Assembly (NCBI GenBank): GCA_002840905.1
Contig: PHDD01000001.1
Location: forward strand, 248,001 to 312,000
Origin: Bacteroidetes bacterium HGW-Bacteroidetes-4
GTDB taxonomy: Bacteria > Bacteroidota > Bacteroidia > Bacteroidales > SZUA-534
DNA length: 64,000 nt
Direction of reading: 5' to 3'
Numbering within the stretch: the stretch's first letter is position 1; every line of letters begins with the position of its first letter. The notes below the pieces were generated by a model. The model did no database searches. It was not told where the DNA came from and saw only the letters and a list, made by a program, of their open reading frames with translations. The translations under genes were made by a program, and so were the position numbers. Below, in pieces: positions 1-64,000 of the stretch.

Positions 1-323
1 ATAATTATAAAAGTGTTGAATAGGATAAAAGGGATAAAATGAAACAGTTTTTTCCTGTCGAATCGAAATTTTTGGTCAATCAATGCTGAAATATATAAAA
101 ACAAGAAAGGCCCATGAAGTAAGAGTAATGAAATAAAACTTGCAGAAAGGAGGTGAAAATTTATAAAAAGTTTGTTTGAAAACAAAGCGTATATGCCTGT
201 GTATAAACCCAAATAAATTAGCCAGTAAATCAGTATTTTATCATGTAGTGCCTTTTTTTTCTGTAAAACTAACACGGCAAAAAACAATGCATTGAAGGCG
301 GCTATTAAAAAAATGTATTTCAT
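1..323 (-). CDS. AraC-family regulator with membrane N-terminus (partial)
   Basis: The reading frame opens with ATG at 321-323 on the minus strand and runs off the left edge after 107 codons with no stop. The peptide is strongly hydrophobic, starts MKYIFLIAAFNALFFAVLVL, and later shows LHGPFLFLYI and FHFIPFILFN. That pattern is typical of the multi-TM N-terminal half of Bacteroidota regulators that carry an AraC-type helix-turn-helix at the C-terminus. The HTH would lie outside the window, so the regulator part is inferred from the N-terminal signature only. It could be another protein with a 7TM-like sensor domain. Confidence 0.6.
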   Translation of the reverse strand, partial: MKYIFLIAAFNALFFAVLVLQKKKALHDKILIYWLIYLGLYTGIYALFSNKLFINFHLLSASFISLLLLHGPFLFLYISALIDQKFRFDRKKLFHFIPFILFNTFII

Positions 324-861
324 TGTTTGTTTTTATAATAAATTAACTAAGTCAATATTTGCATGAATTTAACGGATGGTAGAATTAAATTGTTTTTGAT
401 TACGAGGTGATTTTGTATCTCCCGATAGCTATAGGGAATACCGACTTTTTTTATGAGCCACACATATCCTTTAAAGGTATGGAACCCTCATGAGTTATAG
501 CATGTATTACCACTCGTTTTTATTTTTAATTCTTCCATTTAATATCTAACTGTTTAAGGTTTAAATTTGGCTTATTGTATCGTGTAAGGTTTTCTAAAAT
601 TAGTGGTAAGAATATTCAAATCGGACCTTACTCCCTTTAGCAAGTCAAATTCGGGGTGTTATCAGTTGGCCGGTACATTAATTTTTTATTATAGTTGGTA
701 TTTGGGGTCAAGGTATTTTGTTTTTTGATAGTTAAACTAAAAAATTATTTCATAAACAGTTACTTGTGTGGCCAATAATATAACATTAAGTGTTTTACTG
801 GCTGAAAAAATAAAGAGCTAAATGGAAAATGTTTTTTTATTAGTTGCCGGGGTTAATTATA
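324..861. other. Intergenic region, no gene seen
   Basis: About 540 bases of AT-rich DNA without a convincing reading frame in any frame. The only structure noticed is a near-perfect palindrome at 420-437 (TCCCGATAGCTATAGGGA), one mismatch from a full inverted repeat, resembling the short palindromes scattered in Bacteroidota intergenic DNA. It should also contain the promoter of the minus-strand regulator at the left edge, but I could not identify one. Confidence 0.5.
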
Positions 862-924
862 CTTCGCTCATGAGACCGCTTCGCTTAGTTATTCGCTTCG
901 CTCATGAGACCGCTTCGCTTAGTT
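862..924. repeat. Two 29-bp direct repeats (34-bp period)
   Basis: Identical 29-base copies lie at 862-890 and 896-924, separated by 5 bases. Each copy contains the small palindrome CTCATGAG and two CGCTTCG-like segments. The second copy runs into the end of the degenerate tRNA-Lys copy at 920-1015, so the repeat and the tRNA remnant probably share an origin. No transposase or integrase is nearby. Confidence 0.75.
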
Positions 925-1015
925 CAGCTGGGGCTTTTATCTGCCTTTGGCAGGCGAACCCAGGGCCCCATTCCGCCGAGGCGGAGATGTGCTCTACCTG
1001 CTGAGTTAGTGAATT
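920..1015 (-). pseudogene. Degenerate tRNA-Lys copy interrupted by palindromes
   Basis: On the minus strand this aligns with the two intact tRNA-Lys genes just to its right: the D arm (CTCAGCAGGTAGAGCA), the T-stem 5' side and most acceptor pairs are kept. The anticodon arm is replaced by the perfect inverted repeat TCCGCCGAGGCGGA (972-985), so there is no anticodon. The T loop is expanded by a segment holding CTGCCTTTGGCAG (941-953). No CCA is encoded. It cannot be a normal tRNA; it is either a decayed third copy of the tandem array or a tRNA-like structural RNA. Confidence 0.7.
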
Positions 1016-1054
1016 AAATAGTTTTCTGGAATTTGTACTAAATGACGAAAGTAA

Positions 1055-1090
1055 ATAAAAAAAGACCTAAGGAAAATTCCAAAGGTCTTT
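1055..1090 (-). terminator. Intrinsic terminator of first tRNA-Lys
   Basis: AAAGACCT (1061-1068) pairs with AGGTCTTT (1083-1090). On the minus strand the hairpin is followed by a run of T (the A-run at 1055-1063 of the plus strand). It begins at the encoded CCA of the tRNA-Lys at 1090-1165. Confidence 0.8.
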
Positions 1091-1165
1091 GGTGATTCAG
1101 CTGGGGCTCGAACCCAGGACCCCATCCTTAAAAGGGATGTGCTCTACCTGCTGAGCTACTGAATC
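1090..1165 (-). tRNA. tRNA-Lys (anticodon TTT), copy 1
   Basis: The minus strand folds as a standard cloverleaf of 73 bases (1165 down to 1093) plus an encoded CCA (1090-1092). The acceptor stem GATTCAG/CTGAATC is fully paired, the D arm contains AGCTCAGCAGGTAGAGCA, the anticodon stem-loop CATCC-CTTTTAA-GGATG gives anticodon TTT, and the T arm contains GGTTCGAGCC. It is one of two intact tandem copies about 50 bases apart. Confidence 0.97.
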
Positions 1166-1183
1166 ATTATATAGAGAACTTCA

Positions 1184-1212
1184 TAAAAAAAGTGAAACAT
1201 AAAATGTTTCAC
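1184..1212 (-). terminator. Intrinsic terminator of second tRNA-Lys
   Basis: GTGAAACAT (1192-1200) pairs with ATGTTTCAC (1204-1212) around a 3-base loop. On the minus strand it is followed by a T-run (A-run 1185-1191 on plus). It separates the two tRNA-Lys genes, so each appears to have its own 3' end. Confidence 0.75.
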
Positions 1213-1213
1213 C

Positions 1214-1289
1214 TGGTGATCCAGCTGGGGCTCGAACCCAGGACCCCATCCTTAAAAGGGATGTGCTCTACCAGCTGAGCTACTGAATC
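1214..1289 (-). tRNA. tRNA-Lys (anticodon TTT), copy 2
   Basis: This has the same cloverleaf as copy 1, with an encoded CCA at 1214-1216 and anticodon TTT. It differs at two places: the D loop/stem side has AGCTGG in place of AGCAGG, and the acceptor 3' strand is CTGGATC, giving one U-G wobble pair. Both still fold correctly, so both copies should be functional. Confidence 0.97.
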
Positions 1290-1505
1290 GTTATTAATTG
1301 TTGAAAACCTTTGCTGTCAAAGCTTTCAGAACTTATAGCCCTTTTTTTAAAGGCGTTGCAAAGATACTACCTATATTTTATTTTCCAAACCAGGCCTTAT
1401 ATTTTTTATGTTTTTTTTTGACCTGTGTAAATATCATTTTGAATGCCAATATTTTAAATGAATTTGATTATTGTAATGCAATAAACAACTTAATCTGACT
1501 TTTAC

Positions 1506-1536
1506 TTGTTCACCACTTCCTAAACGGTTAAATTTG
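1506..1536 (+). promoter_or_regulatory. Promoter of SDR gene
   Basis: TTG (1506-1508), 20 bases, TAAATTTG (1529-1536) matches the Bacteroidota -33/-7 pattern. Transcription would start near 1543, about 17 bases before the ATG at 1560. Confidence 0.55.
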
Positions 1537-1559
1537 TTTTTTATTAGCTCGAAGGTATT

Positions 1560-2375
1560 ATGTATCAATTTAAAAATAAAGTAGTTATTATAACCGGTGC
1601 TTCATCGGGTATTGGTAAGGCCTTTGCTTATGAATTTGCAAAAAAGGGAGCAATCTTAAGTCTTGCCGCACGTAGAATTGATTTATTAAAGCAGATTAAA
1701 CTCGATTTGGAAGCTTCGGGTACCCGTGTTTTAGTTCAATCTACCGATGTAACCAGCGAAGCCGACTGCAAAAGACTAATTGAAAATACAGCCGAAACTT
1801 TTGGGGGCATCGATATTTTAATTAATAACGCCGGTATTTCTATGCGTTCTTTGTTTTCAGATGTTGATTTAAAAGTACTTAAACAATTAATGGAAGTCAA
1901 TTTTTGGGGAGCCGTTTATTGTACCAAATATGCCTTGCCATATCTACTCAAGTCTAAAGGGGTCCTGGTCGGAGTATCATCTGTTGCAGGGTTTCACGGT
2001 TTGCCCGGACGAACAGGTTATTCGGCTTCGAAATTTGCTTTACACGGTTTTTTGGAAACCCTGCGTATTGAACATTTAAAAGATGGTTTACATGTTTTGG
2101 TAATTGCTCCTGGTTTTACCGCTTCCGAAATCCGGAAGAATGCTTTAATCAGTAATGGATCACCTCAGGGAATTACCCCACGCGATGAACAAAAGATGAT
2201 GACACCGCAAAAAGTAGCCCGTATTTTAATCCGTTCTATTCGAAAGAAAAAACGAAATAAAATCATCTCGTTTTCCGGGCAGTTAATAGCCCTTATGCAA
2301 CGGATTCTGCCTGAGCAGGTCGATGCCATGATCTACCGAATCATGTCGAAGGAAGTGGATTCGCCTTTTAAATAG
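1560..2375 (+). CDS. SDR family NAD(P)-dependent oxidoreductase
   Basis: Classical short-chain dehydrogenase/reductase of 271 residues, full length for the family. The Rossmann glycine motif TGASSGIG is at residues 12-19, NNAG at 89-92, the catalytic serine region at 140-141 and YSASK with Tyr154 and Lys158. A PG motif follows at 184-185. No signal peptide is visible, so it is cytoplasmic or peripheral. The substrate is not identifiable. It is transcribed alone: a promoter lies just upstream and about 135 bases separate it from the nitroreductase gene. The C-terminal stretch rich in Arg/Lys (RSIRKKKRNK) resembles dehydrogenases acting on lipid-like substrates, but this is only a hint. Confidence 0.9.
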   Translation: MYQFKNKVVIITGASSGIGKAFAYEFAKKGAILSLAARRIDLLKQIKLDLEASGTRVLVQSTDVTSEADCKRLIENTAETFGGIDILINNAGISMRSLFSDVDLKVLKQLMEVNFWGAVYCTKYALPYLLKSKGVLVGVSSVAGFHGLPGRTGYSASKFALHGFLETLRIEHLKDGLHVLVIAPGFTASEIRKNALISNGSPQGITPRDEQKMMTPQKVARILIRSIRKKKRNKIISFSGQLIALMQRILPEQVDAMIYRIMSKEVDSPFK

Positions 2376-2510
2376 TTTGGACAAAATGTTTTAAAAAAGT
2401 TGGATTACAATTGAGCAAAGCATACCGATTAACATTCTTTGTTTTACCAATAAGCAACATTTGTTTTGGAATCCTGTTATTTCCCTATACCTTTAATAAA
2501 AAAAAAAATC

Positions 2511-3083
2511 ATGATTCATACATTGTTAGAAAAACGTTACAGCCCCAGGGCATTCAGCGAAAAACCCATATCACAAACCGATCTGAAACTACTTTTTGAA
2601 GCTGCGCGTTGGTCGCCTTCGGCCCGAAATGAACAACCCTGGCGTTTTATATATGCAAGTAAAGAAAACAGTGAAGCGTATCAAAAAATGCTTCACATTC
2701 TGAACGATTGGAACCAGCAATGGGCACAATCGGCTCCGGTTATAATAGCAGCGGTGGCCAAGAAAAACTATAATTACAAAAAAATTACCAATGAACATGC
2801 ATGGTACGATTTAGGCCAATCGGTGGCATATTTAACGATTCAAGCCACAGCATTGGAATTTTATGTGCATCAAATGGGAGGGTTTTCGAAGGAAAAAGCC
2901 AGTCAATGGCTTGGAATACCCGAGGACTTTGAACCGGTTACTATGATTGCTTTGGGTTATAAAGGGGAATTGGATCGAATTCCGGAAAGTTATCATGCCG
3001 ATGAAACAAAAATAAGGGAGCGCTTAAAATCGGAATGTATTCAATTTGAAAATCAATGGCACGAGTGTGAAAACAATGGGTAA
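2511..3083 (+). CDS. Nitroreductase family protein
   Basis: A 190-residue FMN-dependent nitroreductase-fold protein, expected to reduce nitro compounds or quinones with NAD(P)H in the cytoplasm. The FMN-binding N-terminal signature KRYSPRAF followed by RWSPSARNEQPWRF is clear, and the central LGQSVAYLTIQATALEF helix and the MIALGYKG strand match the family. I chose ATG 2511 rather than an upstream in-frame start at 2466, because the family begins at HTLLEKRYSPR and the upstream codons add only a non-conserved tail. Its stop codon overlaps the start of the next gene by 8 bases, so the two are probably translationally coupled. Confidence 0.88.
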   Translation: MIHTLLEKRYSPRAFSEKPISQTDLKLLFEAARWSPSARNEQPWRFIYASKENSEAYQKMLHILNDWNQQWAQSAPVIIAAVAKKNYNYKKITNEHAWYDLGQSVAYLTIQATALEFYVHQMGGFSKEKASQWLGIPEDFEPVTMIALGYKGELDRIPESYHADETKIRERLKSECIQFENQWHECENNG

Positions 3084-5883
3084 ACTATTACTGTTTTTGC
3101 TCTCATTTTTATCAGTGATGGAGGTTTTAGGTCAGTATTACGACAATGGCCAGGCTCCATTTACCGTGCGATGGAACCAAATTAATACCCCCAATTTTCA
3201 GGTAATTTTTCCGGAATCGCTTGATAGTATGGCTCAGGTGTATGCCTCGTATCTGGAGTTGACTTATCTCAAGGTCAATAAAAGTATTCTTGTACAACCC
3301 AAAAAATTGCCCGTGGTACTGCATCACAAAACAGTAATGGCGAATGGCGAAGTAGGCTGGGCACCAGCCCGAATGAATTTATTTACAGTGGCCCCTCAGG
3401 ATAATTATTTTCAGCCCTGGAATCAACATCTGGTATTGCACGAATCGCGCCATAACGTTCAGCTGAATAAATTAAACACCGGTACAACCCGGGTTTTGGG
3501 CTGGGTGTTTGGTGAACAGGCAGCAGCAGCCGTTTTGGGAGTGCATTTACCTTTGTGGTTTGTTGAAGGCGATGCCGTAGCCTATGAAACCGGTTCTTCA
3601 TTGGCAGGACGGGGCCGGGTCGCTGACTTTTTGATGCCCTTAAAAGCCCAGGTTAATGAAAAAGGAATCTACTCATATGGCAAAGCTATGTTTGGTTCGT
3701 ACGCCGATTATGTTCCCAATCGTTATGTTTTGGGTTACCAATTGGCTGCTGAAGGTAGTTTACGATACGGTAGTAATTTATGGAACCAGACCCTGGACTA
3801 TGTTGCCCGCAATCCCTGGCAACCACGCCCATTTTCGGCCTCAATGAAAAAACTAACCGGACTACCAGAACGCAAATTCTATAAAAATTCGCTGCAGGAA
3901 CTGAAAAATAGAAACGAAAGTAAAAGCCTTAATGCGAATAATGCCTTACCCGGGTATCGAGCCATTTCAAAGCCTACCAAATCGGAATATGTAAATTATC
4001 ACCATCCTTTGGCTATCGAGGGGGGGGTAATTGCCTATAAAACCAGCTTAAGCAACATTGGAGCATTTGTACTTATTGATTCCCTGGGAAACGAAAAAAC
4101 CATTTATAAACCCGGTTATGTTTTCGATAATGTTTTTTCGGGCAACGATAGCCTGCTGGTGTGGAATGAATACCGGGCAACACGTTTTGAACAGCAAAAT
4201 TATTCTAACATTACCATTTATAACTGGAAAAAGGGTAAATTGTATTATTTGCAAAGCAAAGGCAGAAGCTTTTATTCCACAATAAACTCGCAGGTATCAA
4301 AATTGGTTTCCTCAGAAATTGACGAATCCCTGCAATGGTCGCTTACGGTACGCGATTTGTTTTCAGGAGAGTTATTGGTCAAAGTCCACTTCGATACCCT
4401 GCAGCCAGTTCAACCTGCCTGGGATGAGTCGGGTAAAAGGATTGCCTTTATTGCAATTTCGTCAGCAGGAAAATCACTGGGCATCTTAAATATTGAAACC
4501 GGTAATACCAATTGGTTACTTACCAATGAATTGTTGGAAATTAATCAACCTTTTTTTGTTCCTGGTGGTTTGGTGCTTAAGGGAACATTTAATAACAGGT
4601 CCAATTTCTTTTATTATGACTTAAAAAACCAAACATGGTCTTTGTTAACCCGGGTACCATATGGTGTGGGTTCAGCATCGTATACCAATGGTGAGCTAAT
4701 ATATAGTGAATATACCGCCGACGGCTTTAAGATTAGCGCTCAAAAACTACTTCCCTTGTTCGAGGCCAAACCACAGGCTTATAACGACGCACTGGTTGTG
4801 CATCTGTCAAAACAGGAGCAGTTGGTCAATTTTAGAACAAACAATTTTGGTGAATTTCCTGTCACCAAATACCGGCGCATCGCACATTTAGTTAATTTTC
4901 ATAGTTGGGCACCAATAGCTATCCGGACTGAAAGCAACGAAGTGGGCATTGGTGCTACGCTTATGTCGCAAAACGTGCTGAGTTCATCGTTTTTAAGTGC
5001 CGGGTACCAATACTACAGGGCCGAAGCATTTAACGAGTTTTTTGTTAATTATACCTACAAGGGTTTTTACCCGATAATTGAAAACGAATACCGCTGGATC
5101 GATTTTGCTTTTAATTACACCGATCAAGATCTTCTAGTACACCCGGTTTCAGGGCATCAACATTATTTTAATCACAATTGGTCGTTCCCTTTTTTATTTG
5201 ATAGGGGAAAATGGTACCGCCGTTTAAATTTGGGTTTGGGCTACAATTACAACGGCGTTTACTACAATCCCAGTACTACCCTTGTCTTAAACAATAAATC
5301 GCAGCACAAAGCACGTCTTTCGGCTTTTATATATCAATTGCAAAGGACCAGCCACCGCGATTTAGCTCCCCAATGGGGACAGGTTTTTAACATGCAGGCC
5401 GAGAAATCCCTAAATGCCAAAATACCTGCATATCAATGGACTGTTTGGGGACAACTCTATTTCCCCGGGCTATTAAAAAACAACAGTTTACAATTTTATG
5501 GAGGCTTTCAGCAAAAAGAAACCGGTCTTTTTAATTTGCAAAACCGGCTTGCTTATCCCCGGGGCTATGCACTTTACGACTTCGAGACCCTGCAAACTTA
5601 CCGGATGGATTATCATTTGCCCCTTTGGTATCCCGATTTGAATGTGTTAGAAATGCTTTACATAAAACGTTTAACCCTTAACTTGTTTCACGATTTAGCT
5701 TCTTTTAACTATCAGGGTACAAAAAGGTATCAGGAATCTATTGGAGCTACCCTGGGTTTCGACTTTCATGCGTTTCGCTTTGTGGCTCCATTGCATTTTT
5801 CAATAACCTATGCACACAAGCATACCCTAAATGAACCTTACCTGGGAATTAATTTCACTGTCGATTTTAATGCCCTTTATTAA
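3076..5883 (+). CDS. Secreted HExxH metalloprotease-like/propeller/barrel protein
   Basis: A 935-residue exported protein. The signal peptide is residues 1-20, ending VLGQ. An HESRH motif (122-126) followed by WFVEGDA (161-167) is the layout of zinc gluzincins of the MA-like type: two histidines plus a downstream glutamate. The middle (about 300-600) has the repeating strand pattern of a TolB/WD40-like beta-propeller. The last 300 residues are rich in alternating aromatic strands typical of an outer-membrane beta-barrel and end in tyrosine. ATG 3076 is chosen because it starts the signal peptide directly; it lies inside the stop region of the nitroreductase gene. The substrate is unknown, and activity is inferred from motifs only. 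Confidence 0.7.
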   Translation: MGKLLLFLLSFLSVMEVLGQYYDNGQAPFTVRWNQINTPNFQVIFPESLDSMAQVYASYLELTYLKVNKSILVQPKKLPVVLHHKTVMANGEVGWAPARMNLFTVAPQDNYFQPWNQHLVLHESRHNVQLNKLNTGTTRVLGWVFGEQAAAAVLGVHLPLWFVEGDAVAYETGSSLAGRGRVADFLMPLKAQVNEKGIYSYGKAMFGSYADYVPNRYVLGYQLAAEGSLRYGSNLWNQTLDYVARNPWQPRPFSASMKKLTGLPERKFYKNSLQELKNRNESKSLNANNALPGYRAISKPTKSEYVNYHHPLAIEGGVIAYKTSLSNIGAFVLIDSLGNEKTIYKPGYVFDNVFSGNDSLLVWNEYRATRFEQQNYSNITIYNWKKGKLYYLQSKGRSFYSTINSQVSKLVSSEIDESLQWSLTVRDLFSGELLVKVHFDTLQPVQPAWDESGKRIAFIAISSAGKSLGILNIETGNTNWLLTNELLEINQPFFVPGGLVLKGTFNNRSNFFYYDLKNQTWSLLTRVPYGVGSASYTNGELIYSEYTADGFKISAQKLLPLFEAKPQAYNDALVVHLSKQEQLVNFRTNNFGEFPVTKYRRIAHLVNFHSWAPIAIRTESNEVGIGATLMSQNVLSSSFLSAGYQYYRAEAFNEFFVNYTYKGFYPIIENEYRWIDFAFNYTDQDLLVHPVSGHQHYFNHNWSFPFLFDRGKWYRRLNLGLGYNYNGVYYNPSTTLVLNNKSQHKARLSAFIYQLQRTSHRDLAPQWGQVFNMQAEKSLNAKIPAYQWTVWGQLYFPGLLKNNSLQFYGGFQQKETGLFNLQNRLAYPRGYALYDFETLQTYRMDYHLPLWYPDLNVLEMLYIKRLTLNLFHDLASFNYQGTKRYQESIGATLGFDFHAFRFVAPLHFSITYAHKHTLNEPYLGINFTVDFNALY

Positions 5884-5917
5884 ACAGTTTGACTTTTTAA
5901 TAAGCCAAATTTTATGT

Positions 5918-5925
5918 TATTTTTG
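5918..5925 (+). promoter_or_regulatory. Candidate -7 element of oxyR-like gene
   Basis: TATTTTTG matches the TAnnTTTG -7 consensus 20 bases before the ATG at 5945. No good -33 element is found at the usual spacing (the nearest TTTG, 5888-5891, is 26 bases away), which would fit a promoter needing an activator or being autoregulated. Confidence 0.4.
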
Positions 5926-5944
5926 ACCTTAAATTCTTCCTGAT

Positions 5945-6889
5945 ATGACTTTAGTTCAATTAGAATATATAATTGCTGTCGATAGTTACCGTCATTTTGT
6001 TAAAGCGGCCGATCATTGTCACGTTACCCAACCCACGTTGAGTATGCAGATTAAAAAGCTCGAAGATGAGCTCGATGTGCTGATTTTCGATCGCAACAAA
6101 CAACCTGTTGAGCCTACACCCATTGGTATGCTTATTATTTCGCAAGCCCGCGAAATAATTAAAGGACGTGACCGGATTACCGACACCATTTCGAATACAC
6201 GTGATGACCTTTCGGGAGAATTACGACTGGGGATTATCCCAACCATTGCCTCGTATCTGGTTCCTTTATTTATTCCTCAGATGGCCGAAAAATATCCTGC
6301 GCTTAAAATTTATGTCGAAGAGTTAATGACCCACGATGTGGTTTCAAAAATGAAAGAAGGAACCATCGATATCGGAATTGTTTCAACCCCTTTGGTTGAA
6401 GACGGGGTCGACGAAATGCCTATTTATTATGAGCCATTTATGCTCTATGTTTCAGAGAATCACTGCCTTTATCAGAAAGAAAAAATATCGTCGCGCGATA
6501 TCAGTGTCGACGAAATGTGGTTATTGTCCGACGGGCATTGTTTTCGTAACCACGTGATAAACCTTTGCGGCGATGCACAACAATTACCCAAAACCCTGAA
6601 GTTTGGATACAAAACCGGTTCGCTCGAGGTATTAATGAAATTTGTGGAACAGGATTACGGCTACACCCTGCTTCCTTACCTGGCTACCCTCGATTTGGCC
6701 GATAGCAAAAAACACCGCCTGCGACCATTTAAAGAACCATCACCCAAGCGCGAAATAAGCCTGATAACCCCTGCCGGATTCCTGCGCAGGAAATTGCTTC
6801 AGGCCATTAGCAAAGCCATTCAGCAAAACATTCCCAAAGATTTACGTAAGCTCGACAATGCGAAAATAGTTCCCTGGAAAACTTTGTAA
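5945..6889 (+). CDS. oxyR: OxyR-type LysR family redox regulator
   Basis: A LysR-type transcriptional regulator of 314 residues: winged HTH at 1-60 (LEYIIAVDSYRHFVKAADHC, then TQPTLSMQIKKLE) and a substrate-like effector domain from about 92. The effector domain carries GHCFRNHVINLC with cysteines at residues 199 and 208. That is the same spacing, and by my count the same numbering, as the disulfide pair of Escherichia coli OxyR. This makes a peroxide-sensing activator far more likely than a generic LysR protein. It is transcribed alone, with a -7 element just upstream and a terminator downstream. No catalase or alkyl hydroperoxide reductase gene is adjacent. Confidence 0.88.
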   Translation: MTLVQLEYIIAVDSYRHFVKAADHCHVTQPTLSMQIKKLEDELDVLIFDRNKQPVEPTPIGMLIISQAREIIKGRDRITDTISNTRDDLSGELRLGIIPTIASYLVPLFIPQMAEKYPALKIYVEELMTHDVVSKMKEGTIDIGIVSTPLVEDGVDEMPIYYEPFMLYVSENHCLYQKEKISSRDISVDEMWLLSDGHCFRNHVINLCGDAQQLPKTLKFGYKTGSLEVLMKFVEQDYGYTLLPYLATLDLADSKKHRLRPFKEPSPKREISLITPAGFLRRKLLQAISKAIQQNIPKDLRKLDNAKIVPWKTL

Positions 6890-6909
6890 TAAGAAAGCAT
6901 ACAACTTGG

Positions 6910-6950
6910 CAGGCATCGTTGTAAGTTACACACACCGCTGCCTGTTTTTT
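6910..6950 (+). terminator. Intrinsic terminator after oxyR-like gene
   Basis: CAGGCA (6910-6915) pairs with TGCCTG (6939-6944), followed by TTTTTT (6945-6950), 21 bases after the oxyR-like stop codon. The loop is long (23 bases), so strength is uncertain. Confidence 0.55.
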
Positions 6951-6971
6951 AAGCCCATTAAGCTACCCAAC

Positions 6972-7307
6972 AAGTCCCTAAACCCAACATAGATACCTTC
7001 CTGGACAATGAACAAGCCTTTTTACCGGTAAGGCAAACCTGTTTACCCATATAGCAAATCTTTCTACTATTCCCGCAAACCTTTCTGACCAACGTACAGA
7101 CCTTTCTACTATATGTACAAATCAGTTTATTATTACCACAAACCTTTCTAATCAACGTACAAACCTGTTTACTAATCCAGCAAACCTTTCTGACCAACGT
7201 ACAGACCTTTCTACCATTCCCGCAAACCTGTCTGATATCCGTACAAATATATTTGCTAATGAAGCAAACCATTCCAATAATCCTGTAAATCTGTTAGCCA
7301 ATCCGGC
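6972..7307. repeat. 21-bp imperfect tandem array, 16 units
   Basis: Between two convergent genes, 16 consecutive 21-base units run without gaps from 6972 to 7307. The core unit resembles AAACCTTTCTGACCAACGTA plus a final C, with exact copies at 7077-7097 and 7182-7202. Neighbouring units also repeat as pairs: 7077-7118 and 7182-7223 are near duplicates, suggesting a 42-base higher-order duplication. Outer units are more diverged than central ones. Because 21 is a multiple of three, every frame shows heptad periodicity. The minus frame from ATG 7272 to a stop at 6958 is open for 104 codons and encodes [VI]-C-x-x-x-[RK]-[KQ] repeats. There are no spacers, so it is not CRISPR. Confidence 0.85.
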
Positions 7308-7341
7308 AAAGACTTAAGCTCACCAGATGATGGATTTGTTG

Positions 7342-7383
7342 AAAAAAGGAGTCCTTTCCGGTTTTTTGGGAAAGAACTCCTTT
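7342..7383 (-). terminator. Intrinsic terminator of sortilin-like gene
   Basis: AAAGGAGT (7345-7352) pairs with ACTCCTTT (7376-7383), and the inner CTTTCC/GGGAAAG segments extend the stem. On the minus strand the hairpin ends in a T-run. It lies about 40 bases beyond the stop codon at 7420. Confidence 0.8.
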
Positions 7384-7419
7384 GATAAAGCTACAGCCTT
7401 TATTTTTTGGGTTCGACTG

Positions 7420-10400
7420 TTATTCTACTTTCGGAATACGGTAAGGAGTGTAGGCAGCTCCCAGTTTATCAAGCTCATTGCGTAATTCAGGCAAGGTGGT
7501 TTCAGCTATCTTGCTGAGTTTTTCGAGCAAGGGCGGAAATTCCTGTTTTAAAATATCAAACGACATTTCTGAAGTACGAGTAATTCCCGATGAACTGTTT
7601 ATCTGAGCATAAATAATGGAGTTTAACCGTCGCAGTAAAGGCATTTCAGCTGGTGGAACTTCTTCCCAACTCGCTTTTGGAGGTGTTCCTTTAAGCTTTT
7701 CCTCAATGGTATTCAATTCCCATTCCAGTTGGGTAAATTTTGCCATTAGTTCGGTGTGCGCTCCGGGTAAAGTAAGTGCATTTTGTTTCATGGCAGCAAC
7801 TTCTTCATTTATATCGTTGGTAAGAGCCATAGCTCCGTTTACCGCTTTGGAGTAGTTGCTTACCTTGCGCTGGAAAGCAACCATAACAGCACGATCGTCG
7901 GCCGGGAGGGTAAGGTTGTTTAAGGTAAGTAACTGAAATTTTTCGGGAGCGCCAATAGCGGTTGCCTGATTGTTGTGAACCAATTGCATGGTAAGGTTAT
8001 AAGTTCCGGGCATGGCATAAACTCCTCCTTCGTTTTTGGCAAAGGGATCAAAATCTTTGGTCCGGTGCTTCGAATCCGGACTGTCGTATTTTAAATCCCA
8101 ATAAACGCGTGAGATTCCTTTTTTAGGTTTTTCGGTAAGGGTCCGTATTACCTGATTGTTTTCATCCTTTACAGTGATTAAGAGGTAAGGAGGAATTTCA
8201 AGTGCTTCCTGTTTTTCAATTTCGGGTGTTACCTGAGGAATAGGTTTTGATGCAGCAAAAAGTTCTTTTTCTGCCTCTTGCCTTTTTTCTTTTAGTGTTT
8301 TGGGAACTTCTTTTAAATAATAGGTTGCAGCTGCTCCGTAAGGAGGATTCTTAGCACCAAAATAGGTTGCTCCCTGACCGTATATTTTGTCGGTTGGCAC
8401 AAATAGATTGGCATCTTTAATATTAAATAAGTGATTGGGTTGCTTCAGCATCGATTCGCTTAAGTGGCGCAAAGGTTCGTAATTATCGAGAATGTAGAAT
8501 CCCCTTCCAAAAGTAGCCAACACCAAATCGCAGGCGTCTTTTTGAATAGCCAAATCGTTAACCGATATGGTTGGAATGCCCGCTTTAAGCTGAACCCACG
8601 AAGCACCATCGTCAACCGTAAAAAATGCGCCAAATTCAGTTCCCACAAACAACAGTTTGGGGTTTACAAAATCCTGTTCAATAGTATGAACGGTACCGTT
8701 AACAGGCAAGTTGCTGCTGATTGATTTCCAGCTCTTGCCTTTGTCGGTACTTTTCAGGATGTAAGGTTTAAAATCGTCGTTCTTTCGGTTGTCGAACGAA
8801 GCATATACCACATTCTCGTCGAAACGCGATGCATAAATATCGCTCACGTAGGTATGCGCAGGAACACCCGGAAAACCGGATATTTTAGTCCAGCTTTTTC
8901 CATCATTATCACTAACCTGAATCAATCCGTCGTCGGTTCCAACAAATAGTAATACGGCTTTTACCGGCGATTCATCCAGCGAAACAATGGTGCCGTATTG
9001 CGAACTGGATACATCTTTTGCTACCGCATCGCTGCTCCAGAATTTTCCCATCACCGGCCAGGTGTTTCTGTCGATTTGTGCCGTTAAATCGTCAGAAATC
9101 ACTTCCCACGAATTGCCCCTATCATTACTTTTAAAAACTTTGTTGGCTCCCATATAAAGACGAGTGGGGGCGTGGTGGCTTAAAATTAAGGGAGCGTTCC
9201 AGTTCCAGCGGTAAGTCAGTTCATCTTTCCGTGGTTGGGGTTTGATTCCAATTTTTTCGCCGCTTTTCTTATCGTAGCGAACCACATTGCCGTATTGCCA
9301 TTCAGAATAAACAATGTCGGGATTGGTTGGATCGACACGGGACCAGAATCCGTCACCAAAAACGGTAACAATCCATTCGCCGCTGGTAACTCCAAATTCG
9401 CTGATGTTTTGCGACGGACCGCCCATGGTGGCATTATCCTGAGTTCCTCCATAAACATTGTAAAAAGGTTTGGCATTATCTACCGTAACTCTGTAAAATT
9501 GAGTAACCGGAAGGTTCGATACCTGTCGCCAGTTTTCGCCCGAATCGTAAGTAATGTAAACTCCGCCATCACCGCCTATTATCAGGTGTTTGTTGTTGGT
9601 CGGATTTATCCAAAGAGCGTGATCATCCACATGGCGATCTTTTACGCCCAGACGTTCCCAGGTTTTTCCACCATCGGTGGTAAAATGGCTGTAAGTTTCT
9701 ACTGAATAAACCTTATCGAATTGCACCGGGTCGCAATAAATTTCGTTGTAATATTGCCCACTTTCGTAATGATCGCTCATTTTGGTCCACGATTCACCCC
9801 TGTCGGTAGTGCGGAAAAAACCTCCCGATTTATTGGCTGCTTCAACAATTAAATACAGTACATCGGGATTTATGGGCGAAATGGCAATGCCCATACCACC
9901 AATATGTTCGTTGGGAAGTCCGTTCATTATTTTACGCCAGTTTTCACCGGCATCTTCTGATTTATATACTGCCGATTCCGGTCCACCACCAATTTTGGTA
10001 TGCACGTGCCTGCGACGCTGTTCGCTGGTTGCATATAAGATATCGGGATTTCGCGGGTCGAAAATCACATTATTAACACCAGTGTTTTCGCTGATGTTTA
10101 AAACTTTAGTCCAGGTTTTTCCCCGGTCCGTTGTTTTATACAAACCCCTGTCGCCACCAGGTCCCCAGGTAGAACCTTCGGCTGCAACGTATACAACATC
10201 TGAATTTCTGGGATCAATCTGAATCATTCCAATATGGCGACTTTCTTTTAAACCCATGTTTTTCCATGTTTTTCCACCGTCAATACTTAAATAAACACCA
10301 TCACCGTATCCAAGTGCTCTTTGATGGTTGTTCTCGCCCGTACCAGCCCATATTACATGCGTATTGTTTGGGTCTATAGCCAGGCAGCCTATGGAATAGG

Positions 10401-10689
10401 CACCATAACTATCAAATATGGGTTCAAAGGTGATGCCGTTGTTGTTTGTTTTCCAAATGTTTCCACTGGCCACAGCCACATAATATTCTGTAAAATCGTT
10501 AGGGTTAATGGCAAAGTCGGCAATGCGGCCTGAGGTAAAAGCTGGTCCAATGCCCCGGAATGCCAATCCGGAAACTACATTGCTGTTGAGTAAAGTATCG
10601 GTTTTAGGTTTTTCTTTGGCTGTTGATGGTATGCTTAATGCAAAAAACACCATAATAAGCCAACTGGTAAGCAAATGTTTTTTCTTCAT
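7420..10689 (-). CDS. Sortilin/VPS10-like beta-propeller exported protein
   Basis: A 1,089-residue exported protein. A signal peptide covers about residues 1-24 (MKKKHLLTSWLIMVFFALSI). The body is a series of BNR/Asp-box-like units (for example SxDGGKTWKN, TTDRGKTWTK, SEDAGENWRK, TYDSGENWRQ, SNDRGNSWEV), which build the multi-bladed propeller seen in glycosidase-like and sortilin-like proteins. The last 250 residues form a separate helical domain. ATG 10689 is chosen; an earlier in-frame start at 10707 would put charged residues ahead of the signal peptide. The family is common in Bacteroidota without a proven substrate. It is a single gene with its own terminator. Confidence 0.82.
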   Translation of the reverse strand: MKKKHLLTSWLIMVFFALSIPSTAKEKPKTDTLLNSNVVSGLAFRGIGPAFTSGRIADFAINPNDFTEYYVAVASGNIWKTNNNGITFEPIFDSYGAYSIGCLAIDPNNTHVIWAGTGENNHQRALGYGDGVYLSIDGGKTWKNMGLKESRHIGMIQIDPRNSDVVYVAAEGSTWGPGGDRGLYKTTDRGKTWTKVLNISENTGVNNVIFDPRNPDILYATSEQRRRHVHTKIGGGPESAVYKSEDAGENWRKIMNGLPNEHIGGMGIAISPINPDVLYLIVEAANKSGGFFRTTDRGESWTKMSDHYESGQYYNEIYCDPVQFDKVYSVETYSHFTTDGGKTWERLGVKDRHVDDHALWINPTNNKHLIIGGDGGVYITYDSGENWRQVSNLPVTQFYRVTVDNAKPFYNVYGGTQDNATMGGPSQNISEFGVTSGEWIVTVFGDGFWSRVDPTNPDIVYSEWQYGNVVRYDKKSGEKIGIKPQPRKDELTYRWNWNAPLILSHHAPTRLYMGANKVFKSNDRGNSWEVISDDLTAQIDRNTWPVMGKFWSSDAVAKDVSSSQYGTIVSLDESPVKAVLLFVGTDDGLIQVSDNDGKSWTKISGFPGVPAHTYVSDIYASRFDENVVYASFDNRKNDDFKPYILKSTDKGKSWKSISSNLPVNGTVHTIEQDFVNPKLLFVGTEFGAFFTVDDGASWVQLKAGIPTISVNDLAIQKDACDLVLATFGRGFYILDNYEPLRHLSESMLKQPNHLFNIKDANLFVPTDKIYGQGATYFGAKNPPYGAAATYYLKEVPKTLKEKRQEAEKELFAASKPIPQVTPEIEKQEALEIPPYLLITVKDENNQVIRTLTEKPKKGISRVYWDLKYDSPDSKHRTKDFDPFAKNEGGVYAMPGTYNLTMQLVHNNQATAIGAPEKFQLLTLNNLTLPADDRAVMVAFQRKVSNYSKAVNGAMALTNDINEEVAAMKQNALTLPGAHTELMAKFTQLEWELNTIEEKLKGTPPKASWEEVPPAEMPLLRRLNSIIYAQINSSSGITRTSEMSFDILKQEFPPLLEKLSKIAETTLPELRNELDKLGAAYTPYRIPKVE

Positions 10690-10864
10690 AATATATTTAT
10701 TTAACAATAGGTATACAAGATATTGAATTTACATTTAATAAAGTTCTTTAAAACCGATTAAATATTCATAAAGCTTCTTTTTGGAGTTGAACTTAGATGA
10801 GATTTACAATTTCACAGAATTGTGGAGTTTCATCACATGTTTTCGGGGAGATCATCACAAAAAA

Positions 10865-10895
10865 TTGCAAAAGGCACCAGGGCCCTTTATATTCG
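10865..10895 (+). promoter_or_regulatory. Candidate promoter of 10924 gene
   Basis: TTG (10865-10867), 20 bases, TATATTCG (10888-10895) matches the -33/-7 pattern with one mismatch (C for T). The predicted start is near 10902, giving a leader of about 20 bases. The rest of the 234-base divergent region (10690-10923) shows no further structure. Confidence 0.45.
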
Positions 10896-10923
10896 TTCAG
10901 CTTATTAAAATAAACTTAGAGCG

Positions 10924-11310
10924 ATGGAAACAACTGTATTAAAAAGGAAATCAGGGAAGCAGTTTGTATTTCAGGTACCTACTGAAATTACCCAATTGGA
11001 GCCTGTATTTGTTTTTACACTGAATGGAACCGACCGTTCTAATTTTAATGAAATAACGATTGATGTAGCGCTGAATCCCAAATTAACCAACGCTTCGCTG
11101 AATAAACCCATTTCTACCTTTCACTTTAATGAATCGGGCAATTGCCGGATTAAGCGTGAGTGGATTGATGATTTTTTTATTGAAGGCGATATTAAACTTC
11201 TTGACCAGGAAGAAACAAGTTTTAGAAAACCCAGCAGTTGTTTTGTAAACATTACCTATGGAAACAGGGAAGAAGCGCTACATTTTATTAAAGGAACTTT
11301 TGATTTTTAA
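10924..11310 (+). CDS. Hypothetical protein, 128 aa
   Basis: I do not recognise the family. The product is 128 residues, has no signal peptide or membrane segment, is mixed in charge (METTVLKRKSGKQFVFQVPT at the start) and has alternating hydrophobic strands that suggest a compact beta-rich cytoplasmic domain. The reading frame is supported by a promoter-like sequence 29 bases upstream, normal codon use and a hairpin terminator about 130 bases downstream. It sits alone between a divergent propeller gene and the TPR gene, so context does not reveal a role. Confidence 0.65.
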   Translation: METTVLKRKSGKQFVFQVPTEITQLEPVFVFTLNGTDRSNFNEITIDVALNPKLTNASLNKPISTFHFNESGNCRIKREWIDDFFIEGDIKLLDQEETSFRKPSSCFVNITYGNREEALHFIKGTFDF

Positions 11311-11439
11311 TTTTAGTGTTTCATAAAAATACTACCCTATATGAAAATCCCGGATAAGAACCGGGGGAAACCTGTTACAATTGAATCCGTTTATGGTTTC
11401 CACCTTTCCGGTTCTTTCCTGCTTTCCCATCCCTTTAAG

Positions 11440-11475
11440 AATGGTTGCCGACACCCGTTGGCAACCATTTTATTA
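11440..11475 (+). terminator. Hairpin terminator in 11311-11638 intergenic region
   Basis: AATGGTTGCC (11440-11449) pairs perfectly with GGCAACCATT (11460-11469), followed by the T-rich TTATTATT. It most likely ends transcription from the 128-aa protein gene. Nothing else recognisable lies in this 328-base gap apart from a possible -7 element (TATCTTCG, 11610-11617) in front of the TPR gene. Confidence 0.65.
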
Positions 11476-11638
11476 TTACACCTGAACCTTGGTACTTTAG
11501 CAATAGAAAAACCCGGGAGGCCAGGGTTGTTAATAATTGATGATAATTTTTGGAGAAGAATACGACTCCTTTTTAGTAAAAATACCCATTTTTGTTTTAT
11601 AATTAGTAGTATCTTCGCCGATTGAATAATTATAGATT

Positions 11639-13042
11639 ATGCAGGAACGAGCAGGTGATTATTATGAAAACAGAGAAATGGCTTCCAGCGTAAAACGCTA
11701 CGAATCGTTGCGTAAAGCAGGGGTTTTTGCCTATTTCGATGTAGAAGAATTCGAAAATATTGTTAATTTTTATATTGATAACAATCAATTAAAGAAAGCT
11801 CAAGGTGCCTGTCTGTCAGGTTTATCTATTCACCCTACTGCATCAGAATTAAAATTAAAAAATGCTCAACTGCATGTGGCTTTGGGAAACCCTAATGAAG
11901 CCATTCAATGGCTTGCTAAGGTAAATGAACTAAACAATCACAGCTACGAGTTTCACCTGACCAAAGGAATGGCCATGGTTTTGCTGGGGTTAATGGAAAA
12001 GGCAGAAGCTCATTTCGACCGGGCGCTTGCCATTTCAATTTTGGATGAAAAAGAAGACACGTTATACAACATTGGCGAAGCACTCGAGAATAGCGGTAAT
12101 TTTTATTTAGCCATCAAATATTATCAATTAGGAAATCAGCTTTTTCCATCTAACGAAGAGTTTTTATTCCGCCTGGGTTTTTGTTTCGATCGTATGGCTG
12201 AATTTGATCAAAGTATAGCGGCTTATCAGCGTTACCTTGATATCAATCCGTTTTCAGAAAACGTGTGGTATAATATTGGTATCATCTACAATAAAGTGGA
12301 GCAATTTACTAATGCTGTTGAAGCCTATGAATATGCCATTGCGCTTGATGGAACGCATTACGATGCCCTGTTTAATAAAGCAAATTCACTGGCCAATGCA
12401 GAAAAACATCACGAAGCCATTCAAACCTACAAAGAGTATTTAAGTATTTACGAGAACAGTCTTACCGCACTATATTACATAGGCGAGTGTTATATTCAGC
12501 TTAAAGATTACGACGCCGCATTGCAAAATTTTGATGCCATTCTAAAGGAAAATAAAGATTTTTCAGAAGCATATTATGGTAAAGCTTTGGTTTATGACGA
12601 ACTGGAACAATTCGATGCGGCTATAGCCAGTTATAAAAAAACCATTGAACTGGATAGCGAAAATACCGATGCCTGGTTTTCATTGGGAAACCTTTACAAT
12701 AAACTCGAAAGAGATGTGGAAGCTCTTGAAGCCTACGAGCAAACTTTGAAACATAATAAGTTCGATATTGAGGCCTGGTTGGCCTATGCAAAAACCTATT
12801 TTATTCTGGGAAAAACGGTCGATTCAATTCGTATTTTAAATGAGGCTATCGATTACATGCCCGATTATTCAGAACTTTTATATGCGCTTTCAGCCTACTA
12901 TTTGGCTGGCAGCGATTTAGAATCCGGATTGAAATGGTTTGCCAATGCTTATAAAATTGATCCTGAAAGCTATATTCAGGTATTTGAAATTTGTCCCAAA
13001 GCCAAAGATTTACCCGAAATACAACAAATTATTAATACATAA
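11639..13042 (+). CDS. Tetratricopeptide repeat protein
   Basis: A 467-residue protein made almost wholly of TPR units: about ten to eleven 34-residue helix pairs can be followed from roughly residue 45 to the end. Clear examples are AIKYYQLGNQLFPSNEEF, SIAAYQRYLDINPFSENVW, AVEAYEYAIALDGTHYDALF and AIASYKKTIELDSENTDAWF. There is no signal peptide, so it is a cytoplasmic scaffold for protein contacts. The N-terminus (MQERAGDYYENREMASSVKR) is polar. It lies 40 bases upstream of the PLP enzyme gene and probably shares its transcript. The partner is unknown. Confidence 0.9.
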   Translation: MQERAGDYYENREMASSVKRYESLRKAGVFAYFDVEEFENIVNFYIDNNQLKKAQGACLSGLSIHPTASELKLKNAQLHVALGNPNEAIQWLAKVNELNNHSYEFHLTKGMAMVLLGLMEKAEAHFDRALAISILDEKEDTLYNIGEALENSGNFYLAIKYYQLGNQLFPSNEEFLFRLGFCFDRMAEFDQSIAAYQRYLDINPFSENVWYNIGIIYNKVEQFTNAVEAYEYAIALDGTHYDALFNKANSLANAEKHHEAIQTYKEYLSIYENSLTALYYIGECYIQLKDYDAALQNFDAILKENKDFSEAYYGKALVYDELEQFDAAIASYKKTIELDSENTDAWFSLGNLYNKLERDVEALEAYEQTLKHNKFDIEAWLAYAKTYFILGKTVDSIRILNEAIDYMPDYSELLYALSAYYLAGSDLESGLKWFANAYKIDPESYIQVFEICPKAKDLPEIQQIINT

Positions 13043-13082
13043 CGCTTTTTAGCGCACTTCAAAAAAAAACAAAATTACCAGC

Positions 13083-14414
13083 ATGAAAGACACCAAGTTT
13101 TATTTACAATGTACCCAGTGCGGATACCATGTGGCTGATTTCAAAGAATGGTTTGGTTCGATGCAGAAATGTCCAAAATGTGGAAGTACCATTGTTGATG
13201 TAAAATACAATAAAGATTATAATGAGCTTAAAAATCTGATAAAAAGCTCAAATGGGGAAGCCAAAAATGTATTTCATTACTTCGATTTTCTTCCGTTAAA
13301 TAAAAAAGAAAATATTATTACTCGGGGCGAAGGGGTTATTCCATTGGAGAAATGGGATTTTCTGAAAAAGTATGCCAAAGAAGCCTGTAATATTGATATT
13401 GAGGTACATGCTTACCGTAACGATTTAAATCAGGGAACCGGAACTTTTAAAGACGTTGCTGCTGCCGTGGCTGCCAGTGTATTAAAAGAAAATGGTGTAA
13501 AAGAATACTGTGTGGCTTCTACAGGAAATATAGCCAACGCATTTGCCCATTACCTGGCCGAGGCTGGAATTAGTTTGTCGGTGTTTATTCCTAACGATGC
13601 ACTAAAAGCAAACGAAGCCGAGGTAAATAGTTACGGACAAAAAATATATAGGGTAAAAGGTGATTATGCTTACGCCAAAAAAATTGCTGCCGAGTATTCC
13701 GAAAAATACGGTATCCTTATATCGGGTGGAAATACTGATCCCATGCGCGTGGAAGCTAAAAAAACCATGGTTTTTGAATGGTTACGTCAGATTGGTGAAG
13801 TCCCCAATGTTTACATTCAGGCACTTAGTGGTGGAACCGGTCCCATTGCCATCGAAAAAGCATACAAAGAACTCCGGAAAATTGGTGTTGCCGAAATCAT
13901 GCCCCGTTTTATTATGGTACAACCTAGTGGTTGTGCTCCCATGACACATGGATGGGTAAAAGCCAAAGCGGCCGGATTCCCCGAAGGCTGGTTGACCGAT
14001 TACCCCAAATACGACAATCCGGTAACCAAAGTACCCACACTGGCTACTGGTAAACCCGGAACCTATCCAATTTTAGCCCGTCTGGTTAAAGAAAGCCACG
14101 GCGAGATGATTGAATTTAACGAAGAGTATTTAGTTGATATAGCCCGTTTAATTGCTTTTGAAACTACCATCCGGATTGGACCTGCTGCAGCAATTGCTGT
14201 AGGTGGCTTTTTTGAATCGTTGCACAATGGTCATTTAAAAAATGGCGACAAAGTGCTGATAAACGTTGGCGAAGGTGTTCGCAGAGCTCCCGATTTTGTG
14301 GAAGAAATGATATATACCACCCAGCACATTGATTCGGTCAATGATTGTCAACGCTTCGACAGGGAAAAGCTTAGGGCAGATTTGTGGAGTAAAGTAGCTT
14401 CAATTTATTCATAA
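13083..14414 (+). CDS. Cysteate synthase/threonine synthase-like PLP enzyme
   Basis: A 443-residue fold-type II PLP enzyme. An N-terminal zinc ribbon has C10-C13 and C30-C33 (CTQCG...CPKCG). The PLP lysine lies in GTGTFKD (Lys123), STGNIANA (146-153) binds phosphate, and a Gly-rich SGGTGPIA loop follows. The zinc ribbon and the TGTFKD motif match the threonine-synthase-derived cysteate synthases, which convert phosphoserine and sulfite to cysteate. In Bacteroidota cysteate feeds sulfonolipid (capnine) synthesis. That assignment is from family memory; ordinary threonine synthase is the main alternative. No sulfonolipid acyltransferase is visible in this window. Confidence 0.65.
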   Translation: MKDTKFYLQCTQCGYHVADFKEWFGSMQKCPKCGSTIVDVKYNKDYNELKNLIKSSNGEAKNVFHYFDFLPLNKKENIITRGEGVIPLEKWDFLKKYAKEACNIDIEVHAYRNDLNQGTGTFKDVAAAVAASVLKENGVKEYCVASTGNIANAFAHYLAEAGISLSVFIPNDALKANEAEVNSYGQKIYRVKGDYAYAKKIAAEYSEKYGILISGGNTDPMRVEAKKTMVFEWLRQIGEVPNVYIQALSGGTGPIAIEKAYKELRKIGVAEIMPRFIMVQPSGCAPMTHGWVKAKAAGFPEGWLTDYPKYDNPVTKVPTLATGKPGTYPILARLVKESHGEMIEFNEEYLVDIARLIAFETTIRIGPAAAIAVGGFFESLHNGHLKNGDKVLINVGEGVRRAPDFVEEMIYTTQHIDSVNDCQRFDREKLRADLWSKVASIYS

Positions 14415-14427
14415 ACGATAAGAAAAA

Positions 14428-14466
14428 AAACAAGGAGTGGTTCCAGACTACTCCTTGTTTTTTTTT
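14428..14466 (+). terminator. Strong terminator after PLP enzyme gene
   Basis: AAACAAGGAGT (14428-14438) pairs with ACTCCTTGTTT (14450-14460) and is followed by a T-run to 14466. The symmetric A-run upstream makes it potentially bidirectional. Confidence 0.9.
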
Positions 14467-14582
14467 AATATGATTATTATACCGGAAGTTTAATTGTGCC
14501 GTCAATTCTAAATACGGAAATATTTTTATATCAATACATTGAAACAAACCCTGGATGCATCAGGGGTGCAAATTGTAAACCA

Positions 14583-15494
14583 ATGAAGGAAATAGTTACA
14601 CTTATAGTAAAAGGAATGGCCATGGGTGCCGCCAATGTAATTCCCGGAGTTTCGGGAGGAACCCTTGCGCTTATTACCGGAATTTTTGAACGCTTAATCA
14701 ATGCCATTAAATCGTTCGATGTTAAAGCATTTAAATTGCTTTTTACAGGAAAGATAAAAGAGTTTATCCGCTATGTCGATTTCTGGTTCCTGGTGTATAT
14801 TTTTGGAGGTATTGGCATTGCAATTATTTCGTTAGCTCATTTGTTTGAGTTTTTATTTGCCAATTATCCGGTTTATATCTGGGCTTACTTTTTTGGATTG
14901 GTGCTGGCCTCGGTTTATTTTGTGGGAAAAACCATCAGGCAGTGGAAAGCATCGGTTATATTAACTTTTATTATAGGAACTGTAGTTGCAATGGGTATTT
15001 CATTAATGACCCCGGCCAGTGAAAACGAATCATTTTTTTATCTCCTTTTTTGTGGGGTGATAGCAATTTGTAGTATGATACTCCCCGGATTATCGGGTTC
15101 ATTTGTGTTGATATTATTAGGAAATTACCAACTGGTCATGATTACGGCTATTAATGATTTACGTTTCGATATTTTGATACCCGTAGTTCTTGGAGCCGGA
15201 TTGGGTTTGATTGCTTTTTCGCACATTTTATCGTGGTTGTTAAAACGGTTTCATAACCAGACACTGGCTTCATTAACCGGATTTATTCTTGGGTCACTGG
15301 GAATATTGTGGCCTTGGAAAACTCCAATAGAAGAAGCCTTTGGCAACAAAATTAAAACCGTTGGTTACGACTGGTTTTTACCTGATATGAATGCATCATT
15401 GATAATTGCAGCTGTTTTAATTATTTTGGGAATTGCTACCATCTGGATTACCGAAAGTTTGGGTGCATTAAAAGAAGAAAATAAAGTTTCCTGA
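14583..15494 (+). CDS. DUF368 family undecaprenyl-phosphate translocase
   Basis: A 303-residue polytopic membrane protein. It opens with KGMAMGAANVIPGVSGGTLALITGIFERL and has a second related GVIAICSMILPGLSGSFVLILLG segment near the middle, the inverted-repeat PGxSGG signature of DUF368. Members of this family (PopT) recycle undecaprenyl phosphate across the cytoplasmic membrane for cell-wall and surface-polysaccharide synthesis. About eight TM helices are visible. ATG 14583 is chosen because upstream in-frame codons (from 14496) are not membrane-like and the family starts at this point. The stop codon is 2 bases before the aroE start, so the two form an operon. Confidence 0.85.
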   Translation: MKEIVTLIVKGMAMGAANVIPGVSGGTLALITGIFERLINAIKSFDVKAFKLLFTGKIKEFIRYVDFWFLVYIFGGIGIAIISLAHLFEFLFANYPVYIWAYFFGLVLASVYFVGKTIRQWKASVILTFIIGTVVAMGISLMTPASENESFFYLLFCGVIAICSMILPGLSGSFVLILLGNYQLVMITAINDLRFDILIPVVLGAGLGLIAFSHILSWLLKRFHNQTLASLTGFILGSLGILWPWKTPIEEAFGNKIKTVGYDWFLPDMNASLIIAAVLIILGIATIWITESLGALKEENKVS

Positions 15495-15496
15495 GT

Positions 15497-16234
15497 ATGG
15501 ACAATTATGGTTTGGTAGGTTACCCTTTAACCCAGTCGTTTTCGAAAAAATATTTTACACAAAAGTTTGCCAGCGAAAACATTCAAGCCCAGTACCTGAA
15601 TTTTTCTATTGAAAGTATTGGTGAGTTTCCTGAAATTTTTGAAGATCAAATTATTAAAGGTTTAAATGTTACCATCCCTTACAAAGAAAAAGTTTTGCCT
15701 TTTATTCATCAATTGGACGAGACTGCACAAAAAGTGGGAGCCGTTAATGTGGTGAAAATTACCTATCAGAAAGATAAACCCCGCTTAATTGGTTACAATA
15801 GCGATGTATATGGCTTTGAACTTTCACTGAAAAAGTATTTGAAGTCTCATCATACCCGGGCATTGGTGTTGGGAACCGGAGGAGCTGCCAAAGCAGTAAT
15901 TTATGTGCTTAAAAAACTGGGTATCGATTATAAATGTGTTTCGAGAAATACCGGTAAAGGTGATTTTGTTTACCACGAACTTACCCGCAGGCACATTACC
16001 GATACACCACTGCTGATTAATACAACTCCATTGGGTATGTTTCCTCTTATTCATGCTTTTCCGGAACTTCCTTACGATGCAATTTCTTCTGTACATCTGG
16101 CTTTCGACTTAATATACAATCCGGAAGAAACCCAATTTATGAAAAAGTGTGCCCAACAAGGAGCTGTAGCCGTTAACGGATACGAAATGCTGGTATATCA
16201 GGCAGAAAAAGCCTGGGAAATATGGAATAGTTAA
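15497..16234 (+). CDS. aroE: Shikimate dehydrogenase
   Basis: Reduces 3-dehydroshikimate to shikimate with NADPH, step four of chorismate synthesis. The 245-residue length fits compact Bacteroidota AroE. Motifs: GLVGYPLTQSFS (shikimate binding), LNVTIPYKE with catalytic Lys63, N101-x-D103 in GYNSDVYGF, the NADP-binding GTGGAAKA (126-133), and a C-terminal GYEMLVYQAEKAWEIW. Translation starts 2 bases after the DUF368 stop. Its last four bases overlap the stop of the convergent truA gene, so no terminator fits between them. Confidence 0.95.
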   Translation: MDNYGLVGYPLTQSFSKKYFTQKFASENIQAQYLNFSIESIGEFPEIFEDQIIKGLNVTIPYKEKVLPFIHQLDETAQKVGAVNVVKITYQKDKPRLIGYNSDVYGFELSLKKYLKSHHTRALVLGTGGAAKAVIYVLKKLGIDYKCVSRNTGKGDFVYHELTRRHITDTPLLINTTPLGMFPLIHAFPELPYDAISSVHLAFDLIYNPEETQFMKKCAQQGAVAVNGYEMLVYQAEKAWEIWNS

Positions 16235-16995
16235 TTTTTAAACCGATATGGGTACGTAACATTTACCAGAAAAAGTGCTTTCCCTGGAACTGAAGCTCCG
16301 GCAGCACTGCGATCTTTGGCTTCAATAATCCGGCAAAATTCTTCGATAGTCAGTTTTCCTTTGCCAACTTCGAGCAGGGTTCCCACAATGGCCCGTACCA
16401 TGTTTCTCAGAAACCGATCGGCTGTAATGGTAAAAACCAGTTCGTTATTCTCTTGAATCCACTTAGCTTCCCGAATTACGCAGTTGTTAGTTTTTACATC
16501 GGTATCAACTTTACTAAAGCTGGTAAAATCAATGTAATCAAAAAGCTTTAAAGCAGCATGATTCATGGCATCAACATCAAGATTACCGTAATAATAATGC
16601 CTTAAAGGATTTAAAAAAGGCGATTTTTCCTGAGTAATATAGTATTTGTAAGTTCGCGAAGTGGCATCAAAGCGGCTGTGAGCTTCCTGATGCATTATTT
16701 TTAACGAATGAATCAGCACTTCAACAGGCAGGTAACGATTTAACTTATGTATCAGCTTATCATTTTCTTCAAGATTAGGCCGGGTGCTGTCAAAATGTGC
16801 AACAAAATTGATAGCATGTACTCCGGTGTCGGTTCTTCCACAGCCTGTAAGATGAATCGGTTCGCGCAGGATATGGGTAAATGCATTTTGAAGCAATTCT
16901 TGCACGGTCAGGGCATTGGGTTGAATTTGCCAACCATGAAAAGGCGTACCGTTATAATCGAGCGTTATAAAATAGCGATAAAGTGTTTCTTTCAT
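16231..16995 (-). CDS. truA: tRNA pseudouridine(38-40) synthase TruA
   Basis: Converts U38, U39 and U40 in the anticodon arm of tRNAs to pseudouridine. A 254-residue protein with the family start YRYFITLDYNGTPFHGWQ, catalytic Asp56 in GCGRTDTGVHA, RTYKYYI in the middle and FLRNMVRAIVGTLLEVGKG near the C-terminus. I use ATG 16995; an in-frame GTG two codons earlier (17001) is possible. It is convergent with aroE, with stop codons overlapping, and divergent from the moxR/bat operon. Confidence 0.96.
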   Translation of the reverse strand: MKETLYRYFITLDYNGTPFHGWQIQPNALTVQELLQNAFTHILREPIHLTGCGRTDTGVHAINFVAHFDSTRPNLEENDKLIHKLNRYLPVEVLIHSLKIMHQEAHSRFDATSRTYKYYITQEKSPFLNPLRHYYYGNLDVDAMNHAALKLFDYIDFTSFSKVDTDVKTNNCVIREAKWIQENNELVFTITADRFLRNMVRAIVGTLLEVGKGKLTIEEFCRIIEAKDRSAAGASVPGKALFLVNVTYPYRFKN

Positions 16996-17244
16996 AAACA
17001 CAAAGATTGAAAAAAAGGGGGAAACCCTGTTTAAAACCCTGTCACTTTTTTTAACCTGTCAAAATATCAGCCTGGGAAGCACATTCGTTAAAAAAATGTT
17101 AAAGAGCGTTAAACTCTGTTAATTGTTAGGTCAATTTGAAAGGATTGACAATATTAGCACGTTAATTGTTAAGTGGAAGGCTTGTTGATAAAACAAGCAT
17201 TATCCACTAGATTGTTAAACCAATTTGAACAAAAAAATACAATT

Positions 17245-18240
17245 ATGAGCGAAATTGTAGATATTAAAGAATTGAATGAGCGCATACAAAAAGAGAGCGC
17301 TTTTGTTGACATGGTAAACATTGAGATGAATAAAGTGATTGTGGGCCAGAAACACCTGGTTGAAAGTTTACTTATTGGTTTGCTTTCTGACGGTCACGTG
17401 TTGCTCGAGGGTTTGCCCGGTCTGGCAAAAACCCTGGCAATAAATACTCTGGCAAAAATTGTAGATGCCGGATTCAGCCGCATACAGTTTACCCCCGATT
17501 TATTGCCAGCCGATGTTATTGGTACCATGATTTACAGTCAGAAAAAAGAAGAGTTTACCGTTAAAAAAGGGCCTATCTTCAATAATTTTGTTTTGGCCGA
17601 TGAAATTAACCGTGCCCCGGCTAAAGTACAAAGTGCCTTACTCGAAGCCATGCAGGAAAAGCAGGTTACTATTGGCGACCAGACATTTAAGCTGGACAAA
17701 CCCTTTTTGGTTTTGGCAACCCAGAACCCCATTGAACAGGAGGGAACCTATCCGCTGCCCGAAGCCCAGGTTGACCGTTTTATGCTGAAAACCATTATCA
17801 ATTATCCCAAACGCGAAGAAGAACTTTTGATTGTTCGCGAAAATATGGCCCGAAACTTCCCTGAGCCAACAACCATTCTCAAAACAGAAGACATTCTTAA
17901 AGCCCGCGATGTGGTAAAAGAAGTTTACATGGACGAGAAAATTGAGAAGTATATTGTGGATATTGTTTTTGCCACACGCTACCCCGACGAATACGGTTTA
18001 CCTCATTTAAAAGAAATGATTAGTTTTGGAGGTTCACCCCGTGCCAGTATTAACCTTTCAAAGGCTTCAAAAGCATACGCGTTTATTAAACGTCGCGGTT
18101 ACGTAATTCCCGAAGATGTGCGTGCCGTATGCCACGATGTGTTGCGTCACCGGATTGGCTTAACTTATCAGGCCGAAGCCGAAAACATGACTTCTGAAGA
18201 CATTATTAATGAAATACTAAATGCAGTTGAAGTACCTTAA
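17245..18240 (+). CDS. moxR: MoxR family AAA+ ATPase
   Basis: A 331-residue MoxR-type AAA+ chaperone ATPase with Walker A GLPGLAKT (56-63), Walker B FVLADEINRAPAKVQ, sensor-1 ATQNPIEQEGTYPLPEAQVDRF and a C-terminal lid domain. MoxR proteins act with VWA-domain partners to mature or insert metal and membrane complexes, and here all such partners follow in the same operon. ATG 17245 is chosen: an upstream in-frame start at 17173 adds 24 non-conserved residues. It is the first gene of the moxR-DUF58-orf-batABCDE operon that runs to 25784. I could not find a clear promoter in the 249-base gap upstream. Confidence 0.93.
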   Translation: MSEIVDIKELNERIQKESAFVDMVNIEMNKVIVGQKHLVESLLIGLLSDGHVLLEGLPGLAKTLAINTLAKIVDAGFSRIQFTPDLLPADVIGTMIYSQKKEEFTVKKGPIFNNFVLADEINRAPAKVQSALLEAMQEKQVTIGDQTFKLDKPFLVLATQNPIEQEGTYPLPEAQVDRFMLKTIINYPKREEELLIVRENMARNFPEPTTILKTEDILKARDVVKEVYMDEKIEKYIVDIVFATRYPDEYGLPHLKEMISFGGSPRASINLSKASKAYAFIKRRGYVIPEDVRAVCHDVLRHRIGLTYQAEAENMTSEDIINEILNAVEVP

Positions 18241-18297
18241 CGGATATTAGACCGGCGAAATTAGCGTTTAGACCAGTTCATTAAAACCGATACCAGG

Positions 18298-18332
18298 TCT
18301 AAAATCTAAAGTCTAAAATCTAAAATCTAAAA
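18298..18332 (+). repeat. Heptamer tandem repeat before DUF58 gene
   Basis: Five consecutive copies of TCTAAAA (the second reads TCTAAAG) run from 18298 to 18332, ending 5 bases before the ATG at 18338. Seven-base units placed directly in front of a start codon can vary in number by slippage. Confidence 0.8.
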
Positions 18333-18337
18333 AAAAA

Positions 18338-19207
18338 ATGGAAACTTCAGAATTATTAAAAAAAGTACGGCATATCGAAATTAAAACCCGCGGATTATCG
18401 AACCAGATATTTGCTGGTGAGTACCACAGCGCTTTTAAAGGAAAAGGTATGACCTTTAGCGAGGTGCGCGAATACCAGTACGGCGATGCCATACGCGATG
18501 TGGATTGGAATGTTACCGCCCGGTTTAATCACCCGTATGTTAAAATATTTGAAGAGGAGCGCGAATTAACGGTTATGCTGCTGGTCGATGTGAGTGGTTC
18601 AAAGAATTTTGGAACACAAAACCAATACAAACAGGAACTAATGACTGAAATAGCAGCCGTTCTGTCATTCTCAGCCATTAAGAATAACGATAAAATTGGA
18701 GTAATCCTTTTCAGCGATAAAGTAGAGAAATTTATTCCTCCACAAAAAGGAAGAAAGCACATTTTAAGGATTATTCAGGAGTTGCTTAATTTTGAGCCGC
18801 AAAGCAAGCAGACCAATGTTTCGGCTGCGCTCGAATATTTAACCAATGCCATTAAAAAACGCTCCATCGGCTTTATTATTTCCGATTTTATTGATTCTGG
18901 TTTTAAAGATGCACTAACCATTGCTAACCGTAAACACGATATTGTTGGGCTGCGCGTTTTTGATGAACGTGAAACCAACCTGCCTAATATGGGGCTGGTT
19001 AAAATGGTTGATGCCGAAACCGGTGCGTTAAAATGGGTCGATACATCCAGTAAAAAAGTACGCAATGCCTATTCCGATTGGTGGGTAAATCATTCCGCCA
19101 GCCTGGAACAAACTTTTAGAATGAGCGGCGTTGATTATACTTCAGTAGCAACCGATCAGGATTATGTAAAACCCTTGATTTATTTATTTAAACACAGAGG
19201 AGCTTAG
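18338..19207 (+). CDS. DUF58 domain-containing protein (Bat operon)
   Basis: A 289-residue protein of the DUF58 family, a VWA-like fold that accompanies MoxR ATPases. Visible motifs are GEYHSAFKGKGMTFSEVREYQYGDAIRDVDWNVTAR (the DUF58 core, about residues 27-62) and a degenerate MIDAS-like LLVDVSGS, with threonine/aspartate residues later (TNVSAALEYL, SDFID). No TM segment or signal peptide is seen, so it is cytoplasmic and probably bound to MoxR or the BatA/BatB loops. It is the second gene of the operon, after a 97-base gap that contains the heptamer repeat. The next gene starts 1 base after its stop. Confidence 0.9.
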   Translation: METSELLKKVRHIEIKTRGLSNQIFAGEYHSAFKGKGMTFSEVREYQYGDAIRDVDWNVTARFNHPYVKIFEEERELTVMLLVDVSGSKNFGTQNQYKQELMTEIAAVLSFSAIKNNDKIGVILFSDKVEKFIPPQKGRKHILRIIQELLNFEPQSKQTNVSAALEYLTNAIKKRSIGFIISDFIDSGFKDALTIANRKHDIVGLRVFDERETNLPNMGLVKMVDAETGALKWVDTSSKKVRNAYSDWWVNHSASLEQTFRMSGVDYTSVATDQDYVKPLIYLFKHRGA

Positions 19208-19208
19208 C

Positions 19209-20231
19209 ATGAATAACTGTTTTATAAAAAAACTGCTTCTAATCACATTTTTGTCTGTGCTTATTCTGTTCATTGCCATCAGTACTAAAGCACAGGTAAC
19301 TGTCGAGGCACGCATCGATACCAATGTAATGTTAATTGGCGATCAAACCCGGGTATGGCTCGAAGCACAATTTCCCGACAGTTTAATGGTTAGTTTTCCG
19401 GCTTTTTCCGACACAATTATTAAAAATCTTGAGATTCTTGATATTTCACCCATAGACACAACCTTGGCCGACAATGGTTTAAGATTGTTGCAAAGCTATT
19501 TGGTAACCAGTTTCGACAGTGGATTTTATATTATTCCACCAATGGATTTTATTATTGGTTTTCCGAAAGCAGGCCGGATTGATACCCTACATACCGTACC
19601 CTTATATTTTCAAGTCTGGACCATGCCACTTGATACGATAAACCGGGAATCCATTGCCGACATAAAAAAACCGATTGAAGCACCGCTGACCTTACAGGAA
19701 GTTTTACCCTTTGCTGGTGCAGGCTTTGGAATATTGCTGTTGGCTTTTGTTGCTTATCTGTTGTTTATGCGTTTTGTCCGCAAAAAGCCGGTATTGGTTA
19801 AAAGTGAAAAACCAAAGGAGCCTGCGCATTTAATTGCCTTGCGAAATCTCGATTTATTAAGCAACGAAAAGTTGTGGCAAAAAGGCCTGGTAAAAGAATA
19901 TTACTCGCAATTAACTGATGTGGTTCGGACCTACATTGAAGATCGATTCGAAATACCGGCCATGGAATCAACAACCGATCAGATTATGGAATCGTTTCGA
20001 AAAGAGGCAAGTCTCGAAAAGAATTTGAAAGACGATTTGTTCGATCTTTTGGTTAGGGCCGATTTTGTAAAATTTGCCAAAGCAACCACATTAGCCAATG
20101 AGAACGAGCAAAGTTTACGCTTTGCTTATAGTTTTGTTGATAAAACCAAAATCACAGAAGTACTTAGGGACGGGGATGAAGAGGAAAATGTTGAAACAGC
20201 AAAAGAAACAAGTACAGCCAAAACAAAATAA
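19209..20231 (+). CDS. Membrane-anchored Bat-operon protein, function unknown
   Basis: A 340-residue protein found at this place in Bacteroidota aerotolerance operons. The N-terminus is a signal peptide or anchor (KLLLITFLSVLILFIAISTKAQ). A periplasmic beta-rich region follows (about 30-165), then one TM helix (VLPFAGAGFGILLLAFVAYLLF) and a cytoplasmic helical tail rich in acidic residues (GDEEENVETAKE). The topology and tail resemble those of BatD, so it may be a short paralogue acting with the DUF58 and VWA proteins; that is inference. It starts 1 base after the DUF58 stop and ends 8 bases before batA. Confidence 0.8.
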   Translation: MNNCFIKKLLLITFLSVLILFIAISTKAQVTVEARIDTNVMLIGDQTRVWLEAQFPDSLMVSFPAFSDTIIKNLEILDISPIDTTLADNGLRLLQSYLVTSFDSGFYIIPPMDFIIGFPKAGRIDTLHTVPLYFQVWTMPLDTINRESIADIKKPIEAPLTLQEVLPFAGAGFGILLLAFVAYLLFMRFVRKKPVLVKSEKPKEPAHLIALRNLDLLSNEKLWQKGLVKEYYSQLTDVVRTYIEDRFEIPAMESTTDQIMESFRKEASLEKNLKDDLFDLLVRADFVKFAKATTLANENEQSLRFAYSFVDKTKITEVLRDGDEEENVETAKETSTAKTK

Positions 20232-20239
20232 CAGTAACT

Positions 20240-21235
20240 ATGGAAAACTTAACATTTCAAAATCCAAATTTACTTTACCTGCTTTTGGTACTGGTTCCGT
20301 TAATTGCCTGGTATGTGTTTAAACACGACAAGTATCAGGCTTCCATCAGGCTTTCAACGGTAAAAGGATTTTCGAAAGTACGCAACAGCTACAAATATTA
20401 TTTACGGCATCTGCCACCAGTATTGCATATGCTTGGCATTGCATTGCTAATAATTGCTTTGGCCCGTCCGCAATCAACCGATAACTGGAGCAATACGTCA
20501 ACAGAAGGTATTGACATTGTTTTAGCATTAGATATTTCAACAAGTATGCTGGCCGAAGATTTTAAGCCCAACCGGCTCGAAGCAGCAAAACAGGATGCCA
20601 TTCGTTTTATTTCAGGCCGTCCCAACGACCGCATTGGCCTGGTTATTTTTTCAGGAGAAAGTTTTACACAATGTCCTTTAACTACCGATCATGCCGTACT
20701 GATAAACCTGATTAACGATGTAAAGCCTGGTATGATTGAAGATGGAACAGCCATTGGATTGGGCTTGGCTAATGCAGTCAGCAGGTTACGCGAGAGCAAA
20801 GCCATAAGTAAAGTAATTATTTTAATGACCGATGGAGTAAACAATCAGGGACAGGTTCCCCCATTAACGGCTGCTGAAATTGCTAAAACATTTGGCGTTC
20901 GGGTTTATTCTATTGGTGTAGGCTCCAAGGGAACTGCACCTTATCCGGTTACCGATATGTTCGGAAGAAAAAGATACCAGGATATGGAAGTGGAAATTGA
21001 TGAAGAAGTACTGTCACAAATTGCTCAAATGACCGATGGACGCTATTTCAGAGCAGTCGATAACAAAAGACTCGAAGAAGTTTATTACGAGATTGACAAA
21101 CTCGAAAAATCAAAAATCGAGGTAAAAGAATACAGCCGCAAAAACGAAGAATACCTGCCATTTTTGGTCTTGGCCGGAATTCTTCTGGTTTTTGAAGTGG
21201 TTTTGAGGAATACCTTATTACGAAATATTCCCTAA
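20240..21235 (+). CDS. batA: BatA: membrane VWA-domain protein
   Basis: A 331-residue protein with two N-terminal TM helices (about 10-28 and 58-76), a periplasm/cytoplasm-facing von Willebrand A domain with the MIDAS motif D98-I-S100-T-S102 and later Thr and Asp ligands (TDHAVL, MTDGVNNQG), and a C-terminal TM helix (FLVLAGILLVFEVVL). BatA was linked to oxygen tolerance in Bacteroides fragilis. The VWA domain probably docks partners through a bound divalent metal. It is followed 11 bases later by the paralogue batB. Confidence 0.92.
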   Translation: MENLTFQNPNLLYLLLVLVPLIAWYVFKHDKYQASIRLSTVKGFSKVRNSYKYYLRHLPPVLHMLGIALLIIALARPQSTDNWSNTSTEGIDIVLALDISTSMLAEDFKPNRLEAAKQDAIRFISGRPNDRIGLVIFSGESFTQCPLTTDHAVLINLINDVKPGMIEDGTAIGLGLANAVSRLRESKAISKVIILMTDGVNNQGQVPPLTAAEIAKTFGVRVYSIGVGSKGTAPYPVTDMFGRKRYQDMEVEIDEEVLSQIAQMTDGRYFRAVDNKRLEEVYYEIDKLEKSKIEVKEYSRKNEEYLPFLVLAGILLVFEVVLRNTLLRNIP

Positions 21236-21246
21236 ATTTTAAGATT

Positions 21247-22302
21247 ATGTTTCAGTTTGCACATATAGAATATTTATACGGTTTATTGGCTTTACCCATT
21301 TTAGGCTTCATTTTTTTAATAGCGCTATATCGCAGAAAAAGAGCCCTGAAAAACTTTGGAAATCCAGATTTGGTTAATGGATTAACCCCTGAAGCATCAT
21401 TAAGCAAACCCTGGATTAAATTTATTCTTATGGAATCGGCCTTAATGCTAATAATTATTTCCTTGGCAGGACCACAATTTGGAACTAAGCTTAAGGAAAT
21501 TAAGCGCGAAGGGGTTGAATTGGTTATTGCTCTCGATATTTCAAATAGTATGATGGCAGAAGATATTGCCCCAAATCGTTTGGAAAATGCAAAACGGGCC
21601 ATTTCAAAACTGGTCGATCGCTTGCACAACGACAAAGTAGCACTGGTGGTTTTTGCCGGCGATGCTTTTGTGCAATTGCCCATGACCACCGATTATGAAG
21701 CCGCTAAGATGTTTTTAAGTACCATTTCACCCAAATTAATCAATAATCAGGGAACAGCTATTGGTGCAGCTATTGAATTGGGAATAAAAGCATTTACTCC
21801 CAGCCAAGAGAAAAATAAAGCTTTAATAATAATTACCGATGGTGAAAATCATGAAGGAAATGCCGTTGACCTGGCTACAGCAGCCAACGATGAGGGTATT
21901 ATAGTTCATACCATTGGAATGGGTTTATCAAAGGGAGCCCCCATTCCAGAATACAATCAGTACGGCCAAAAAGATTACCGTACCGACAACCAGGGCAAAG
22001 TGGTTATATCAAAACTGGATGAAGACATGCTGAAAAAAATCGCTGTTTCGGGTGGGGGTAAGTACATCAGGGCCAACAATACAAAAACCGGACTGAATGC
22101 CTTGTTCGATGAACTGAACCAAATGGAAAAAGCAGAAATGGAAGTAAAAGCATATGCCGAATACGAAGAACAGTTTCAGTATTTTGTTGGCTTTGCTTTA
22201 TTAATACTTGTTATTGAGTTTTTTATTTTATTTAAAAAGAATAAACGCCTGAGTACGGTAAATATTTTTAAAAGCAATTTACTTGATCTTAAAAAACAAT
22301 AG
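21247..22302 (+). CDS. batB: BatB: membrane VWA-domain protein
   Basis: A 351-residue paralogue of BatA with the same plan: TM helices near 8-28 and 57-75, a VWA domain with MIDAS D97-I-S99-N-S101, a second metal-ligand loop (MTTDYEA) and ITDGENHEG, and a C-terminal TM helix (FVGFALLILVIEFFILF) followed by a basic tail. The pair probably arose by duplication and forms a hetero-complex with MoxR and BatC-E. It lies 11 bases from both batA and batC. Confidence 0.92.
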   Translation: MFQFAHIEYLYGLLALPILGFIFLIALYRRKRALKNFGNPDLVNGLTPEASLSKPWIKFILMESALMLIIISLAGPQFGTKLKEIKREGVELVIALDISNSMMAEDIAPNRLENAKRAISKLVDRLHNDKVALVVFAGDAFVQLPMTTDYEAAKMFLSTISPKLINNQGTAIGAAIELGIKAFTPSQEKNKALIIITDGENHEGNAVDLATAANDEGIIVHTIGMGLSKGAPIPEYNQYGQKDYRTDNQGKVVISKLDEDMLKKIAVSGGGKYIRANNTKTGLNALFDELNQMEKAEMEVKAYAEYEEQFQYFVGFALLILVIEFFILFKKNKRLSTVNIFKSNLLDLKKQ

Positions 22303-22313
22303 GAGGAAGCGAT

Positions 22314-23093
22314 ATGATTAAAATATTTTTCCTGATTTTGTTTGTAGTTTTTACTCATGTTATGGTTTTTGCCCAACAAGAGCGAAAATACATCAGACAT
22401 GGAAACCGCGAATACGAAAAAGCTAAAATTGATTCAGTTACTGTTGACACCACTAAATATCAGAACGCCGAAGTGGAATACCGAAAAGCTTTGGATGTGG
22501 ATCCAAACAATTGGGATGCCATCTATAATCTGGCCAATTCACTTTTAAAACAAGGCAAGTACCATGAGGCAGCCAAACAGTATATGGCAGCTACAGGAAT
22601 GTATAATCCGGACAAGGAACAATTGGCCATGGCCTACCATAATCTGGGAAATGCCCACTTGTTATCGAACCAATTAAACGAAGCTATTGAGGCGTTTAAA
22701 AATTCGCTGCGAAACAATCCCAGCGATTACGAAACCAAGTATAACCTGGCTTGGGCTCAGGACAAGTTGAAGCAACAACAAAACCAGCAGCAGGATCAGA
22801 ACCAGGATAAAGAGAATCCCGAACAGGAAAATAAGGACAAACAGCAAAACCAGAATCAAAATCAGGATCAGCAGGAACAAGAACAGGATAAACAGCAGCA
22901 GCAACAGCAGGAACAACAGCAACAAAATCAGCAGGAACAACAGCAGCAAACCCAGGAACAGGAGCAGCAAATTTCAAAAGAAGATGCCCTGCGAATTCTG
23001 GAAGCATTGCAAAACGATGAAAAAGAAATTCAGGAAAAAGTGCAGAAACAAAAAGTGCAACCCAAAAAGCGAACCACACAAAAAGACTGGTAG
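22314..23093 (+). CDS. batC: BatC: TPR protein with long Gln-rich tail
   Basis: A 259-residue exported protein: signal peptide (FFLILFVVFTHVMVFAQ), three TPR-like units (residues about 40-150, for example AEVEYRKALDVDPNNWDAIY and AIEAFKNSLRNNPSDYETKY), then about 75 residues made nearly only of Gln, Asn, Asp, Glu and Lys (about 155-225), and a short Lys-rich end. The low-complexity tract is probably an unstructured linker and is unusually long. The tract creates a long Leu-rich open frame on the other strand that is not a gene. Confidence 0.9.
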   Translation: MIKIFFLILFVVFTHVMVFAQQERKYIRHGNREYEKAKIDSVTVDTTKYQNAEVEYRKALDVDPNNWDAIYNLANSLLKQGKYHEAAKQYMAATGMYNPDKEQLAMAYHNLGNAHLLSNQLNEAIEAFKNSLRNNPSDYETKYNLAWAQDKLKQQQNQQQDQNQDKENPEQENKDKQQNQNQNQDQQEQEQDKQQQQQQEQQQQNQQEQQQQTQEQEQQISKEDALRILEALQNDEKEIQEKVQKQKVQPKKRTTQKDW

Positions 23094-23149
23094 TTCCGTA
23101 ATTTTTGTATCCGATGCTTTATCTTTGAACCCGAAAAACAACTAATAGA

Positions 23150-24973
23150 ATGAAAAAGGCAAAACATATCTTTTTTTTAATCCTAAGCATTATCCTCTTT
23201 GGTTTTACGCTGGAGAGCCTTTCTCAGCAGGTAGAATTTAACGCTTCGGCTCCAAGGGTGGTTGAACTGGGCGAACAATTTCGTCTTTCGTACTCTTTAA
23301 ATGCCAAAGGAAGCGATTTTGAAGAGCCTGAATTTGAAAATTTCAGGGTGCTTTCAGGGCCAAATGTTTCAAGCAGTTCCAGTGTGCAGATAATTAATGG
23401 AAAAATGTCGCAAAGTGTTGCCTACACATATACTTTCATACTTATGGCAATAAGCGAGGGAAATTTTACACTTCCTCCAGCTAAAGTAGCGGTAAAAGGG
23501 AAAACCTACCAGTCGAACAGCTTTTCCATTGAAGTGGTAAAAGGATCGCAAAATGCACCAACAAATACCGGTAATACATCTTCTGGAAGTACACAACTGC
23601 CCGGAACGAATGAAAAATTGTTTGTTACTGTTGAGGTGAATAAAACAAGCTTGTACCAAGGCGATAATTTAATAGCAACAATTAAACTTTACACACAACG
23701 CAGTTTAGCTGGATTTGAAGAAATTAAATTTCCACCGTTTACCGGTTTCTGGAGTCAGGATTTGGAATCGCCACAGCAGATTCAATTGCAGCGCGAAAAT
23801 ATAAACGGGCAGATTTATGAAGCAGGCCTTATTAAAAGCGTCTTACTTTTCCCTCAGCGATCGGGCGAAATACAGATCGATCCATTTGAGCTGACCGTTG
23901 TTGTTCAGGAACGTACGCGAAGCAACAATCCTTTCGACGATTTTTTTGGAGGATCAGTCCGCAGGATACCATTAAAAGTGGCCAGCAAACCGGTTAAAAT
24001 TAATGTTTTGCCCTTACCTGTCGGAAAACCCGAACACTTTGACGGAGCTGTGGGAACCTATTCGCTAGCGGCATCGATCGATAAAACCAGCGTAAAAGCC
24101 AACGAAGCAGTAAATTTAAAAGTGAAAATCTCAGGAACCGGAAATCTGAAACTGATAAAACCGCTTAAGGTTGATTTTCCACCCGATTTGGATGTATATG
24201 ATCCCAAAACATCGTTGAACAGTAAAGTTACAACTCAGGGTGAAGCCGGAAGTGTGACTTTTGATTACCTGTTTATACCTCGATACGCGGGATCTTATCG
24301 GATAGCACCCATTGAATTTAGTTATTTCGATCCCACATCAAAAAGCTATAAAACCCAAACTACAAAAGAATTTGTTATTGACGTAGAAAGGGGCTCAGGC
24401 GATCAGGAAATGACTTCGGGTGTGGTTCAAACCTTAAGTAAAGAAGATGTTAAATTTATTGGACAGGATATTCGCTTTCTTAAAAGTCAGGTGCAATTGA
24501 AAAAGAAAACAGGCATCTGGTTTGGTACCCTTAATTTTTACCTGTTTTATGTGGTTCCGTTTGTGTTGTTTATTTTAATTATTCTGGTTCGAATCACACA
24601 AATTAAACAGAATGCCAATCAGGCCAAAGTACGTAACCGGAAAGCCAACCGAATTTCGCGTAAGCGTCTGAAGGTGGCAGTTTCATTTATGAAAAAAAAC
24701 AATTCCGAAAATTTTTATGATGAAGTTTTAAAGGCAATCTGGGGATATTTAAGCGATAAGCTGGCCATTCCGGTTTCAAATTTGTCGAAAGATAACGTTA
24801 CAGAATTGCTGACAAAGCATAAAGTTGACGAAGAGCTGACCCTTCAATTGATGAACCTGCTCAACGAATGCGAATTTGCACGGTTTGCACCATCGGCTGT
24901 TTCAGGCGGAATGGACGAACTATACCGGAAAGCTCAGAAGTTGATTTCAAAACTCGATCAAAAAATAAAATAG
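23150..24973 (+). CDS. batD: BatD: aerotolerance membrane protein
   Basis: A 607-residue BatD (oxygen-tolerance) protein with an N-terminal signal segment (IFFLILSIILFGFTLESLSQ), a large extracytoplasmic part built of Ig-like beta domains (about 25-430), one TM helix (LNFYLFYVVPFVLFILIILV, about 460-480) and a cytoplasmic helical domain with basic residues. A region such as GTYSLAASIDKTSVKANEAVNLKVKISGTGNL is characteristic of the family. It begins 56 bases after batC and is the largest protein in the operon. Confidence 0.9.
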   Translation: MKKAKHIFFLILSIILFGFTLESLSQQVEFNASAPRVVELGEQFRLSYSLNAKGSDFEEPEFENFRVLSGPNVSSSSSVQIINGKMSQSVAYTYTFILMAISEGNFTLPPAKVAVKGKTYQSNSFSIEVVKGSQNAPTNTGNTSSGSTQLPGTNEKLFVTVEVNKTSLYQGDNLIATIKLYTQRSLAGFEEIKFPPFTGFWSQDLESPQQIQLQRENINGQIYEAGLIKSVLLFPQRSGEIQIDPFELTVVVQERTRSNNPFDDFFGGSVRRIPLKVASKPVKINVLPLPVGKPEHFDGAVGTYSLAASIDKTSVKANEAVNLKVKISGTGNLKLIKPLKVDFPPDLDVYDPKTSLNSKVTTQGEAGSVTFDYLFIPRYAGSYRIAPIEFSYFDPTSKSYKTQTTKEFVIDVERGSGDQEMTSGVVQTLSKEDVKFIGQDIRFLKSQVQLKKKTGIWFGTLNFYLFYVVPFVLFILIILVRITQIKQNANQAKVRNRKANRISRKRLKVAVSFMKKNNSENFYDEVLKAIWGYLSDKLAIPVSNLSKDNVTELLTKHKVDEELTLQLMNLLNECEFARFAPSAVSGGMDELYRKAQKLISKLDQKIK

Positions 24974-25022
24974 TCAGGTTCCGTTTGTTTTAAATTAATT
25001 AAGGAATAAAACCCAATAAGCA

Positions 25023-25784
25023 ATGAAGCGTTTAAAAACAATATTTTTAGGAATTATTTTGCTGATTTCGGTGCTGGTTTTTGCCAACGGGCAACAGCAA
25101 TTAGTCGATTCGGCAGCTAATTTTTATTCAGCATCGCAATTCGAAAAAGCTATTGAAACATATCAGCAGGTTATTCAAAATGGGTACGAATCGGCCGAAT
25201 TGTATTACAACCTGGGTAACGCTTATTATAAATCAAATAAAATTCCCTTAGCCATTACCAATTACGAGCGGGCTTTAAAATTAGCGCCCGGCGACGAGGA
25301 TATTCTTTTTAACCTTCAACTGGCCAATACCCATGTGGTTGATAAGATAGAGGTTTTACCCGAGTTTTTCCTAACTTCGTGGTGGAACCGTTTTATTCAA
25401 CTCTTTTCGTCGAACCAATGGGCCCTTATTAGTATTTCAACTTTTGTATCAGGCCTGGTTTTATTGCTGGTTTTCTTTCTGTCGGGGTGGGTTGTGGCAC
25501 GTAAGCTTTCGTTTTGGATGGCGGTACTTTTGATTTTTGTATCGATTTTCACGTTTAATTTTTCTCGCAAACAAAAATGGTTTGCATTAAATGAACCGGA
25601 AGCCATAATAATGACTCCTTCGATAGTGGTAAAAAGCGCACCCAGCGAAATCGGCACCGAACTCTTTTTAATTCACGAAGGATTAAAAGTTAAAGTAACC
25701 GATAAATTGGGCGACTGGCGCGAAATAAAACTTTCCGATGGAAACAAAGGATGGGTAAAGCAGGAAGATTTAATTATAATATAA
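25023..25784 (+). CDS. batE: BatE: TPR and SH3-like domain protein
   Basis: A 253-residue protein with a signal peptide (IFLGIILLISVLVFANGQ), two or three TPR units (residues about 25-105, YYNLGNAYYKSNKIPLAITNYERALKLAPGDE), two TM helices (about 137-180) and a C-terminal SH3-type domain (SEIGTELFLIHEGLKVKVTDKLGDWREIKLSDGNKGWVKQEDL). This domain order is diagnostic for BatE. It ends the operon; a hairpin terminator follows within 20 bases. Confidence 0.92.
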   Translation: MKRLKTIFLGIILLISVLVFANGQQQLVDSAANFYSASQFEKAIETYQQVIQNGYESAELYYNLGNAYYKSNKIPLAITNYERALKLAPGDEDILFNLQLANTHVVDKIEVLPEFFLTSWWNRFIQLFSSNQWALISISTFVSGLVLLLVFFLSGWVVARKLSFWMAVLLIFVSIFTFNFSRKQKWFALNEPEAIIMTPSIVVKSAPSEIGTELFLIHEGLKVKVTDKLGDWREIKLSDGNKGWVKQEDLIII

Positions 25785-25802
25785 TCTTACCGGAAGTATT
25801 CC

Positions 25803-25838
25803 AAAAAAAGATGGCTTAATAAAAGTCATCTTTTTTTT
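25803..25838 (+). terminator. Terminator of the moxR/bat operon
   Basis: AAAAAAAGATG (25803-25813) pairs with CATCTTTTTTT (25827-25837), ending in a T-run. It lies 19 bases after the batE stop codon. Confidence 0.85.
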
Positions 25839-25952
25839 ATTTTATGAAAAAAAACAAAAATATTTCATTTATGGGGTAGGGTTTGCTTTTTGCCACCTGT
25901 TATTGATGTGTATGTTTTTTAGAATACCTTTAAAACAATAGAAATAAATATT

Positions 25953-26201
25953 ATGGAAAAAGAGATAAAATTAGGGGTTTACAGGATACTACGAAAATTA
26001 GGCGTGCATCGTGAAGAGATTTACCCGGAAGCAAAATTTAGCACCGATTATTTTTTTGATGACAAAGATTGGAACTGCTTTTTGTTTTTTATCGAAAGCA
26101 AGTTCGATATTTCCATTACTGACGAAGAACAAAAACAATTAGTTTCCGTGGGCAATACCATTGAGATTGTCGACAAACACTTACAAGCTATACCTGCTTA
26201 A
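25953..26201 (+). CDS. Acyl-carrier-protein-like protein lacking the serine
   Basis: An 82-residue acidic protein whose second half, FIESKFDISITDEEQKQLVSVGNTIEIVDKHL, matches helices II to IV of acyl carrier proteins (compare the EEEFDIEIPDEE type). The pantetheine attachment motif DSL is missing: the aligned residues are D36-D37-K38, so Asp37 replaces serine and it cannot carry a 4'-phosphopantetheine arm. It may be a structural or regulatory ACP homologue. The gene stands alone with its own terminator; a TTTG (25889-25892), 18 bases, TATGTTTT (25911-25918) upstream is a weak promoter match. Confidence 0.75.
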   Translation: MEKEIKLGVYRILRKLGVHREEIYPEAKFSTDYFFDDKDWNCFLFFIESKFDISITDEEQKQLVSVGNTIEIVDKHLQAIPA

Positions 26202-26236
26202 TTCAAATAATTCTACATTTTTAGTTTAACTAATTT

Positions 26237-26262
26237 CCCCGCGCCTGCGGGGATTTTTTTTA
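26237..26262 (+). terminator. Strong terminator after ACP-like gene
   Basis: CCCCGC (26237-26242) pairs with GCGGGG (26247-26252) around a 4-base loop and is followed by ATTTTTTTT. It is a compact high-GC hairpin in an AT-rich gap. Confidence 0.93.
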
Positions 26263-26388
26263 ACTATTTTTTAGCTTCCGCCATACTTTCAACAACTGTT
26301 TTTACCGAAATAGATAAGTACTAAATACGAATCGAACACTATTCACCGAAAAAATCAGCGATTCTTCTCATTCTTCTAAAAAAACAGT

Positions 26389-26396
26389 TATTTTTG
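26389..26396 (+). promoter_or_regulatory. Candidate -7 element of secA
   Basis: TATTTTTG fits TAnnTTTG, with the start expected near 26403 and a leader of about 65 bases before secA. No clear -33 element is seen at the right spacing. Confidence 0.35.
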
Positions 26397-26469
26397 TCAG
26401 ACTCCTTAAAAAATAGGAAAAATACTTTCTAAAAATCTGAGAATTAAAGAAATATAATAAAAATATAAA

Positions 26470-29400
26470 ATGGATATTGTAAATAAATTTTTGACAAAAT
26501 TTTTTGGAAATAAGTCGGACCGCGATATTAAAGAGGTTATGCCTGTTGTTGATAAAGCTAAAGAAGCTTACGTCACCTTAATGCAGGTATCAAACGATGA
26601 ATTACGCCAAAAATCCAAGGAACTCCAGCTAAGGATAACCGAATACATACAAGCCGAGAATGATTCAATTGCTGCTTTAAGAGAAAAACTCGACAGCGAT
26701 CAGTTGGAAATTGAAGAACGCGAAGCTATTTATAATGAAATTGATAAAATTGAAGCCCTAATCGACGATAAAATTGAAACAGTTCTCGACGAGATACTTC
26801 CCATGGCTTTTGCCATTGTAAAAGAAACCGCCCGCAGGTTTAAAGAGCACGAGTCAATTGAAGTTACCGCTAATCAATTCGATAAAGATATTGCAGCCAA
26901 ACGTGACAGTGTTGAGATAAAAGGCGATCGAGCCATCTGGTACAACCAGTGGATGGCCGGAGGAAACGAGGTAACCTGGGATATGGTTCACTACGATGTG
27001 CAGTTGATTGGTGGTGTGGTTTTACATAAAGGTAAAATTGCTGAAATGGCCACAGGTGAAGGAAAAACACTGGTAGCTACTTTACCGGTTTTTCTGAACG
27101 CTTTAACCCATCGCGGGGTACATATTGTTACTGTTAACGATTACCTGGCCAAACGTGATGCCGAATGGATGGGCACGCTTTATGAATTTCACGGACTTTC
27201 GGTTGATTGTATCGACAAGCATCAACCCAACTCTGAGGAACGCCGGAAAGCGTATCAGGCCGATATTACCTTTGGAACCAACAACGAATTTGGTTTCGAT
27301 TACCTGCGCGATAATATGGCCATCAGCCCCGACGATTTGGTTCAAAGGCGGCACAATTATGCCATTGTTGATGAGGTGGACTCGGTTTTAATTGACGATG
27401 CCCGGACACCCCTCATTATTTCAGGACCTGTACCTCGCGGCGAGAATCAATTATTTGAAGAACTGAAACCAAAAGTTTCAAAATTATACACAGTTCAGCG
27501 TAACCTGGTAACCCAGATTTTGTCTGAAGCCAAGAAATTAATCAGCGAAGGCAAAGATGAAGAAGGCGGATTACTTTTGCTAAGGGCTCATAAAGGTTTA
27601 CCAAAAAACAAAGCGATCATAAAGTACCTGAATGAGCCGGGAATGAAAGTGATGTTGCAGAAAACCGAGAACTTTTACATGCAGGAAAACAGTAAAAACA
27701 TGCATAAAGTTACCGAAGAACTGTATTTTGTTATCGACGAAAAATTAAATTCGGTAGAATTGACCGACAAGGGTATCGATTTAATTTCGTCCGATGCTGA
27801 AGACTCAAGCTTCTTTGTACTACCCGATGTAGGTGCCGAAATAGCTGAACTGGAAAAGAACATTACCGATCCTGAAGAGAAAATCAAGCTTAAAGATCAA
27901 CTCTTGCAGGATTATTCCATAAAATCGGAACGTGTGCATACCATCAATCAGCTTTTAAAAGCTTATGCCATGTTCGAAATCGATGTGGAATATGTGGTTA
28001 TCGACAATAAAGTAAAAATTGTAGATGAGCAAACCGGTCGTATTATGGAAGGCCGCCGCTATTCCGATGGCTTGCATCAGGCCATTGAAGCAAAAGAAAA
28101 TGTTAAGGTTGAAGCAGCTACCCAGACTTTTGCTACCATTACCCTGCAGAATTATTTCAGAATGTACCATAAACTGGCCGGTATGACCGGTACAGCCGAA
28201 ACCGAAGCTGGTGAATTGTGGGACATCTATAAACTCGATGTAGTGGTTATTCCAACCAATAGGCCCATTACCCGAAAAGACCATGAAGATTTAGTTTTTA
28301 AAACCACCCGCGAAAAATACAATGCCGTAATCGACGAGGTTGTAAGTCTTGTCGATAAAGGCCGACCGGTATTGGTAGGTACAACATCGGTTGAGGTGTC
28401 GGAATTGTTAAGCCGAATGTTGAAGATGAAAGGCATCAAACACAATGTGCTGAATGCCAAATTGCACCAGCGCGAAGCCGAAGTGGTAGCCGAAGCCGGT
28501 AAACCAAAAGCTGTAACTATTGCTACCAACATGGCAGGTAGGGGTACCGACATTAAGCTTACGCCTGAAGTTAAAGAAGCCGGTGGTTTGGCCATTTTAG
28601 GTACAGAACGTCACGAATCACGCCGTGTCGACAGGCAGTTGCGTGGTCGTGCCGGTCGTCAGGGTGACCCTGGTTCATCACAATTCTTTGTGGCGCTCGA
28701 CGATAACTTAATGCGCTTGTTTGGTTCCGACCGTATTGCCGGATTGATGGACCGTATGGGCTTGAAAGAAGGTGAAGTTATTCAGCATTCCATGATTTCA
28801 AAGAGTATTGAAAGAGCCCAGAAAAAAGTGGAAGAAAATAACTTCGGTATCCGGAAACGGCTTTTGGAATACGACGATGTAATGAACAACCAACGTGAGG
28901 TAATATACAAACGCCGTAAACACGCACTGTTTGGCGACAGGTTGCAGGTTGATATTGTAAACAACATGTACGATGTTTGTGAAAACATGGTAGCCGATTA
29001 TCAGGATGCCGGCGATTTTGAAGGCCTTAAAATTGATACCATCCGTTCCCTGTCGGCTGAGGTTCCTTTTACCGAAGAGGAATTTATGAAGCAGGATGTG
29101 TCGGAACTTACTGAAAAACTTTACAAAACGGTATTGGAATCCTACAAACGTAAATCGAAAACCATTCAAGAGCGGGTATTCCCGGTGGTGAAAAATGTAT
29201 ATGAACGACAGGGACAGGTTTACGAAAACATTGTAATACCGATAACCGACGGACAAAAAACCTATAATATTATTACCAATCTGAAAAAGGCTTATGAGTC
29301 AGAAGGCAAAGACCTGGTAAAATCCATTGAAAAATCGATTAGTTTAATAACTATCGATGAAGCTTGGAAAGAACATTTACGCGAGATGGACGATTTAAAG

Positions 29401-29754
29401 CAGTCGGTTCAGAATGCCACCTACGAACAAAAAGATCCCCTGCTTATTTATAAGTTCGAATCGTTCGAGTTGTTTAAAACCATGATTAATAAGGTTGGTC
29501 GCGATATGGTTTCAATTCTTATGAAAGGAAACATACCGGTTCAGGAACCCGAACAGGTAAAACAAGCCGAACAACGCCGTAAACTCGATATGAGCAAATA
29601 TAACACTTCCCGCTCTGAACAAGGCAGTGAAGCCGGTGAACAGCAAAAAAGAGTACAACCCGTGCGGGTAGAAAAAAAGGTAGGACGAAACGATCCCTGC
29701 CCTTGTGGAAGTGGAAAAAAATATAAGAATTGTCACGGAATAAATGCCAGCTAA
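26470..29754 (+). CDS. secA: Protein translocase ATPase SecA
   Basis: The motor that drives preproteins through SecYEG. The 1,094-residue length is typical for Bacteroidota SecA, which carries an insertion compared with the roughly 900 residues of Escherichia coli. Walker [14 protein letters not shown] is near residue 192, DEAD-type [20 protein letters not shown] follows, [11 protein letters not shown] and [17 protein letters not shown] are in the second motor domain, and the C-terminal zinc motif [14 protein letters not shown] is intact. It is followed directly by the DUF6913 gene (ATG next to the stop codon) and dapA, so these share a transcript. Confidence 0.98.
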
Positions 29755-30306
29755 ATGGGTGTTCAAAAAAAATACAATCCATTTAAAGCCCGTTTTAATA
29801 AACTTTTTTTACGGAGCTACACCAATGATACGGAACGTGAAGTCACCATTACTCCGTTAAATAAGGTGCAATCAGTAGGGGTAACTTTTGTTGTGACCAA
29901 TCCCAAAGAATTGGAAACGGTTAAGAAAGTTATTAAGCAGATTGCCAAACGCGGGCTAAATACTTTTGCACTGGGCTACATTCCAGAAAAAAAACCAAAC
30001 GATTTTTACCTGAGTGAAAAAACCATCAACTTTTTTTACGACAAAGAGCTTGACTGGCTTTTACGGCCTGATAGCGATGCTACACTCGAATTTCAGCAAA
30101 GACACTTCGACATTTTAATCGATTTGGGTTCTGTTGAATACCCGCCCATGCATTATCTTTTATATAAATCGAAGGCTAAATTTAAGGTGGGTTGGTTTAC
30201 CAATCAGGAAAAAAGTCCTTTCGATTTAATGATAAACATGGCGCCTGAAGAGGGATGCGAATCTTTTATTTCTCAAGTACTCCATTATCTCGATAAATTT
30301 AACTAG
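29755..30306 (+). CDS. DUF6913 family protein
   Basis: A 183-residue protein of a small Bacteroidota family, DUF6913 as I recall it, of unknown function. It begins immediately after the secA stop codon and ends 12 bases before dapA, so it is in the same operon. No signal peptide or TM segment is present. The sequence has an alternating strand/helix pattern (VGVTFVVTNPKELETVKKVIKQIAKRG, HFDILIDLGSVEYPPMHYLLYKSKAKFKVGW) consistent with a compact alpha/beta cytoplasmic domain. No catalytic motif is recognised. Confidence 0.8.
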   Translation: MGVQKKYNPFKARFNKLFLRSYTNDTEREVTITPLNKVQSVGVTFVVTNPKELETVKKVIKQIAKRGLNTFALGYIPEKKPNDFYLSEKTINFFYDKELDWLLRPDSDATLEFQQRHFDILIDLGSVEYPPMHYLLYKSKAKFKVGWFTNQEKSPFDLMINMAPEEGCESFISQVLHYLDKFN

Positions 30307-30318
30307 AAACTCAACCCG

Positions 30319-31206
30319 ATGAAAGCAAATCAATTTAGAGGAACAGGAGTTGCACTGATTACTCCATTTAGAAAAGACGAAAGCATCGATTTTAACGCCT
30401 TGGAACGATTGGTTGAGAAACAGATTGCCAATAACGTGAATTTTTTGGTTGCTTTGGGAACCACAAGTGAGGCACCAACCCTTTCGTCCGATGAAAAAGC
30501 CGCTGTGGTTGATTTCATTATCGAGATAAACAATAACAGACTTCCTTTGGTGGTGGGTTGTGGAGGAAACAATACCCGCGATTTGGTACATCAGTTACGC
30601 AAGTACAATGGCAAAGCCGGAGTCGATGGTATCCTGTCGGTGGCGCCTTATTATAACAAACCCAATCAGATCGGTTTATATGAGCATTATAAAGCGTTGG
30701 CCAATGCCTGTCAATTGCCCTTAATCCTTTACAATGTACCGGGCCGAACCGGTTCAAATATTGCCGCTTCAACGGCCATTAAACTGGCAAAGAATCATAA
30801 AAACATTGTAGCCATTAAAGAAGCTTCGGGCGATTTTAAACAAGCCATGGAATTGGTACAAAACAAACCAACAGATTTTCTGGTGCTTTCAGGCGACGAT
30901 GCTTTGGCATTGCCACTAATTTCGCTGGGTTTTGATGGCATAATTTCTGTAGTTGCCAATGCTTTTCCCGGTGAATTTTCGTCCATGGTTAATAGTGCAC
31001 TTAAAGGGGACTTTAATCAGGCCCGGACTCAGCATTACCGCTTAATTGAAATCATTCATTCACTTTTTGAAGAAGGAAATCCGGCAGGGGTTAAAGCTTA
31101 TATGGTGCTGAACGATGCCATTGAAAACAGCTTGCGTCTTCCCCTGGTTCCGGTAAGTAAAAACCTGATGGAACGCATAAAGCATTTGAATAATAATCTG
31201 ACTTAA
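30319..31206 (+). CDS. dapA: 4-hydroxy-tetrahydrodipicolinate synthase
   Basis: Condenses pyruvate with aspartate semialdehyde, the first committed step of lysine and diaminopimelate synthesis. The 295-residue TIM-barrel protein has GTTSEAPTLS (Thr48-Thr49), YNVPGRTGSN with Tyr138, and the Schiff-base Lys167 in AIKEASGDF. All family signatures are present and length is normal. It is cotranscribed with the DUF6913 gene upstream; the next gene begins 3 bases after its stop. Confidence 0.97.
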   Translation: MKANQFRGTGVALITPFRKDESIDFNALERLVEKQIANNVNFLVALGTTSEAPTLSSDEKAAVVDFIIEINNNRLPLVVGCGGNNTRDLVHQLRKYNGKAGVDGILSVAPYYNKPNQIGLYEHYKALANACQLPLILYNVPGRTGSNIAASTAIKLAKNHKNIVAIKEASGDFKQAMELVQNKPTDFLVLSGDDALALPLISLGFDGIISVVANAFPGEFSSMVNSALKGDFNQARTQHYRLIEIIHSLFEEGNPAGVKAYMVLNDAIENSLRLPLVPVSKNLMERIKHLNNNLT

Positions 31207-31209
31207 TCG

Positions 31210-32139
31210 ATGGCGCACTCAACTTTGTGCACCCAAGTAATTATGTCTTCACATAAAACAGTTTATACCAAAGCACAAATTGGCTGTATCTTTACTTTCA
31301 CCTTAAAAAAGGAACTGCAAGTTGAGAATGATGTCGCTACCTACTATGTTATTGAAGACCCGCAGCAAAGCCGTTTTCTAATTCCTAAATTAAATTACGA
31401 GCATTTCGGTTTTAAACCGGGCGATATTCTGCATTGCACCTTGGACCAGATAAACTGTAAAGGTGAAATTTTTTTTGAACCGGTAAATCCTTATTACGAA
31501 AAAGGAAAAAGTTATCGGTTCAAACACCAGGGACGACAGGTAATTTCGAATTACTTCGGGCTATCGGAACAAGTTATTAAGGTAACTGATGTGTTTGGTC
31601 AGGAACAATGGGTTCGTTTTGCTGCAGGTATCGACCTTAAGGATGGAGAACTTTTGGCCGAGGTGGTTTACATTAAAAAAGGAAAACTATTTTTAATTCC
31701 CCGAGGACATTTTGAGTATAAAAGCGGACGTTTATGGGGGCGTTTTAAGGTGATTGCAGAATTTATTACCGAACGCTTTAACGAAAGCCTGCTGCTTAAA
31801 GATTCTGCCGGAAATGACCATGTAATGATTGCCAATGCCTATCAAAATTACAATCTGAAACCGGGTACAAATTTTTTGGGTTTAATTAGTGCATTTAGCT
31901 CCAAAGGTTTTGTGTATATCGAACCTGAACACCCACACTACAAATTGGACGAATTTTATAAATTTTTGGTAGTCGACACCTTGAACGATAAGACTGGGTG
32001 GTTTGCTTTTGTTGAAGATAACAGGGGCGAAGTTTTTAAAATAAATAGTTATAAAGAACCGCTGGTAAAAGGAAGTCGGGTAAACTTACGGGTTAAAGAT
32101 TGGAATAAAGGAAAACCGGTATTGGAAATTCTTAACTAA
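31210..32139 (+). CDS. S1/OB-like repeat protein
   Basis: A 309-residue protein with three related segments: GEIFFEPVNPYYEKGKSYRF (about 85-104), GKLFLIPRGHFEYKSGRLWG (about 158-177) and GFVYIEPEHPHYKLDEFYKF (about 233-252). Each follows a strand-rich stretch, the pattern of repeated small OB/S1-like nucleic-acid-binding domains. No signal peptide is present. ATG 31210 is used; ATG 31243 (MSSHKTVYTKAQIGC) also fits and would start nearer the first domain. It follows dapA by 3 bases and a strong terminator follows its stop. RNA binding is inference. Confidence 0.7.
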   Translation: MAHSTLCTQVIMSSHKTVYTKAQIGCIFTFTLKKELQVENDVATYYVIEDPQQSRFLIPKLNYEHFGFKPGDILHCTLDQINCKGEIFFEPVNPYYEKGKSYRFKHQGRQVISNYFGLSEQVIKVTDVFGQEQWVRFAAGIDLKDGELLAEVVYIKKGKLFLIPRGHFEYKSGRLWGRFKVIAEFITERFNESLLLKDSAGNDHVMIANAYQNYNLKPGTNFLGLISAFSSKGFVYIEPEHPHYKLDEFYKFLVVDTLNDKTGWFAFVEDNRGEVFKINSYKEPLVKGSRVNLRVKDWNKGKPVLEILN

Positions 32140-32175
32140 AAAAACCTGATTTCGTTGTTTAAATCAGGTTTTTTT
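32139..32175. terminator. Bidirectional terminator between convergent genes
   Basis: AAAAAACCTGATTT (about 32139-32152) pairs with AAATCAGGTTTTTT (32161-32174), with A- and T-runs on both sides. It can end the secA-dapA operon on plus and the HNH-like gene on minus. Confidence 0.92.
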
Positions 32176-32191
32176 GCAGACAAGAGGTGGC

Positions 32192-32629
32192 TTATTTTAC
32201 ATCTACCCATACTTCATTGTCTTTAATGCGCCTAACATGTGTACGATTGATGTTGAATTTTCGCGAAACTTCGCCCATGGAATAACCCTCTTCGAGCATT
32301 CGACGGATTTCAACAACATCTTCACGGTTAATACCATCCCATTCCAGGTTGGTAACGTAATTGTTCATTTCGTTGCCATCTTTATGACGAACCCGTCGGC
32401 GTCCTTTCGAGGGTTCCTGAATAAAGGCATCGGCAACTAAAATAGCCACTTTAACCGAACGGTACGAACCATCGGGTCGGCTAAGCCTGACACTATACTT
32501 GTCAGGATCCAAGGTTAAAAAACGCTCGGAAAACTTACCGCTTTTTAAGCGGCGAAGAAATTTAACAGTTCCCTTGTTTGAAACGTAGTAACCATCAAAT
32601 CCTTCGATTTCTCTGAATACTTCTTTCAT
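32192..32629 (-). CDS. NUMOD4/HNH-like DNA-binding protein
   Basis: A 145-residue protein. Residues 1-30 (EVFREIEGFDGYYVSNKGTVKF) match the NUMOD4 DNA-binding motif of homing endonucleases. RHKDGNEMNNYVTNLEWDGIN is the second half of an HNH nuclease motif, and the end (DVVEIRRMLEEGYSMGEVSRKFNINRTHVRRI) is a helix-turn-helix. The first HNH histidine, usually in a VHRLVA-like segment, is replaced by VKVAILVADAF, so nuclease activity is doubtful and a domesticated DNA-binding role is plausible. ATG 32629 is supported by a promoter whose start point (about 32656) lies downstream of the earlier in-frame start 32692. Confidence 0.8.
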   Translation of the reverse strand: MKEVFREIEGFDGYYVSNKGTVKFLRRLKSGKFSERFLTLDPDKYSVRLSRPDGSYRSVKVAILVADAFIQEPSKGRRRVRHKDGNEMNNYVTNLEWDGINREDVVEIRRMLEEGYSMGEVSRKFNINRTHVRRIKDNEVWVDVK

Positions 32630-32662
32630 AATAATTTGCTTTGTATGTAGTCCAATTGTTAA

Positions 32663-34984
<2,322 letters not shown>

Positions 34985-36160
34985 TTATTGGTTTATTACT
35001 CCTGAACCAATGAGTTCGTCGTTGTGGTACCAGGCAGCAAACTGTCCGGCGGTAAGTCCCCGTTGCGCTTCGGCAAAGGTAATGTACATTCCCTCGGGAC
35101 GATAGTGCAACGTTGCATTCTGTAAGGGTTGACGGTAACGAATGCGAACCAGCAGGTCGAGGTTTTCGCCCGGATTCATTTTTTTATCCGGTCGTACCCA
35201 GTGTACTTCGTCGGCTTTTATAAAGAGGGCATTGCGGTACAGGCCGGGATGTTGCTGCCCCATGCCAGCATACACCACATTTTTTTCAATGTCGGTAGCA
35301 ATTACAAACATGGGTTCGGCTTTTCCGCCAATATTCAATCCTTTACGCTGGCCAATGGTAAAAAACTGGGCTCCCTGATGGGGACCAATTACTTTTCCGT
35401 CGGCAGGATTGTAAAACCGGGGTTTGGACAGCGCTTCGAGTAGGTTTGTATCAATGGCTGGCCGGTTTTGGTAATAGGTTTCGGGAATTTCTACAATATC
35501 GCCCTGGCGTGCTTTAAGTTTTTGTTGCAGAAAAACCGGCAAATCGACTTTTCCCACGAAACAGATTCCCTGCGAGTCTTTTCGTTCGGCGCTGGCCAGG
35601 TTTAATTCGGAAGCAATGCGGCGCACTTCGGGTTTTTGAAGATGCCCGATGGGGAAAAGCGCCTTTTCAAGTTGCTTTTGGCTCAACTGGCAAAGAAAAT
35701 AGCTTTGGTCTTTATTGGGATCAAGTCCGGCCAGTAAACGGTAGTAGGTTTTTCCTTCGTTCACAATTTCATCTTTGCGGCAGTAATGTCCGGTGGCAAC
35801 ATAATCGGCTCCTAAAGCCAGGGCAGCATTCATAAAAGCCTCGAATTTTATTTCACGGTTGCAAAGTACATCGGGGTTTGGCGTGCGTCCTTTTTCGTAT
35901 TCATCGAACATATAATCGACCACCCGCTTGCGGTATTCATCGCTTAGGTCGACATATTCGAAAGGAATGTCGAGTTTGCGGGCTACCATTTCGGCAAAAA
36001 GCCGATCGTCGTCGTAGGGGCAATCGCCCTGAAGAACACCAACCGTATCGTGCCAGTTTTTCATAAACATACCTATCACTTCGTAGCCCTGTTCTTTAAG
36101 CAGGTAAGCGGCAACGCTTGAATCAACTCCTCCCGATAAACCAACAACAACTCGTATCAT
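34985..36160 (-). CDS. mnmA: tRNA-specific 2-thiouridylase MnmA
   Basis: Thiolates the wobble uridine (U34) of tRNA-Lys, -Glu and -Gln. The 391-residue protein has the P-loop SGGVDSS (residues 9-15), catalytic Cys100 in VLCNREIKF and Cys200 in [14 protein letters not shown], and [18 protein letters not shown]. The pair of cysteines needed for persulfide chemistry is intact. A -7-like element (TAACTTTG, minus strand 36185-36178) lies 18 bases before the ATG. It acts on the TTT tRNA-Lys genes near the left edge, although they are not linked to it. Confidence 0.97.
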
Positions 36161-36402
36161 TTTATAAAATTTGCAGGCAAAGTTAAAAATAAAGTTGATA
36201 AGTTTAAAGAAGCTTAAGCAGCCCCTTTCCCGATTTTGGATAAAAGGGTTAAGGTGCCGCTAAACCCTGACAGAAATATATGTTCTGTTTGAATTTAACA
36301 GGCAGGTTTCACTAAAAGCATTAGCGTAATGGCATTAAATAATCGCTCCAGCCTTTTGGTAACAGGGGGGCTTGAAAAAAAATAAAAAAAACGAAGGTGA
36401 AG

Positions 36403-36435
36403 TTTGTCCTTGAAAAAGATTTTGGTTTACCTTTG
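36403..36435 (+). promoter_or_regulatory. Promoter of the cobalamin riboswitch transcript
   Basis: TTTG (36403-36406), 21 bases, TACCTTTG (36428-36435) is a perfect match to TTTG/TAnnTTTG. The start point, about 36442, falls exactly where the riboswitch begins. Confidence 0.75.
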
Positions 36436-36442
36436 CCTTACA

Positions 36443-36632
36443 ATGGTTTCCAACAGGAGTTTTCTCCTTAGGATGAAAAGGGAATGCCGTGAGAATCGGC
36501 AACAGTACCCGCTGCTGTATGCTCTAATAACTTTTTGCCAACACCTTTGCCACTGTCGGTTTAATACCTGCGGGAAGGCCTGGTAAAAAGGGAGTAAGTC
36601 AGAAGACCTGCCATAAGTATTAAGAACCTAAG
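36443..36632 (+). promoter_or_regulatory. Cobalamin (AdoCbl) riboswitch
   Basis: The conserved elements occur in order: AAAAGGGAATGCCGTGAGAA near 36475-36494, ATCGGCAACAGTACCCGCTGCTG after it, the B12 box GCCACTG (36549-36555), GGGAAGGC (36572-36579), and AGTCAGAAGACCTGCC (about 36597-36612). Together they are diagnostic of the class. It lies 117 bases before the start of a T9SS DUF4465 protein. No strong terminator is visible between it and the ATG, so control is probably at translation; that is inference. Confidence 0.95.
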
Positions 36633-36748
36633 CTTTCGGGAGTAAAAGCAAGTGGTGCTGTAAGTCGATTATTTTCTCCTTCAGTACTTCAAAAAAAATC
36701 CCATGAGTTAAGGTTGGTTTAATTATTAATCAATTTATCAACTTTAGT

Positions 36749-37942
36749 ATGAAAAAGAATTACATTTTAATGCTGGCTTTTAGCTGGCTGGTGAGTTTAA
36801 ACGGATTGCAGGCGCAACTGGTGGCGGGTTTCGACGATTTAAGTCTTGAAGCTGAGAGTTATTGGAACGGCAGCGATGGAACCGGATACTTTGTGAGTGG
36901 CCCTATAACTTTTTTAAACAGTTATAACATTGATTGGAATGCCTGGAATGGTTTTTCGTATTCCAATATTACCGACAACAATACAGTTGGCTTCAGCAAC
37001 CAGTACAGTGCTATTGCCGGAAGTGGAGCGAAGGGTTCCGCTAATTATGCCATAAGTTATTTATTTGGTAACTCAAAAATCACTTTTGGCAAAACCACCA
37101 GCCTTTATGGATTGTATGTAACCAATGCCACCTACACGGCCGGAACCATAAAAGATGGCGATGACTATTCGAAAAAGTTTGGCGGCGAAACCGGCAATGA
37201 CCCCGACTGGTTTAAACTGACAGTTAAGGGATGGAGCAATGATGAAACGCTGAAGGGTAGTGTGGACTATTACCTGGCCGATTACCGTTTTAGCGACAAT
37301 TCGGCTGATTACATTGTAAACGATTGGCAGTGGGTCGATTTGCGTGAGCTGCAAGAAGTAGATTACCTGACCTTTGAGCTCTCGTCGAGCGATAATGGCG
37401 ATTGGGGAATGAATACCCCGGCTTTCTTTTGCATCGATAATGTTACCCTGAACGATTATACCGACATTACTTTTGTAGCTACTCATGGCGATGAAAAGCT
37501 GGCCGATGTAAGCATTGAATTTGCCGGCAGCACCCTTACCACTGACATAAATGGCGAGGTGGTATTTGAGCAGGTCTCACCCTCGACCCAAATGGTTTTT
37601 ACGGCATCGAAACCCGGATTTGTGGATTATTCTGATGTAATAAATGGCTTTGAAACCACACGGGTTGAGCTCAGCCTGACCGTGGGAGTGGATGAACAAC
37701 CGACTGAAAATGCAGTTATGGTTTATCCAACCCTGGTAAACAACATGTTGTATGTTAAAAGCAAGTCAGCGCTGAGTTCAGGGGTAATTTACAATTTGTC
37801 GGGACAAGTGCAGCAAACTTTCGAAAGCAGGGGTTCCTTCGAAATGCAGGTACCGGTGCAGGCATTAACTCCCGGAATATACTTTATCAGTGTGTCTACT
37901 GAATCAGGTGAAATAGAAAAACAACGATTTATAAAATACTAA
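36749..37942 (+). CDS. DUF4465 secreted T9SS protein under B12 riboswitch
   Basis: A 397-residue protein: signal peptide (about 1-22, ending LQAQ), a DUF4465 domain (about 25-235; AGFDDLSLEAESYWNGSDG through FFCIDNVTLND), a CarboxypepD_reg-like Ig domain (about 240-310) and a T9SS type A sorting tail (MVYPTLVNNMLYVKS...FISVSTESGEIEKQRFIKY). DUF4465 proteins recur in Bacteroidota cobamide-uptake loci, and I recall a link to the BtuH class of B12-binding surface proteins. With the riboswitch upstream, a role in capturing cobamides at the cell surface is the best inference. No TonB receptor or BtuG is adjacent, and it is not a lipoprotein. Confidence 0.82.
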   Translation: MKKNYILMLAFSWLVSLNGLQAQLVAGFDDLSLEAESYWNGSDGTGYFVSGPITFLNSYNIDWNAWNGFSYSNITDNNTVGFSNQYSAIAGSGAKGSANYAISYLFGNSKITFGKTTSLYGLYVTNATYTAGTIKDGDDYSKKFGGETGNDPDWFKLTVKGWSNDETLKGSVDYYLADYRFSDNSADYIVNDWQWVDLRELQEVDYLTFELSSSDNGDWGMNTPAFFCIDNVTLNDYTDITFVATHGDEKLADVSIEFAGSTLTTDINGEVVFEQVSPSTQMVFTASKPGFVDYSDVINGFETTRVELSLTVGVDEQPTENAVMVYPTLVNNMLYVKSKSALSSGVIYNLSGQVQQTFESRGSFEMQVPVQALTPGIYFISVSTESGEIEKQRFIKY

Positions 37943-37960
37943 AATATTCTGATGGTGACG

Positions 37961-37995
37961 AAAGGGGTTTTCCGGTATCGGAGGCCCCTTTTTTA
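37961..37995 (+). terminator. Terminator of DUF4465 gene
   Basis: AAAGGGG (37961-37967) and inner TTCCG pair with CGGA and CCCCTTT (37979-37991), followed by a T-run. It lies about 18 bases after the stop codon. Confidence 0.85.
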
Positions 37996-38110
37996 TTTAA
38001 TAAAACTACAGTTCCTTGCTGGAATCCAAAGGTAAAGGAGAGTCGAAATTGCTTTAATTGCTTTGGCTTTTACCTTAGCTTTAAGTTTATAAGATATTAG
38101 GTTTGCGCCA

Positions 38111-38150
38111 TTTGATGCGCACCAAACTATATTTTGATGCGCATCAAAAT
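38111..38150. promoter_or_regulatory. Two palindromic sites in a convergent intergenic region
   Basis: TTTTGATGCGCATCAAAA (38132-38149) is perfectly palindromic and extends one base on each side. TTTGATGCGCACCAAA (38111-38126) is a one-mismatch copy. Their centres are 22 bases apart, two helical turns. They sit between the stop codons of the DUF4465 gene and the histidine kinase, where no gene starts. There is no loop, so a DNA-binding site is more likely than an RNA hairpin. The remainder of 37996-38285 shows only a weak hairpin (AAGGTAAAG/CTTTTACCTT, about 38028-38076). Confidence 0.7.
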
Positions 38151-38285
38151 TTCAACAACACAGCAGTTAAGGGTTAAAAAGTAATTGGATTTAAGTTGTT
38201 ATTTCATTTGAACTAATGCAAAACCTTTGTACCAAAAAAATATAAATTTCTTTAATGATATCCTGTCTGTATGCATCGGGGTAAG

Positions 38286-41063
38286 TTATTTGTTTTGTTT
38301 CAGGTATTTGTTACACATATAATAAAGTTCGCTGGGCTCAATGGGTTTGGCCAACACACCTTTCATGCCAATGCTAAGGTATTGGTCCTTATCTTCGGGC
38401 ATGGCGTAGGCCGTTTGCGCAATAACAATAGCCTGTGGATTATCATTTAAAATACTTTTGGTGGCCTCAAAGCCGTTTAATTCGGGCATGCGGATATCCA
38501 TCAGTACCAGGTCGATGTTTTTATGATCGTGGTAGAATTGAATGGCTTCTTTTCCGGTTTCAGCCCTTAAAATGGTGGCTTTTGTTTTCGACAGGATGCC
38601 CTGCATCAAAATATAGTTGGTTTCTTCGTCTTCGGCTACCAGAATGGTTTTGCCTTTCCAGTCGGGAATATCGTAAATGTCGGCCGGAGCAACCGGAGTT
38701 GGTTTGCTGGTTACTGTTTTTAGCGGAATGGTAAAATAGTAATCGGGACGTCCGGGAATTATTTCCTCCGACCAAAGGTTACCACCAATCATTTCAATTA
38801 CGTTTTTGGCAATGATTAACGAAATACCCACCGATTCTTCAATTTCCGAAAAATTTATCTGCAAACTGGAACTGCTGCTGTTAATTTTACGAATAAGCTC
38901 ATCGGACAGTATATTGGTGTCGTTTTTCAGGTAAAACAGGATGGATTCCTCTTGAATGATGTAACCCAGGAACAGGCTTTCGGATGTGGAGTAACGAATA
39001 ACACTGTTCATGAGGTTTTTGAGCACTTGCCGCATGCGGTAAGGATCGGAATGAATGTAGAATTCATCCTCAATGGAACCAATGTGGTAGGTTACATTGA
39101 GTTCTTCTTTATTCAGTTGGTTCTTTTTGCTGTTGCTGTACAAATAGGCATCTTTAACGATGGCATTCAGGTTAAAGTCGGTAAACTTCAGGTGGATTTG
39201 CCCGGCTTCAATCTTTGAGAAATCAATAATATCGTCGATAATGTCAATCAGAGTGTAGCCGTTCGATTGAATCATGTCAATAATCTCTATTCGTTGGTCG
39301 AGGGTCAGGTCGGCATCGGCCAGTAAATCGCTAAACCCGATAATGGAATTCATGGGAGTGCGTATTTCGTGGCTCATGTTGGCCAGAAACGACGATTTGA
39401 TGCGATCCGATTCCTCGGCACGCTCTTTTGCCTGGGACAGTTCCTGTTCGTACCGGTGATGTCGGGTAATGTCGTGAGAGATGCCCACCAGCCCAAAAAT
39501 TTGATTCTTGTGATCGCGCATGGGCATTTTAATAATTTCGAATTTAACTTCTTCGCCGTTGGGCATTATTTCCCAGGAACTGCCTTCCCATAAAACACCG
39601 GCTTTAAAAACAAATTCATCGCTTTTTACATAATTATTGGCGCGTTCTTCGTCGTACAATTCAAAATCGCCTTTACCAATTACTTCGTTGCTGTTTTTAC
39701 CCATAAACCGGAAAAATGCCTGGTTTCCGCCCAGGTATTGCCCGTTTATATTTTTATAGAAAATAATATCGGGTAGTGCATTAACTACCGCTTTAAATAA
39801 ATATTCCTGCGAAAGGGTTTTGAGTTCAGTGGTTCCTTCAATGGGAGGATCGATAATTACGTTGATAAATTGAAGTTTTCCGTTACCGGATATTTTTACC
39901 GGGTACTTGTAAAGCCATTTATTGTATTGGGACTGGTTAAGGCTAAAACTTACATATTGCGAAACTACCTGCGATTGTTGGGTAGCAAGTTGTTTGTCGA
40001 ATTCGGTTAGGATTTGAACAAATTCCTGATCAAACAGTGTATTCAGGTTATAATCGATGGCTGTATCGTCGGATGCAATTCCATATTCCCTGAAACTGTA
40101 GTTGGCAAAGGCTATTTTTCCGGTGCTGTCGTTGGTAAAAACCCAGGCATTGCTTTGATCGAGCAAACGACGGATAAATATGTTTTCCAAATCGATTACC
40201 AGAGGTGATACCTGATTTTGCATAATTTCGTTCACATACTCCCGCGTCGATTGCTTTATCTCTCCTAACAGGGTTCGGTTCCAAATAATCAATACCATAA
40301 TTAATATCACAAGAACCAGAATAAACAGGATATAGTTCCGGTTTGAATGTTTATTTGTTTTCTCAGTCAAACTAAAATAAGTTTGTTCCAGACTAAGAAA
40401 GACGTCTTTTTTAATCAATTGATTGATTCCCTGAATGGTTCGACTTATTAAGCGGGTGTTTTGGGAATGAATAGCCAGTCCAACCGGAGACGAAATATAG
40501 GGTGTGGTTAAACGCTCAATGCCCGATAGCTGGTAGTTTTTAATTAAGAAATCCCCAACTGGCAAGGGAATAATTGCACAGTCGTTTACTCCCGAGGCAA
40601 GTAATTGTATGGCTTTATGGTACGATTCAACTACCAGAATGTGTGAGGCTTTGCTCTGGTAGAGCGAATGGTAGGGTAAATCGTTTTTTAGTACAATGGT
40701 TTTGCTTTTTAGTACATCGGTCAACGTGTGAATATTTGCACCTTTGCGCGCAAATACATAATAATCGATGGTAAGTGGTGTAGGTATATAAGTAAAGCCC
40801 TCGGGTGATAAAGATTCGGGAATAAGAGCCATTACCGCTTTTAAAGGATCCGTGTCATTTAGGTTATTGTGAAAAACCAACGCTTGATTTTCGCCATATA
40901 TTTTATGCAGTAAATCAATGGTAAAGCCATGATAAACCAGTTGGTTATCCTGATGATGATAAGGCTCACCTGATTTTGTTAATACAATATCAATGGGTTG
41001 TGATTGGGCAAATCCCAAATTACACAAGAAAATTAAGGAACTGAAAAGTAACAAATGTTTCAT
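38286..41063 (-). CDS. Hybrid histidine kinase with periplasmic SBP-like sensor
   Basis: A 925-residue sensor: signal peptide (1-20), a periplasmic bacterial extracellular solute-binding-like domain (about 22-230), TM helix 244-261, two PAS regions (about 290-420 and 425-550), a HisKA domain with His565 in [10 protein letters not shown], an ATPase domain (about 650-780) and a C-terminal receiver with Asp856 in [12 protein letters not shown]. The ATPase domain is degenerate: the usual D-x-G-x-G box is replaced near [10 protein letters not shown], though an N-box-like [10 protein letters not shown] remains. It may bind a small solute and signal through its receiver. No partner regulator is adjacent. 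Confidence 0.88.
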
Positions 41064-41077
41064 AAATACTAACTGTA

Positions 41078-41132
41078 AAAGGCACGCTAAACTGCCTTTA
41101 ACAAATTTAACAATTAAAGACCAGCAACAAAA
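41078..41132 (-). promoter_or_regulatory. Promoter and possible operator of hybrid kinase
   Basis: On the minus strand, TTTTG (41132-41128), 18 bases, TAAATTTG (41109-41102) fits the -33/-7 pattern. An inverted repeat AAAGGCA (41078-41084) with TGCCTTT (41093-41099) covers the predicted start point, which fits an operator or a 5' hairpin. Confidence 0.5.
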
Positions 41133-41340
41133 TTTAGATACTACTAATTCAATTCCTTTTTAAATTCAGGTTACCGACTGTTCGGTTAGGGTGCTAAGAA
41201 TTAAGCTTGCAGGAATGCTAAATTTTATTTTTATTTTGATGAATCGATGGTATAAGCAGGCAGGAAAGGAGTAAATACCAATTTTATTTTTCAATTTTGT
41301 AGGCTGAAACCTTTGAACTCATTTTGTTTAACAAATAAAA

Positions 41341-41371
41341 TTTGATTAAAACCAAAGAATCAGCATATTTG
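41341..41371 (+). promoter_or_regulatory. Candidate promoter of trypsin-like protease
   Basis: TTTG (41341-41344), 19 bases, CATATTTG (41364-41371) matches with one mismatch in the -7. A leader of about 48 bases would precede ATG 41426. The rest of the 362-base gap (41064-41425) shows no other gene. Confidence 0.4.
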
Positions 41372-41425
41372 TTTTGTTTCATCCTTTAAAAAAAGTTTGG
41401 AAAACGACTAAAATAAACTTAAAAT

Positions 41426-43594
41426 ATGAAAACACACGCCCTGCTGCTCTTTGTTTTGCTGCTTTATTTACAACCTTCGGTTAACGGCCAAATCAGTAAA
41501 AAAGGAACACCTTATTCGTGGCTTAATCCTCAGCTTATTGAACAACCTGAGCTTATACGTTTGCCTGGGGTTCAGGCCATACCCGCTACAATAATTGGGG
41601 ATAGCCGGTTAAAAAGCGGAAGCAATGTTTTTGCCTATCTTTTCCCAGTAAATAAAGGTCTTTTGAATGCCGGAGTGTGGACTGATTTACCCAATGGTGA
41701 CCGGGTTTGGCAATTGAGTCTGGAGTCGGATGGTGCGCTGGGATTTACCGTGAATTTTAGCCGTTTCCTGCTACCCGATGGTGCCAGTGTATTTATTTAT
41801 AATGCCGAAAAAACCCAGGTATTGGGAGCATTTACATCGGCAAATAATAAACCCTGGCAGGGGCTGGCTGTGCAACCTATTTCAGGGAATAGCATTACCA
41901 TTGAATATTATGAACCATCCGATGTTGATTTTGAAGGAGAACTGCATATTGCTCAGGTTGGGCACGATTTTGTGGGAGTTTCTCTTGAAAAAGACGGACG
42001 ATTCAATACTTCAGATACCTGCCAGGTAGATATTAATTGCGAGGCGGGAGCTGGATGGCAGCTATATAAACGGTCTGTATGCCGTATGGTAATCAATGGC
42101 AATGAATTGTGCTCGGGCGCATTAATAAACAATAGCCTGAACGATCAAACACCGTACGTATTAAGTGCCAATCACTGTGTTGACAGTAAACTCAGGGCGC
42201 AGAATACGGTGTTTGTTTTTAATTATGAAAGTCCGGCTTGTAATGGATCTGACGGTTCTGTTTCTCAATCCATTTCTGGAGCCAGTTTAATGGCCACCAA
42301 AAATCAGGATAAAGGCTATCTCGATTTTTCCTTATTGCGACTTTCGCAAGCAGTTCCATTATCGTACCAACCCTATTTTGCCGGTTGGGACAGCCGAAAT
42401 CTGACACCACAAAATGTAGCCTGTATTCATCATCCCTGGGGCGATGTAAAGAAAATAGCTGTTGATTTCGATGCTTCGGTAACAGGTTCTTTTGATGCCT
42501 GGTACGATCCAGATACCTTTTGGAAAGTACTTGAATGGGATTTGGGAACAACGGAAGGCGGCTCGTCAGGAAGTCCTTTATTTGATCAACACCAGCGCAT
42601 AGTGGGTTCGCTCACGGGCGGAGAAGCCACTTGCGCCAACCCGGTGAATGATTATTACCAAATGCTTGCTGTGGCTTTTGATAAATACCCTGCCGATACC
42701 AATCAACTAAAAAAGTGGCTGGTTCCCAATAATTCCGGTGTAACTTTTCTCGATGGATTTGATCCCCTGCAAGCAGTTAGCACGGTTACCGACAAAATTT
42801 CGGTGGTGCATTGGGAACAGGGACAGAATCTGGCTTTTTATTTGGCCAACGATGGTGGTTACCTGGCTGGAAATAATGTTTATGGAGATAAAGAGAAGGC
42901 CGAGTTTTTTAATAAACAGGAATTTTTGCCGTTGAATGTCATTAGTGGAGCCCGGATTGCCTTTGCATATGCATCGGGTAACGATAATGAATTGATAGAA
43001 CTAAAAGTAATCAGCGAAAGTTTTGGTTTTCCGGGTAATTATTTGGGTTCGACTTATGCATCGCTTGGCGAGATAAAAAATAAAGCTGATAAAGAATGGG
43101 TGTATTTCGGTTTCGAACCACCCATTGAGGTTATTGGCTCTGTTTTTCTTTCGGTAGTTCTCCCGCAAAATCCCGGCGATACGGTTGCCCTGATGACTGT
43201 GGAAAAAGCAAGTGTGAATACCGCCTGGGAATACAATGCCGATAACAAATGGTATCCGTATTCCAATCCAGATTTTTCGTGGGACATTAGTCTTGCGCAT
43301 CTCATTGCTATGGAAATTGGTCGTTTTACTTCAATTGACCATAACGTTAAATTCAAAAACGAACTGGTGGTATATCCCAATCCGGCTAATGAACAGGTAA
43401 CCATTGAAACACAACAGAAAGAAATAAAAAGTGTGGTTTTAATTGATGGCCTGGGACGTATAGTAAGTATTGGAAATTTCAGCCTTTATCATAACAGGGC
43501 TCAATTCGATGTTTCGCGTTTAAACAAAGGAATTTACATAGTGCTTGTTGGACTTGAAAATGAAAGGCTTTCTGCAAAGATTCTGGTAGAATAA
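41426..43594 (+). CDS. Secreted trypsin-like serine protease with T9SS tail
   Basis: A 722-residue exported protease resembling lysyl endopeptidases. The signal peptide is about 1-22 (MKTHALLLFVLLLYLQPSVN). A prodomain runs to about 200, and the S1 domain has His250 (LSANHCVD), Asp300 (LDFSLLRL) and Ser381 in EGGSSGSPL. The residue before Ser381 is Ser, where most family members have Asp. Four or more paired cysteines (C199, C205, C219, C229) fit the family. A beta-rich domain and a T9SS type A tail (VVYPNPANEQVTIET...YIVLVGLENERLSAKILVE) follow. It is exported and probably surface-anchored; substrate preference is unproven. Confidence 0.88.
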   Translation: MKTHALLLFVLLLYLQPSVNGQISKKGTPYSWLNPQLIEQPELIRLPGVQAIPATIIGDSRLKSGSNVFAYLFPVNKGLLNAGVWTDLPNGDRVWQLSLESDGALGFTVNFSRFLLPDGASVFIYNAEKTQVLGAFTSANNKPWQGLAVQPISGNSITIEYYEPSDVDFEGELHIAQVGHDFVGVSLEKDGRFNTSDTCQVDINCEAGAGWQLYKRSVCRMVINGNELCSGALINNSLNDQTPYVLSANHCVDSKLRAQNTVFVFNYESPACNGSDGSVSQSISGASLMATKNQDKGYLDFSLLRLSQAVPLSYQPYFAGWDSRNLTPQNVACIHHPWGDVKKIAVDFDASVTGSFDAWYDPDTFWKVLEWDLGTTEGGSSGSPLFDQHQRIVGSLTGGEATCANPVNDYYQMLAVAFDKYPADTNQLKKWLVPNNSGVTFLDGFDPLQAVSTVTDKISVVHWEQGQNLAFYLANDGGYLAGNNVYGDKEKAEFFNKQEFLPLNVISGARIAFAYASGNDNELIELKVISESFGFPGNYLGSTYASLGEIKNKADKEWVYFGFEPPIEVIGSVFLSVVLPQNPGDTVALMTVEKASVNTAWEYNADNKWYPYSNPDFSWDISLAHLIAMEIGRFTSIDHNVKFKNELVVYPNPANEQVTIETQQKEIKSVVLIDGLGRIVSIGNFSLYHNRAQFDVSRLNKGIYIVLVGLENERLSAKILVE

Positions 43595-43595
43595 G

Positions 43596-43994
43596 TCAGG
43601 CAAATGTATACAGGTAATTGGCAAAAAAATTCCAAACGGTAGTTACTGCAATGGCTCCAAGTTTCGACAGATAAAAATTAAATTTGAGTTTGTCGGTTAA
43701 AAACCACAGTACCAAACTATTAATTCCGAGGCCAATCAACGATACAAAAATAAACTGAGTGTATTCGAGCAAAAGTTCCGGGTTTTGGCTATTAAATGTC
43801 CAAATACGGTTTAAAAACCAATTGGTGCTGGCTGCAATGGAAAACCCCAATGCATTCGCCACATATTTTTGAACTTTAAACTTTTCTTTAAAAAGCCAGG
43901 TAAAAAAGAAATCGACAACCACACCGGAGCCTCCAACAATTCCAAATTTGATAAATTTTATCAGAAAAACTTTGTCAAAAACGAGGTTAAACAT
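43596..43994 (-). CDS. GtrA family membrane protein
   Basis: A 132-residue protein with four TM helices and the GtrA signature (FIKFGIVGGSGVVVDFFFTWLF, ANALGFSIAASTNWFLNRIWTF). GtrA proteins help move lipid-linked sugars across the membrane or support surface glycan decoration. It is convergent with the protease gene, with only one base between the stop codons, so no terminator separates them. No glycosyltransferase is adjacent. Confidence 0.9.
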   Translation of the reverse strand: MFNLVFDKVFLIKFIKFGIVGGSGVVVDFFFTWLFKEKFKVQKYVANALGFSIAASTNWFLNRIWTFNSQNPELLLEYTQFIFVSLIGLGINSLVLWFLTDKLKFNFYLSKLGAIAVTTVWNFFANYLYTFA

Positions 43995-44168
43995 ACGTGT
44001 CGTGGTTGATATCTAAGTTAATTTAAAAGGTAAATGAGATGTAAAACCATAATCAGCCCTATTCACATCAGCTGACAAATGTAAAGGAAAATTTTTTTTA
44101 TGCAATAATTTGGATAATGACAGAATCTATTTGGCAAAATTTATTTTCTTTATGCAAAAAAAATACCT

Positions 44169-44729
44169 ATGCGACGTAGGATTAGTTACCTGTTGATGCG
44201 CCTTGGCGGTTGGAGATACATTGGAGAAGCGCCGAGCGACAAAAAGTTTGTGGTTATTGCCGTGCCTCATACCAGTATGTGGGATTTTGTATGGGGTAAG
44301 TTTGCCTTTAGCAGTAAAGGAGTTAATCCGGTAATCTTTATAAAAAGAGAATCTTTTTTCTTTCCGTTGGGCATTTTGCTTCGCTGGTTGGGAGCCCGAC
44401 CCGTAAATAGGGGAAGAGGTGCCGTTGGCCTGGTCGATCAGGTAATTCATTATTTTAATACCAACGATACCTTTCAGGTTTGTATAACACCCGAAGGTAC
44501 CCGCGATTTGGTAAATAAGTGGAAAAAGGGATTCTATTTTATTGCCCAGAAAACCGGTGTTCCCATCTATTTGGGAATTATTGATTATAAAAACAAGATT
44601 TTAACCATCGGTGATAAACTTATTCCCAGCGGAAATGTTGAAGAAGATATGGCATTGATTAGGGAGTATTACAAAAAACATAATCCACAAGCCAAATATC
44701 CTGAGAAGTTTACTTTCGATTTTTCATAA
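44169..44729 (+). CDS. PlsC-like 1-acyl-glycerol-3-phosphate acyltransferase
   Basis: A 186-residue protein of the lysophospholipid acyltransferase family, with the HxxxxD motif H34-TSMWD39 and the glycerophosphate-binding EGTR (residues 109-112). It is shorter than PlsC of about 245 residues and lacks clear TM helices except a short hydrophobic stretch at 64-75, so the true substrate may be another acyl acceptor. It starts at ATG 44169 and is followed 30 bases later by the nitrilase-family gene. Confidence 0.85.
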   Translation: MRRRISYLLMRLGGWRYIGEAPSDKKFVVIAVPHTSMWDFVWGKFAFSSKGVNPVIFIKRESFFFPLGILLRWLGARPVNRGRGAVGLVDQVIHYFNTNDTFQVCITPEGTRDLVNKWKKGFYFIAQKTGVPIYLGIIDYKNKILTIGDKLIPSGNVEEDMALIREYYKKHNPQAKYPEKFTFDFS

Positions 44730-44758
44730 AATAGAAACCAAGATTAAACCATAATAAC

Positions 44759-45544
44759 ATGAACGATTTAAGAGTAGCTTACATTCAAACCGAATTGGCC
44801 TGGGAAGATACGAAGGCGAATCTTAAAATGTTTGATGCCTATTTGGATAAGATTACTGATACCGATTTGGTAGTTTTTCCCGAGATGTTTAATACCGGTT
44901 TTTCGATGAATGTTGAAAATCTGGCTCAAAGCGTTAACGGTAAAGTGGTAGGCTGGATGAAAAGTAAAGCGCTGGAAAATAATTTTGCCATTGCCGGAAG
45001 CATCATGGCCAAAGATCACGGGCGTTATGTGAACCGCTTTATCATGGCTTATCCTTGTGGCGATGCGGTTTGGTACGATAAGCGACATTTATTCCGGATG
45101 GGCGAAGAGGATAAAGTATTTTCTCCCGGAAAATCAATCGAAATATTTAATTTTTATGGTTGGAAGGTTCGCCCTTTAATTTGTTACGATTTGCGATTCC
45201 CCGTATGGAGCAGAAACCGCAACGATTACGATTTATTGATTTATGTAGCCAATTGGCCTGCACCCAGACGTCATGTATGGGAAACCTTACTAAAAGCACG
45301 AGCCATTGAAAACCAATGTTATGTGGTTGGAGTTAACCGTATTGGAACCGATGGCATGGGCCTTTCGTACAGCGGTAACTCCGTGGTAATCGATCCTAAG
45401 GGATTTGTGATTAGTGAGTTGAACGAAGGAGAAGCCGGAATTGGAAAAGCGGTTCTTGATCTGGACAAACTAAACCAATTTCGTGAAAAGTTTCCGGTAC
45501 ACCTCGATGCCGATGACTTTATAATTAAAAGTCTTGATAATTAA
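44759..45544 (+). CDS. Nitrilase-family amidase (omega-amidase-like)
   Basis: A 261-residue carbon-nitrogen hydrolase with the catalytic triad Glu42 (FPEMFNTGF), Lys108 (WYDKRHLF) and Cys142 (ICYDLRFPVW). The closest type is the omega-amidase/YafV group, which hydrolyses 2-oxoglutaramate or 2-oxosuccinamate in transamination cycles. It follows the acyltransferase by 30 bases and is probably cotranscribed, although no functional link is obvious. It is convergent with the oxidoreductase gene 12 bases downstream. Confidence 0.92.
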   Translation: MNDLRVAYIQTELAWEDTKANLKMFDAYLDKITDTDLVVFPEMFNTGFSMNVENLAQSVNGKVVGWMKSKALENNFAIAGSIMAKDHGRYVNRFIMAYPCGDAVWYDKRHLFRMGEEDKVFSPGKSIEIFNFYGWKVRPLICYDLRFPVWSRNRNDYDLLIYVANWPAPRRHVWETLLKARAIENQCYVVGVNRIGTDGMGLSYSGNSVVIDPKGFVISELNEGEAGIGKAVLDLDKLNQFREKFPVHLDADDFIIKSLDN

Positions 45545-45556
45545 GTAAACAGATTC

Positions 45557-48487
45557 TTAGTTTTTTAAAGCCTGGTACAATATTTCAACCGGGTGCAAAG
45601 CCTGGCGCCCGGTTCCATCTTTTATCTGATGCCGGCAACTGGTTCCGGGAGCAGCAATCAGGGTTTCTTTTGTCGTATTGCGAACGCTTGGGAAAAGCAC
45701 CAGTTCACCAATTTGCATCGATACCTGATAGTGTTCTTTTTCGTAACCAAAACTTCCGGCCATACCACAACATCCACTGGGTATTTCTTCAACTGTATAA
45801 TTTTCAGGAAAAGCTAAAATGGTTTTGCTTGCCTGGGTTGATGCAATGGCTTTTTGCTGACAATGTCCGTGCAGCTTTATCTGCTTCGGTTCAATCGTAA
45901 ACCGGGTTTTGTCGATGGTACCTTTTTCTATTTCACGGGCTAAAAACTCTTCGATGGTCAGCGTGTTTTTTGCCAGCGTTTTGGCTGTATCTTTAAGCTC
46001 AGCACCAACCAAATCGGGATATTCGTCGCGGAAGGTTAAAATAGCCGAAGGTTCAATACCCACCAGCGGATTGGAATCACTAATTATGTCTTTAAGCAAA
46101 GAAACATTCAGCAAGGCTAATTTTTTTGCACTAATCAGCAATCCTTTCGATAAATAGGCGCGTCCGCTTTCAACATGGCGAAAAGTTTGAATGTGATATC
46201 CCAGTTCGGTCAATAATTTAATGGTGGTAATACCAAGCGCAGCGTCGTTGTAATTGGTAAACTCGTCGATAAACAGTACCAGCCGGCCACTACTTTTGAT
46301 TGGTAGCGAAGTTTGTGGAATGTTTTTATTTGCCCAGTTACGTAGCGTGGTTTGCGAAAGTAAAGGGAGTGAACGTTCTGTAGCCATTCCCAGAGTTTTT
46401 TTCAGGAACTTTGACATTTGTTTATGCTGTAAAACAAAATTGGTAATACCTGGAATCCATGCTCCCAAACTGTTTATGCGGCTAATGTTGGCAATGGCCC
46501 GGGTACGCAGCGGAATTCCATGTTGCTTGTACCAGTGTTGCAGGAATTCGGCTTTCATTTTGGCCACATCAACACTGCTGGGACATTCTGATTTACAGGC
46601 CTTACACGATAAACACAAATCCAAAGCATCATAAATTTCCTGATGATCGAAGGGGTTTTGTTTGGGTGAATTTACCAGAAACTCACGCAGAATGTTTGCC
46701 CGGCTACGGGTAACATGAGCTTCGTCACGGGTTGCCATGTAACTTGGGCACATAGTTCCTCCGGCGGTGTGTAGTTTTCGGCAGTCGCCCGATCCGTTAC
46801 AGCTTTCGGCTGCTCGAACCAAACCTTGTTTTTCTGAAAAATCGAAATAAGTTTTTATTTCTCGTGTAGCACCTTTTTTTGCCCGTAAATTACTACGCAT
46901 GGGAGGTGTGTCGATAATTTTTCCCGGATTAAAAATATGGTTAGGGTCCCAGGTGTTTTTCAGTTCTTTCAGCAAATGATACACTTTATCGCCCAGCATA
47001 AAAGGAATAAATTCTCCACGCAATCGGCCATCGCCATGTTCACCACTGAGTGAACCTTTGTATTTTTTTACCAGGCGGGCAATATCCCAGGCCAGTTGTT
47101 CAAATTTTTCAATGTCCTGTTCTTTTTTCAAATCGAGCCGCGGTCGCAAATGAATTTCGCCGGTTCCTGCATGGGCATGGTAAACACATTCCTCACCATA
47201 GCCAGCCATTATTTTTGAAAATTCTTCGATGTATTCCGGCAGCACGTCCGGATGAACAGCAGTGTCTTCAATAACAGTAACACTCTTGGTGTCGCCGGGA
47301 ATATTTGCCATTATTCCCAAGCCTGCTTTTCGCAGATTCCAGGCTTTTTTAATTTCGGAGCCATATAAAATGGGATAGTGGTAGCCCAGCATGTTTTGTT
47401 TCATTTCGTCTATCATGGGCCGTGCCGCTTTTTCTATTTCGTCGTGCTTATGTTTAGCAAATTCAATAAGTAAAAGGGCCTTGGGATTTCCCTGAACAAA
47501 AAATCGGTTTTTTTGCTGCTCCAGATTATCTTTCGATGCATTCAGAATAATATCATCCATTAATTCTACTGCGGTTACCCCGTGTTTTAAGGCAATAATA
47601 TTTGCTTTGAGTGCATCGTTTACCGAATTAAAATGTGCAGCCACCAATCCTTTTTCTTTGGGTGGTAAATCAACCAGCGCAAGTTTTATTTGAGTCATAA
47701 AAAGCAAGGTGCCTTCGGAGCCGGCAATAAGTTTGGCTAAATTAAATGGTTCATCGTTTTTACCAAATAAATCGGTAAAAAGCAATTGATCGATGGCATA
47801 ACCATGGTTACGCCTTGTAATACGTTGATCGGGATAATTTTCGATTATGGCATTTTGGTTCTCCTTATCGGAAAGTATTTGATTTAGTTGCCGGTAAATT
47901 TTTCCCTCGAGGTTTTGAATCTTACACTTCTCGTCGAATTCAGTTTTTGTTATTGGTTTGAAAGTTACTTTGGAGCCATCGCTTAAAAAGCCGGAAGTTT
48001 CCATAATATGATCGCGTGTAGTGCCATATACCACTGCATGTAAACCACAAGCATTGTTTCCTGCCATTCCACCAATATTACAGCGATTAGCTGTTGAAGT
48101 TTCAGGTCCAAAAAACAGCGCATGGGGTTCAAGAAAACGGTTTAATTCATCGAGAATAACCCCGGGTTCTACCGTAATTGTTTTTTCGTTGGGATTGAAA
48201 TCAATAATCTGGGTTAAGTATTTCGAGATATCGACCACCACACCGTTTCCTACTACCTGCCCAGCCAATGATGTTCCTGCGGCTCGGGGAATCAATGGGA
48301 TTTTATGTTTTGCCGCATAGTTAACCAGTTTTTCAATATCGTGCTCGTTTTTTGGAACCACAACAGCGGCAGGTTTTTCAAAATATACCGATGCATCGGA
48401 TGCGTAGCGGATTTTTGAAGCCTCGTCAGTTAATAGTTCACCTTCCAGTAAGCCGGATAAGGTGCTAAGGTGTTTTTTATACTCCAT
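45557..48487 (-). CDS. FAD/4Fe-4S D-2-hydroxyacid dehydrogenase (GlcD-GlpC type)
   Basis: A 976-residue fusion oxidoreductase. The N-terminal half is an FAD-binding type 4 domain (about 25-220; VVVPKNEHDIEKLVNYAAKHKIPLIPRAAGTSLAG) plus an oxidase C-terminal domain. The C-terminal half has two cysteine clusters (CNGSGDCRKL and CLSCKACKSECPSS) and a CCG-type SGCCGMAGSFGYE motif, as in GlpC/lactate dehydrogenase subunits. It oxidises D-lactate, D-2-hydroxyglutarate or similar acids to the quinone pool. The neighbouring DUF1338 gene favours D-2-hydroxyglutarate, but that is inference. A -7-like element (TACTTTTG, minus 48513-48506) lies just before the start. Confidence 0.9.
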   Translation of the reverse strand: MEYKKHLSTLSGLLEGELLTDEASKIRYASDASVYFEKPAAVVVPKNEHDIEKLVNYAAKHKIPLIPRAAGTSLAGQVVGNGVVVDISKYLTQIIDFNPNEKTITVEPGVILDELNRFLEPHALFFGPETSTANRCNIGGMAGNNACGLHAVVYGTTRDHIMETSGFLSDGSKVTFKPITKTEFDEKCKIQNLEGKIYRQLNQILSDKENQNAIIENYPDQRITRRNHGYAIDQLLFTDLFGKNDEPFNLAKLIAGSEGTLLFMTQIKLALVDLPPKEKGLVAAHFNSVNDALKANIIALKHGVTAVELMDDIILNASKDNLEQQKNRFFVQGNPKALLLIEFAKHKHDEIEKAARPMIDEMKQNMLGYHYPILYGSEIKKAWNLRKAGLGIMANIPGDTKSVTVIEDTAVHPDVLPEYIEEFSKIMAGYGEECVYHAHAGTGEIHLRPRLDLKKEQDIEKFEQLAWDIARLVKKYKGSLSGEHGDGRLRGEFIPFMLGDKVYHLLKELKNTWDPNHIFNPGKIIDTPPMRSNLRAKKGATREIKTYFDFSEKQGLVRAAESCNGSGDCRKLHTAGGTMCPSYMATRDEAHVTRSRANILREFLVNSPKQNPFDHQEIYDALDLCLSCKACKSECPSSVDVAKMKAEFLQHWYKQHGIPLRTRAIANISRINSLGAWIPGITNFVLQHKQMSKFLKKTLGMATERSLPLLSQTTLRNWANKNIPQTSLPIKSSGRLVLFIDEFTNYNDAALGITTIKLLTELGYHIQTFRHVESGRAYLSKGLLISAKKLALLNVSLLKDIISDSNPLVGIEPSAILTFRDEYPDLVGAELKDTAKTLAKNTLTIEEFLAREIEKGTIDKTRFTIEPKQIKLHGHCQQKAIASTQASKTILAFPENYTVEEIPSGCCGMAGSFGYEKEHYQVSMQIGELVLFPSVRNTTKETLIAAPGTSCRHQIKDGTGRQALHPVEILYQALKN

Positions 48488-48573
48488 GAAATATTAATTG
48501 ATTTCCAAAAGTAGCAAAAAGCTAAAGTTTGAAGCAGAAGTTAGTTCTTATTTATTTGAGAAATTCAAAATCC

Positions 48574-48626
48574 AAAAAAAGTCAGGACAACTCAAGCGAA
48601 GAATTATTCGTTGAATTTGCCTGACT
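48574..48626 (-). terminator. Long-hairpin terminator of DUF1338 gene
   Basis: On the minus strand AGTCAGG (48626-48620) pairs with CCTGACT (48586-48580), with further imperfect pairing inside (TTCAA/TTGAG), followed by a T-run. It lies about 85 bases beyond the DUF1338 stop. Confidence 0.75.
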
Positions 48627-48709
48627 GAAACCCGGACAGAGCAAGCTGATTTTTATTTACAAGCTGTGTAATTGATCAGTTTACTCGTTATATAACCGTA
48701 TGAATGCAT

Positions 48710-49519
48710 TTACTTTTTATCGTAAAAATTGGTGCTTTCAAAAATTTTATCGGCACTTTTTGCTATAAAACCATTGTATAATTGTCCGCTGGCATCGGGG
48801 TAGCGAATAGCAAATTCGTAATAACAAGCCGGAATGCTATGAATTCCATCGGAAAAGCGTACTTCAATTTTTTCGGCCATTATGCTCGATTGTTGCAGTA
48901 ATTCCTGTGGAGTTCCTTTAATTTCGCCTCCTGAATCGTTTAATTTAAAACCTTTATCTTTTAAATGCTGATTTACTTTTTCGATGGTATTAAGCGTTTT
49001 AAGCGAATTGATGCTTACGGTAAAATGGTTGGCTCTGAATCCGTAAACATAAAGCCAGGCTGCATACTCCGATTCTTCGCGCAAGCGGTTGTATATTTTA
49101 AATGAAGGAGCACCCCAAATGTTTCCTTTTAAAATTAAATCGCTGGCTTTATAAACTTCATTTTCAACACTGTTGATGCGTTCGGCAATTAAATTTTGGA
49201 AGTCTTTACTAAAATCCTCCAGCACCAATTGACTTATAAAAACTTTGGGTTCGTTTGGCATGTTGGGAATTTCGTAATGTTTGGCAATTAGCTTTTTTGT
49301 TTCAAATACATAGCTTCCTTTTTCAATGTAACCTACTTTGAGAAAAGGTTTCTCGAGTACCTTAATATCCATTCGCGGATCGTTAAAGGTTCTGAAAGCT
49401 ATATGGTCGTTTAAAACGGTTTCGCCTAATGTAGTAAACGAATTGTAAACATCTAAGGCTGAAGGATTCTGTTTAGTGTATTGTTCCCATAATTGGGAAA
49501 ATAAATGTTCTCTTGTCAT
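48710..49519 (-). CDS. DUF1338 2-oxoadipate dioxygenase/decarboxylase-like
   Basis: A 269-residue protein of the DUF1338/HglS family of non-haem iron enzymes, which convert 2-oxoadipate to D-2-hydroxyglutarate in lysine breakdown. The probable iron ligands are His39 (NDHIAFRTF), His165 (GFRANHFTVSIN) and Glu235 (ACYYEFAIRYP). It is shorter than HglS of some 460 residues, closer to the compact bacterial forms. The D-2-hydroxyglutarate product would be a substrate for the FAD/Fe-S dehydrogenase downstream on the same strand, which is the main contextual support. Confidence 0.85.
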   Translation of the reverse strand: MTREHLFSQLWEQYTKQNPSALDVYNSFTTLGETVLNDHIAFRTFNDPRMDIKVLEKPFLKVGYIEKGSYVFETKKLIAKHYEIPNMPNEPKVFISQLVLEDFSKDFQNLIAERINSVENEVYKASDLILKGNIWGAPSFKIYNRLREESEYAAWLYVYGFRANHFTVSINSLKTLNTIEKVNQHLKDKGFKLNDSGGEIKGTPQELLQQSSIMAEKIEVRFSDGIHSIPACYYEFAIRYPDASGQLYNGFIAKSADKIFESTNFYDKK

Positions 49520-49720
49520 AGTTGTATAAAGTTTAGGTTTATGCTATTAACAGGGAAGTTTGCATTTTGTTAAGCTATTTAATAACATGACAATGCAAAC
49601 TTTATTTTAGCTGAAAGCCTGTGAGCACTATTTTACCTGAACACAATGGATTATTGCATATTGCGTAAATGATGCTTAGTGTTATTCCGTTACATGTCAA
49701 TATTTTATGTGTAAAAAATA

Positions 49721-49753
49721 TTTGCTTTATATTATTTGATTTTCGTAACTTTG
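49721..49753 (+). promoter_or_regulatory. Promoter of giant T9SS protein
   Basis: TTTG (49721-49724), 21 bases, TAACTTTG (49746-49753) is a full consensus match. The start near 49760 lies after the in-frame ATG 49736, which excludes that as the start codon and supports ATG 49853 with a leader of about 93 bases. Confidence 0.75.
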
Positions 49754-49852
49754 ATTTTGAAGAGTCCAAGACGAAAGTCTTATGTAACAAATTATGAAGT
49801 AACCCTGGTTTGCCTTAATTGCCCAATTAAGATAAACCCAAATAAGAGTATT

Positions 49853-52800
49853 ATGAAAAAGTCCTATCGAATGAAAAAATTCCAGGTTTTGATATACCTG
49901 GTTGTGGGTTTAGCACTAAACCTGAATGCACAATTGACAACCGGAATCTACACTGTGGGTGGCGTGTCGCCCAATTATGTCACTATTGCAGATGCAGTAA
50001 GCGATTTGAATACCCTAGGAATTGCTGGCGATGGCCCGGTAGTTTTTAGTATTGCTGACGGAAACTACAACGGTCAGCTTTTAATTGGTGAAATAGCCAA
50101 TTCCAGCGCAGTAAATACAGTTACTTTCGAGTCGGCCTCAGGCGATTCAAGTAAAGTAACTATTATGCATGCAACCACAGGCTCAACCAATAATTATGTG
50201 GTACAGCTTAATGGTTGCGATTATGTTAGTTTTAAAAAAGTTACCTTTTATAATTACGCTTCAATTTCATACACCCGAGTAGTCGAGTTAAATGGAACGG
50301 CTACCAACAACTCCTTTCAAAATTGTATGTTTATTGGCTATGCCGGGTCAAGCGCGTCAAATAATCAGGCGCTGCTTTTTAGCTATGATGATGTGGTTTC
50401 CGAATTGGTGGTAGAAAAATGCCTGTTTCAAGATGGAGGTTATGGTATTTATTTGAATGCTTCAGGTAAGCTTACAGAAAATATTGGTTTAAAAAACAAT
50501 ACGATAAATACCTTAAGAGGAATTTATTTAGCTTATGCCGATCGTTGTCTGGTTGAACAGAATACGATTAATGCCACCAATAGTGAGGCTCTTACCCTTC
50601 GCTATTGCGATTTTGATATTCAGGTTCTGGGAAACACCATTAACCTCGATTATTCGGGAACAGCCTATGGTATTTGGTTCGGAAACAACAATGGAAACTT
50701 AGTTGAAAAAGGACTGATTGCCAATAATGCCATTTATGTAAATGGAACTTCCGGTTACAACGCTTATGGTATTTATATCGAAGCATCAGTTTCACATCGT
50801 TTATATCACAATTCTATACACATTAGCAATTCGAAAAATACCGGGGCTCCGATATATGCTTATAGTGGTTCCAATATTGAATTACTAAATAATAATCTGG
50901 TAAACTCCGTATTGGGATACGCACTATATGCAGCCTCATCAAGTACGTATTCTATAGCCGATAATAACAATTACTATACTGCAGGAAATTTTTTGGCTTA
51001 TCTGGGAGTAGATATAGCCAATTTGACTGCACTTAAAGCAAAAGGTAAAGATGCTAATTCTACCGATTACTACCCAAGTTTTGTGTCTAACTCCGATTTA
51101 AGAGTGCTTACTCCCTGGTTAAACGGAACGGCAACATCAAGTATTTTAGCCACAGTACCTAACGATAAGGATGGTAATCCACGCGATGGTTCAAATCCCG
51201 ATGTGGGTGCATTTGAGTTTACACCGGCAAATACTTTAGCTTACTCAGGAACGTTAAGTATAGGAGCCGGAGGCGATTTTGGAAGTTTTAATGAAGCGGT
51301 TGATTCTTTGGAACTATTGGGTGTATCAGCACCTGTTGAAATAAATGTGGCCGATGGAAATTACATTGAGCGGGTAATTATAAACCGGATACCCGGTTCT
51401 GGGGCAAGCAATCGCATTACTTTTCAATCGGCCAGTGCCGATTCCACTAAAGCAACGTTAAATTACAGTACGGTTGATGCCAATGATAACGGAACAATTG
51501 TTTTAAAAGGAGCCGGATACCTGACCTTTAAACAACTTAAAATGATAAATTCCTCCACTTTATCGTATGGTAGGGTTGTTGATATGAAAGGTAGAACTGA
51601 ACAGGTTAATTTTGAGAACAATTTCTTTATTGGTGCGGGTACAAGCGCCGGTAACAGCGAAAGAGCAGTAATATTCAGTTCAGGATATCAGGCCAATGAT
51701 TTGTTGATTACAAAAAACGTTTTTACCGGAGGTAGCCGTCACATAGCCATTAAGGGAATTGATGCTACGGTTGATGTCCCGGTAAATAATATTAGCATTT
51801 CAGCTAATGTTTTCAATGTATCGGAACGGAATATTTTGTTGGAGTTTTGTAAAGATATTACCATTTCCGGAAACCAAATAAATGATTTTACCTATAACGG
51901 AATTTCAATTTATAATTGCGAGAATCCATTGATAATTGAAAAGAATAGAATCAATTCAACGTCCAGTTATTATCAATCGGTTCGGGTGGAATCGACTGTG
52001 GGGCCTGCTGGTGGAATCATAAAAAATAATTTTATTAGTCATAAATACAACAGTTCAATACAAGGATTGTACCTGCGTTATAATCAGTATATTAATGTGT
52101 ATCACAATTCCATCAACCTGATAGCTAATAATACAGGAAGTAGTGCATTATATCTGGATGGAAACAGCAATCTGAATATTAAAAACAACATTTTGGCCAA
52201 TAACGGGACCGGATATGCTATTTATGTATATGCGGCTCCAACCAATCTCGATTCAGACCATAATAATTTGTATACCACCGGTAATAACCTGGTTTATTGG
52301 ACAGGTACAAACTACAGTTTATTAAGCGATTATCAAACGGCATTGTCGCAAGATGCAAACAGTTTGAGTTTAAATCCCAATTATACTTCCGAAACCGATT
52401 TGCACATAAATTCATACTGGCTACAAAGTGCCGGAGAAAGTCTTGTCTCAGTTACCGACGATATGGATGGTGATTTACGACAAGCTCCTCCTTGTATTGG
52501 AGCCGACGAATACGTGTCGACGCTGAGTCCTTTGGCAGGAACCTTTGAAATTGGAGTTGGCGGCGATTACGAAACCATTAGCCAAGCTGTTACAGCCATC
52601 AGCGAAAATGGTATTTCGGGCAATGTAGTTTTCGAAGTATTATCGGGAATGTATAACGAACATTTTGTGATTCCCGAAATTTTTATTGTACACGAATCCG
52701 ATTCGGTAATAATACGTTCAAAAACTGGCGTTGCCAGCGATGTAATAATTACTTACGAAGCAACCATTGCCGACAATAACTACATTGCCAAACTGGAAGG

Positions 52801-55800
52801 TACCGACCGTTTTACATTTGAGAATTTAAGCTTTACAGCCGGTAACTCGGAGTATTCCCGCTGCATCAGCATGTACGGAAATTTAAACAATGTTAACATT
52901 AAGGGTTGTACCTTTAATGGACGTTCCAGTGCATCAACTTCGACCAACGATGCAATATTATTTGCTGCCGAAAACGATCCCTATTTTAATGGGTTATTGA
53001 TTGAAAATAATACCTTTAATAGCGGTTCTTGGGCCATTGATTTGGATGGTTCGGGTAGTAAAAAAATAGAACAATTGATTATTCGTAACAATCAAATCAA
53101 TTCAAATTATCGGGGTATTTATATAAGCGATGCAGTAGCTCCTGTTATCGACGAAAATATAATAACCTGTAATGCTGAAAATTCCTATGGTATTAAATTA
53201 AATGCTTGTGCAAGTGGCACCAACAAGCCGCTTAAAGTAGTTAACAATCAAATATATTCGAACTTCAAAACCTCAGAAGGAGGAATTTACCTGTATGTTA
53301 CTAATGGAACCGTAACAGAACCTGGCATTATAGCCAATAATGTAATACAAAATAGTACCAAAGGCGCTAACAGCAGTTATGGTATTCATATTTATAGTTC
53401 TAACAAACTTAACATATATTACAATAGCATAAACATTACCGGAAACAATACTTCTGATAAAGCTTTTTATGCAGAGTATGCCAGCGATTTGAATATTTAT
53501 AATAATAGTTTTGCAATACGGGGCGAGTTAGGAACCAAAGAAACCGGTTATGGTTACGCCATTGATATATCAAGCGGTACAAATATTATTGGTGATTACA
53601 ATAATTTTTATACTCCCGGAAGATTTATTGGTCGCTGGCAGGGAACTTCCTATGTGAATCTTTCCGATTTGCAAACCGCCAGTGGGCAATTTGCCAATTC
53701 GCTGGATGTATTTCCGGCCTATCAGGATACCAAAAACCTGAATACCTTATCGGCATTCTTAAATGCTTCAGCGCAACCATATTCAGGATTAAGTGCCGAC
53801 ATAAAAGGAATTGCGCGTGATGCAACCCATCCCGATATTGGAGCTTATGAGATACTTTCGCCGGCTACAGCTCTGGCTGCTGGAACCTATACGGTTGGAG
53901 CCGGAGGTGATATGCCAACCATTGATTCCATGTACCGGGCCTTGTTTGAACTGGGTATTGCCGGACCGGTTACTTTTGCACTAAAAAATGGTAGCTATAC
54001 TGGTGTTAATCTGTTTTTTAAAGGAATTCCGGGAACTTCGGCAAGCGATACCGTAGTTATACAATCGGAAGCCATGGATTCCTCGAAGGTGTCTTTTGGT
54101 TTTGTACAGACCACAGGTAATAATTACATTTTCTACCTGAATGGTACAAAATACCTTACCATTAAAAACCTTACTTTGAATTCTGGGGGTGTTGGTTATG
54201 GCTCACTTTTAGTTATGGATGGAAATGTTCAACACATTAATTTATTGAATAATAGGTTTAATGGATTGAATACCAATTCATCGAATAACGAGTTGTCAAG
54301 TATTTACATGCCCAGCGAAAACATAGTTGATTATTTGCTAATTAAGAACAACCTGTTCAATTACAATAGTTTTGGAATTAATCTGAATGGATATTCGAGC
54401 TATCAGAATGAACAAATAACGATAGAAGAAAATGAGTTTTTGAACCAATACAGTCAGATTTATTTATATCGTATTAATAATCCGGTTGTTCAGTATAACC
54501 TTCTTAAACAAGGACAAAGTAAAGCTATCAATTTGTATTATTGTACCAATGCGGTTAAAATTATAGGTAACCAGATTGCCACAAGTGCAACTAATATTAA
54601 AGGTATCGAATTAAATTCAACCGATGGTTCCGGTGTAACTCCCGGTTTAATTGCCAATAACTTTGTGCAGTGTAAAGGAATTTATGGTATATATCTTTAT
54701 TATTCCGATTATCATAATGTTTACCACAATTCTGTAAACCACACGGGTGATAATAATGGCTCGGCATTCTATGTATATTATGGTTCAAACATTAAACTAA
54801 AGAACAATATTTTTAATGCCACAAGTAACGGATATGCCTATTATTCATCGGGTTCAAGCAGTATTTTAGAATCAGATTACAATAATATTAATGCTACAGG
54901 AACCCGCTATGCTTATTATGGAGCAACTGCGAATAATTTAACTGAGTTAAAAGCTTTAAGCAGTATGGATGCCAATTCGTTTGAATTAGAGCCTGTTTTT
55001 TTAACTGAAAGCGATTTGCATTTAATCAGTTTCGATTTAATGGAAAAAGCAGTTTTGTTGCCTGAGATTAGCATGGATATTGATAAAGAACCTCGCGATG
55101 CTGTAAAACCCGATATTGGTGCCGATGAAATGTATGCCCGTCCGCCAGTTGCCGAGAGCAAAGTTATTTGCGAAGGGGAAGAAACTCCGGATTTAACGGC
55201 ATCGGGAATTAACATAAAATGGTATTCCGACGAGGTGCTGGAAAATCTGATTTGGACTTCGGGAACTTATTCACCCAATATTACCGCTCCCGGGGAATAT
55301 ATATATTATGTTACCCAAACCGTAGGTGACGACGAAAGTGAACCAACCCGGGTCAGCATAACCATTAATCCAACTCCCGATTTATCGGCAGTTGTAGTTA
55401 ATATTGATTGCCAGGGCAATAATTATGGTTCCATTAATCTTACAGTGAGTAGCGAAAACGCTCCTTTTTTCTTCCGTTGGTCAAACGAATCGACTACTGA
55501 AGATGTGAGCAAACTACTGGCTGGTAATTATACAGTTACCGTAAGCGATATCTTAGGATGTTCTTCTATCCAAAGTTATGAAGTAACATCACCAACACCC
55601 ATTCAATTAACCATGATTGCGAACGATGCCGATTGCGGCGATAACAATGGTTCGGCAACCGTATTTGCTGAAGGTGGAAATGAACCGTTCACTTACATGT
55701 GGACTACCGGAGATACAAAAACCACCATAGATAGTCTGGTTTCGGGAATTTATGTAGTTACTGTTACCGATCAGGATGGCTGTACAAAAACCGGTATTGC

Positions 55801-57574
55801 TACAGTAAACGATTTGGGTGGTTCAGTTATTACAGTCGATGCTATAAATAATGTTTCGTGTTATGGTGGTAACAATGGTTCCATTGCGATTAGTTTAGCT
55901 GGCGGAGTTACTCCATACAACATTTCATGGAGTAATGGCGCAACATCTGAAGATATTAACAAGCTGGAGGCCGGACCCTATGAAATAAATGTAACCGATG
56001 CCGATGGTTGTAGCTCCGTTAAAAGTATTCAGGTAAACCAACCCAGTCCAATTTTAATTGGATTAGGCGAGTTCGATGCTAATTGTGGTCAGGCCAATGG
56101 TAGTGCAACAACCAATGTAAGCGGGGGTGTGGCTCCTTACAGTTATAACTGGAGTACCGGTTCAACAGCAAGCGAAATTAGTAGTTTGGGTCTTGGTGTT
56201 TACGGAGTTACGGTAATCGATGCCAATGCCTGTCAGGCAAATAAATCGTTTGCCATTAGTGAGTCAGGCGCTCCGGTTGTTTATGTCGATTCGGTTATTG
56301 AAGGAACTTGCGGCAATTCCGATGGAGCCATCTACATAACTGCTTATGGAGGTTCCGGAACACAATTGGATTATTTATGGAATACCGGTTCAACTAGTGA
56401 AGATTTAGTTGGTGTAAATCCGGGTGCTTATTCTGTAACTGTAACAGATTCCGTAGGATGCTCCGGAGCAACTGTAGCTGAAATAGTTGCCGAAAAACCC
56501 GAAACACCTTCTATTTGTATTGTTACCGTTGATACAACCACCAACAATAACGAAATTATTTGGGAGAAACCTTTTGCAACCGATATCGATTATTATAATA
56601 TTTATCGCGAGAGCACCCAAAGTGGAGTTTATCAGAAAATTGGTGAGCGACAATACACTGAGGAAAGTTTGTTTGTCGATGTGAATTCCAACGCCAAACA
56701 ACGTTCGTACCGGTATAAAATATCTACAGTAAATACTTGTGGGGTGGAATCGGAATTAAGTGAATTGCATAAAACCATGCACTTGACCATTAATCTGGGA
56801 ACCAACGGAAATATTAACCTTATTTGGGATCACTACGAAGGGTTTAAAATCAATACCTATTACATTTACCGTTATACGCCGGAAACCGGATGGGTAAAAT
56901 ACGACAGTATTGCAAGCAATTTAACCTCGTATACCGATTTTGATGCACCGCTCGATAATTTACAATACATGATTGAAATTGTACATCCCTACGGCTGCTC
57001 AGCAACCAAAGCTGTTAACCGGAATACTTCCCGTTCAAACGTAGGATCAATCACCAATACAGGTGGAACAGGAATTGCAGCCTTGTTTAAAGTTACTTCA
57101 TCAGGTGTTGCTGTTGAAGGTGCTGAAGTTACCATTGCCGATGTAATGCAACAAACCAATGCCGACGGAGAAACCACTTTTAATAATTTAACCATGGATG
57201 CCGTTCTTGATTACAGCGTTACCAAAACCGGATTCGAGGATTTCTTTGGTTCGTTTACTGTGAATTCGACCTTTAGAACCGTTGATGTTGAATTAACTCC
57301 GGTGGGAATTATCGACGAAAAGGCAACTATGATTAAGCTTTATCCGAACCCGAATCATGGCTCGTTTAAGTTATCGCTTAAACTGGAACAAGCGAGGACT
57401 ATTCGATACCGGGTTTATGATGCCACATCAATGTTGTTGGTTAGCGAAGAATTCGAGAATCAATCGGGTGAAGTTTCGCATCAGATTCATTTGGAAACAG
57501 CAGAGAAAGGATTCTATATTGTGCAAATCAACATTGATCAAGAAGTTTACTATAAGCGAATTATAGTGAATTAA
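49853..57574 (+). CDS. Giant T9SS surface protein: beta-helix and SprB repeats
   Basis: A 2,573-residue secreted protein. The signal peptide ends at LNAQ (about 25). Four right-handed parallel beta-helix modules of about 420-450 residues follow (starts near 28, 464, 894 and 1342). Each opens with a TVGxGGD-like turn, carries Asn-rich NNxI/NTIN rungs, and closes with DIGA[YD]E-type residues. Next come an Ig-like segment (about 1765-1845), five SprB repeats (1845-2215; NCGQANGSATTNVSGG type), an FN3-like region, a CarboxypepD_reg-like domain (about 2405-2485) and a T9SS type A tail (IKLYPNPNHGSFKLS). The four modules suggest internal duplication. SprB-like repeats suggest adhesion or gliding. 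Confidence 0.9.
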   Translation: MKKSYRMKKFQVLIYLVVGLALNLNAQLTTGIYTVGGVSPNYVTIADAVSDLNTLGIAGDGPVVFSIADGNYNGQLLIGEIANSSAVNTVTFESASGDSSKVTIMHATTGSTNNYVVQLNGCDYVSFKKVTFYNYASISYTRVVELNGTATNNSFQNCMFIGYAGSSASNNQALLFSYDDVVSELVVEKCLFQDGGYGIYLNASGKLTENIGLKNNTINTLRGIYLAYADRCLVEQNTINATNSEALTLRYCDFDIQVLGNTINLDYSGTAYGIWFGNNNGNLVEKGLIANNAIYVNGTSGYNAYGIYIEASVSHRLYHNSIHISNSKNTGAPIYAYSGSNIELLNNNLVNSVLGYALYAASSSTYSIADNNNYYTAGNFLAYLGVDIANLTALKAKGKDANSTDYYPSFVSNSDLRVLTPWLNGTATSSILATVPNDKDGNPRDGSNPDVGAFEFTPANTLAYSGTLSIGAGGDFGSFNEAVDSLELLGVSAPVEINVADGNYIERVIINRIPGSGASNRITFQSASADSTKATLNYSTVDANDNGTIVLKGAGYLTFKQLKMINSSTLSYGRVVDMKGRTEQVNFENNFFIGAGTSAGNSERAVIFSSGYQANDLLITKNVFTGGSRHIAIKGIDATVDVPVNNISISANVFNVSERNILLEFCKDITISGNQINDFTYNGISIYNCENPLIIEKNRINSTSSYYQSVRVESTVGPAGGIIKNNFISHKYNSSIQGLYLRYNQYINVYHNSINLIANNTGSSALYLDGNSNLNIKNNILANNGTGYAIYVYAAPTNLDSDHNNLYTTGNNLVYWTGTNYSLLSDYQTALSQDANSLSLNPNYTSETDLHINSYWLQSAGESLVSVTDDMDGDLRQAPPCIGADEYVSTLSPLAGTFEIGVGGDYETISQAVTAISENGISGNVVFEVLSGMYNEHFVIPEIFIVHESDSVIIRSKTGVASDVIITYEATIADNNYIAKLEGTDRFTFENLSFTAGNSEYSRCISMYGNLNNVNIKGCTFNGRSSASTSTNDAILFAAENDPYFNGLLIENNTFNSGSWAIDLDGSGSKKIEQLIIRNNQINSNYRGIYISDAVAPVIDENIITCNAENSYGIKLNACASGTNKPLKVVNNQIYSNFKTSEGGIYLYVTNGTVTEPGIIANNVIQNSTKGANSSYGIHIYSSNKLNIYYNSINITGNNTSDKAFYAEYASDLNIYNNSFAIRGELGTKETGYGYAIDISSGTNIIGDYNNFYTPGRFIGRWQGTSYVNLSDLQTASGQFANSLDVFPAYQDTKNLNTLSAFLNASAQPYSGLSADIKGIARDATHPDIGAYEILSPATALAAGTYTVGAGGDMPTIDSMYRALFELGIAGPVTFALKNGSYTGVNLFFKGIPGTSASDTVVIQSEAMDSSKVSFGFVQTTGNNYIFYLNGTKYLTIKNLTLNSGGVGYGSLLVMDGNVQHINLLNNRFNGLNTNSSNNELSSIYMPSENIVDYLLIKNNLFNYNSFGINLNGYSSYQNEQITIEENEFLNQYSQIYLYRINNPVVQYNLLKQGQSKAINLYYCTNAVKIIGNQIATSATNIKGIELNSTDGSGVTPGLIANNFVQCKGIYGIYLYYSDYHNVYHNSVNHTGDNNGSAFYVYYGSNIKLKNNIFNATSNGYAYYSSGSSSILESDYNNINATGTRYAYYGATANNLTELKALSSMDANSFELEPVFLTESDLHLISFDLMEKAVLLPEISMDIDKEPRDAVKPDIGADEMYARPPVAESKVICEGEETPDLTASGINIKWYSDEVLENLIWTSGTYSPNITAPGEYIYYVTQTVGDDESEPTRVSITINPTPDLSAVVVNIDCQGNNYGSINLTVSSENAPFFFRWSNESTTEDVSKLLAGNYTVTVSDILGCSSIQSYEVTSPTPIQLTMIANDADCGDNNGSATVFAEGGNEPFTYMWTTGDTKTTIDSLVSGIYVVTVTDQDGCTKTGIATVNDLGGSVITVDAINNVSCYGGNNGSIAISLAGGVTPYNISWSNGATSEDINKLEAGPYEINVTDADGCSSVKSIQVNQPSPILIGLGEFDANCGQANGSATTNVSGGVAPYSYNWSTGSTASEISSLGLGVYGVTVIDANACQANKSFAISESGAPVVYVDSVIEGTCGNSDGAIYITAYGGSGTQLDYLWNTGSTSEDLVGVNPGAYSVTVTDSVGCSGATVAEIVAEKPETPSICIVTVDTTTNNNEIIWEKPFATDIDYYNIYRESTQSGVYQKIGERQYTEESLFVDVNSNAKQRSYRYKISTVNTCGVESELSELHKTMHLTINLGTNGNINLIWDHYEGFKINTYYIYRYTPETGWVKYDSIASNLTSYTDFDAPLDNLQYMIEIVHPYGCSATKAVNRNTSRSNVGSITNTGGTGIAALFKVTSSGVAVEGAEVTIADVMQQTNADGETTFNNLTMDAVLDYSVTKTGFEDFFGSFTVNSTFRTVDVELTPVGIIDEKATMIKLYPNPNHGSFKLSLKLEQARTIRYRVYDATSMLLVSEEFENQSGEVSHQIHLETAEKGFYIVQINIDQEVYYKRIIVN

Positions 57575-57596
57575 TCAATTCCGGGTTGATATTATG

Positions 57597-57630
57597 ACCC
57601 TGTAAGTAATATCTTACAGGGTTTTTTTTT
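57597..57630 (+). terminator. Terminator of giant T9SS gene
   Basis: ACCCTGTAAG (57597-57606) pairs perfectly with CTTACAGGGT (57613-57622), followed by a T-run to 57630. It lies 22 bases after the stop codon. Confidence 0.93.
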
Positions 57631-57637
57631 ACATTTG
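57630..57637 (+). promoter_or_regulatory. Candidate -7 element directly after the terminator
   Basis: TACATTTG fits TAnnTTTG and begins at the last base of the terminator T-run. The implied leader of the SpoIIE-type gene is about 18 bases. No -33 element is visible, because that position is inside the terminator hairpin. Confidence 0.35.
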
Positions 57638-57661
57638 TTTGAACATGAAAAATTTGATCGA

Positions 57662-60600
57662 ATGACCCGCTTGTTCCGATTAATTGTTTTAGCTACTGTA
57701 TTATTTGTTTCCCCATTTATTGTTTGTGGGCAAAGCAAAATCGATCCAATTTATGAATTGGGATTTTTTCCGGTAAAAAATTATTCGCCCGAAGATTATA
57801 AAGCCCTTCCGCAGAATTGGGCTATTGTTCAGGATTTTCGTGGAAATATTTACGTAGGAAATAATGAGGGCATACTTGAGTTTGATGGAACTACCTGGCG
57901 TAAAATTTTAACCCATTCCAATTCTGAGGTTCGCTCTTTGGCTATCGATAAAAAAAGTAGGATTTATGTGGGAGCTATTGATGAGTTGGGTTATTTACAA
58001 CCCAATGCTACAGGTAAACTTGAATTTATTTCCCTTTTGTCAAAAATTTCAGAAGCTGATAGAAATTTTGGTGTAGTATGGAAAACTTTTTGCCTTGAGG
58101 AACGAGTTTGTTTTCAGACGGAAGAAAAAATATTTATCTATTCCAACGATTCAATTCAGGTTCTTCAGGCCAAAGGATATTTCAATAATTCGTTTTGTGT
58201 TAATAATACGATTTTTGTTTCTGATACTAAGTACGGCCTTTATCGTTGTTTTGGTGATTCGTTATTATTGATTTCAGGAAGCGAGGAACTCATTGGTAAG
58301 CAGCTTTATGTGATGTTGCCTTATGGCGATAATACCCTATTGGCAGCAATTCACGAAGCAGGCATATTTCTGATTGAATTTTCTGATACTGAAAATAAAT
58401 TAAAATTGCAACCACTTAAAACTCCCATCAATTCCTTTCTTAAAACCAATCAGATATACAGTGGCGCAAAACTTTCCGATTCACTTTATTCCATCGGAAC
58501 GTTTAACGGGGCAGGAGTAATTAAAAGTAACGGAGCGTTTCAGTATTGGATAAATAAACAAACCGGATTAATTGATCAAAATATTAAGTATCAGGCACTC
58601 GACCACCAAAATAATCTTTGGTTGGGTTTGCACAAAGGAATTGGGCAAATTCAAGTAAGCAGCCCGATTACTTTTTTTAATGAAAACCATAAACTCGAAG
58701 GTTATGTAGAATCGATTACCCGTTTTGCCGGTAAAATTCATGTGGCTACTTCGCTGGGAGTTTATGCCCTGAATCCATCGCAAAATGGAGCCTTGCCCTA
58801 TTTTACTGCCATGGAAAACCTGAACCGCTCCGACACATGGATTGCAGCAAATTATAAAGTGGCTGATAGCGAAAGGCTTTTCATTGAAAAAAACCAGGAT
58901 ATTTTTATTGTCGATAAAATAAATGGAATTCCAAAATCGGTGTACAATGGAGTTCCCTGGTCTCTATATCAAAGTAAATTAAACCAAAAAAAATTTTACA
59001 TTGGAGTTGAAGAGGGACTGGTAAAATTAGAGTATAACAATAACAATCAATGGACACAGCAACGGCTTTTTCCATCAATAACTGACCGAATAACAAATAT
59101 TATTGAGGATATTGATGGAAATTTATGGCTATCGGCCGATAATACCGGAATTTATAAAATAGCAGGTTCCAATTCCAACGATATCACTTTCTACGGTTCA
59201 GAATCAGGCCTTACCGAAGGACCTTTTTTATTTATTAATTTCAATAACGAATTGTTGGTAGGTTCAGGCAAAGGAATTTTGGTGCTTGATGAAACGACAA
59301 ATACCTTTGTTCCACACCAATTAATTAATCCACTTCTGGGCTCCAATTTGCGTTATATTCATCGCATGTCGGTCGATACTAAAAACAAACTATGGCTGGT
59401 AACTTATATAGAAAAAGAAGAACGTGATGAACTGGGATTTTTTGAAACCCGGGGCGATACATCGATGTTTTGGAATCCGATGCCCTTTTTAGGAACAATA
59501 AAAGGGCAAATTAACGCACTTTATCACGATGCAGACGGAATAACCTGGTTGGGTGGCAGCGAAGGACTTTATCGCTTCGATGAAAAAATTGAAAAAAATT
59601 ACCGAAACGATTTTTATTGCCAAATCCGAAAGGTTATGTTAGGTGAGGATTCCACAGTTTTTGATGGTGCATTTTATAATGAACACGGATGGGTAAGTAT
59701 GGAACAAGCCCCGGCTTTGCAACCCATTCTCGATTATCAATACAACTCGTTAATATTCAATTATTCAGCAATGAATATTGATGTGGAACAACCAACAAAA
59801 TACAGTTATAAACTCGACGGGTACGACAAAAAATGGAGCGAATGGACTACCGAAACCAAAAAAGAATACACCAACCTGCCTGAAAAGGAATATGTTTTCA
59901 GGGTAAAGGCAAAAAATGTTTACAATCATCAAAGTTCTGAAGCTACCTATGTTTTTTCTGTTTTACCCCCATGGTATCGTACTGTCTGGGCTTTTTTGTT
60001 GTTTGGTTTGCTCGGTTTAAACCTGGTTTATTTCATTGTAATTTCATACACCCGATACTTACGAGCGGTTATTAAAGAGAAAACAGCCGAAATTCGTGAA
60101 CAAAAAGACGAAATTGAAAAACAAAACGAAGAAATTACTGCAAGTATAAAATATGCCGAGCGTATTCAGAAAGCAGTGGTTCCATCGTATGAGCGTGCCA
60201 GCGAGTTATTACCTGAGCATTTTGTTTTGTGGCGTCCGCGCGATATTGTGAGTGGCGATTTTTGGTGGATGACCCAAAAAAACGGGAAAGTGGTAATTGT
60301 TGCAGCCGATTGCACCGGACATGGCGTTCCCGGGGCTTTTGTAAGCATGTTGGGCGTTTCGTTTTTAAACGAGATAGTAAATAAAATGGAACATATTAGA
60401 GCCAACGAAATTTTAAATCAGTTGCGCTATCATGTAAAAACCACCATGAAACAAACCGGAAAAGAAGGCGAAGCCAAAGATGGAATGGATTTAGCTCTGG
60501 TGGTTCTCGATCTGTCTGAGCATAAAATTCAATATGCCGGTGCGTATAATCCGCTCTATTTAATCAGAAATGGCGAATTAATTGAGTTTAAAGCCGATAG

Positions 60601-60883
60601 AAATCCCATTGGAATTTATATCAAAGAATTGGATTCGTTTACCAATCATGAAATTGAGGTGCAAAAGGGTGATACAATTTATATATTTTCCGACGGCTAT
60701 GTCGATCAGTTTGGTGGAGGTGATGGACGCAAATTCAAATCGAAACAGTTCAAGGAATTGCTGCTGAGTATTCAAAAGCAATCGATGCTTGAACAGGAAA
60801 TGTTTCTTGACCAGACCATCGACGAATGGCGTGGCAATTTTGAACAAGTTGACGATATTATTATTGTAGGAATTCGGATTTAA
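57662..60883 (+). CDS. Propeller-sensor SpoIIE-type PP2C phosphatase
   Basis: A 1,073-residue membrane sensor: signal peptide (about 1-24, ending FIVCGQ), two-component-regulator propeller blades (about 40-680), a Y_Y_Y domain (about 700-770; YKLDGYDKKWSEWTTETKKEYTNLPEKEYVFRVKA), one TM helix (WAFLLFGLLGLNLVYFIVIS), a coiled coil (EKTAEIREQKDEIEKQNEEI) and a PP2C/SpoIIE domain (SGDFWWM, DCTGHGVPGAFVSMLG, GMDLAL, QVDDIIIVG). It dephosphorylates a serine/threonine target, usually an anti-anti-sigma factor, in response to an extracellular ligand. ATG 57662 is used; a TTG-initiated frame from 57635 is unlikely. Its stop overlaps that of the convergent ureohydrolase gene. Confidence 0.92.
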   Translation: MTRLFRLIVLATVLFVSPFIVCGQSKIDPIYELGFFPVKNYSPEDYKALPQNWAIVQDFRGNIYVGNNEGILEFDGTTWRKILTHSNSEVRSLAIDKKSRIYVGAIDELGYLQPNATGKLEFISLLSKISEADRNFGVVWKTFCLEERVCFQTEEKIFIYSNDSIQVLQAKGYFNNSFCVNNTIFVSDTKYGLYRCFGDSLLLISGSEELIGKQLYVMLPYGDNTLLAAIHEAGIFLIEFSDTENKLKLQPLKTPINSFLKTNQIYSGAKLSDSLYSIGTFNGAGVIKSNGAFQYWINKQTGLIDQNIKYQALDHQNNLWLGLHKGIGQIQVSSPITFFNENHKLEGYVESITRFAGKIHVATSLGVYALNPSQNGALPYFTAMENLNRSDTWIAANYKVADSERLFIEKNQDIFIVDKINGIPKSVYNGVPWSLYQSKLNQKKFYIGVEEGLVKLEYNNNNQWTQQRLFPSITDRITNIIEDIDGNLWLSADNTGIYKIAGSNSNDITFYGSESGLTEGPFLFINFNNELLVGSGKGILVLDETTNTFVPHQLINPLLGSNLRYIHRMSVDTKNKLWLVTYIEKEERDELGFFETRGDTSMFWNPMPFLGTIKGQINALYHDADGITWLGGSEGLYRFDEKIEKNYRNDFYCQIRKVMLGEDSTVFDGAFYNEHGWVSMEQAPALQPILDYQYNSLIFNYSAMNIDVEQPTKYSYKLDGYDKKWSEWTTETKKEYTNLPEKEYVFRVKAKNVYNHQSSEATYVFSVLPPWYRTVWAFLLFGLLGLNLVYFIVISYTRYLRAVIKEKTAEIREQKDEIEKQNEEITASIKYAERIQKAVVPSYERASELLPEHFVLWRPRDIVSGDFWWMTQKNGKVVIVAADCTGHGVPGAFVSMLGVSFLNEIVNKMEHIRANEILNQLRYHVKTTMKQTGKEGEAKDGMDLALVVLDLSEHKIQYAGAYNPLYLIRNGELIEFKADRNPIGIYIKELDSFTNHEIEVQKGDTIYIFSDGYVDQFGGGDGRKFKSKQFKELLLSIQKQSMLEQEMFLDQTIDEWRGNFEQVDDIIIVGIRI

Positions 60884-61917
60884 ATCATTCCGTTCGATTT
60901 TCCGGTCCAGTTACAGAGTTTATACAAAACCCGTGCGCCAACATTTCCGTCCCACTCATTACCCAATCCGCCCACTTCGCATAAGTCAAAACCAATAATT
61001 TGGCGGCCACTTTCAACCAGGCGTTTTATCAGATAAAGTACTTCATTAAAATCCAATCCCCCGGCAACCGGAGTTCCTGTGTTGGGGCAAAGTTGCGGAT
61101 CGAGCCCATCGATGTCGAAACTGATGTAAACCTTTTGTGGAAGCGTTTCAAGTATTTGCTCGCATTGTTCGTGCCAGTTCCTGTTTCTGTATTTGTTTTG
61201 CTGAATCTGGTAATCGTAAAACACCTGTACCTTATGTTCTTTGGCAAACGCCACCTCTTGTTCACAAAAATCGCGTATACCCACCTGAACCAGGTTTTTT
61301 ACATAGCCAAGCTTTACGGCATTATTAAAAATTGATGCATGTGAATAGGTAAAACCTTCAAAACTATCGCGTAAATCCATGTGAGCATCAATTTGTAAAA
61401 CACCAAATTCGGTATGTTTTTCGCTTATTGCTTGCAGTAAGCCAAGTGGCACGCTATGTTCACCGCCTACAACTGCCGGTATCTTACCTTTTTCAAGTAA
61501 AACTTTTGTCGCCAAATATACTTCATGGTTCAATTCTTTGTGATGTTGGTTTATGTTTGCCAGTCGTTCGGCCATAGCTCGGTTATCTGAAATTTGTCCA
61601 CCTTGTTCTAAAAAAGCAATGTATTTTTTTGCTTCTGTTCGCAGTGTAGCATTCAGTGTTTTTTGTCTTTCATCAGCCGGTCGAAAAAAAATCCCAAGTT
61701 TCCAGGCATTCTCAACCTCTGGATCAAAAAGATCGAGTTGTAATGAAGCCTGCAATATGTTATCAGGGCCCGATGAGGTTCCGTCGGCATACGAAACGGT
61801 AACATCCCAGGGAACCGAAACCATCACAATTTTTGCTTCTTCTTCAGTATAAGGGAGGCCAATAAAATGACCATTATCCAGTCCAATTCCATTCGGGTCG
61901 AAAGACATTTTACTCAT
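60880..61917 (-). CDS. Arginase/agmatinase-family ureohydrolase
   Basis: A 345-residue manganese ureohydrolase with the full ligand set: His154 (GGEHSVPLG), Asp177, His179 and Asp181 (QIDAHMDLR), and Asp268 and Asp270 (SFDIDGLDP). The neighbouring carboxyspermidine genes make agmatinase (agmatine to putrescine and urea) more likely than arginase or formimidoylglutamase, but this is inference from context. The length of 345 residues is longer than speB of about 300, with extra N-terminal residues. It diverges from the polyamine dehydrogenase gene. Confidence 0.8.
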   Translation of the reverse strand: MSKMSFDPNGIGLDNGHFIGLPYTEEEAKIVMVSVPWDVTVSYADGTSSGPDNILQASLQLDLFDPEVENAWKLGIFFRPADERQKTLNATLRTEAKKYIAFLEQGGQISDNRAMAERLANINQHHKELNHEVYLATKVLLEKGKIPAVVGGEHSVPLGLLQAISEKHTEFGVLQIDAHMDLRDSFEGFTYSHASIFNNAVKLGYVKNLVQVGIRDFCEQEVAFAKEHKVQVFYDYQIQQNKYRNRNWHEQCEQILETLPQKVYISFDIDGLDPQLCPNTGTPVAGGLDFNEVLYLIKRLVESGRQIIGFDLCEVGGLGNEWDGNVGARVLYKLCNWTGKSNGMI

Positions 61918-62002
61918 AGTTTTGTGATTACGGTACGAAAATAAAACATAGTTTTTAAAGTTTATGTTTTTAAAGCATAAAAAAAATATTTGAACAGTAA
62001 AA

Positions 62003-62034
62003 TTGGCTTTCTGTTTCCGATTTCCTTATTTTTG
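62003..62034 (+). promoter_or_regulatory. Promoter of carboxyspermidine operon
   Basis: TTG (62003-62005), 21 bases, TATTTTTG (62027-62034) fits the consensus. The start would be near 62041, giving a leader of about 70 bases before ATG 62113. Confidence 0.65.
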
Positions 62035-62112
62035 AAAGCTTATCTGTTTTTATGAGCAACTTAAAATCCCATGATAGGCGGGGACTTAACTTGATTTTAA
62101 AAATAAATTGAA

Positions 62113-63306
62113 ATGTCAAAAGTTTTAATTATTGGAGCAGGAGGTGTGGGGAGTGTAGTAACCCAAAAATGTGCCTCGTTACCTGAAGTGTTCAGCGATA
62201 TTATGCTGGCCAGTCGAACCAAGTCAAAATGCGAGGCCATTGCCCGTCGGGTGGATGGTAATCGGGTAAAAACAGCACAGGTTGATGCCGACAATGTACC
62301 TGAACTGCTAGCATTAATCAACACGTTTAAACCCGAGATGGTCATCAATGTGGCTTTGCCTTATCAGGATTTAACCATTATGGAAGCCTGTCTTGAAGCC
62401 GGTGTGCACTATCTCGATACCGCAAATTACGAACCCAAGGATGAAGCGCATTTTGAGTACAGTTGGCAATGGGCTTACCACGAAAGGTTCAAAGAAAAAG
62501 GATTGACCGCCATTTTAGGTTGTGGATTCGATCCCGGAGTAACCAGTATTTATACCGCTTTTGCTGCCAAGCATCATTTCGATGAGATGCACTACCTCGA
62601 TATTGTGGACTGCAATGCCGGTGATCATGGAAAAGCGTTTGCAACCAACTTTAATCCCGAAATTAACATCCGCGAAGTAACCCAAAAAGGGAAGTACTGG
62701 GAAAATGGTAAATGGGTCGAAACCGATCCCCACGCCATCAAGAAGCCCTTGAATTATCCAAATATCGGTGCCCGTAATTCGTATGTTATTTATCACGAAG
62801 AGTTGGAATCGCTGGTAAAAAATTTCCCCAGTTTAAAACGTGCCCGTTTCTGGATGACTTTTGGCGATGAATATTTAACTCACTTACGGGTAATCCAAAA
62901 TATTGGCATGGCCAGTATTGAACCCATTATATATAAAGGGGTTGAAATAGTTCCTTTACAATTTTTAAAAGAAACCTTACCAAATCCGGGCGACCTGGGT
63001 GAGAATTATACCGGCGAAACCTCAATTGGTTGCCGTATTCGCGGTATTAAAGAGGGTAAAGAAAAAACCTACTACATCTGGAACAATTGCAAACACCAGG
63101 ATGCCTACAACGAAACCGGGGCGCAGGGTGTTTCCTACACTACCGGAGTTCCGGCTATGTTGGGGGTTATGATGTTGCTTACCGGGAAATGGAAAAAACC
63201 GGGCGTTTTCAATGTCGAAGAATTCGATCCCGACCCCTTTATGGAACTGATTGGCACATACGGATTGCCGTGGAACGAAGAAATAAACGGCGATTTGGAA
63301 TTGTAA
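62113..63306 (+). CDS. Carboxy(nor)spermidine dehydrogenase
   Basis: A 397-residue saccharopine-dehydrogenase-family enzyme. The NAD(P)-binding GAGGVGS is at residues 8-14, followed by LASRTKSKCEAIARRVDG and CGFDPGVTSIYTAF typical of the carboxynorspermidine synthase group. It joins putrescine or diaminopropane to aspartate semialdehyde to form carboxy(nor)spermidine. The next gene is its decarboxylase, which makes this assignment much firmer than for the generic family. A good promoter lies upstream. Confidence 0.93.
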   Translation: MSKVLIIGAGGVGSVVTQKCASLPEVFSDIMLASRTKSKCEAIARRVDGNRVKTAQVDADNVPELLALINTFKPEMVINVALPYQDLTIMEACLEAGVHYLDTANYEPKDEAHFEYSWQWAYHERFKEKGLTAILGCGFDPGVTSIYTAFAAKHHFDEMHYLDIVDCNAGDHGKAFATNFNPEINIREVTQKGKYWENGKWVETDPHAIKKPLNYPNIGARNSYVIYHEELESLVKNFPSLKRARFWMTFGDEYLTHLRVIQNIGMASIEPIIYKGVEIVPLQFLKETLPNPGDLGENYTGETSIGCRIRGIKEGKEKTYYIWNNCKHQDAYNETGAQGVSYTTGVPAMLGVMMLLTGKWKKPGVFNVEEFDPDPFMELIGTYGLPWNEEINGDLEL

Positions 63307-63363
63307 GTTTTTCTAAATTTTTAAAGCCGTCAACCGGAATTTTTCTGTTGAACTTATCGTATT

Positions 63364-64000
63364 ATGGATTATTCAAAAATTTCTTCTCCCTGTTTTGTTC
63401 TGGGCGAAGCCAAACTCCGAAAAAATCTGGAATTAATTCGTTTTGTGCAGGATAAAGCAGGAGTGGAGATTATTCTGGCTTTTAAAGGGTTTGCTATGTG
63501 GAGCGCTTTCCCTGTGGTTCGTGAGTATATTCGGGGAGCAACAGCCAGCTCACTGTTCGAAGCTCAATTGTGTGTTGAGAAAATGGAAGCTAAGGCCCAT
63601 GTTTATGCACCGGCCTATATTCCGGATGAATTTCCCGAATTGATTTCCATGGCCAGTCATGTGGTTTTTAATTCACTGAATCAGTTCAATACTTTTTATC
63701 CACAAATACCAAAAACCGGAAAATCTATTTCGTGTGGCATCAGGGTAAACCCTGAAAAAAGCGATGTAGGTACCGATTTATATAATCCCAGTTCGCCCAA
63801 ATCGCGTCTGGGAGTTTTAAAAGAATTCTTTCCTGAAGAATTGCCAGCAGGTGTAGAAGGTTTGCATTTTCATGTGTTGTGTGAATCCGATTCATACAGT
63901 CTGGAGCATACCCTGGAATCTTTTGAACACTTATTTGGAGCCTATTTGCATCAGCTTAAATGGGTGAATATGGGAGGGGGGCATTTAATGACCCGTGTGG
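63364..64000 (+). CDS. nspC: Carboxy(nor)spermidine decarboxylase (partial, right edge)
   Basis: A PLP-dependent, alanine-racemase-fold decarboxylase cut by the window end after 212 codons (of about 375-400 expected). It begins MDYSKISSPCFVLGEAKLRK, with the PLP lysine Lys41 in ILAFKGFAMWSAFP, RVNPEKS and a SRLGV motif, and LHFHVLCE, as in NspC. It converts carboxy(nor)spermidine to (nor)spermidine. It is 57 bases after the dehydrogenase gene with no terminator between, so it is in the same operon. Confidence 0.92.
   Translation, partial: MDYSKISSPCFVLGEAKLRKNLELIRFVQDKAGVEIILAFKGFAMWSAFPVVREYIRGATASSLFEAQLCVEKMEAKAHVYAPAYIPDEFPELISMASHVVFNSLNQFNTFYPQIPKTGKSISCGIRVNPEKSDVGTDLYNPSSPKSRLGVLKEFFPEELPAGVEGLHFHVLCESDSYSLEHTLESFEHLFGAYLHQLKWVNMGGGHLMTRV

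Follow-up and report, generated by a model that had tools for sequence, protein, structure and literature searches.

We describe a broken copy of a tRNA-Lys gene that is probably a remnant, and hence a member, of a class of elements in which a small GIY-YIG endonuclease gene is nested among tRNA sequences. The copy lies near one end of the window, by which we mean the whole 64,000-nucleotide stretch analysed from Bacteroidetes bacterium HGW-Bacteroidetes-4. Membership is assigned by resemblance, because the tRNA-Lys locus carries no GIY-YIG ORF (none was recognised by eye among the ORFs of at least 60 amino acids in positions 1-8000), and the GIY-YIG elements associated with such broken tRNA copies lie outside the window. 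The resemblance consists in the exchange of the same arms, in the adjoining intact copies of the same tRNA and in a complete-looking unit elsewhere in the genome. Such a unit has three components: an intact host tRNA, a free-standing GIY-YIG ORF, and one or more broken copies of that tRNA with a short G+C-rich hairpin in place of the anticodon, T or D arm. Taken across genomes, hairpin-swapped tRNA copies beside GIY-YIG genes point to a little-studied kind of selfish element in tRNA genes.

The tRNA-Lys locus has the following features, in window coordinates.

862-890 and 896-924: 29-nt direct repeat CTTCGCTCATGAGACCGCTTCGCTTAGTT; the second copy finishes within the broken tRNA's 3' acceptor end
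about 914-1015, minus strand: broken third tRNA-Lys copy (5' end 1015, 3' end near 921-925), delimited by alignment to the intact copy (MAFFT)
936-954: 19-nt insertion in the T loop of the broken tRNA-Lys, containing the palindrome CTGCCTTTGGCAG at 941-953
972-985: palindrome TCCGCCGAGGCGGA replacing the inner anticodon arm of the broken tRNA-Lys, from sequence comparison
1054-1097, minus strand: inverted repeat and T run 3' of the 1090-1165 tRNA, from a repeat search; terminator-like by eye
1090-1165, minus strand: intact tRNA-Lys(TTT), the immediate upstream neighbour of the broken copy (ARAGORN; Rfam RF00005, 70.2 bits)
1214-1289, minus strand: second intact tRNA-Lys(TTT) (ARAGORN; Rfam RF00005, 68.2 bits)
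1560-2375, plus strand: ORF whose sequence reads by eye as a short-chain dehydrogenase; synteny anchor for the locus

The broken copy sits downstream of both intact genes and past the inverted repeat and T run, which is absent from a scan for the terminator consensus. Read against the intact gene at 1090-1165, its first 30 bases carry three substitutions. By our own count, 5 of the 7 acceptor pairs and 3 of the 4 D-stem pairs survive, as does the T stem. The three outer pairs of the anticodon stem are also kept, and 10 nt of the intact arm, CCTTAAAAGG on the plus strand, have given way to TCCGCCGAGGCGGA. These comparisons bear out an initial annotation of this DNA, which had described a third tRNA-Lys copy that kept its D arm, T stem and most acceptor pairs while palindromes replaced the anticodon arm and expanded the T loop. 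Unlike the clear 5' or 3' types found elsewhere, the copy retains portions of both tRNA halves. ARAGORN makes no call on it, and the covariance-model search that the annotation had proposed gave no Rfam match up to E 1. A multi-copy palindrome in the organism's own genome was considered as a candidate and rejected, as TCCGCCGAGGCGGA and CTGCCTTTGGCAG each occur once in its 4.3 Mb. The two copies of CTTCGCTCATGAGACCGCTTCGCTTAGTT, spaced 34 nt apart, are likewise the only ones in the genome at up to three mismatches, and a relative of this repeat is present in the congener G003 (locus L006, about 1501-1543). Separately, positions 418-437 of the window hold TCTCCCGATAGCTATAGGGA, one mismatch from the family-widespread palindrome TCCCGATAGCTATCGGGA.

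Orthologous tRNA-Lys loci in relatives were located through the neighbouring dehydrogenase gene. Congener G003 and genome G004 show one tRNA-Lys at the locus before their contigs end, and G001 has one in the 3.1-kb locus examined. In G007, from another genus of the same family, the same locus holds a broken tRNA-Lys with TCCCGATATTCATCGGGA as its anticodon arm and a decayed 3' half, upstream of the apparent start of another tRNA-Lys at the contig end. The palindrome differs from that in the window.

A complete-looking unit is found in the window's own genome at tRNA-His (G000:C9), where the order is tRNA-His, terminator, GIY-YIG ORF (E 4.5e-20), a truncated tRNA-His whose T arm is replaced by TCCCGATTCCTGAATCGGGA, and a duplicated terminator. 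The congeners G002 and G001 have an empty site, running from tRNA-His through the terminator to the next gene; the G003 contig stops at tRNA-His. The unit was therefore gained in the lineage of the window or lost in the others, and this is the one locus at which an occupied and an empty allele were both seen. As to a possible recoding of the rescue tRNA, the organism's own tRNA-His differs from that of G002 by one T-loop base (n=1). A GIY-YIG profile matched four places in the genome, all on other contigs and none near the tRNA-Lys locus, and a query with a single GIY-YIG protein gave no match in this genome at E 1e-8.

Hairpin-bearing tRNA copies recur widely. We scanned 84,980 genomes for GGTAGAGC, from the tRNA D arm, followed by 0-10 bases, TCCCGAT, 2-6 bases and ATCGGGA, and obtained at least 116 stretches against about 1.6 expected from base counting (our own arithmetic). 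Among the matches listed, the gap after GGTAGAGC is exactly 1 nt in 141 of 167, ARAGORN calls overlap 13 of the 167, and by title Bacteroidota predominate, accompanied by Ignavibacteria, Planctomycetota, Armatimonadetes, Kiritimatiellae and candidate phyla. An intact tRNA neighbours the copy on the same strand in 120 of the matches listed, with the copy upstream in 79 and downstream in 41. Within this listed set, 68 of the 79 upstream copies preserve 80% or more of the 5' part and 3 the 3' tail, while 32 of the 41 downstream copies keep the 3' tail and 4 the 5' part. Homology to the intact tRNA stops inside the T loop in 19 of 25 traceable upstream copies, in eight of them right after TTC. For the 3'-type copies a breakpoint at GGTAGAGC is imposed by the query, which demanded that sequence, and the stem preference of loci L093-L208 is likewise fixed by their retrieval through the TCCCGAT stem. 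Many scanned loci are interrupted by contig ends, and contigs often end in repeats. The exchange is readily seen at L107, where the anticodon stem of the intact neighbour reads GGTAGAGCA-ATACACTTTTAATGTAT-GGGTC and that of the copy GGTAGAGCA-TCCCGATTTTATCGGGA-GGGTC.

In several loci a small ORF fills the DNA between the intact tRNA and the broken copy. GIY-YIG ORFs were present in 44 of 116 loci among the matches listed, many of these loci being cut by contig ends, and Pfam PF01541 was recovered in all four ORFs tested (E 5e-13 to 1e-18). The ORFs are free-standing, about 80-95 codons long, and consist of the GIY-YIG domain alone; the catalytic residues are conserved in 46-51 of 54 palindrome-associated ORFs. 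Among the matches listed, 24 GIY-YIG entries (22 distinct ORFs) end within 60 nt of the palindrome copy. Their stop codon is the TAG of the D-loop GGTAG in 12 of these 22 listed ORFs and a TAG at tRNA position 8-10 in a further 5.

Retrieval blind to the palindrome gave the same association. One GIY-YIG protein was searched against 149 genomes of the class, 61 of which had a match at E 1e-8, and a GIY-YIG profile against 20 genomes of the family, 15 of which matched; 80 loci from these searches were examined (L229-L308). They contain 114 GIY-YIG ORFs, of which 68 have an intact same-strand tRNA nearby and 60 a palindrome-bearing tRNA fragment. The other 54 have no such fragment under the criteria applied, many being weaker matches with no tRNA nearby; among them are weaker GIY-YIG genes that may be unrelated, as well as the tandem copies of L260. 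Control tRNAs far from GIY-YIG ORFs in the GIY-retrieved set gave 0 of 5 against 48 of 70, a comparison with only five controls. Tandem GIY-YIG arrays were observed at L260 and L259 (G127:C9), with copies repeating every 457 nt (ten copies) and every 379 nt (four copies).

We then consider where the palindromes sit. In the GIY-retrieved loci there are 66 palindrome-in-tRNA-fragment events across 15 types of tRNA; as some loci overlap in place (e.g. L248/L263), each combination of tRNA, palindrome and site was counted once. The count excludes terminator palindromes beyond the 3' end of a tRNA, palindromes that end at its 5' end, and palindromes that the tRNA itself natively contains. The anticodon arm accounts for 37 events, the T arm for 15, the D arm for 11 and other places for 3, and L265 has palindromes in all three arms. 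In 33 events with both flanks matched, the midpoint of the replaced interval lies 2.86 nt from a loop centre, against 4.72 nt by chance, and one of 10,000 permutations came as close. A looser test, in which all 33 events touch a loop with 27.9 expected, is weak because the intervals are long, and the midpoint test was used instead.

The stems belong to a recognisable sequence class. In the GIY-retrieved loci, CG occupies arm positions 3-5 in 53 of 66 tRNA-linked palindromes but in only 54 of the 772 remaining palindromes at these loci, and stem variants retain their pairing (TCCCGAT, TTCCGAT, CCCCGA, TCTCGTC, TCACGC and TCCGTCAG). As the sequence class is conserved, the hairpin stem is probably recognised by something. 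In eight genomes, selected for having TCCCGAT Lys copies and mostly of Algoriphagus by title (Algoriphagus through L112, L105, L099, L120, L132 and L165; the others through L178 and L174), every listed Lys copy that lacks a normal arm has the TCCCGAT stem. The stem is constant across this set, and the loop is TTT, TTTT, TTTG or TTTA, varying by genome.

Architecture, recurrence, conserved catalytic residues, the occupied and empty tRNA-His site and the tandem arrays are properties of the sequences themselves, and a mechanism that would produce them can be proposed. The endonuclease would cleave the tRNA gene at, or close to, those arms that look exchanged, and recombination between tRNA segments would then insert the unit or amplify it in tandem, with one functional tRNA kept. 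The swapped-in hairpin might rid the spare copy of its cut site, lower homology so that the unit stays, or make recombination with the intact gene less frequent; we advance this role for the hairpin tentatively and lean somewhat towards doubting it. The broken tRNA-Lys would be a copy from an array, or a unit that has lost its GIY-YIG gene. Several points weigh against this reading: the tRNA-Lys locus lacks a GIY-YIG ORF, its broken copy retains portions of both tRNA halves, 54 of the 114 retrieved ORFs have no palindrome-bearing fragment nearby, hairpins of this class are found away from tRNAs as well, and the intact tRNA beside the GIY-YIG ORF would carry the supposed target too.

The nearest relatives of solved structure are the single-domain GIY-YIG proteins of UPF0213, 1zg2 (2.9e-13) and 1ywl (1.5e-10), followed by SLX1 (4.6e-4). 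SLX1 is a structure-specific endonuclease that cuts branched DNA and is not known to be mobile. The closest known system is SegB, a GIY-YIG homing endonuclease of phage T6. SegB is a free-standing GIY-YIG enzyme, associated with no intron or intein, that accompanies tRNA genes of many isotypes and cleaves within tRNA genes. Its motif is RAWTSGAAC, and it brings about tandem amplification by way of microhomology that the 5' region of the tRNA shares with the 3' region of segB (PMC13096335). By our own comparison, the motif in reverse complement corresponds to GTTCGAATC, the T-loop consensus of tRNAs. This likeness fits the T-loop ends of the 5'-type fragments, and amplification of this kind fits the tandem arrays of tRNA and GIY-YIG gene. 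However, the bacterial elements differ from SegB in that the gene resides in bacterial genomes, is just 80-95 codons long and encodes the GIY-YIG domain alone. They also carry tRNA fragments with arms exchanged for palindromes, of which the available part of the SegB account makes no mention (PMC13096335). A tblastn search of one GIY protein against phages gave no match.

Group I introns offer a more distant parallel. They occur in tRNA anticodon loops and move by homing endonucleases (PMC3984707), and would resemble the GIY-YIG elements in both their mobility and their insertion in tRNA genes. In contrast to such introns, the GIY-YIG elements leave the functional tRNA uninterrupted, and in the seven loci searched with Rfam no group I intron was found, the matches being to tRNA only. 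Our search of the open-licence PMC literature found nothing on bacterial tRNA-nested GIY-YIG elements or on palindromes in tRNA arms.

Alternatively, the hairpins may form a palindrome family of their own that invades tRNA remnants. In its strongest form, this alternative holds that a dispersed REP-like or miniature palindrome enters hairpin loops anywhere, that tRNA remnants are merely tolerant targets and that the GIY-YIG genes are bystanders making the remnants; we regard it as unlikely on the whole, while taking it seriously. TCCCGAT(N2-6)ATCGGGA is strongly enriched in the family, with 268 places in 20 genomes against one for the reversed control (our own sum), and these palindromes occupy simple repeats and intergenic DNA. 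GIY-YIG ORFs were found in 4 of 39 loci examined around dispersed copies, so the hairpin is not peculiar to the tRNA-nested elements. TCCGCCGAGGCGGA shows a modest class-wide excess (20 of 395 genomes hold 38 matches between them, and the reversed control gives 9; our own sums) and is present in three terminator-like hairpins (L012, L017 and L020). However, dispersed TCCCGAT palindromes lie in hairpin loops, with a flank stem of at least 4, in 3 of 39 loci where 2.1 are expected, which is not above chance and speaks against a general loop-seeking element; for TCCGCCGAGGCGGA the figure is 6 of 19 against 2.0, from plus-strand loci only. Furthermore, in many tRNA copies the whole arm, beyond the loop, has been exchanged, and the TCCCGATATTCATCGGGA palindrome of G007 is the sole TCCCGAT(N2-6)ATCGGGA in that genome. 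The initial annotation's interpretation is thus supported in part: the placement of palindromes in tRNA arms and loops is borne out and recurs, but targeting of hairpin loops at large finds no support, the dispersed TCCCGAT copies being at chance level. REPs are likewise short dispersed palindromes, some inside other palindromes, but they are multicopy and carry a GTAG or CGTC tag (PMC3733652), whereas TCCGCCGAGGCGGA and CTGCCTTTGGCAG have neither tag and are single-copy.

Two observations on palindromes away from tRNAs stand apart. At L085, L087, L089 and L092, TCCCGAT palindromes are set cleanly in simple repeats (ATCAGTGT...CTGTGT or TTAGGAATTAGG), as if inserted as a unit. In G003 (L213, L214, L216 and L217), TCCCGATTTTACATCGGGA occurs with conserved flanks at many places, and this pattern suggests the terminus of some repeated element, for instance an insertion sequence, rather than a tRNA remnant.

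That the broken copies are functional RNAs, decoys or processing signals transcribed with the tRNA, whose hairpin serves folding or protein binding, strikes us as distinctly improbable. Such a role would agree with stems that keep pairing while their sequence changes, and with the constant stem and genome-specific loop of the eight mostly Algoriphagus genomes. However, the minimum free energy fold of the broken tRNA-Lys (917-1020, minus strand; z -1.59, with 10 of 200 shuffles folding as well) is not a cloverleaf. The tRNA-like branched RNA that had been envisaged therefore lacks support, and with no Rfam match either, the same holds for the suggestion of a tRNA-derived structural RNA. Most of the copies at large lack one half of the tRNA, which leaves the acceptor stem unable to close.

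We give little credence to ordinary decay of a spare tRNA-Lys in a relaxed region, with palindromes that arose by chance or as unrelated small insertions. The broken copy, uncalled by ARAGORN and Rfam, is indeed non-functional, each of its palindromes is single-copy, and the 31 G+C-rich palindromes with stems of at least 6 in the window are near the shuffle range of 21-32. However, the window has 58 G+C-rich palindromes with a stem of at least 5 and a loop of at most 4, and two or more of these fall together in 0.28% of its 96-nt intervals. Related stems occupy the same arms in G007 and in more than 100 other loci.

Attachment-site remnants of ordinary tRNA-integrating islands with a tyrosine integrase are highly improbable: a displaced 3' tRNA fragment downstream of an intact tRNA is the classic outcome of island integration and would match the downstream copies, but the inserted DNA in the cases examined amounts to no more than a few hundred bases and contains a GIY-YIG ORF, 5' and 3' fragments are both found, and we know of no such islands that leave palindromes in tRNA arms.

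The tRNA-nested GIY-YIG element thus remains our preferred reading, and a more ambitious form of it can be stated, which we offer as speculation and think unlikely. Here a domain-only GIY-YIG nuclease would attack an essential tRNA gene of unit-free cells, and the unit would supply or preserve a resistant functional tRNA. Hairpins of a conserved class, mostly with YCNCG or YCCG at the outer end, would mark the spare arms as immune to the nuclease, and the whole would constitute a widespread minimal selfish family. If so, the many palindromes of this stem class that are dispersed through Bacteroidota would be traces that the nuclease left elsewhere in genomes.

If the element reading is correct, many bacteria would harbour tiny selfish nuclease units in tRNA genes, with the places at which the enzymes cut recorded in the surrounding broken copies. 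It would provide compact nucleases by the dozen, each with a predicted target in a tRNA arm, and would warn annotators that tRNA-like copies near tRNAs may be parts of elements. It would also open a route to explaining the origin of the short palindromes that are common in Bacteroidota.

What the first reader, a model, noticed from the sequence alone, without database searches (positions are those of the whole stretch)
36403..37995. Cobalamin riboswitch controlling a lone T9SS DUF4465 protein
Promoter, riboswitch, DUF4465 gene and terminator form a complete one-gene unit. Most B12 riboswitches in Bacteroidota control transporter loci or isoenzymes; here the only target is a secreted, T9SS-anchored protein with no TonB receptor. 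This suggests a surface cobamide-binding protein working with a transporter encoded elsewhere, with T9SS anchoring in place of the usual lipoprotein form.
Basis: partly seen in the sequence, partly recalled or inferred. Interest (0 to 1): 0.72.

Follow-up and report, generated by a model that had tools for sequence, protein, structure and literature searches.

The report
B12 riboswitch controlling surface B12-binding protein
A vitamin B12-sensing RNA switch controls a single gene whose protein is very probably exported to the cell surface to catch B12 for an uptake system encoded elsewhere in the same genome; it is a good new example of a protein family described in 2025-2026, not a new kind of system.

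Summary
The functional interpretation also holds, but is less novel than thought. DUF4465 proteins (BtuJ) are experimentally shown B12 binders, and 229 of 824 family members were already reported to carry a T9SS tail. The nearest characterised protein is BtuJ1, not BtuH. The 'transporter elsewhere' was found: this genome's only other cobalamin riboswitch heads a BtuH-BtuB-BtuG operon whose BtuH is also T9SS-tailed. Both units recur in two same-genus genomes. Among 80 related loci, 53 have a riboswitch directly upstream plus a T9SS tail; at least 14 of these lack BtuB/BtuG nearby. One point departs from the literature: the 'critical' HI-loop tyrosine (BtuJ1 Tyr245, called universal) is Phe226 here. 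Phe recurs on the tree (seven changes), including in btuB/btuG loci, so it is probably tolerated. Verdict: new member of a known kind, well supported; B12 binding, surface location and B12-dependent expression of this unit are inferred, not measured.

The parts
36403..36435 (+). Bacteroidetes-type promoter: TTTG 36403-36406, TACCTTTG 36428-36435
   Evidence: read from sequence; TAnnTTTG kept in both same-genus orthologues
36427..36629 (+). cobalamin riboswitch aptamer; loop L5 CCCG at 36508-36511
   Evidence: Rfam RF00174, 92.8 bits, E 9.4e-22, full length
36632..36649 (+). P13 hairpin GCTTTCGGGAGTAAAAGC; loop CGGG complementary to L5 CCCG (putative kissing loop)
   Evidence: CGGG and CCCG invariant in nine leaders; CGGG-loop hairpin in 39 of 54 leaders versus 2.6% of shuffles
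36652..36690 (+). putative second leader hairpin (GTGGTGCTG / CAGTACTTC); corresponding stretches GGAGTAACC / GGTTATTTC in relatives can also pair
   Evidence: read from alignment; not tested statistically
36697..36748 (+). region able to pair with the 3' strand of aptamer stem P1 (possible anti-aptamer element); exact limits unsure
   Evidence: duplex energy z -2.36 in the window, mean -1.74 over 46 leaders that are not independent
36749..37942 (+). gene for a T9SS-tailed DUF4465 (BtuJ-like) protein, 397 aa
36749..36814 (+). Sec signal peptide without lipobox (aa 1-22, ..LQA-Q)
   Evidence: read from translation; helix 5-17 in model; no signal-peptide predictor was run
36932..37444 (+). DUF4465 B12-binding jelly roll (Pfam aa 62-232; fold match aa 20-237)
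   Evidence: PF14717 185 bits; Z 27.8 to 9HMU, 27.1 to 9QPM, 26.8 to 9FCT
37412..37429 (+). HI loop NTPAFF (aa 222-227) with Phe226 (codon 37424-37426) at the place of BtuJ1 Tyr245
37721..37939 (+). T9SS type A sorting domain (aa 325-397), seven strands in the model
   Evidence: PF18962, TIGR04183, Z 11.1 to T9SS-bound RemA CTD
37960..37992 (+). terminator-like hairpin, 13 pairs, T-rich tail

Best explanation
This is a one-gene, B12-repressed scavenging unit. When intracellular cobamide is low the riboswitch allows expression; the protein is exported through the Sec system and the T9SS and held on the outer face of the cell (or released), where its DUF4465 jelly roll captures cobamides and hands them to BtuG/BtuB. 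BtuB, BtuG and a T9SS-tailed BtuH are made from the genome's only other cobalamin-riboswitch operon, so the two units form one regulon. Shown here: riboswitch, gene structure, sequence and fold relationship to B12-bound BtuJ1 and D5EK51, sorting domain, SprA in the genome, and the two-riboswitch layout with its conservation in two same-genus genomes. Inferred: B12 binding by this protein with Phe226, surface location, hand-over to BtuB/BtuG, and repression by B12.
For: Rfam match; DUF4465 and T9SS tail; PDB matches to BtuJ1 2.4e-35 and D5EK51 5.3e-24; model superposes at Z 27-28, rmsd 1.8-1.9 A on B12-bound DUF4465 structures; pocket residues Trp63, Tyr129, Asn222, Thr223 kept; eight diverse DUF4465 proteins bind B12 (PMC13398666), BtuJ1/J2 bind tightly and rise without B12 (PMC12751083); the second riboswitch operon encodes BtuH, BtuB, BtuG; same two units in G002 and G004; BtuFCD-like ABC locus; B12-binding domains present, only one TP_methylase; SprA present.
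Against: The HI-loop tyrosine called critical is Phe226, and BtuJ1 Tyr97 is Phe82. There is no direct evidence of binding, display or B12 response in this organism. The expression platform is only partly understood: no intrinsic terminator was found between aptamer and start codon.
Confidence: 0.88

Rival explanations
1. The protein has changed or lost B12 binding (Phe226, Phe82) and now binds another ligand or only a subset of cobamides, while the riboswitch is retained.
For: Phe at a tyrosine described as universal or 97% conserved, which bonds the corrin c side chain.
Against: Phe occurs in 8 of 113 aligned relatives with seven changes on the tree, and five of these genes lie in loci with BtuB or BtuB and BtuG (L068, L083, L090, L105, L121). 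The other pocket residues are kept, and the riboswitch would make little sense without a B12 role.
Confidence: 0.08
2. The T9SS tail leads to release into the medium or onto vesicles rather than anchoring, so the protein works as a diffusible cobamide catcher.
For: T9SS cargo can be released or anchored (general knowledge; abstract of PMC10202324); BtuJ proteins of B. theta act on extracellular vesicles (PMC12751083). The sequence does not tell the two fates apart.
Against: Type A sorting domains are generally linked to surface attachment (general knowledge). This is a variant of the main explanation rather than its opposite.
Confidence: 0.25
3. The riboswitch is a decayed or chance neighbour and does not control this gene.
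For: Only that no expression data exist for this organism.
Against: The same pairing is found in same-genus G002 and G004 and in 60 of 80 related loci; the aptamer core and P13 are intact.
Confidence: 0.01

Closest known systems
BtuJ1 (BT_1491) and BtuJ2 (BT_1957) of Bacteroides thetaiotaomicron, DUF4465 / IPR027828
   Same: Same domain and fold, most pocket residues, cobalamin riboswitch control, role in B12 capture
   Different: BtuJ1/J2 are lipoproteins inside transporter operons; this one has a T9SS tail, stands alone, and has Phe in place of Tyr245
D5EK51 of Coraliomargarita akajimensis (9HMU) and the other DUF4465 proteins of PMC13398666
   Same: B12-binding DUF4465 domain; best structural match, Z 27.8
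   Different: D5EK51 keeps the HI-loop Tyr; its anchoring and regulation were not compared here
T9SS-tailed IPR027828 members counted in PMC12751083 (229 of 824)
   Same: DUF4465 plus T9SS sorting domain
   Different: Reported as a domain count only; regulation and partners of such members are not described there
BtuH2 of B. thetaiotaomicron (7BIZ)
   Same: Works alike: accessory surface B12-binding protein under riboswitch control
   Different: Another family; it did not come up as a match to this protein, whereas the genome's own BtuH-like protein P0002 in the other riboswitch operon matches it

Membership tests
Cobalamin riboswitch (RF00174) | match to the Rfam covariance model above the gathering score | tested here: met
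   92.8 bits against 31.5, full length
Cobalamin riboswitch (RF00174) | L5-L13 kissing loop complementarity | tested here: met
   CCCG 36508-36511 and CGGG in the loop of the hairpin 36632-36649, invariant in nine leaders. Pairing itself not probed
Cobalamin riboswitch (RF00174) | gene expression repressed by cobamides | not testable with these tools
   needs a reporter assay
DUF4465 / BtuJ cobamide-binding proteins (PF14717) | DUF4465 sequence match over the cut-off | tested here: met
   185 bits against 25
DUF4465 / BtuJ cobamide-binding proteins (PF14717) | augmented beta-jellyroll fold with DE-loop helix | tested here: met
   helix 128-136 and Z 22-28 to all six DUF4465 entries listed
DUF4465 / BtuJ cobamide-binding proteins (PF14717) | corrin-contacting residues Trp78, Tyr97, Tyr146, Asn241, Thr242 (BtuJ1 numbers) | tested here: met
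   Trp63, Phe82 (conservative change), Tyr129, Asn222, Thr223
DUF4465 / BtuJ cobamide-binding proteins (PF14717) | HI-loop tyrosine (Tyr245), called universal in PMC12751083 and 97% in PMC13398666 | tested here: not met
   Phe226; Phe also in 8 of 113 relatives, some in btuB/btuG loci, so it is not a strict defining feature of the family
DUF4465 / BtuJ cobamide-binding proteins (PF14717) | measured cobamide binding | not testable with these tools
   needs purified protein
T9SS type A cargo | C-terminal sorting domain (TIGR04183 / PF18962) | tested here: met
   33.5 bits against 23; 31.9 against 27; Z 11.1 to RemA CTD
T9SS type A cargo | Sec signal peptide, no lipobox | tested here: met
   read from the translation; no predictor was run
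T9SS type A cargo | T9SS machinery in the same genome | tested here: met
   SprA_N, E 2.2e-171; other components not searched
BtuH | sequence match to BtuH2 (7BIZ) | tested here: inconclusive
   7biz is not among the matches of this protein, while the genome's P0002 does match it; absence from a list is not proof

The most novel reading that the evidence does not exclude
A clade of stand-alone riboswitch-BtuJ units, found in the window's genus, a Paludibacter and a Porphyromonas cangingivalis genome, acts as a T9SS-displayed or diffusible cobamide catcher apart from the transporter operon, and the recurrent Tyr-to-Phe change in the HI loop tunes which cobamides are caught or how easily they are passed on to BtuG/BtuB.
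Probability: 0.15. Interest if true: 0.55.

Novelty: new member of a known kind. Interest (0 to 1): 0.33.

Why it matters
It joins the known B12-binding DUF4465 family to T9SS export under riboswitch control, and shows the uptake regulon split into two units in which both BtuJ and BtuH carry T9SS tails instead of lipid anchors. It also offers a natural test of the supposedly critical HI-loop tyrosine.

Tried and rejected
Chance pairing of riboswitch and gene: rejected by conservation. Further DUF4465 copies in the genome: none found. Loss of the pocket: not supported. Plasmid-borne relatives: only three distant matches. Sigma-70-type promoter scan: no more sites than in shuffles, and not suited to this group. 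Minimum-free-energy folding of the whole leader does not reproduce the aptamer, as can be expected for a pseudoknotted riboswitch. Genes downstream of DUF4465 in two Prolixibacteraceae loci (an unknown 200-aa ORF and chorismate synthase) give no B12 link. The one paper holding both 'cobalamin riboswitch' and 'type IX secretion' describes a riboswitch before a TonB-dependent transporter, not this arrangement. The region aa 238-276 has only a sub-threshold CarboxypepD_reg match and was not modelled alone.

Full report
Observation. The unit is as described. The window holds one cobalamin aptamer, 36427-36629 +, 92.8 bits against a threshold of 31.5 and full length. A TTTG / TACCTTTG pair (36403-36406 and 36428-36435) fits the Bacteroidetes promoter pattern, and the TAnnTTTG element is kept in both same-genus orthologues. 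The gene at 36749-37942 encodes 397 aa with DUF4465 (185 bits) and a type A T9SS sorting domain. A 13-pair hairpin with a T-rich tail follows at 37960-37992. Both neighbours, mnmA and a hybrid histidine kinase, are on the other strand, so the gene stands alone.

What the protein is. It matches the B12-bound structures BtuJ1 (9FCT, E 2.4e-35) and D5EK51 (9HMU, E 5.3e-24) by sequence. An AlphaFold2 model (mean pLDDT 77; about 90 through most of the DUF4465 core, low around aa 280-320) superposes on them at Z 27-28 with rmsd 1.8-1.9 A, and its C-terminus on the T9SS-bound RemA sorting domain at Z 11.1 (Foldseek agrees). B12 binding has been shown for eight diverse DUF4465 proteins (PMC13398666); BtuJ1 and BtuJ2 bind very tightly and rise when B12 is absent (PMC12751083).

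The pocket. Against BtuJ1, Trp78, Tyr146, Asn241 and Thr242 are kept (Trp63, Tyr129, Asn222, Thr223), while Tyr97 is Phe82 and Tyr245 is Phe226. Tyr245 bonds the c side chain of the corrin and is described as universal or 97% conserved. In my alignment Phe occurs in 8 of 113 rows (one of them the window's own copy), with seven changes on the tree. Five of the Phe genes lie in loci with BtuB or with BtuB and BtuG (L068, L083, L090, L105, L121). The likeliest reading is that Phe is tolerated, since many contacts are by shape and main chain; only a binding assay can settle it.

The partner transporter. The genome has one DUF4465 gene and two cobalamin riboswitches. The second, on contig C13, is followed by P0002 (BtuH-like, 7BIZ E 3.3e-39, T9SS tail by TIGR04183 above cut-off and PF18962 just below), P0003 (BtuB, 8BMX_C E 6.3e-79) and P0004 (BtuG, 8BMX_D E 7e-108, lipobox LLNAC), then a thioredoxin-like gene and a nucleoside-gate protein whose membership of the operon was not tested. 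A BtuF-, BtuC- and BtuD-like ABC locus lies on the window's contig, outside the window, with no riboswitch found. B12-binding domains are present (four above cut-off) but only one TP_methylase, so the organism probably uses but does not make cobamides. SprA is present. So the 'transporter elsewhere' is real and very probably co-regulated.

Conservation. In the same genus, G002 and G004 carry both units; G003, 65% complete, shows only the BtuH-BtuB-BtuG one. In the order, 120 of 295 sampled genomes have DUF4465. Of 80 related loci, 60 have a riboswitch directly upstream, 71 a T9SS-like tail, and 53 both. Of the 60, 26 have BtuB or BtuG nearby; 18 lack them with at least 3 kb of flank on both sides, 14 of these with a T9SS tail. 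Seventeen of the 20 loci without a riboswitch directly upstream do have BtuB or BtuG nearby. This sample is the set closest to the query and was drawn by an HI-loop pattern allowing Tyr or Phe, so proportions are not those of the whole family; its riboswitches were scored with a profile built from Rfam matches and its tails with a home-made profile. The window's nearest clade (SH-aLRT 93) joins its genus with a Paludibacter and a Porphyromonas cangingivalis gene; those two and the G002 copy also stand alone.

How the switch may work. The hairpin just after the aptamer (36632-36649) has the loop CGGG, complementary to CCCG in loop L5; both are invariant in nine leaders. A CGGG-loop hairpin follows the aptamer in 39 of 54 leaders against 2.6% of shuffles. 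Further down, a stretch can pair with the 3' strand of P1 (window z -2.4; mean -1.7 over 46 leaders, many of them related), which suggests competition between P1 and an alternative stem. Whether control is on transcription or translation is not decided here.

Verdict. Known kind, well supported, ordinary in outline. The T9SS-tailed form was already counted in the literature (229 of 824, PMC12751083). What I did not find in the papers searched is the split two-riboswitch regulon with both accessory binders T9SS-tailed, and the recurrent Phe at the 'universal' tyrosine. That is a limited search: subscription papers and preprints are not held.

Noticed in passing
L007:2555-7100 (G000 contig C13, outside the window): BtuH-like protein with a T9SS sorting domain at the head of the btuB-btuG operon; Bacteroides BtuH proteins are lipoproteins. 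Its called start overlaps the riboswitch, so Met25 is the likelier start.
   Followed up: partly
L144:119-460 (G004 contig C250): Cobalamin riboswitch matched in two pieces about 150 bases apart by nhmmer (119-218 and 370-460) and at low score by Rfam; possibly a large insert in the aptamer.
   Followed up: no
L070, L101, L107, L108: DUF4465 genes in records labelled Phycisphaerae, Planctomycetota or Sedimentisphaerales, without T9SS tail, three of the four with a cobalamin riboswitch upstream.
   Followed up: no
window 41426-43594: Trypsin-like peptidase with a T9SS sorting domain.
   Followed up: no
window 49736-57574: 2612-aa protein with beta-helix regions, SprB repeats and a T9SS sorting domain.
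   Followed up: no
window 1090-1289, - strand: Two nearly identical tandem tRNA-Lys(TTT) genes.
   Followed up: no
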